From positions 1-22,018 of IMG/VR virus record IMGVR_UViG_3300028837_002052: a DNA stretch of 22,018 bases, one strand, 5' to 3'. The translations under genes and the position numbers were made by a program. This document shows positions 1 to 22,018 of this stretch, piece by piece. The first letter of the stretch is position 1, and each line of letters begins with the position of its first letter. A model generated the notes under the pieces. That model was given only the letters and a program-made list of their open reading frames with translations, made no database searches and was not told the origin of the DNA. Source of the DNA: a virus.

Positions 1-481
1 ACAGATTCTCCAGGATCGCCCCTTCGGCCAAGTCACTGGCGAGCGCAGGCGAAACATCCAGCCGGGTGTCGCTTCCCACGGTCGTCGCATTGCTCACCTG
101 ATAGCCCGTGTCATGGTCGGCCGAATAGACGTACCGTTTCGCCAGGTCATCAATCCCCACAATCTCCCCGCTCGGCACAACATAGATCGTAGTGTCGGTC
201 GCACTTGCTGCTTGTGCCAATACATAATCAGCCTTATAACTGCGAACCCAGAAGGGACGATACGATCCAAATCGCGCGTCGAAGAAATCCCGGACCGTCG
301 CCCTCGCTGCAGCCGTCTTACTCAACAATCGGAGCGTCAACGCCCTCTCGGTCTTCTCCAGCGCGGTCCTCACCCGATGCTGCCAACCCTCGCCCAGGAT
401 CTCCCTCGGGTTGACCAGGTCCACGTCGACGCCCATCCCCGGCGTAACACTCCACACACTGTACCCCTCAAATGTATTCAT
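1..481 (-). CDS. Distal tail protein, 3' end outside window (partial)
   Basis: The open frame starts at an ATG at 481 and runs off the left edge after 160 codons, so the C-terminus is missing. The protein begins MNTFEGYSVWSVTPGMG. It carries a segment reading RDFFDARFGSYRPFWVRSY, followed by DTTIYVVPSG. A pattern of an FF..R.G...PFW core followed by beta strands is common in small siphovirus proteins encoded after the tape measure, the DUF2460-like group, but I rely on pattern only. It is the last gene seen in the leftward tail operon, 28 nt after the preceding tail gene. The spacing and the GGA before the ATG support this start. A role in the tail tip or baseplate is inferred from position. 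Confidence 0.72.
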   Translation of the reverse strand, partial: MNTFEGYSVWSVTPGMGVDVDLVNPREILGEGWQHRVRTALEKTERALTLRLLSKTAAARATVRDFFDARFGSYRPFWVRSYKADYVLAQAASATDTTIYVVPSGEIVGIDDLAKRYVYSADHDTGYQVSNATTVGSDTRLDVSPALASDLAEGAILENL

Positions 482-509
482 CGTTCCATCAAACCCCAAA
501 CCCTATACC
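482..509. repeat. Family D repeat between tail genes
   Basis: The short gap holds a stretch with AAACCCCAAACCCTATACCC, the family D type also seen near 6955, 8450, 9875 and 18345. On the transcript it is G-rich and follows the stop of the upstream gene at once. Confidence 0.5.
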
Positions 510-1331
510 CTATCTCAGTTCCTCAAAAACAACCCTCCCCACCCCATGCTGCTTCACCCCACCACGCCCATAAACCTGCAATCGATTCCTCGTCTGTGGC
601 ACCACCTTGATCAGCGGTAGCACCCAAGCCTCATTCGCCGTGAACGGCCCGGTAATCTGTGACGTCACAATGATCGCTGCCGCCCCAACACTATCGATCT
701 CCCCCACCTCCCACAGCGAATAGTCATCCTTGACCACCAGAATATGATCAACGCTCTCAAATTCCATGCTCGTCGTCGAGCACCATACCGTCACACTGTT
801 CGCCAGGTTCGCCGTCAGCGCGGTCCTCGATAACCACAGCGGCATCTTGATGTCATTCCCCAGCCCATAACTCAGAATCTGCTCAACGAGCTGGAGCTCC
901 TGCCGGCTCCCCTTCAGGAATGGCCAACTGATGCTCCTCAGCGGCGTCCGGCCATTCTCTTCGAGAACCCCATCCTCGGTCGCGGCACCCGGGCTACTGC
1001 CATCATCAGTCAGAGCCTCATTGTTCTCGAACGTCCCAACGACGTCATACAGTTTGATGATTCCTGCTGCATCGTTTCCCACCCAAGTCCCTGACGTCAC
1101 ACGGACCGCAAGGATCATGGCCGTGGCCCCGGATGTGTCTCCTGTGACCGTTGCCCCCACGTTGAACTCGTCCGTCCCAGCATCGAAGCCCAACTGCTCA
1201 TCGCAATAGGCTGACACCCGGCGCTCGGTGCCATCGTCGGCACGGTGCTTATAGGTCCCAAACTGCCGGCCCTCCCGGTATCCCTGCCTCGGCGGCAAAA
1301 CCAGAACCTCGGCACTCCCCTCGTAAACCAT
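510..1331 (-). CDS. Tail protein with a GATVTG-TSGATA type beta repeat
   Basis: This 273-residue protein follows the tape measure and precedes another tail gene. Residues about 47-115 contain FNVGATVTGDTSGATA and then VVGTFENNEALTDD. These match a beta-hairpin motif (F..GE.VTG.TSGATA...G.F..GE) that I know from many phage tail and virion proteins. The flanking parts (ISWPFLKGSRQELQLVEQIL and the basic C-terminus VYGRGGVKQHGVGRVVFEEL) match no family I can name. The ATG at 1331 has GAGG seven bases upstream. No enzyme motif is visible. A structural role at the tail tip is inferred from context and composition. Confidence 0.78.
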   Translation of the reverse strand: MVYEGSAEVLVLPPRQGYREGRQFGTYKHRADDGTERRVSAYCDEQLGFDAGTDEFNVGATVTGDTSGATAMILAVRVTSGTWVGNDAAGIIKLYDVVGTFENNEALTDDGSSPGAATEDGVLEENGRTPLRSISWPFLKGSRQELQLVEQILSYGLGNDIKMPLWLSRTALTANLANSVTVWCSTTSMEFESVDHILVVKDDYSLWEVGEIDSVGAAAIIVTSQITGPFTANEAWVLPLIKVVPQTRNRLQVYGRGGVKQHGVGRVVFEELR

Positions 1332-1332
1332 C

Positions 1333-1446
1333 TCTTAACCTCTGAAACCTCAACCTCCGGGAGGTTTAATCCTTTCCCCTTAGCGTCTTTGCGTCTTTGC
1401 GTGAGACTTTTTCTTTTCGTACTTCGCCCTTCGCTCTTCGTACTTC
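1333..1446. repeat. Composite C-B-A repeat module
   Basis: The interval between the tape measure stop and the next start is almost wholly repeats. In transcript order it has C (1446-1415, TTCGTACTTCG units on the plus strand), B (1414-1379, GTCTTTGCGTGAGACTTT on the plus strand) and one family A palindrome AACCTCCGGGAGGTT at 1352-1366, 20 nt before the start codon. Confidence 0.9.
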
Positions 1447-1447
1447 A

Positions 1448-2752
1448 TCATCTCCCCGCCGTAATCTCCAAAATAACCTGCCTCCCCCCCCTGCTCTTCA
1501 TCACGGCAAACAACTCCTCCCGATCAAAGTACGTCCCAATGACATCCGGCATCGGCTGCACAGAAGTGACTCCACCGCCACCACCCCCACCACCTGCACT
1601 GCTTGCACTCCCTTTGAACAACCCTGCGATCCCTCCGAAATCCTTCCCGGCAATCCCCCCGCCAAAGATCAACGATGACAACCCCGCCTCGACCAAACTC
1701 GCTGCCAGCGACCTCGCGAGACTCCTCCAACTCGCCTCACCCGTCATCACGATATCGCTCAGCGCCCGGACAAAACTCTGCTTGAACTGCTCGACGTACC
1801 TCTTCTGCTCCTCGAAACTCTTCTCGCTCTCCTTGGCGAGATTCCCATATTCATCCTGTAACTTCTTCAGGTAGAGAGCATACGTCTGCGCATCGAGATA
1901 GCCTGTTTGATAATACATCGTCGCGGCCGCCATCAATTCCTGGAGCCGGTAGGCGTCCGTCTTCACCGCCTCAACGATCTTCTTCAGTTCAGCCTGGCGC
2001 TTTCGGGCGGCCACACCCGCCTCCTGAAACGTCTTCAGCCTCTGCTCTTCAATGTGCCTCAGTCCCTGGAGTTCGATGACCGCTTCCCTCATCCTATCAA
2101 TCCACTTCTGGTCGACCTCGATGCCTTCCTTCGTTGCTACGGTCATCGCTTCCCGGATTAATCGCTCTTGCTCGAGCTGATTCCGGATCGCGGTCCGTGC
2201 TCCGCCAACGGCACGCAGCATCCGGATCTCACCCTCGATCATCTCCTGCTGCTTATCCCAAGCCTTCACCCACTCCTCCAGGATCGGCCCCTGCCAAACA
2301 TGCGGCGTTCCCCCCAAGCCTTCCTTTTCCTGCTTTTTAACATCATACAAAGCATAACGTAGCCTTTCAATCTCTCGTTCAACCTCTTTCCGCTTTGCTC
2401 TGATCTGCTCGACAGTTCCATCAGGAATAAGCTGGATTTGCCCCCATAAGCTGTACCCCGATGTCTTCGCATCATAATTAGCAATATCCCTATCGAGGCT
2501 CTTTAACTCCTCTCTTAGACTTTTCAGTTTCTTCTCAACACCAATCTGAAACCAACCTGCAAAACCTTCGTCAATGAATTTACTCATCCCTAAGAATGCC
2601 CGCTGTGTATTAGCCCCCAATCGTCCCATCAAAACATCCCAACGCTTCTGTAACTCATCAGCCTTCTTGATTAGTTCTTCACTGAGGACCTGTCCTGCTG
2701 CATGTGCCCTTCTGGCGAACTCATCCAACGCAGCGCCTCCGCTTTTCAACAT
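1448..2752 (-). CDS. Tape measure protein, C-terminal part (broken gene)
   Basis: The frame is open up to 2845, but protein-like sequence begins only at MLKSGGAALDEFARRAH near 2752, in a different frame from the N-terminal part (2721-3287). The order is: a helix region typical of tape measures (GQVLSEELIKKADELQKRWD), about 300 residues of charged coiled coil, a hydrophobic segment ASWRSLARSLAASLVEAGLS, and a Gly-rich tail with GGGGGGGGV. Tape measures fix tail length and pass through the tail on DNA ejection. The two parts together are about 620 residues, short for the class. Compared with family memory, some 30-40 residues that usually carry an F..FG..G...L core are missing at the junction. 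It may be a dead gene, or an artefact of a mixed assembly. Confidence 0.8.
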   Translation of the reverse strand: MLKSGGAALDEFARRAHAAGQVLSEELIKKADELQKRWDVLMGRLGANTQRAFLGMSKFIDEGFAGWFQIGVEKKLKSLREELKSLDRDIANYDAKTSGYSLWGQIQLIPDGTVEQIRAKRKEVEREIERLRYALYDVKKQEKEGLGGTPHVWQGPILEEWVKAWDKQQEMIEGEIRMLRAVGGARTAIRNQLEQERLIREAMTVATKEGIEVDQKWIDRMREAVIELQGLRHIEEQRLKTFQEAGVAARKRQAELKKIVEAVKTDAYRLQELMAAATMYYQTGYLDAQTYALYLKKLQDEYGNLAKESEKSFEEQKRYVEQFKQSFVRALSDIVMTGEASWRSLARSLAASLVEAGLSSLIFGGGIAGKDFGGIAGLFKGSASSAGGGGGGGGVTSVQPMPDVIGTYFDREELFAVMKSRGGRQVILEITAGR

Positions 2753-3287
2753 CCGGCAAATCCCCCGTCGTCCGGATTCGACCATCACTATCCCGGAGCT
2801 CAATCCCCATCTCCTCGAGCGCGGCCTTCGCCTCGCCCGTGCCACTGGCAGCCTCCCCTATACGGCGGACAAAACGCTGCAACGCCATATCCATCTTCTC
2901 CTGCTGGATACCCAACTCAGTGCCGGCATACCTCATCTCTTGCAGGAGATCGGTCGTTACCCCCAGACGGTCAGCTACCCGGCCTAATTGGGCGGCCGTA
3001 CTCACGGCATTACTCCCAATCCGCAAAAGGCCAGCCGCTCCGGCAATGGGAAGCATGGCCCTCATCATCCCCATCGCAGCCGTGCTCGCCGCTCCCATGG
3101 CTTTGTTGTATCGCGTGAGCTGATTTTTGGAGTTCTTCATCTGGGCGTCTTGCCGAGCCATCTTCTGCTGGAGTTGTCCTACCTTATTTCGAAACTTCTC
3201 GGTGTTCTTCTCGGCATCGAGCAGCCCTCGCCGGTAAGCCAGCGTCTCGGCAGTCAACTTCACGGCCAACTTACCCAACGTCGCCAT
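2721..3287 (-). CDS. Tape measure protein, N-terminal part (frameshifted)
   Basis: The ATG at 3287 follows GAGG at good spacing. Residues 1-85 form a charged coiled coil (RRGLLDAEKNTEKFRNKVGQ), then a small hydrophobic stretch AAMGMMRAMLPIAGAAGLL. Next comes the conserved tape-measure block LGVTTDLLQEMRYAGTELGI with MDMALQRFVRRIGEAASGTG and ELRDSDGRIRTTGDLP. After GDLP the frame leaves the family pattern and ends with a few basic residues. The matching continuation lies in another frame, so I read this as one gene split by an out-of-frame deletion near 2752-2765. I see no slippery heptamer at the join, so programmed shifting is unlikely. Confidence 0.8.
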   Translation of the reverse strand: MATLGKLAVKLTAETLAYRRGLLDAEKNTEKFRNKVGQLQQKMARQDAQMKNSKNQLTRYNKAMGAASTAAMGMMRAMLPIAGAAGLLRIGSNAVSTAAQLGRVADRLGVTTDLLQEMRYAGTELGIQQEKMDMALQRFVRRIGEAASGTGEAKAALEEMGIELRDSDGRIRTTGDLPDVEKRRRCVG

Positions 3288-3298
3288 CAATCAACCTC

Positions 3299-3396
3299 GA
3301 TACGAAGTACGAAGAGCGAAAATCTTCTTCCATCACTCCTTGCCCCTTAATGTTGTTTCTTTTCCCATTGGCGGCTTTGCGCCTTTGCGTGATACC
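3299..3396. repeat. Inverted family C copy and family B copy
   Basis: Between the chaperone fusion stop (3398) and the tape measure start lies a family B copy (3366-3396, GGCTTTGCGCCTTTGCGTGA). Further along the transcript is a family C copy in the opposite orientation to most others (3302-3320, CGAAGTACGAAGAGCGAAA on the plus strand). Confidence 0.8.
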
Positions 3397-3397
3397 T

Positions 3398-3933
3398 TCA
3401 CTTGTTCTTCTCACTTAGAAACACAATCCACTCCGCCAGATCCCGCACCGTCATCCCCTCCAGCAGTTCTCTCCGGGTTTTCCCCAGCCGTAGCGCAAGC
3501 TCGAAACTCATCCATCGCCACGGCCGGGCTCGGAGTTTTTTCCCAAATCCTCCTGTGACTCTTTCGTTGCTCCATTGATCTCGAGGACCCGGGTCAGAAT
3601 CCTACGATATCCCACCAGCGGCTTCTTCAACAGGGCAACGGTCGCCTCCTGCAACTCCTCGTTGGTCTCAAAAAGCAGCTGCCCCTTTTCGTCCACCAGC
3701 GATCGGGCGATCACCATCCCCCACCTCTCAACCCTCAAACCTCCCGGAGGTTTCGAACCTCCGGGAGGTTTAGGTCCGGAAGGTCCAGATCCAACCAGCG
3801 CACTATCAAACTCATCCAGATACTGCGCCGGCAGCAGCCGGAGACGCACCTGGCCAAGCTTACCCCACTCCGGCACCTCGACGGTCTCCACGCGCGTCCC
3901 ACATTCCCCCAACAACGCCTCTTTACTCAGCAT
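3398..3933 (-). CDS. Tail assembly chaperone fusion (gpGT-like) made by -1 frameshift
   Basis: The upstream chaperone frame contains the heptamer A_AAA_AAC at 3541-3535, correctly phased (GGA AAA AAC). A -1 slip there enters a second frame of 45 more codons that ends with TGA at 3398-3400. The extension includes MSFELALRLGKTRRELLEGM and TVRDLAEWIVFLSE, the pattern usual for the T part of lambda-like G/GT chaperones, which lie just before the tape measure gene as here. The fusion would be 178 residues from the ATG at 3933. Such fusions bind the tape measure and recruit tail-tube subunits during assembly. I could not find a clear downstream stem or pseudoknot by eye. Confidence 0.78.
3508..3933 (-). 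CDS. Tail assembly chaperone (gpG-like), unshifted product
   Basis: This is the 141-residue zero-frame product. I chose the ATG at 3933 (MLSKEALLGECGTRVETVEV) because AAAGGTGG lies at proper spacing; an in-frame GTG at 3945 is also open. The N-terminal pattern LSKE.LL...ETVEVPEWG is typical of siphovirus tail assembly chaperones. In the middle, PSGPKPPGGSKPPGGLRVE is translated from a pair of family A palindromes inserted in frame. The family normally runs straight from the first helices to the ARSLVDEKGQLLF segment. The C-terminus ends soon after the slippery site. It likely acts with the frameshifted form on the tape measure. Confidence 0.8.
   Translation of the reverse strand: MLSKEALLGECGTRVETVEVPEWGKLGQVRLRLLPAQYLDEFDSALVGSGPSGPKPPGGSKPPGGLRVERWGMVIARSLVDEKGQLLFETNEELQEATVALLKKPLVGYRRILTRVLEINGATKESQEDLGKNSEPGRGDG
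3535..3541 (-). promoter_or_regulatory. -1 ribosomal frameshift site A_AAA_AAC
   Basis: The minus strand reads GGA AAA AAC in the chaperone frame, giving the classical heptamer A_AAA_AAC. Slipping back one base opens a frame with a conserved chaperone C-terminal pattern. Position, phase and product all agree with the known G/GT arrangement before tape measure genes. Confidence 0.78.
3736..3772. repeat. Family A palindrome pair inside the chaperone gene
   Basis: AACCTCCCGGAGGTT (3738-3752) and AACCTCCGGGAGGTT (3756-3770) are separated by TCG. They form a perfect 15-bp inverted repeat and are read in frame as Pro-Pro-Gly-Gly repeats in the chaperone protein. Confidence 0.93.
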
Positions 3934-3959
3934 ATCATCCCCCACCTTTCTATCCGCTT

Positions 3960-4073
3960 AACCTACGGGAGGTTTATATTCTAACCTCCCGGAGGTTCGC
4001 TTTACCTTCACCCTTGGCGTCTTTGCGCCTTTGCGTGAGACTTTTTCTTCTCACACTTCGCTCTTCGTACTTC
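3960..4073. repeat. Composite C-B-A-A repeat module
   Basis: Between the tail protein stop (4076) and the chaperone start, in transcript order: C (4073-4051), B (4050-4012), A with C centre at 3983-3997 and A variant AACCTACGGGAGGTT at 3960-3974. The last palindrome ends 27 nt before the chaperone start. Confidence 0.9.
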
Positions 4074-4075
4074 TA

Positions 4076-4477
4076 TCAGTCCGCCACCGCCCGCGTCAGC
4101 TTCCCTGCCGAAGCAAATCGCACTGGCGCCACGTGTTGATCGCCCACGGTGCCCCCAGCAGACTTGTAACTGGCCAAAACAGCGCTCCCGGTTAACTTCG
4201 GATTCGTCACCCCGGTCGTCGCACCAGCCGGCTTGAAGATGATCGGGAAAGCAACAGCGCCCAAGAGCGGTTCCAGCGTTGCATCAACCTTATCCGCCGC
4301 ATAATCCTGCCTGAACGTCACGTCGATCGACCACTTTAGCAGCCCGGGCTCGTTGACCTCGGTCTCGTCCCCCATGCAGGTTGCGATCAGCATCTCCACT
4401 TCTTGCGGCACCTCGATCGACTCGACACGATTGCTCAAGTCTACTCCGTTCACCATGAAATATGCATCGTAAAACAT
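4076..4477 (-). CDS. Tail-tube-like protein, short form
   Basis: This 133-residue protein begins MFYDAYFMVNGVDLSNRVES, like tail-tube proteins that start with a strand and a V.G.DLS..V motif. It then has ESIEVPQEVEMLIATCMGDE and a WSIDVTFRQDY strand, which resembles the tube-domain beta sandwich. It lies directly between the larger tube-like gene and the chaperones, the usual place for the major tail protein. The ATG at 4477 follows GGGAGAGGG. It shares the DG(Y)DLS-type start with the 250-residue neighbour, so the two are probably diverged paralogues. Which one builds the tube cannot be told from sequence alone. Confidence 0.7.
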   Translation of the reverse strand: MFYDAYFMVNGVDLSNRVESIEVPQEVEMLIATCMGDETEVNEPGLLKWSIDVTFRQDYAADKVDATLEPLLGAVAFPIIFKPAGATTGVTNPKLTGSAVLASYKSAGGTVGDQHVAPVRFASAGKLTRAVAD

Positions 4478-4507
4478 CGTCCCTCTCCCTTCATTATTTG
4501 CTATTTA

Positions 4508-4540
4508 AGATGTAGTACACTTCCAAGGTGTCCTACATCT
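4508..4540. repeat. Imperfect hairpin AGATGTAG...CTACATCT
   Basis: A 33-nt inverted repeat with arms AGATGTAGTACACT and GGTGTCCTACATCT lies 30 nt before the tail protein start. Two mismatches interrupt the stem. The flank is AT-rich without a long T run on the minus strand, so a terminator is not well supported. It differs from families A-D. Confidence 0.65.
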
Positions 4541-4547
4541 CAAGTCT

Positions 4548-4585
4548 TTTTCCCTCTGTCCCTCTGTCTCTTTGCCACTCTGCAA
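4548..4585. repeat. Family B variant (CTCTTTGCCACTCTG type)
   Basis: A run of CCCTCTGTCTCTTTGCCACT type follows the stop of the large tail-tube gene. Similar variants lie at 16210-16240 and inside the terminase ORF at 17885-17930. Confidence 0.55.
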
Positions 4586-4589
4586 CTAA

Positions 4590-5342
4590 TCATTTAATCC
4601 CCACGCTCGCAATGAACGTGAACGTCGGATCGCCCGTTACTGTCTCAGCCCAGCGAACCCTCCACCAGGTATCCGTGATCGGGCCCACTGCGCTCACCCA
4701 ACCCCCTCGATAAGCTCCCGTCCCGTCGCAAACAGTGATTTGCGCTCGTTGCGTTGCACTCGTGAAACTCTCATTGTCGTCGCTCTCCAAGTAGAGAATG
4801 AGCTGATCATCCTCTGTGAAGTCACTTATCACATAGTAATGAACGCCAACGTACACCTTTTTTGTGGCCCCCACGGCCCCCAACTCATAGGCCGTCCCAT
4901 TCCCATCGGTATTCACCGCCCCATGCTTCATGACAGTCCCTCGCACCAGGCCGGACCCATGTGACGCCTTGCCGCTCATCCCAAAGAGATGAGAATCCCC
5001 CACCTTCCCCCCGTGATGGTATTCCCCCTCAAGAAACTTCAGGAAATAGGCAATCTCGCCATCCACCCCGGTCAGCGGACAAGCGGTGAACACCTTGTCG
5101 GCCAATCCGAAAAAACTACTCAGAACATCATCCGATTGCGCATTGTCTCCAGTGCCTTTGGCCGAGAAAAAGCCACCGACCGAGACGGCCGCCTTTACAA
5201 GCCCGGCAGCATTACGCTCGGTATGATCCCCAAATCGCGTATTGTTCAGCAGATTGACTTCGGAAGCGACATTGAATTCATTCGATTCCTCACTCAGATT
5301 GTATCCATCCAAAAACAGCTTACAATCAATAAGAGCAGTCAT
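4590..5342 (-). CDS. Tail-tube-like protein, long form
   Basis: This 250-residue protein starts MTALIDCKLFLDGYNLSEES, with an N-terminal strand plus DGYNLS motif seen in phage tail-tube families, and a second motif VNLLNNTRFGDHTERNAAGL. Residues about 85-145 carry EIAYFLKFLEGEYHHGGKVG. The C-terminal third alternates beta strands and Gly turns (YRGGWVSAVGPITDTWWRVR), like an added surface domain. It is placed between tail-completion genes and the chaperones, as expected for a major tail subunit. The ATG at 5342 follows AAGAAG, a weak ribosome site. It pairs with the 133-residue protein downstream; the extra domain could decorate the tube surface. Confidence 0.74.
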   Translation of the reverse strand: MTALIDCKLFLDGYNLSEESNEFNVASEVNLLNNTRFGDHTERNAAGLVKAAVSVGGFFSAKGTGDNAQSDDVLSSFFGLADKVFTACPLTGVDGEIAYFLKFLEGEYHHGGKVGDSHLFGMSGKASHGSGLVRGTVMKHGAVNTDGNGTAYELGAVGATKKVYVGVHYYVISDFTEDDQLILYLESDDNESFTSATQRAQITVCDGTGAYRGGWVSAVGPITDTWWRVRWAETVTGDPTFTFIASVGIK

Positions 5343-5346
5343 CTTC

Positions 5347-5470
5347 TTTTCCCTTCACCCTTCACCCTTCACCCTTCACCCCTCACCCTTTTCCCCTTCG
5401 CGCCTTTGCACCTTTGCGTGAGACTTTTTCTTTTCACCCTTCACCCTTCACTCTTCACCCCTCACCCTTC
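5347..5470. repeat. TTCACCC heptamer tandem repeats around a family B copy
   Basis: Plus-strand tandem TTCACCC units (5351-5389 and again 5437-5469) flank a family B copy with GCGCCTTTGCACCTTTGCGT (5396-5425). The first unit on the transcript supplies the stop codon of the zinc-ribbon protein. Confidence 0.88.
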
Positions 5471-5731
5471 CCCATAAGGGTCCTCATCAAACTCCTGCCC
5501 ACAATCACTGCATCGCCAGCGGAGATTTCCCATTGACGATCCTGGCATAACCTCGATGCTGCTCGGCGGATGAGGACACATATCCCCACCCTCGAACACA
5601 CCCAGGGCGGCCTGGCTCCCTGCAAGCAATCCCACCAATACACTCTTCCAAATCCGCTCCAGGCTCTCCCCAATCCCCCTCCCGTCGGACACCTTTTCCA
5701 ACAGTTCCCCCTTTACCTCTTCTTCTTTCAT
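5462..5731 (-). CDS. Small zinc-ribbon-like protein
   Basis: The 89-residue protein has a helical, charged N-terminal half and a C-terminal motif with Cys52 and His54 (MCPHP), then Cys74 and Cys77 (RCSDCGQEF). This gives a CxH...CxxC metal-binding ribbon. I chose the ATG at 5731 rather than the upstream GTG at 5743 because GGAAGGG precedes it. Small proteins with a CPH...C..CG ribbon are common among phage hypothetical proteins, but I cannot name this one. The gene lies between a tail-completion gene and the tail-tube gene, so it may be an assembly factor. Its last residues and stop come from the adjoining repeat. Confidence 0.6.
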   Translation of the reverse strand: MKEEEVKGELLEKVSDGRGIGESLERIWKSVLVGLLAGSQAALGVFEGGDMCPHPPSSIEVMPGSSMGNLRWRCSDCGQEFDEDPYGEG

Positions 5732-5756
5732 CTGCCCTTCCACCCTTCACCCCTTA

Positions 5757-5898
5757 ATACGAAGTACGAAGAGCGAAGTACAAAGAGCGAAAATCTTCAC
5801 CCTTCGTCTTTATCCTTTTCTTTTGTTTTTCGTCCTTCGTCCTTCATCCTTCGTACTTCTTCCCCGTCCTTCGTACTTCGCTCTTCATCCTTCGTCCT
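5757..5898. repeat. Family C cluster with opposed copies
   Basis: Two inverted C copies (5757-5795, CGAAGTACGAAGAGCGAAG on the plus strand) face many direct C copies (5828-5898, CTTCGTACTTCGCTCTTC). The pair could fold into a long hairpin in RNA or single-stranded DNA. It fills the interval between the DUF3168-like gene and the zinc-ribbon gene. Confidence 0.88.
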
Positions 5899-5901
5899 TC
5901 T

Positions 5902-6363
5902 TCAGAAGCAAAACCTCGCCTCCACCCTCACATAATGACTTCCACGGATCTCTTCCCCGCTGTCATCCTTGTAGATCCCCTCGTCGAACCCATCCACCCC
6001 TCGCTCCTCAATGAACACACAATCAACGGCCACTCCCCCTGACCCCCCCATAGTGCCCCCATAACGCTGCAAGGCGATGACCACGTACTTTGCCAGCGCC
6101 CGGGCCGTCAAGTAATCCGGGCCGTAGCATAAGAGTTGCATCAGGACGTCTCGATCACTCGCATCGACTCCCATCAAATGCCATGGCGGATCACTGACGA
6201 CTGCATACAAAACCCTCGGGCTGCGGATCCCCTTCGGCGCGCTCTGTGGAAATATCCTTTCTCCAATCAGAGCGATAGCGCTTGTAATCGCGGCGTTCTG
6301 GTCATCATTCGCATCCTCCGTATTCCCCTGCAAGTGACCGACAACCGCCTCCTGAATCTCCAT
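5902..6363 (-). CDS. Tail completion protein, DUF3168-like
   Basis: The protein has 153 residues. After a short helix (MEIQEAVVGHL) comes IALIGERIFPQSAPKGIRSP and then VLYAVVSDPPWHLMG. This matches the DUF3168 pattern of a G.RI.P..AP.G...P..VY..V core. A block with Asp-rich turns and YLTARALAKYVVIALQ, typical of the family's second helix, follows. DUF3168 proteins lie between HK97 gp10-like and tail-tube genes and act at the tail terminator or head-tail joint. That position is exactly reproduced. The C-terminal EARFCF ends at a TGA directly joined to family C repeat DNA. I infer the terminator role from family and position. Confidence 0.8.
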   Translation of the reverse strand: MEIQEAVVGHLQGNTEDANDDQNAAITSAIALIGERIFPQSAPKGIRSPRVLYAVVSDPPWHLMGVDASDRDVLMQLLCYGPDYLTARALAKYVVIALQRYGGTMGGSGGVAVDCVFIEERGVDGFDEGIYKDDSGEEIRGSHYVRVEARFCF

Positions 6364-6380
6364 CCCTCACTAAACCTCTC

Positions 6381-6508
6381 AACCTCCGGGATGTTTTGAT
6401 TTCAACCTCCCGGAGGTTCTCTCTTTAGTCTTTTCCCTTGGCGACTTTGCGCCTTTGCGTGAGATTTCATCCTTCGCACTTCATCCTTCGCTCTTCGTCC
6501 TTCGTACT
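6381..6508. repeat. Composite C-B-A-A repeat module
   Basis: In transcript order: C (6508-6469), B (6468-6436), A with C centre (6404-6418) and A variant AACCTCCGGGATGTT (6381-6395). The C copy overlaps the TGA stop of the HK97 gp10-like gene; the last A ends 18 nt before the next start. Confidence 0.9.
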
Positions 6509-6928
6509 TCATTTAGCTGCTTTCTCAACCAACTTCTTCATCCCCCTCTGAATCATCTGCTGCACGGCCCGCCTCTGCCCATGTATCGCCGGCCGAAAAA
6601 ACGGCTGGCTCAGTATCACTCCCACAAACTTCCCACTCTTGTGATACCGGGGCCCAGTCCCATACTCATCCCAATGCGCACTCGGATAGAGACGAAAATG
6701 AATTCCACAGAACGCCGCCGGCGATCCCTTCACCTGGCGACCAAACGGCTTCGCCACAATCCCCCGGCGTACCTTTGGACGCGCCATGGCACGGGCGGTG
6801 TCCCGAAATCGCTTCGCCCCACGCAAAAGGATTGCCAAGACTGCACGATCGGGCACCTTCCGATCGAGCGCGCGCAACTTCTTCGTCAGCGCGGCGCCCC
6901 CCGTGATGGTCACACCCCATTTAGCCAT
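6509..6928 (-). CDS. HK97 gp10-like tail component
   Basis: This 139-residue basic protein starts MAKWGVTITGGAALTKKLRA, with the usual G...L...L.AL......R.A......GA....D.AR pattern and PKVRRGIVAKPFG in the middle. The family signature near the end is clear: HWDEYGTGPRYHKSGKFVG and PFFRPAIHGQRRAV, matching the E.GT....A.PF.RPA motif of HK97 gp10. Proteins of this family act at the head-tail joining region or tail completion. It lies between head closure and DUF3168-like genes, as usual. The ATG at 6928 starts without a strong ribosome site but is the only sensible start. The stop TGA overlaps family C DNA. Confidence 0.88.
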   Translation of the reverse strand: MAKWGVTITGGAALTKKLRALDRKVPDRAVLAILLRGAKRFRDTARAMARPKVRRGIVAKPFGRQVKGSPAAFCGIHFRLYPSAHWDEYGTGPRYHKSGKFVGVILSQPFFRPAIHGQRRAVQQMIQRGMKKLVEKAAK

Positions 6929-6946
6929 GAGAATTGAACTCTATGC

Positions 6947-6995
6947 AACGTCTAGACCCGAAACCCTATACCCTACACCCTACACCCTAGACGTT
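6947..6995. repeat. Family D element with 9-bp terminal inverted repeats
   Basis: AACGTCTAG (6947-6955) and CTAGACGTT (6987-6995) are exact inverted ends around an ACCC-type core with ACCCTATACCCTACACCC. This looks like a complete 49-bp unit. It lies 19 nt before the gp10-like start. Confidence 0.82.
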
Positions 6996-7064
6996 ACCCA
7001 CAGCTCACCCCTCACAACCCCTTCACTCTCCACTTTTCCTTCTTTTCTGTCCTTCGTCCTTCAT

Positions 7065-7142
7065 TTCCCCTTGGCGTCTTTGCGCCTTTGCGTGAGCGCT
7101 TTGTGTTTTCGTCCTTCGTACTTCGCTCTTCGTACTTCGTAA
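7065..7142. repeat. Family C and B repeats
   Basis: C copies (7142-7105, with CTTCGTACTTCGCTCTTCG on the plus strand) follow the head closure stop. A B copy (7104-7068) with GTCTTTGCGCCTTTGCGTGA comes next. Confidence 0.9.
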
Positions 7143-7143
7143 T

Positions 7144-7479
7144 TCATCCTCTCTTTTCCATGCACATCAAATCCAACTCCACGTGCCTTTCCTCAGGGTC
7201 GATCACAAACTTAATCCAATAGATCCGCTCCCCCCATTTTACCCGCCAATCTTTTCCATTGATGCAGCCGTAATACCGGATATTGACCCTCGTGCTGACC
7301 TCCACCTGGGCCTGCTGCGCGGCCAGAAAGTCCCGGCCTCCCAGCGGCTCAACGAAAGCATGGACCTTGAGATAATCAGCCCAACTTTCCTCCTCCTCGC
7401 CAAAGGAATTCTTCGTGACGGTCCGGTGCTGTATCGTCACCAGCTCCCGGCGATCCCCTATCTTCACTTTCTTCTTCAT
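7144..7479 (-). CDS. Head closure (head-tail adaptor) protein, SPP1 gp16 type
   Basis: This 111-residue protein reads IGDRRELVTIQHRTVTKNSF, then EEEESWADYLKVHAFVEPLG and GRDFLAAQQAQVEVSTRVNI. It ends with a strand set DWRVKWGERIYWIKFVIDP and a short hydrophilic tail. This is the classic head-tail adaptor pattern (L..R..I........D..G.....W......V.A.V.P..G.E...A....). It caps the connector and receives the tail. Start and stop overlap with the upstream adaptor by four bases (ATGA), so translation is likely coupled. Length fits the family. Confidence 0.9.
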   Translation of the reverse strand: MKKKVKIGDRRELVTIQHRTVTKNSFGEEEESWADYLKVHAFVEPLGGRDFLAAQQAQVEVSTRVNIRYYGCINGKDWRVKWGERIYWIKFVIDPEERHVELDLMCMEKRG

Positions 7480-8429
7480 GAAGACACCGGCTCAAAACCC
7501 CATAATGTCTCGATCGTCCAGGGCAGTTCGTTCACGATATTGCCAATGTTCAGATTTCCCTTGTTCTCGAACCAATCTGCAACCAGCATCTTCATCCCCG
7601 AGCGGTACTTCTCCGGCACGTCGGTCTCGGCGTCCCCATAGCCGGCCTTGAACTGAATGGTGATCGGATGCACGGGCCACAGCGTGGCGCTCGGCCAACT
7701 GCCACCGTAGGGCAACACAATCCGGCCTCGATAGGAAACAATGTCCTCATGGAAATCAGTGTCCTTGACGAGGACCGTCTCATCCCCATTACAGTCCTTG
7801 TACTTAAAACTCTCGATCGATTGCAGCGGAGGCAGCGGGATTTGGATGGCGTCGCTATGGGAAGGAAACTCGGAAAGATAATACTCCCAAGTCTGAGTAA
7901 TCAGCGCCCGGTTGGTGAAAACCTCACACGCTTCCCGGGCGGTAACGATGAGCGCGTTCAGCGTGTCATTCTCACTCGAGTAGGGAGAGTCGTTCAGGAC
8001 GGTGACCCCAAACTCACAGGCGGCCGTCTCCACGACAGCCACGGCTCGCAGATACCGGAGCCCTTCGGTGTAGGCCATCTCGAAGATTTGGTCGTCGTTC
8101 GCCTCGGTGACCTGAGTGAAGCTTCCGGATGGCACGTCTTCCCAAGCAGCAGTCCCCGTGTTCCGATGCTGGAGTTTGACGTCGACCGTGCCACTCGAAC
8201 CACAAGTTCCGGCATTGAGCAGCACCAGCGTCGAGTAGCCCAGGACCTCGACGGAATCTCCATTGACGGTCCCTGCATCATGCGAACCTGGTTTGACGGT
8301 TTGTTCGGCGGTGAGGTCCTCAGCGAAACTGACGGAATCCATACGGAGATGCTGCTTGACTTCGAGGAGCGTAATCGGCTCGACGGCCGGCGCTGTAATC
8401 AATTTCCTCGCCGTCACTAGACCACTCAT
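7476..8429 (-). CDS. Head-tail connector (phiE125 gp8/gp6-like) with inserted domain
   Basis: The ends match the family of head-tail connector proteins: residues about 12-32 EPITLLEVKQHLRMD, then from about 150 NDTLNALIVTAREACEVFTN with ALITQTWEYYLSEFPSHS, IPLPPLQSIESFKYKDCNGD and FKAGYGDAETDVPEKYRSGM. The family is usually about 190 residues. Here some 115 extra residues sit between LRMD and NDTLNALI and look like a beta sandwich (VDVKLQHRNTGTAAWEDVPS; EGLRYLRAVAVV). I chose the ATG at 8429 with AGGGG upstream over the GTG at 8435. The connector joins portal to head closure; the inserted domain may face outward as decoration. It is coupled to the head closure gene. Confidence 0.86.
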   Translation of the reverse strand: MSGLVTARKLITAPAVEPITLLEVKQHLRMDSVSFAEDLTAEQTVKPGSHDAGTVNGDSVEVLGYSTLVLLNAGTCGSSGTVDVKLQHRNTGTAAWEDVPSGSFTQVTEANDDQIFEMAYTEGLRYLRAVAVVETAACEFGVTVLNDSPYSSENDTLNALIVTAREACEVFTNRALITQTWEYYLSEFPSHSDAIQIPLPPLQSIESFKYKDCNGDETVLVKDTDFHEDIVSYRGRIVLPYGGSWPSATLWPVHPITIQFKAGYGDAETDVPEKYRSGMKMLVADWFENKGNLNIGNIVNELPWTIETLWGFEPVSS

Positions 8430-8435
8430 CTTCAC

Positions 8436-8468
8436 CCCTCACCCCACACCCCAGACCCGAAACCCCAT
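8436..8468. repeat. Family D repeat
   Basis: The gap holds CCCACACCCCAGACCCGAAA and adjacent ACCCC units, a family D copy that closely resembles the one in frame inside the terminase ORF near 18345. Confidence 0.75.
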
Positions 8469-8471
8469 CCT

Positions 8472-8669
8472 TCACTCTTCATCCGGCTCGCCCGACACCC
8501 GAACATCAATGACGGTCGGCTTCACCATCCGCGATTCGGGAACAAACGCCTCAACTTCCCCAGCACCCGAATCGATCAGCTTCCCTTTCACTTGTCGCCC
8601 AACATCGGCAACCAATCCCTCATCTCCCACATCTGGAACATCTCGCAACAGACGCACTCGATAGATCAT
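8472..8669 (-). CDS. Small protein of the head region, unknown
   Basis: The 65-residue product MIYRVRLLRDVPDVGDEGLV continues with a short beta-rich core (GRQVKGKLIDSGAGEVEAFV) and an acidic end GEPDEE. The V.DVGDEG pattern looks like a small SH3-type barrel, but I cannot assign a family. It has a good ribosome site (AAAGGAAAAGG before the ATG) and lies between two head genes, so I call it real. Its last residues and stop adjoin repeat DNA. A role as a head accessory factor is only a guess. Confidence 0.6.
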   Translation of the reverse strand: MIYRVRLLRDVPDVGDEGLVADVGRQVKGKLIDSGAGEVEAFVPESRMVKPTVIDVRVSGEPDEE

Positions 8670-8701
8670 CCTTTTCCTTTCAACTTAATCTCCGTCACCT
8701 T

Positions 8702-8738
8702 AACCTCCGGGAGGTTTCCTTCTAACCTCCCGGAGGTT
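8702..8738. repeat. Family A palindrome pair
   Basis: AACCTCCGGGAGGTT (8702-8716) and AACCTCCCGGAGGTT (8724-8738) form a perfect 15-bp inverted repeat with a 7-nt spacer, 33 nt before the next start. Confidence 0.93.
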
Positions 8739-8744
8739 CAACTA

Positions 8745-9188
8745 CTATCGATAATACAGAACCACCACGCCTCCCTTTGCATTCCCGGCATTCGAAACGG
8801 TTAACGTCAGAAGATCATCAACGGCGACCGGTACGGTATTGCCATCCGTTCCATCAGTGAGGATGACACCAACATCGGTTGCGATCGTATTGCTCAGATT
8901 CGCACCCTTGCCTTGCAAAACATCGACCCCATACGAATCATTAAGAACAACATCATAATTATTCGATGGGCTGGAACTTCCGATGGCAGGCTTGAATACA
9001 GCCCGGTAGGCCAGACCGGAAATCGGGGCTGTGGTTGTTCCACTCGCATCCCCGGTGGCATCCGATACCCAGGTGAAAATAGCTCTCTTCATGGTCCGGG
9101 TTTTGGATTCAGTGGGCGTCACATCCGATTGGCTGGCAACGGCGAACGCCAAGAACAACACCAGAAAAACACAGATCCATACTTTCAT
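8745..9188 (-). CDS. Secreted or virion protein with signal peptide
   Basis: This 147-residue protein begins MKVWICVFLVLFLAFAVASQ, a clear Sec signal peptide with a likely type I site after AVAS or VAS. The mature part has TMKRAIFTWVSDATGDASGT, ISGLAYRAVFKPAIGSSSPS and YDVVLNDSYGVDVLQGKGAN, then beta strands to the end at VVVLYYR. The FTWVSDATG and YDV.L.D..G.DVL..G pattern is known to me from phage virion or tail-type hypothetical proteins, which normally lack a signal. GAGGG precedes the ATG at 9188. The gene lies amid capsid and connector genes. It could be a fibre-like head protein exported to the surface, or an envelope-acting phage protein. Confidence 0.75.
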   Translation of the reverse strand: MKVWICVFLVLFLAFAVASQSDVTPTESKTRTMKRAIFTWVSDATGDASGTTTAPISGLAYRAVFKPAIGSSSPSNNYDVVLNDSYGVDVLQGKGANLSNTIATDVGVILTDGTDGNTVPVAVDDLLTLTVSNAGNAKGGVVVLYYR

Positions 9189-9207
9189 GATCTTCCCTCA
9201 CTCCCAA

Positions 9208-9240
9208 AACCTCCTGGAGGTTCTACAGCTCCGGGAGATT
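9208..9240. repeat. Family A pair, degenerate
   Basis: AACCTCCTGGAGGTT at 9208-9222 is followed by a decayed copy AGCTCCGGGAGATT near 9227-9240. The first is 20 nt before the next start. Confidence 0.7.
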
Positions 9241-9261
9241 CTGGAGATTACAACATCTCCA

Positions 9262-9804
9262 TCAACCATTATCGTTCGCCCAGGTTCCAACCTGGCGGAT
9301 CACGACCCAATCGGTTGCATCAACCGCCATGAGACAAGTAGCCTGGGGAACGGAATCGGTGATACATTTGTAACTTTTTCCCGCAGTCCCGCTGTTGGCC
9401 TTGTCGCCGGTCCCTGCGGTAATCCACAAATCCTTATTTGCCGTCTCAACATCGTCAACGATTGTGTAATAAAGCCCGACGACAGCGGCCGGCAGCGTAT
9501 AAGTGACCTTCCCTGACGTCTGACCCGTATTCACATAAACAGACCCACTGTTCGCAGCAGTGATCGTTACCGTGGTCGACGCTATAACGACGTTCCCCGC
9601 CTGCCCGTATAATGGAAGGGCATGTACCTGGAGCCCGTCACTGCCGTCTTTGATGGTGAAAATGCTCTCGCCATCCGATTTGTTGTAGTAAACCAAATCA
9701 CCGCTCGACAGCTTCGTTCCGATGTTCGCCACTTGCGCAAAGGCCCAGGTCGCCAAAAGCAACGCCACAAGGGCGATTAGAATGATCTGAATCCTCTTCT
9801 TCAT
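9262..9804 (-). CDS. Signal-peptide protein with beta-rich mature part
   Basis: The 180-residue protein starts MKKRIQIILIALVALLLATW, with a probable signal peptidase site after AFA (AFAQVAN). The mature part has short strands and Gly/Asp turns (FTIKDGSDGLQVHALPLYGQ; TVTITAANSGSVYVNTGQTS; YYTIVDDVETANKDLWITAG) like trimeric phage fibre or head-decoration domains. The start has AAGGAGG at ideal spacing. It is the second signal-peptide gene in the head region, next to the first. The sequence shows export and a beta-rich mature part; its target is unknown. No lipobox cysteine is visible. Confidence 0.78.
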   Translation of the reverse strand: MKKRIQIILIALVALLLATWAFAQVANIGTKLSSGDLVYYNKSDGESIFTIKDGSDGLQVHALPLYGQAGNVVIASTTVTITAANSGSVYVNTGQTSGKVTYTLPAAVVGLYYTIVDDVETANKDLWITAGTGDKANSGTAGKSYKCITDSVPQATCLMAVDATDWVVIRQVGTWANDNG

Positions 9805-9833
9805 GGTTCAAACCTCCTTAACATTCAATTCCT

Positions 9834-9900
9834 AACCTCCCAAAGGTTTCAAACCTCCGGGAGGTTAGGCTAGACCCAAGACCCCTCGCCCGAGATCCCG
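9834..9900. repeat. Family A pair plus family D copy
   Basis: A variant AACCTCCCAAAGGTT (9834-9848) and AACCTCCGGGAGGTT (9852-9866) form an opposite-centre pair. A family D-like run with AGACCCAAGACCCC lies at 9872-9900, next to the upstream gene's stop. Confidence 0.78.
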
Positions 9901-9909
9901 AGACCTTAA

Positions 9910-10362
9910 TCAAGCAGCGATGGTATCAACGGTCAGATCGGCGCCCTTGAAACGAGCATCGGCGCGAATGTAGGTCAAAACAATGTTGTCAGAGCCATTG
10001 GCAGCCGTGATCTTCGCCGATACGTAGCGGAGATTGTAACCGCTCGCCTCTCCCAAGTGCGCAATCTCTTCGGCGCTGCACTCGAGAACAAGATAATCCC
10101 CGGCAGCGTCCGGCGCCGTCCCCACGGCATGCTCCTTCACGATGACCTCATCGCCAGTACCGTCAGACTCGGAATTCGCTACGATCTGAAAGACCGTCAC
10201 ACCCACCCCGGTGAGAGCAGCCGCTACAGCGACGACTCCAAATGCTTCATAATCCTTCAAATCGACCCAGCCGATGTCCTTCGCTGACGATGCATCACCG
10301 GAAAGATACTGATCGATCTTCATCCGGCTGAATAACTTTTGCGTCGCTACGGAACTCACCAT
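9910..10362 (-). CDS. Head decoration-like virion protein
   Basis: This 150-residue protein has no signal peptide. After a short N-terminus it reads GWVDLKDYEAFGVVAVAAAL, then TVFQIVANSESDGTGDEVIV, YLVLECSAEEIAHLGEASGY, NLRYVSAKITAANGSDNIVL and TYIRADARFKG. This alternating strand pattern with LRYVSAKIT and TYIRADARFK fits a beta-sandwich virion protein coded after the major capsid. The inserted domain of the connector protein (LRYLRAVAVV) looks related in type. It begins with a good GGAGG. It probably decorates the capsid, though I cannot exclude a neck role. Confidence 0.72.
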   Translation of the reverse strand: MVSSVATQKLFSRMKIDQYLSGDASSAKDIGWVDLKDYEAFGVVAVAAALTGVGVTVFQIVANSESDGTGDEVIVKEHAVGTAPDAAGDYLVLECSAEEIAHLGEASGYNLRYVSAKITAANGSDNIVLTYIRADARFKGADLTVDTIAA

Positions 10363-10403
10363 CTCCTTCTCCCTCCAATCTTCTGTTTGGCCTTCAATCC
10401 TTC

Positions 10404-10439
10404 AACCTCCGGGAGGTTCCCTTTTACCTCCCGGAGGCT
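10404..10439. repeat. Family A palindrome pair
   Basis: AACCTCCGGGAGGTT (10404-10418) and TACCTCCCGGAGGCT (10425-10439) form an opposite-centre pair between the capsid stop and the next start, 42 nt before that start. Confidence 0.88.
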
Positions 10440-10454
10440 GATATTTCACACTCA

Positions 10455-11771
10455 CTAACGAGTGGCGAGTCTCACGAATGGGGCCATCGTACTGCCTCGC
10501 TTGGGGGTTAATATCGTTTTCCACCACGGTGCGCCGGCATTGCGCATCCAGAACTTGATGGCCCGCTCATGCTCGACAAAACGAACGTGCATACTCTCGC
10601 CGCTCTTCAGCTCTTCCAACACACCCTCGAGGTATTGGCTCCAGTTTCCCAATACCAGATCACCGACCGTTCCAGCACTCTCGAATCGTTCGCTGAAAAC
10701 AATCGGCAGGCCCAGAAGGGTGCTCGGCGCTCCCTCACGAAAAGACGGCTGCCAGAGCGGAATCGCCACACCACCAGCACCGACCGGAAGCGTCAACGTC
10801 ATCAGGTAGGGCAAGACGTCATGATTCGCCCCCCAGACGGCATTGTTGCGTCCCCAGCAGCGGGCAAACATCTTGACGATGTTCTTCGCCACCAGCTTGT
10901 CCGTCTGCCCCGACTCCTTCGCGATATCAACCTTACAAGCTGCACTGTTGATGCCCAGGAATTGGCCGACACCGGTTCCGTTGAGACGCTCTTCGAGCAG
11001 CTTCGCGGAGAACTCATCACGAAACCCGGCCTCCAGAAGAGCAATGAAGGAAATGACGGAATCTATCAACAGTTCCTCGCTTGCATAACTGACTCCCAGG
11101 AGACCATGAGCCCTCATCTCGATCTGCTCGAACTGCATCCGGGCCGCGGTCACAGATTGCGTCTCGGATCGCCGGTAGACGCGCAACCCGCCGGAGACAC
11201 TGGTACTGTGATCCTTGTCGACCCGGGCGTTGATCGACACGATCGGCTTGTCCATCGGAATCTGCGTGACTCCCCGCATCGGATCCTCTTCAGCTTCAAT
11301 GCTCAGAAGATCGGGACTGAAGCCAACCGGGAGAAGAAAGCCACCATAGGCATCCGAATACCCCCCTGCCTCATCCGAACCGGCGGCAAACTCCTCATCC
11401 TCTGGATGTTTGTGCGGCTTCAACGAACGAAGATTCTCCGAAGGAAGCCTCTTGCCCTGACCAACCGCCATGACCTCCATGAGGAATTGACGAGGAGTCT
11501 TATATCCTCGCCTCGGATCATCCTCGAAATTCGGTCGCCCGGTGATCAGGGGCCGCTCACCCACACTCTTCTTCAGCTCCGCTTCCCCGGCTGATATGGC
11601 ATCGAGCTGATCGGCCTGCTCCCGCCATTCCTTCGCTTCCGTGCGAAGTTTCTCGATGTCCTCATTTTCCTCCGCCGTCAAAAGTCGCTCCTCTTTCGCA
11701 GCAAGAACGGCTTTCTCCTTGGCTTGCTTCTCCAACTCCGCCGCCTTCCGGCGCATGGCAACACTGTCCAT
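10455..11771 (-). CDS. Major capsid protein, HK97 fold
   Basis: The protein has 438 residues. Residues 1-70 are a charged coiled coil (MRRKAAELEKQAKEKAVLAA), the usual HK97 delta-domain-like scaffold. Then come GGYSDAYGGFLLPVGFSPDL, RGVTQIPMDKPIVSINARVD, FEQIEMRAHGLLGVSYASEE and LLIDSVISFIALLEAGFRDE, typical of the E-loop and spine parts. NGTGVGQFLGINSA and STLLGLPIVFSE match the conserved C-terminal half. The start has AAGGAGG nine bases upstream, overlapping the protease stop. The order portal, protease, capsid is canonical. Cleavage of the N-terminal arm by the upstream protease is inferred. Confidence 0.95.
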   Translation of the reverse strand: MDSVAMRRKAAELEKQAKEKAVLAAKEERLLTAEENEDIEKLRTEAKEWREQADQLDAISAGEAELKKSVGERPLITGRPNFEDDPRRGYKTPRQFLMEVMAVGQGKRLPSENLRSLKPHKHPEDEEFAAGSDEAGGYSDAYGGFLLPVGFSPDLLSIEAEEDPMRGVTQIPMDKPIVSINARVDKDHSTSVSGGLRVYRRSETQSVTAARMQFEQIEMRAHGLLGVSYASEELLIDSVISFIALLEAGFRDEFSAKLLEERLNGTGVGQFLGINSAACKVDIAKESGQTDKLVAKNIVKMFARCWGRNNAVWGANHDVLPYLMTLTLPVGAGGVAIPLWQPSFREGAPSTLLGLPIVFSERFESAGTVGDLVLGNWSQYLEGVLEELKSGESMHVRFVEHERAIKFWMRNAGAPWWKTILTPKRGSTMAPFVRLATR

Positions 11772-11777
11772 CTTTCT

Positions 11778-12701
11778 CTACCTCCTTCTCACAATTTCTA
11801 TTCTCCGCTCAAGCCGTTCCAGCTCGAACTCCAACAACTTCACCCGTTGCTCCAACAACTGCCTTTTTTTTCTCTCTTCATCCAACGAAACATCAGAGGT
11901 TTGAATCGGCTTCTCCTTTACCTCCAGTTCCTTGGGGCGTAATTCCAACCCATGCCTCTCTAGAAATCCACTCAGAAACTCCTTCACCCGCTCCGGATGC
12001 GGTCCACCCACCATCTCGGGCGGCACTTCTTCCGTAAGCCCAAGACCGAAAAGCAGTAACGCTTCAGCCTGAGCAGGCAGCTCATTCCCCTCGGTGAACG
12101 AGAAAAGCCCATCAGGATTAGCGGCTGGATCATCGACGACGTCGGATCCGACGAGCCGGCTCAACCTTGCATGTCGAAGGTTCTTTTTGTTCCCCTCATC
12201 AGGACTACGAAATTCGCCATCCTCGTCTGAATGCTCGCCCTGAAATCTCATCTCCTCCCCAAAATCACGCTCGAAAACAATCGAAGCGCCAAACATATCG
12301 GGCGCCTCCTCACCTAAATCCATCACGTAAGCAGCTAAGTCTCCTTTCGGACCTCGAGAGGCACTCTTCAGAAAAAGAAGATCAGCCAGTACCTTCCCGT
12401 TCTCGCGTTCGAAATCCTTGCTCCGCCCCAATGCGGTCCCCAAACCATCTCCACTCAAACCCGGATGAGTAAAACGTGACTTGACACCCCGGACACTGGC
12501 ATTGCCACCCTCGACAACGGAATCCAGAAAGACCTCATCAATCCAGAGACCATGCCCTTCAGCTTCCCCTAGCGTGATTACTGAATAGCCCCGGAGCGCA
12601 CGACTCTCCCGATCAACAACGCCTGGCGTCAATAATTCCCGAGACGACGCCAAACGGGATAACGCCGGCTTCTCACTTACAGTCTTCCGCTTTATCTTCA
12701 T
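11778..12701 (-). CDS. Capsid maturation protease with scaffold-like C-terminus
   Basis: The 307-residue protein has a protease-like half with RALRGYSVITLGEAEGHGLW, then KSRFTHPGLSGDGLG (His79) and MFGASIVFERDFG (Ser140). The spacing of His and Ser with nearby acidic residues agrees with the herpes/HK97-type Ser-His fold (S78-like), though the sequence is an outlying subgroup. The second half is acidic and ends in a coiled coil ERKKRQLLEQRVKLLEFELE, as expected of a protease-scaffold fusion. It lies between portal and capsid and ends seven bases before the capsid start. It would cleave scaffold and the capsid arm after assembly. The third catalytic residue is not certain by eye. Confidence 0.85.
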   Translation of the reverse strand: MKIKRKTVSEKPALSRLASSRELLTPGVVDRESRALRGYSVITLGEAEGHGLWIDEVFLDSVVEGGNASVRGVKSRFTHPGLSGDGLGTALGRSKDFERENGKVLADLLFLKSASRGPKGDLAAYVMDLGEEAPDMFGASIVFERDFGEEMRFQGEHSDEDGEFRSPDEGNKKNLRHARLSRLVGSDVVDDPAANPDGLFSFTEGNELPAQAEALLLFGLGLTEEVPPEMVGGPHPERVKEFLSGFLERHGLELRPKELEVKEKPIQTSDVSLDEERKKRQLLEQRVKLLEFELERLERRIEIVRRR

Positions 12702-12715
12702 CTTCTTTCACCCTC

Positions 12716-12775
12716 AACCTCCCGGAGGTTTCAAGCCTCCGGGAGGTTCACTCGCTTTCAAACCTCCCAGAGTCT
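12716..12775. repeat. Family A pair plus a third decayed copy
   Basis: AACCTCCCGGAGGTT (12716-12730) and AGCCTCCGGGAGGTT (12734-12748) are an opposite-centre pair 15 nt before the protease start. A third copy AACCTCCCAGAGTCT (12761-12775) touches the portal stop codon. Confidence 0.9.
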
Positions 12776-14094
12776 CATTGAAGGTTAAATCTCCCATTGT
12801 CGCCCGCTCGGACTAGGGCGCCCGACTGCGTCTCGACCTCTCCATCAGAAGATCGAGAATCTCCACCACCCACGGCCTCCATGTTCTTCGGCCGCCAGTA
12901 ATCCTCGCCCAACCCCTGGGGAATGGGATTCAGGTTCTCAAGATCTCGGATCTCATCGGCGTTATACACACCAATATCGCGCATGATCCGGTAAAACTGC
13001 CCCCGTGTCTTTGCATCGGCACGCAAGAGAGCGTTGACCTGAAACTCCATGAAATACTCGGGGTAAGACCGTTCATTGATCGTAAGCAAAGTCCTGTTCA
13101 ATTCCTGCTCGATATTCACTAGATCGGGAGCAATGGAATACGTCAGATATCCTATCGATTGCTGCTCGATCCCCGTGCCCCAACTTGTAGACTTCTCGAC
13201 GTCACCAATCATATACGGCGGAATCCCAAAAAGACGGGCGATCTCCGAAACCTGAAACTTCCTCGTTTCCAGAAATTGCGCCTCCTCGGGCTTGATACTG
13301 ATAACCTCTAACTCGAGCCCCCCCTCAAGGATAGCCGGATTAAAGAAATTCGTGACCCCCCCATGGTCCTTAAACCATCCTTCGCGTAAATCCTTCTTTG
13401 CATCGGGAGTCAACTTCCTCGGATGCTTCAGCGCAACGATCGGCATCCCTCCACTGCCAAAGAAGGCGGCACCATATTGCTCGGAGGCCAAACTCAGCCC
13501 CACAGACTGCATCCCCAGACCGATCCGGGAAAGACCTACAACTCCATCCGTGGACAAACCTCGAATGTGAAGGATTTGATTCGGTGGATAACGCTTTCTC
13601 TCGCCTCCTTCGAGACGGACTTCATAAACAATCTGTTTACTTTTCGCATCCCTCTTCGGTTGTTTCATCCGATCGGGATGGATGGGCCACAAGGCTCTCA
13701 CTTGGCCACCATAGTCCCGCTCGATCCAAGCATAGGAATTACCACGCAGGAGACGGCAAACTTCCATGTACTCCCGGAAACGAAAACTCGTCATTTCGGG
13801 ATTCGGTTGATTGTGAAGAAGAAAATAGAGAGCATGATTGTAGGCCCGCTCCTTACTGTTTCGGCCTTGAACCAAGCGCTGAAAAAGAAAAAGCGGTAGC
13901 ATGGCAACGGTCGCGGAACGAATGCGAACACACGCATAAACGGCCGTCGCTTGAAGAGCACTCTCGGGAGAAAGACGGATACCTGATGCATTGGAACCAA
14001 AGGGTACGGGGTTGTACCAGAAATCATCTGTCTCGCTTGGTTGGCTGAAACGAGAGGGACCCACCGGACTGAGAAGACGATTGAGAAGCCCCAT
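12775..14094 (-). CDS. Portal protein, HK97 family
   Basis: The protein has 439 residues. It begins MGLLNRLLSPVGPSRFSQPS, then has SPESALQATAVYACVRIRSA, typical of HK97 portals, with HNQPNPEMTSFRFREYMEVC and RGNSYAWIERDYGGQVRALW. Later come GVVGLSRIGLGMQSVGLSLA, FFGSGGMPIVALKHP, FQVSEIARLFGIPPYMIGDV and WGTGIEQQSIGYLTYSIAPD. All are strong family blocks, including the clip and stem region. It forms the dodecameric DNA channel at one capsid vertex and docks terminase. Start and upstream stop overlap as TAATG. Length is usual for the class, and no damage is seen. Confidence 0.96.
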   Translation of the reverse strand: MGLLNRLLSPVGPSRFSQPSETDDFWYNPVPFGSNASGIRLSPESALQATAVYACVRIRSATVAMLPLFLFQRLVQGRNSKERAYNHALYFLLHNQPNPEMTSFRFREYMEVCRLLRGNSYAWIERDYGGQVRALWPIHPDRMKQPKRDAKSKQIVYEVRLEGGERKRYPPNQILHIRGLSTDGVVGLSRIGLGMQSVGLSLASEQYGAAFFGSGGMPIVALKHPRKLTPDAKKDLREGWFKDHGGVTNFFNPAILEGGLELEVISIKPEEAQFLETRKFQVSEIARLFGIPPYMIGDVEKSTSWGTGIEQQSIGYLTYSIAPDLVNIEQELNRTLLTINERSYPEYFMEFQVNALLRADAKTRGQFYRIMRDIGVYNADEIRDLENLNPIPQGLGEDYWRPKNMEAVGGGDSRSSDGEVETQSGALVRAGDNGRFNLQ

Positions 14095-14363
14095 TAACCC
14101 TTGCCACCCCCATCATCCTTTTTGTGCAGATTCGGATAGAGCCCCAGGAAAAGACAGAGGACCCCAATCGAAAGATAGGATCCCGGGGCCCATACGACTT
14201 GAAATCCCTCCCACAAAAGCCACCCCCCAACAATGACAAGAACATCCTGGTGAACATCGGCCCTGCAACCCTGGAGAACAATCCACTTCAACCCCTGCCA
14301 GAGACTGCGACCCTGAAGACCAAACCATTTTAAGCCCTGACGGACACTGCGACCCACAACCAT
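14094..14363 (-). CDS. Small membrane protein next to portal
   Basis: From the ATG at 14363 the product has 89 residues. After two similar blocks, VRQGLKWFGLQG and LWQGLKWIVLQG, comes a hydrophobic region DVLVIVGGWLLWEGFQVVWA with SYLSIGVLCLFLGLYP, two likely membrane helices, and a basic/Gly tail. Small two-helix proteins are often encoded directly before siphovirus portal genes. I recall the general layout, but the function is unknown; a holin-like role is possible but not shown. A GTG start at 14411 would add 16 residues read from repeat DNA, so I prefer the ATG. The stop TAA overlaps the portal ATG. Confidence 0.65.
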   Translation of the reverse strand: MVVGRSVRQGLKWFGLQGRSLWQGLKWIVLQGCRADVHQDVLVIVGGWLLWEGFQVVWAPGSYLSIGVLCLFLGLYPNLHKKDDGGGKG

Positions 14364-14390
14364 CAACTCACGAACCCTTCTAATTTCACC

Positions 14391-14483
14391 CTCCACCCTT
14401 TCACCCCTCACCCTTCGCTTCTTCTTCTTTTTTCGTACTTCGTACTTCGCTCTTCATCCTTCCCTCTTAACCCTTCACCCTTC
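14391..14483. repeat. Family C and CACCCTT repeats
   Basis: The plus strand shows TTCACCC heptamers on both sides of TTCGTACTTCGTACTTCGCT, as in the 5347-5470 cluster. The left edge overlaps the possible GTG-start extension of the small membrane protein. Confidence 0.82.
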
Positions 14484-14489
14484 AGAAGG

Positions 14490-14524
14490 TTCCCTCCCGG
14501 AGCCGGGGGAGACCCCGGGAGGAA
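14490..14524. other. GC-rich hairpin
   Basis: CTCCCGGAGCCGGGGGAG and ACCCCGGGAGGAAC can fold with arms CTCCCGG/CCGGGAG and an inner GC-rich stem. No T run follows on the minus strand, so it is not a clear terminator. The outer arms resemble the family A core. Confidence 0.5.
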
Positions 14525-14533
14525 CATTTCTGC

Positions 14534-14550
14534 TGCGCCTGATCGGCGCA
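14534..14550. other. Inverted repeat TGCGCC-N5-GGCGCA
   Basis: A perfect 6-bp inverted repeat with centre TGATC lies between the hairpin and the possible promoter. It could be an operator, but nothing links it to a regulator. Confidence 0.35.
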
Positions 14551-14582
14551 ACATCCGGTGAAAAGGATCACAACGCAACAAG

Positions 14583-14613
14583 AATATGCTGTACCAGCGA
14601 AATCTCATGTCAA
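14583..14613 (-). promoter_or_regulatory. Possible promoter before the membrane protein and portal genes
   Basis: A perfect -35 TTGACA (14613-14608) is followed after 19 bases by CATATT (14588-14583), which matches TATAAT at four of six positions. The spacing is long. It lies in the longest gene-free interval, ahead of the head operon, which makes a promoter sensible. Confidence 0.3.
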
Positions 14614-14689
14614 CCCATATCTGGTGTTTGGATGAACTTTCGGCGCAAAATCTGCCTAATCGGCTGGAATACTAGGGGTTAGATACACC

Positions 14690-14765
14690 AACCTCCCAGA
14701 GGTCCCTTCCATCCTCCGGGAGGCTTTACCTTCTCCTTCACCTTAGCGCCTTAGCGCCTTTGCGC
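14690..14765. repeat. Repeat cluster B-A-A
   Basis: In transcript order: B (14765-14739, with GCGCCTTAGCGCCTTTGCG), A variant ATCCTCCGGGAGGCT (14711-14725) and A variant AACCTCCCAGAGGTC (14690-14704). This A pair is not near a start codon, unlike most others. Confidence 0.85.
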
Positions 14766-14767
14766 GA

Positions 14768-15028
14768 TTACTTCTTCTTCTGTTCCTTTGTCACTTTGAC
14801 ACTCTGCAACTTCGCCCCTCCCCCTTCAAACAACGGCTGCCCATCGGCGCACATCGCGACATTCTCCACCTTCACCGTCTCGCTCGCCCGGATCGTCAAC
14901 CTGGCAATCTGTTGATCCAAGCCGGCCTCCTGCAAGCCTCGGGCACACGCCTGCATGACGGCCTGCGGATCCAAATCCCGGGTAACCTCCTCATTCCGCT
15001 CAATCTTAATCGTTACGACATCAGCCAT
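14768..15028 (-). CDS. Small hypothetical protein, 86 residues
   Basis: The protein begins MADVVTIKIERNEEVTRDLD, then has a helix PQAVMQACARGLQEAGLDQQ and strands RLTIRASETVKVENVAMCAD, and ends in a lysine-rich tail KEQKKK. It looks like a compact alpha-beta protein. I do not recognise the family. A GGAGG lies eight bases before the ATG at 15028, which strongly supports real translation. It is placed between the HTH gene and the portal region in the packaging part of the genome. Confidence 0.62.
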   Translation of the reverse strand: MADVVTIKIERNEEVTRDLDPQAVMQACARGLQEAGLDQQIARLTIRASETVKVENVAMCADGQPLFEGGGAKLQSVKVTKEQKKK

Positions 15029-15042
15029 CCCATCCTACCTCC

Positions 15043-15123
15043 TTTTCTTAGCGCCTTAGCGCCTTTGCGTGAAATGTTTTATTTCATCCTTCGCTCTTCG
15101 TACTTCACACTTCGTCCTTCATT
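15043..15123. repeat. Family B and C repeats
   Basis: C copies (15123-15083) overlap the 3' end of the HTH gene, followed in transcript order by B (15075-15048, GCGCCTTAGCGCCTTTGCGT). Confidence 0.88.
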
Positions 15124-15324
15124 CTTGATCGCAAAAATCCTCTCCTGAAACCCTTCCACCCGATGCTTCCAATCATGGACCTTGTGTATCGGAATCCCCA
15201 ACATCTGCGCGGCCGCCACCTCGCTCTTCCCCTCGCGAAGTAGATCGAGAAATCTCGCCCGCCGCCAAGCACTCGTCCTCCCCATCACCCGCCGCTTCAT
15301 GCTCCAGCCCCCATTGATCGCCAT
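15079..15324 (-). CDS. Small helix-turn-helix protein with repeat-coded C-terminus
   Basis: The protein has 81 residues. Residues about 20-60 (RRARFLDLLREGKSEVAAAQ, MLGIPIHKVHDWKHRVEGFQ) match the helix-turn-helix pattern of AA..LGI....V..W, as in terminase small subunits and homeodomain-like phage proteins that end in W....D..F. From about residue 69 the sequence NEGRSVKYEERRMK is translated family C repeat. The ATG at 15324 has AGGGAATGA before it; a second ATG at residue 9 also has a GGAG-like site. A DNA-binding role is well supported. A role as small terminase is a guess from position, though the usual place before the large terminase is not kept. Confidence 0.66.
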   Translation of the reverse strand: MAINGGWSMKRRVMGRTSAWRRARFLDLLREGKSEVAAAQMLGIPIHKVHDWKHRVEGFQERIFAIKNEGRSVKYEERRMK

Positions 15325-15346
15325 TCATTCCCTGTAGCAGCTCATC

Positions 15347-16177
15347 TCAATGTTCCTTTTGATAGCATCTTATAATGGCCGGCCTGATCCATTCCCGTTG
15401 TAGTTTCTTCCAATCACGATTTGGTGTTCTCCCGCTTTCATCCCGGTAAAGCATTGCGAATGGAACAAACCCCGCTTCCCATGCCTGCTGAAACCGCTTT
15501 CTCGCCGCTTCAAAAGTATCTCTTGGATACCCAATCAGCACATAACTATAAAGATGATGCTTGCGAGTGAATCCTGTTGCTCGAAGAAGTTTCCCAGCAT
15601 CTTCAAGAGGTTGTAGATCTTCTGGAGCATCGTAAGCAAGAAATATTCGATCTGTTCCTATTTCACGCAATGCTCGAACATGCCATTCCTGAAGCCTCCT
15701 GGAGTCAAGACCACCAGTAAAGACCGGTCTCTTTCCTTGATCTGCAAGCATGTCAAAAACAGCTCGAATATGTGATTCAGAACAGGCGAGTAAATTATTA
15801 TCGAGGACATTATAACCGCATGAGATCGGTAGCTCACGTATTTCGCCCTCACGCCTTTTGGCTAAACAAAACCAGCAATTGTTCGGACAACCCCTCGAAG
15901 TAATGACATAGCCCGGCTTGAGATACTGACCGGAGACAAATGGCCCACCCCGATCATCTAAGGCAGGGCCACCAATCAATACCTTCGGATGTATATCACT
16001 CCATAATCTATATAATCGTCTCGCCGCCAAGAGATCCCAACTAAATGTCACGCTTATATGAATTTCATCACAGTCCGGTGGATCAAACATTTTGGGATCG
16101 CCAACACTTACAAGATCATCGTTTGGGGTGGCATTCGTGCGTCCTGGAAATACTCTACAAATAGATCCCTTTCCCAT
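15347..16177 (-). CDS. Radical SAM protein carried between terminase and portal genes
   Basis: The product has 276 residues. The iron-sulfur motif is Cys97-x3-Cys101-x2-Cys104 (SRGCPNNCWFCLAKRRE). Before it stands a domain with FPGRTNATPNDDLVSVGDP and DEIHISVTFSWDLLAARRLY, which may be a degraded B12-like fold. After it come YNVLDNNLLACSESHIRAVF, FTGGLDSRRLQEWHVRALRE, IFLAYDAPEDLQPLEDAGKL and SYVLIGYPRDTFEAARKRF, usual barrel elements. Family members cleave S-adenosylmethionine to a radical; the substrate here is unknown. I start at the ATG at 16177, because the longer GTG start at 16240 adds repeat-coded residues. The gene looks AT-richer than its neighbours, as expected of cargo. Confidence 0.85.
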   Translation of the reverse strand: MGKGSICRVFPGRTNATPNDDLVSVGDPKMFDPPDCDEIHISVTFSWDLLAARRLYRLWSDIHPKVLIGGPALDDRGGPFVSGQYLKPGYVITSRGCPNNCWFCLAKRREGEIRELPISCGYNVLDNNLLACSESHIRAVFDMLADQGKRPVFTGGLDSRRLQEWHVRALREIGTDRIFLAYDAPEDLQPLEDAGKLLRATGFTRKHHLYSYVLIGYPRDTFEAARKRFQQAWEAGFVPFAMLYRDESGRTPNRDWKKLQREWIRPAIIRCYQKEH

Positions 16178-16198
16178 CCTCTTCCCAATTACTCTTGC

Positions 16199-16243
16199 AC
16201 TTTCGTCCTTTACCCCTCTGCCCCTTTGCCTCTTTGCCACTTG
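16199..16243. repeat. Family B variant between terminase and radical SAM gene
   Basis: The plus strand has CCCTCTGCCCCTTTGCCTCT and TTGCCACTTG units, the CTCTTTGCCAC variant of B. The repeat has an open frame joined to the radical SAM gene and creates a false upstream GTG start. Confidence 0.7.
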
Positions 16244-16246
16244 TGC

Positions 16247-18469
16247 TCAAAACAATCTCGACACCAACGGCCCATCCATCGCCACCGCCTCATTCCGCAG
16301 CATCGCTGAGAGTGCCATCACCACGACCACGAAACCATCAATCTTCCCTTGGCTGTTGGCCTTGTCCGGCTTGAGATTGCCGGCGGGATCCTTCTTCACC
16401 ACGACGTTGTCCACGTTCCAGCGGAGCACCGGATGCCCCATATGATTCATCTTCTTTTCAAGCAGCCTGCGCTCGAACTCAACCATCGGCGCAGCGAACG
16501 ACAAAAACCCCATCCCCATCTCGACCATCGGCAGCCCCTCTTCATAGAGCTCCCCCGCCAACTGCGCCCCTTGGAACAACCGATCGTAAGCGATCTCCAC
16601 TAGGTTGAAATGCCCGGCGTCCTCGATGACTTGCTTTCGGATGAAAGCATAATCAACGGCGTTCCCCGGCGTCACACGAAGAAAACCATGCCTGACCCAC
16701 ACCTGATATTGATCGGCATAACGGTTCTCCGGATCGTACACCCTTGCCTCGGGACACCAGGCGCGCAACAGAATGTCGAGAATATCACTGTCATCATCGC
16801 GCGGAAACACCATGCCGAATGCCGTCAAATCAGAAACGGCGGAGAGATCCAGCCCAGCATACCCACGGCGGCCGGCAAGTTCCTCCTCGCTCACTCTTCC
16901 ATGATTATTCTCATCCCACAGATCCAACTTGATGAACCGGACGGCTTGCTGCACCCATTGGCAAAGGTAAAGTTGCCGGAAGGAATTCTCCTCGGCAGGC
17001 AGGTTCTGTGCCTTCTGGCATTTCTCTCGCATCTCGTCAATCTTGCGGAAAACACCCAGGGCAGGATTACAACGGCGCCAAACGGTCTCATCCTTCCAAT
17101 CGGCCTCCTTCGGCGCAGAATAGATGATCGCAAGAAAACTCGGGTCCTCGATACTTCCATTGATGACACGATCGGCATATTCATGCATGATCCCACAGAT
17201 CGACAGCGGATCGGTGCCCGACGTCGTCATCATATACATCAGCGGTTGCCGGCGGGCCCCCATCGACGTATCGAGCACATCGAACAACCGCCTGGTTTTC
17301 TGTGTATGAAGTTCATCAAAGAACACACCATGCGCGTTCTGACCATGTTTCGTGTTTGCATCAGCGGAAAGCACCTGGTAGCTGCTTTGGACAATTCGAT
17401 GATGAAGACGCTTTTCAGCTCGATAGATGGCCACCCGGGCATCCAGCATTGGACTTTGTTCGATCATCCGGACGGCCGGCCTGAAAACATGCATCGCCTG
17501 GTCCCGGGCGGCCGCGGCATTGTAAATCTCGGCCCCAGGCTCTCCATCGGCAAAATAGAGCAGCAGCGAGATGGCGGCAGCTAATAACGTCTTCCCATTC
17601 TTCCGGGGAATCTCAACGTAACACTTTCGATAGCGGCGCAGCCCATCAGCACGCACGGTCCCAAACAACTTTCGGATGATCCCTTTCTGCCAAAACATCA
17701 AACAGATCGGCAGCCCGGCCCACTCCCCCTGGTATTGTTTGAGGGACTGAATAAACCGCTCTGCCTTATCCGCCAAAGCACTATTGAAATAATCAACGCT
17801 CAATCTCCTGGAGGTCCCCTCCCCCTTCACTGTTTCTTCTTTTTTTTCGTCCTTCGTCCTTCGCTCTTCGTCCTTCTCCGTTTCCCTTTTGCCTCTTTGC
17901 CACTCTGCCTCTTTACCTCTTTCTCTTAAAGGCTGGCAAGCCGCCGGCAACATCCCCAACAGCGGACAACTCAACTCCCTGATGTTTCCATCCTCCGGGA
18001 CGTTCAACCCCAACCTCTCTAGATACACCCTCTCACTCTCAAACTGCTCCTCGTAGAAAATCCCCCGGGTCAGCCGGGGCATCCCAAAATGGTAATCTCC
18101 CGGCGCCCAGGGCCCAATCTCCTCACTCGGCAGCGATGCGGGCCTTTCCCGGATCGGCTCGATCTTCAGCGGCCACAGCGGCATCTCAATCTGTCGTCTC
18201 GGTTCGGGAGCATCGAATTCCCACCAAGCCCAGGGCCTGGTCCCCGGTCTCCTCGCAATGTGCTCCAACAAGAGACGTCCCCCATGCCTCTCCCAAACCT
18301 TGCAAACCCATTTCCGATTCTGCCCTCGTTCTTTAGACCCCACACCCGAAACCCCAGACCCAAAATTCGGCTTCTCCCCATCCAACCACCACCCCTCGAG
18401 CAGGAACAACCTCTCCTGCTCGGTCAGCAGTTGTGGATCCACCCTCCTCCTTACCCGCCTCCGCTTCAT
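16247..18469 (-). CDS. terL: Terminase large subunit, fused through repeats to an upstream accessory protein
   Basis: One frame of 740 codons. Residues 223-740 form a complete HK97-type large terminase of 518 residues: Walker A EIPRKNGKTLL (Lys293), Walker B GVFFDELH (Asp385, Glu386), coupling motif MTTSG (415-418), and an RNase H-like nuclease with GLDLS (Asp541) and KIDGF (Asp711). It packages DNA and cuts concatemers at the portal. Residues 1-160 resemble a separate small phage protein that is normally its own gene upstream (ARRPGTRPWAWWEFDAPEPR; FESERVYLERLGL). The link, residues 161-222, is translated repeat DNA (TEKDEERRTKDEKKE). Terminase may instead start at the TTG at 17803, next to AGGAGA, or at a nearby GTG. 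No catalytic residue seems lost. Confidence 0.93.
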   Translation of the reverse strand: MKRRRVRRRVDPQLLTEQERLFLLEGWWLDGEKPNFGSGVSGVGSKERGQNRKWVCKVWERHGGRLLLEHIARRPGTRPWAWWEFDAPEPRRQIEMPLWPLKIEPIRERPASLPSEEIGPWAPGDYHFGMPRLTRGIFYEEQFESERVYLERLGLNVPEDGNIRELSCPLLGMLPAACQPLRERGKEAEWQRGKRETEKDEERRTKDEKKEETVKGEGTSRRLSVDYFNSALADKAERFIQSLKQYQGEWAGLPICLMFWQKGIIRKLFGTVRADGLRRYRKCYVEIPRKNGKTLLAAAISLLLYFADGEPGAEIYNAAAARDQAMHVFRPAVRMIEQSPMLDARVAIYRAEKRLHHRIVQSSYQVLSADANTKHGQNAHGVFFDELHTQKTRRLFDVLDTSMGARRQPLMYMMTTSGTDPLSICGIMHEYADRVINGSIEDPSFLAIIYSAPKEADWKDETVWRRCNPALGVFRKIDEMREKCQKAQNLPAEENSFRQLYLCQWVQQAVRFIKLDLWDENNHGRVSEEELAGRRGYAGLDLSAVSDLTAFGMVFPRDDDSDILDILLRAWCPEARVYDPENRYADQYQVWVRHGFLRVTPGNAVDYAFIRKQVIEDAGHFNLVEIAYDRLFQGAQLAGELYEEGLPMVEMGMGFLSFAAPMVEFERRLLEKKMNHMGHPVLRWNVDNVVVKKDPAGNLKPDKANSQGKIDGFVVVVMALSAMLRNEAVAMDGPLVSRLF
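17802..18004. repeat. Repeat block inside the terminase reading frame
   Basis: In transcript order: a decayed A pair (ATCCTCCGGGACGTT 17990-18004 and AACTCCCTGATGTTT near 17973-17987), a B variant (about 17930-17885), C copies (about 17876-17848), and A AATCTCCTGGAGGTC (17802-17816). The block has the make-up of an intergenic module but no stop in the terminase frame. Confidence 0.88.
17990..18469 (-). other. N-terminal accessory domain of the terminase ORF
   Basis: These first 160 codons look like a once separate gene. The PGTRPWAWWEFDAPEPR block followed by an FESE..YL.RLGL ending is, to my memory, a stand-alone phage protein coded just before the large terminase. Residues about 38-52 (GSGVSGVGSKERGQN) come from a family D repeat, so this part too has been invaded. 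Function unknown; it could help packaging. Confidence 0.6.
18325..18365. repeat. Family D copy in frame inside the terminase ORF
   Basis: CCCACACCCGAAACCCCAGA on the plus strand is close to the intergenic copy at 8436-8468. It is read as Gly/Ser/Val-rich residues 38-48 without a stop. Confidence 0.75.
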
Positions 18470-18543
18470 CCCTTTTCCCTAATCAATCTGCTTTCTTTTC
18501 TCCAGCAATCCTTTTACTGATTCTATGGTTTCTACAATCCATT

Positions 18544-18885
18544 TCACTGCCATGCACTCCTGCAAATCTCATAAACTTTCCTGATCATCGGCAACTTACT
18601 CTCTTTCTCCTGATCTCTTCTTTTTGCTTTCCACCAATCTATATCAACTTCCAACAGCCGATTCACAACTGCCTTAACTATCTTTAGACTATTAAAATTA
18701 CTAATAGCAAATCCAGTCGGCAAATGAATCAGCCACCATATCTTTCTTTCCTCATCCTTCCTTGCCCCAAAGTATCCTGAACAATGCAACCACCCTGGAT
18801 GCTTCTCCCAAACAGGGTCGGAGCTCTCATCAATAGGTTGGACTTTGCATTTAACAACGCCTTTTACCCATTCACCTTTTCCCAT
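18544..18885 (-). CDS. Hypothetical protein, AT-richer than neighbours
   Basis: The 113-residue product has KCKVQPIDESSDPVWEKHPG, WLHCSGYFGARKDEERKIWW, LIHLPTGFAISNFNSLKIVK and AVVNRLLEVDIDWWKAKRRD. It looks like one small alpha-beta domain rich in Trp, with Lys, Ile and Asn codons that are A/T-rich compared with nearby head genes. I do not recognise the family. The W.HCSG..G pattern with a later LPTGFAIS recalls small proteins of phage accessory regions, without a named role. AAGGCGA precedes the ATG at 18885. A recent acquisition is inferred from composition. Confidence 0.6.
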   Translation of the reverse strand: MGKGEWVKGVVKCKVQPIDESSDPVWEKHPGWLHCSGYFGARKDEERKIWWLIHLPTGFAISNFNSLKIVKAVVNRLLEVDIDWWKAKRRDQEKESKLPMIRKVYEICRSAWQ

Positions 18886-18904
18886 TCGCCTTCCCCTTTT
18901 TACC

Positions 18905-18942
18905 TTTTATTCTTTTCTCGTACTTCGCTCTTCGTCCTTCTT
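18905..18942. repeat. Family C copy
   Basis: CGTACTTCGCTCTTCGTCC on the plus strand follows the stop of the ASCH-like gene directly. Confidence 0.82.
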
Positions 18943-19654
18943 AAATCATCCTGAAGTTGATGACCCACACCCACGGATTCGCTTCCCAAGATATACCTCG
19001 CTTCGCATTCAGAGAATCCCACAGAGAGGCGAACGACATCCCGGCTGAATCCTGTGTCACTTCACACACGCCATTCCGAATATGTTCATAATCAGGCCAA
19101 CCAGCATTGCACCGGAAGCCATAGGCAATACCTTCATCCACTGCATCCTCTTCTGAAATGTCCTGCAATCGTTCGACACGAACATCCCTGATCTGCAATA
19201 CAGTTCGCGCAGCCCATCGGGGCATGAATATCGATGGCCGAGTTTTCCCAATGATTGCCGGTTTTGTTTTATAATCCTGTCTGCCAGCAAGATATACTAT
19301 AGGTGCAACTTCAGGATCGAGCCCGCTGGGTTTGTAAAGATCATACATCCTGTGGGTTGCCCAAGCCTCCCGCACCCACAACCGATCTCCTACCCAGCCA
19401 TGCGGACAACCAAATCCAGTTGCCGCCGCCTCGGGGATATCCTCAAAACCATCAGGATTTATGTATTGGCACAAATCGACCGCCCTCCACCCACCACCAG
19501 GATGACGTCCTATAAACCATGACTCAGCCGGGTAATAGGACGTTCCAAAAGGCTCAGGTGGTTTTTTAATGATCCGCCGCGTTTGATGCTTCAACCCCAT
19601 CCTGATGGCACATACCATTAAACTTGAGAAAAGAATCGGCCTTTCAATCCTCAC
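18941..19654 (-). CDS. ASCH/PUA-like phage protein
   Basis: The protein has 237 residues. It has MRIERPILFSSLMVCAIRMG with LKHQTRRIIK near the start, then GDRLWVREAWATHRMY, RPSIFMPRWAARTVLQIRDV, VERLQDISEEDAVDEGI and SFASLWDSLNAKRGISWEAN, ending PWVWVINF. Each of these is a block of the phage proteins related to the ASCH RNA-binding superfamily, with the typical K.(Q)TRR, GD.LWVRE and LW..NNKRG-like motifs. Their role is unknown; nucleic-acid or modified-base binding is assumed. The GTG start at 19654 overlaps the end of the upstream gene by 11 bases, with GGGGGAGGTG as ribosome site, so translation is probably coupled. Confidence 0.84.
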   Translation of the reverse strand: MRIERPILFSSLMVCAIRMGLKHQTRRIIKKPPEPFGTSYYPAESWFIGRHPGGGWRAVDLCQYINPDGFEDIPEAAATGFGCPHGWVGDRLWVREAWATHRMYDLYKPSGLDPEVAPIVYLAGRQDYKTKPAIIGKTRPSIFMPRWAARTVLQIRDVRVERLQDISEEDAVDEGIAYGFRCNAGWPDYEHIRNGVCEVTQDSAGMSFASLWDSLNAKRGISWEANPWVWVINFRMI

Positions 19655-20120
19655 TATTCACCTCCCCCAATAACGGCAACATCTTCGGCATATTCCCCGA
19701 TCGATACGCTTGCTGCACCTGTGGGACCATAAACTCCCCCACTGTTGACTGGTTCGGAAGCAGAATGTGACTCAAGAACTCTTCCTCGAATGTCGTAATC
19801 CCGCTTTCCACTGCCTCCAGTTTTGCCTTTACCACCAAGGCGAGAGCCCTCCAGCGTTGCCGGCACGCCTGGTCCCAGGCTTTATGTTGATTGTCTCGAT
19901 TCCGGCTCCTTCTACCACCCGGGGTCCTGCTGAACTCATTCTTGTCTGGCATCACAATACTGAATCGAATCGATAGCCCATTCATCCTGAAAAAGACGAC
20001 GGCGTTTTTCTCCCTCCAGCCATAAGCAAACTGATCGGCGCCATAGCGCGCAATGATCCTTTCCAATTCACCCCTCGACCTCTCACTCGACACGGTTGTC
20101 TTTTCAGCATACTTAGACAT
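19644..20120 (-). CDS. Conserved phage protein upstream of packaging genes
   Basis: This 158-residue protein begins MSKYAEKTTVSSERSRGELE, then RIIARYGADQFAYGWREKNA, VVFFRMNGLSIRFSIVMPDK, AWDQACRQRWRALALVVKAK and LEAVESGITTFEEEFLSHIL. I recognise this as a protein found again and again in siphovirus and prophage genomes just before terminase or in the accessory region. Its function is unknown to me. The KAKLEAVE.GI.TFE.EFL block is its most conserved part. It is intact, has GGGGGAATGAGAG before the ATG, and shares a four-gene run with the ASCH-like and DUF5131 genes. Confidence 0.82.
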   Translation of the reverse strand: MSKYAEKTTVSSERSRGELERIIARYGADQFAYGWREKNAVVFFRMNGLSIRFSIVMPDKNEFSRTPGGRRSRNRDNQHKAWDQACRQRWRALALVVKAKLEAVESGITTFEEEFLSHILLPNQSTVGEFMVPQVQQAYRSGNMPKMLPLLGEVNSED

Positions 20121-20153
20121 CTCTCATTCCCCCAATTCTTCCCTTTCCTCTTC

Positions 20154-20268
20154 CCTCACTCTTGACATCTTTGCGTCTTTGCGTGAGATATTTTCGTCCT
20201 TCATCCTTCGTACTTCGCTCTTCATACTTCATACTTCGTCACCCTTCGCTCTTCGCTCTTCATCCTTC
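20154..20268. repeat. Family B and C repeats entering a coding end
   Basis: C copies (20268-20196) start inside the DUF5131 gene's 3' end and give its last residues; B (20190-20161, with TCTTTGCGTCTTTGCGTGAG) follows before the next start. Confidence 0.9.
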
Positions 20269-20975
20269 CATGCAGGCATCTCATTCCAGGTCCTGCCCTC
20301 AAGCAACCTACCCGCCTTCTTCTTGTTCACCCCACCCCACTGCTTGAAGAAGAACGGAATCCCTGCATCGATACACTGATCCCGGATGTCGATCACCCAA
20401 GCCGGTTCCATCGGCCGCGCACCCGGCCCCGACTCCCCCCCTACGATTACCCAATCAATACCATCCAGAGCCAAATCCGGCAGCGGCCCCAGCAGTGGCT
20501 CGAATGATACAAACTTAATCCATGCCTTCGACTTGAGAAGCTGTTCAACACGCCAAAGTTGATAACTGTCTTCCACACTCACACCCATCCACATATGCGA
20601 TTCCCAAGAGAGAGCATCTTTATAATCCAACATCCACCACGGTCTCTTAGTGAGAATCTGATAGCGGTGCCAACCAGCCCGATTCATCACATCAAAGATC
20701 TGAAATAGAAAACCCTTCGGAATGGCTCGATGAAATAGATCACTCATCGAGCAGACAAAGATGGTCCGTGGTCTTTTCCACTTCAGGGGCAGCTCAAGCC
20801 TTTCAGGATGCAGCATCAGGTCAAAGTGATGCGGCGCCTTTGGATAACCACACCTGCCGGCAAGCCGTTTCGCCATCCGCTCAGCGTAGCAATGCTGGCA
20901 TCCGGGGCTGATCCTGGTACAACCCGTCACTGGATTCCACGTCATCTCCGTCCATTCAATCTTCGACTTCCCCAT
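20229..20975 (-). CDS. Phage Gp37/Gp68 family (DUF5131) protein
   Basis: The product has 248 residues from the ATG at 20975. It begins MGKSKIEWTEMTWNPVTGCT, with the typical cysteine set Cys19-x6-Cys26-x2-Cys29 (GCTRISPGCQHCYAERMAKR). Other family blocks are RTIFVCSMSDLFHRAIP, YQILTKRPWWMLDY, HMWMGVSVEDSYQLWRVEQL, FVSFEPLLGPLPDL and DWVIVGGESGPGARPMEPAW. The three cysteines and the barrel-like blocks suggest a relative of radical SAM proteins; the reaction is unknown. I chose this start over an upstream one because GGGGA lies just before it and the family begins here. The tail KDEERRAKGDEV is translated family C repeat replacing or extending the normal end. Confidence 0.9.
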   Translation of the reverse strand: MGKSKIEWTEMTWNPVTGCTRISPGCQHCYAERMAKRLAGRCGYPKAPHHFDLMLHPERLELPLKWKRPRTIFVCSMSDLFHRAIPKGFLFQIFDVMNRAGWHRYQILTKRPWWMLDYKDALSWESHMWMGVSVEDSYQLWRVEQLLKSKAWIKFVSFEPLLGPLPDLALDGIDWVIVGGESGPGARPMEPAWVIDIRDQCIDAGIPFFFKQWGGVNKKKAGRLLEGRTWNEMPAWKDEERRAKGDEV

Positions 20976-20979
20976 CAGC

Positions 20980-21105
20980 TCACTTCCCCTTATTCTTCCT
21001 CCGACTCTCAAGCACAAATCCTCGCAGCGGGCCGGTCTCACACCAGCCATGTCCCACGTTGCTGAGCCGATTGCGCAATCGACTAGTGGGCTTATTTTCC
21101 AGTCC
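20980..21105 (-). other. Possible decayed small gene, no ATG
   Basis: An open frame of about 41 codons without ATG reads ENKPTSRLRNRLSNVGHGWC and ends in FVLESRRKNKGK, just before the DUF5131 start. The composition is protein-like, but only CTG, TTG or GTG starts exist. It may be a remnant. Confidence 0.22.
21068..21081. promoter_or_regulatory. 14-bp perfect palindrome, possible operator
   Basis: CGATTGCGCAATCG lies between the secreted-protein gene and the DUF5131 gene. Two direct AGTGGGC copies stand close by (21085-21091 and 21108-21114). A regulator site is possible but unproved. Confidence 0.3.
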
Positions 21106-21139
21106 TCAGTGGGCCTGTCACCCACCGCCGCTGCGAGTT

Positions 21140-21634
21140 CTACTCCATTGGACTGAGCGTCGCGCCTGCAACGCCCTGATCCTTGAACGGAAAAACAAAC
21201 ACCCTGGTATTATCTGCAATGTCTGCAACTGAGGTAAATTCAAGTGTGGCGGAAATGACTGCAAAGTTACTTGGGAATATCTTTAGCGAAAGCCATTTTG
21301 CAAATAAACCCGGTACTTCTTTTGCCCCTGAGCTTTGCACTCGGACAAATGGGAATGACTTCGGACTGTCAAGGTTCGTCTCCAGGGTGGCATCCAGTAA
21401 CCAATAATATGTCGTTCTTAAAGGTTCAACTGGTTCTCCGACATAGAATTTGACTGCCGTTCCCCGAAAATCATCAATCGGGTTCGGCGCCTGCATCGGT
21501 GTGGCAGTCGCGGTTGGCATTGGCGTTACCGTCGGCTGTGCCGTCGGCGTCTGCGCCTCAGCCCTTCGACACAGCGCGACCAGAATCAATAGGGATAACA
21601 TTAGTTTCTCGACGTTCTGCATAATTTCACTCAT
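21140..21634 (-). CDS. Exported protein with Thr/Pro linker and beta domain
   Basis: The protein has 164 residues. The start MSEIMQNVEKLMLSLLILVA is hydrophobic and ends with LCRRAEAQTPTAQ, a likely signal peptidase site after AEA. Residues about 29-50 are TPTAQPTVTPMPTATATPMQ, a Thr/Pro linker of the kind seen in exported proteins. The rest is beta-rich: DDFRGTAVKFYVGEPVEPLR, TTYYWLLDATLETNLDSPKS and VSATLEF-like strands with LSLKIFPSNFAVISATLEFT. GGGAGG stands before the ATG at 21634. It could act at the cell surface, such as in superinfection exclusion, but no direct evidence exists. It is the third signal-peptide protein of the window. Confidence 0.74.
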   Translation of the reverse strand: MSEIMQNVEKLMLSLLILVALCRRAEAQTPTAQPTVTPMPTATATPMQAPNPIDDFRGTAVKFYVGEPVEPLRTTYYWLLDATLETNLDSPKSFPFVRVQSSGAKEVPGLFAKWLSLKIFPSNFAVISATLEFTSVADIADNTRVFVFPFKDQGVAGATLSPME

Positions 21635-21650
21635 AGCCCGCCTCCCGCGC

Positions 21651-21698
21651 CCTTTTCTCTTTCGTACTTCGCTCTTCGTACTTCATCCTTCATTCTTC
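21651..21698. repeat. Family C copies overlapping a stop codon
   Basis: TTCGTACTTCGCTCTTCG units on the plus strand. The stop TGA of the replication-type gene (21685-21683) lies inside the repeat. Confidence 0.88.
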
Positions 21699-22018
21699 CT
21701 TGCCCTCTCCTCATTCCTCGACAACCAGTTCACAATAAATTGAGCCCACTCTTTCCTTTTTGCTTTTGCCGGATGTGCCAAAAGCCATTCATTCATCGCT
21801 CGCAGTTGTTGACTGACGTCGCAATTCGGGTAAGCCTTCCGCCATCCCTTTCGGTCCTGGGAGCTGATACCCTGCCAACCCTTCTCAGCATCCCAAGAGA
21901 TTTCTTTTTGAGATTGAGAATCAGAAATCGTTCGACGACCATCATCAGCAGCCTCTTGATGATGATCCTGATCCTGATCCTGATCCTGTTCCTGTTCCTG
22001 AGCGGGGGGGGGTTGGGG
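21683..22018 (-). CDS. Replication protein, DnaT-like C-terminal domain (partial)
   Basis: The 5' end lies beyond the window; 111 codons are seen. The first part is a low-complexity linker of Gln-Glu and Gln-Asp pairs (QEQEQDQDQDQD). The C-terminal domain reads WDAEKGWQGISSQDRKGWRK, AYPNCDVSQQLRAMNEWLLA and HPAKAKRKEWAQFIVNWLSR. The pattern W...YP..D....L..M..WL..NP..K.....F...WL is the usual C-terminal domain of DnaT-like and phage replication-initiation proteins. It probably loads helicase or binds DNA at the phage origin, by family. The last residues (ARKNEG) and stop come from family C. This gene sets the border between early replication and late genes. Confidence 0.8.
   Translation of the reverse strand, partial: PQPPPAQEQEQDQDQDQDHHQEAADDGRRTISDSQSQKEISWDAEKGWQGISSQDRKGWRKAYPNCDVSQQLRAMNEWLLAHPAKAKRKEWAQFIVNWLSRNEERARKNEG
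21960..21992. repeat. Hexamer microsatellite in the linker of the replication gene
   Basis: Plus strand ATCCTG units (21964-21987) then GTTCCT units give Gln-Asp and Gln-Glu repeats. Length changes of six bases keep frame, so the linker could vary between strains. A run of nine G follows at 22004-22012. Confidence 0.85.

Follow-up and report, generated by a model that had tools for sequence, protein, structure and literature searches.

The Rickettsia palindromic elements, like other small repeats of bacteria, form in-frame fusions to ORFs (reviewed in PMC2229807). The TAACTGA heptamers of the Beggiatoaceae are mostly intergenic and are located upstream of start codons, sometimes entering the ends of ORFs (PMC4679880). 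Slippage on a run of A residues is exemplified by Citrobacter tssM1 (PMC4256274), and that of Thermus dnaX is discussed in PMC5009743. The locus described here lies in a stretch of viral DNA of 22,018 nucleotides (IMG/VR record IMGVR_UViG_3300028837_002052, positions 1 to 22,018; hereafter the window), in which a minus-strand ORF (18469-16247) translates to 740 residues with zero stops. Its N-terminal part, the accessory half, is followed by a link in which several types of repeat are translated, and its C-terminal part is a large terminase (TerL). In the following paragraphs we will discuss how this joined frame may have arisen and what is likely to be made from it.

An initial annotation of the sequence had proposed a stop-free frame running from the accessory gene into TerL. 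This frame is confirmed by the 740-codon translation and by a separate IMG/VR record (L009), which corresponds to window positions 13312-19459 at 100% identity over 6148 bp and contains neither a stop nor a frameshift in the link. A sequencing slip in one record is weakened as an explanation by the identical contig; the joined frame is thus not a single-record error, with the proviso that both records may stem from related samples. No phage record covered 80% of the 740-residue query, no TerL relative of more than 50% identity was found besides the identical contig, and the literature searched yielded no known TerL fusion. One 733-codon frame (G469) was considered as a fused relative; it matches weakly (E 8.7e-4) and contains two internal stops, and was left out of the count. 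In the data searched, in which the bacterial genomes were samples of phyla, no repeat-free relative encodes a 740-residue fusion, and relatives of each half stand alone, which agrees with the proposal that elsewhere each half is encoded by a gene of its own.

The C-terminal half (16247-17830, minus strand) was assigned by Pfam and PHROG as a large terminase with TerL_ATPase and TerL_nuclease domains. The Pfam domains cover residues 260-726 and the PHROG TerL profile (phrog_9) residues 210-728; with scores of 87 bits for PF03354 (cut-off 23.7) and 120 bits for PF20441 (cut-off 24), the protein is a TerL of the HK97 type. By sequence, 6z6d is its closest solved relative (E 1.3e-67). When the whole ORF was modeled, most ten-residue blocks between approximately residues 231 and 730 had pLDDT values of 77-96, and most of residues 1-223 fell below 50, the accessory half having been modeled without aligned relatives in this case. 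The terminases of Firmicutes phages, at approximately 45% identity, start near residue 213-214 of the window ORF, and the annotated TerL CDSs of two relatives measure 1602 and 1593 bp (533 and 530 residues). Among 79 TerL relatives from IMG/VR the longest possible N-terminal extension is 105 residues, and the median first ATG lies nine residues upstream of the position corresponding to residue 223; no relative of the accessory half was found near TerL in these 79 loci within the fetched flanks. A stand-alone TerL frame of approximately 530 codons is usual, if not strictly defining, and the window frame has 740. Residues 223-740 had been described as a complete terminase; a complete HK97-type TerL is indeed present, but its homology begins nearer to residue 214 than to 223. 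The TerL ORF is separated from a small-terminase-like ORF by a radical SAM gene (15347-16240, minus strand), which is unusual company for a packaging module.

The accessory half (residues 1-166; 17972-18469, minus strand) was aligned with eight stand-alone relatives (L015, L016, L017, L022 and L024-L027). The family is recognized by the motifs PGTRPWAWW and ESExxYLxRxGL, both present in the window, and P75, G76, R78-W83 and L150 are invariant in the nine aligned sequences (alignment A2). For residues 1-163 neither Pfam nor the phage records gave a match, and the best PHROG match has an E value of 0.18; four other members of the family likewise match no Pfam family above the cut-off. A separate model of the accessory half is weak (pLDDT 64), and a fold search with it gave no match. 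The accessory half is a member of an undescribed family of small proteins, relatives of which were found in viral contigs and in bacterial genomes through pattern and profile searches. All of the genuine relatives are stand-alone, in stop-free frames of 109-330 codons. At five loci (L015, L031, L032, L052 and L056), though not for all relatives, the gene immediately follows that of a terminase small subunit (TerS; phrog_83); PHROG does not identify the window gene upstream of the accessory half (18544-18885) as a terminase small subunit. The accessory half had been regarded as a stand-alone terminase-proximal protein, and this is right in kind, given the five TerS-adjacent loci, but none of the accessory relatives seen precedes a TerL of the window's family.

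Read from the accessory side, the region between the halves opens with a degenerate double palindrome (AACCTCC.GGAGGTT, twice; family D7) at 17975-18004, with a score of 20 versus a background maximum of 10; it still lies inside the accessory half and is translated as residues 156-165. Some 12 residues without a match follow, and then an octamer-type repeat (CTCTTTGC on the plus strand; family D6), located at 17873-17920 on the minus strand by motif scan and translated as the EAEWQRGKRETEK region. A heptamer-type repeat (CTTCGTC or CTTCGCT on the plus strand) at 17845-17876, minus strand, is translated as KDEERRTKDE and falls within a 72-nt T-free run (17830-17901). Beyond it are a run of eight A (17840-17847), a stretch that is C-rich on the plus strand, and finally a single palindrome, also degenerate (17803-17817; score 10 versus a background maximum of 8). 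The link of 62 residues, which had been read as translated repeat throughout, is mostly spacer repeat, but residues 167-178 or thereabouts match no repeat family. Nor are the repeats confined to the link, since the accessory half contains, in addition to the double palindrome, a GGGTCTGGGGTTTCGGGTGTGGGG-type element at 18337-18361 (minus strand; residues 37-45), with a score of 17 versus a background maximum of 10 in 194 coding tiles; members of this family are also found at 493-512, 6956-6989 and 8434-8462.

The repeat types of the link recur in other spacers of the window. The closest copy is a paralogous module on the plus strand (14404-14462) that is 85% identical to the link and has a T run of 6, not 8. 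The heptamer did not occur in other IMG/VR contigs, nor in 297 genomes from the phylum of G001 or 195 from that of G005, and another module pattern gave zero viral matches. Codon scores across residues 161-220 are 0.01, -0.26 (residues 181-200) and 0.06, while most TerL blocks score 0.07 to 0.43; these low values, together with the shared repeats, fit a former spacer. Repeats occur between genes and also in frame inside ORFs 3508-3945 and 16247-18469, the former containing a double palindrome (3738-3770) translated around KPPGGSKPPGG. The elements inside the accessory half indicate that repeats do enter coding sequence here, and they might have entered the existing linker of an old fusion that arose independently of them; every relative found of either half is unfused, however, and we give this explanation very little credence.

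How much can be concluded from the absence of stops was estimated by simulation. The coding strand of the link contains 11% T, and a frame of 170 nt remained open in 10% of simulations with the dinucleotide composition of the window and in 17% with that of the link, so that the openness of the link alone is weak evidence; the idea that it is strong evidence by itself was dropped. Stops are absent only from the frame common to both genes; the remaining frames have 1 and 2. The lost stop of the accessory gene and the agreement in frame remain to be explained.

Among lengths of 5-12 only an A run (coding strand, minus) of 5, 8 or 11 keeps the joint frame. A run of 7 or 10 A brings the accessory frame to an end after 213 or 214 residues, at a TGA that overlaps GTG 17830, and with 6 or 9 it ends after 224 or 225 residues; a run of 6, 9 or 12 leads to a stop at the TGA just beyond TTG 17803. 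Separate proteins would result if the run varies, through mutation, transcription slippage or a miscount, 7 or 10 A giving a coupled GTGA gene pair. It is congruent with such a pair that GTG 17830 sits at the TerL start of the relatives, that another 4-nt overlap occurs in the window (7476-7479), and that the paralogous module has 6 T. On the other hand both contigs carry eight A, a close relative with a different run length was not found, and a GTGA overlap may arise by chance; we consider this alternative somewhat unlikely. The repeat-derived run might also act as a slippage switch like that of Thermus dnaX, eight A yielding a tethered motor and slipped transcripts a free accessory protein (213-225 residues) plus TerL from the overlapping GTG, in a set ratio. 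Such a switch seems to us quite improbable. In another part of the window the overlapping ORFs 1448-2845 and 2721-3290 (minus strand) resemble one tape-measure-type gene split by a frame change near 2750.

Two codons were considered as starts for a separate TerL. GTG 17830 (17828-17830, minus strand; residue 214) matches the TerL start of the relatives in position and forms a GTGA overlap with the out-of-frame TGA at 17829-17827; TTG 17803 (17801-17803, minus strand; residue 223) was the candidate of the initial annotation, which also mentioned a nearby GTG. By a simple estimate of duplex energy against the 16S tail, the Shine-Dalgarno interaction is -2.0 for GTG 17830, -4.8 for ATG 18469, and -10.3, at a spacing of 11 nt, for TTG 17803; the quartiles of the internal background are -5.1, -3.1 and -1.7, which places GTG 17830 in the weaker half. 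In the predicted RNA structure a small hairpin joins the GGAGG preceding TTG 17803 to CCUCC, and the TTG was rejected as an obvious start because its Shine-Dalgarno sequence would be held in this structure; folding of the start region overall is not unusual (z -0.17). Judged from these sequence features, position favors GTG 17830 and Shine-Dalgarno strength favors TTG 17803; separate synthesis of TerL from GTG 17830 is possible.

The palindrome AACCTCCNGGAGGTT is found upstream of eight gene starts, mostly approximately 15-40 nt away (1352-1366, 3983-3997, 6404-6418, 8702-8738, 9208-9222, 9834-9866, 10404-10418 and 12716-12748). It carries a Shine-Dalgarno-like GGAGG together with its own complement, and may form a translation-control hairpin. 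Since such palindromes precede several gene starts, the degenerate palindrome at the TerL N-terminus (17803-17817) stands roughly in the position of a leader element.

Because the Shine-Dalgarno sequence of GTG 17830 is weak, TerL need not be made separately, and the phage might have no TerL other than the fusion. A further alternative is an obligate and selected fusion, in which an accessory domain tethered to each TerL subunit acts on the motor via a flexible, repeat-derived link. The absence of stops between TerL and a domain that elsewhere neighbors TerS, the intact TerL domain annotation and the weak GTG signal would all agree with this. Codon usage in the link, however, is not of the coding type, the relatives found are all unfused, and the accessory domain has only its weak model without a fold match, from which we judge a selected fusion to be unlikely.

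Our preferred explanation, in which we place about even confidence, is a near-neutral read-through of the spacer that yields the fusion and probably also a separate TerL, most likely from GTG 17830. The spacer repeats between the accessory gene and TerL would have become coding; the coding strand of the spacer contains little T, which keeps stops rare. No stop belonging to the accessory gene remains, and the sole stop-free frame is that of both genes. Ribosomes starting at ATG 18469 would run on into TerL to make a protein of 740 residues with a charged and probably flexible link, and TerL would probably also be initiated within the spacer, GTG 17830 being the most likely site. We surmise that the fusion is a recent, nearly neutral by-product and not a selected new motor. 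Other ORFs of the window also end or start in repeat: the C-termini of the terminase-small-subunit-like ORF 15079-15324 and of the phrog_2045 ORF 20229-21125 are translated repeat, as is the N-terminus of the radical SAM ORF 15347-16240. The proposal that repeats create the fusion is, on the evidence of the sequence, partly supported: they appear to have been permissive, the spacer being stop-poor and the stop of the first gene missing, while a stronger role is unsupported.

Should the fusion be produced and prove functional, stop-poor intergenic repeats would have supplied a ready linker and joined two whole genes in a DNA-packaging motor. If it is not made, stop-poor spacer repeats can mislead automatic annotation into fusions that have no existence as proteins. 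In either case the locus is small and testable, and reveals an undescribed family beside terminase small subunits.

As with the Rickettsia palindromic elements, partly palindromic repeat DNA is translated within genes and tolerated. The Rickettsia-type repeats are single elements of approximately 100-200 bp, generally situated inside a single gene or at its end, whereas in the window several short repeat types bridge two complete phage genes; the window contains palindromes of 15-33 bp and short tandem repeats, whereas the hairpin-forming mobile elements of the Rickettsia type are long (105-146 bp). The Beggiatoaceae TAACTGA repeats resemble those of the window in being short and located in spacers, with some running into ORF ends. 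Forward TAACTGA units, however, contain stops in all frames, while the window repeats are T-poor and stop-poor on the coding strand, with the consequence that genes can merge. As in the slippage genes, the A run has nearby stops in both other frames, so that two length variants are conceivable; it consists of eight A, versus 11 and 9 in the tssM examples. The terminase itself has the complete ATPase and nuclease domains of the HK97-type TerL proteins (PF03354/PF20441, phrog_9, 6z6d), but unlike in these the open frame extends 213 codons upstream into the accessory gene. That repeat DNA can become coding sequence is already known; what is new here is that it bridges two complete genes, one of them a terminase.
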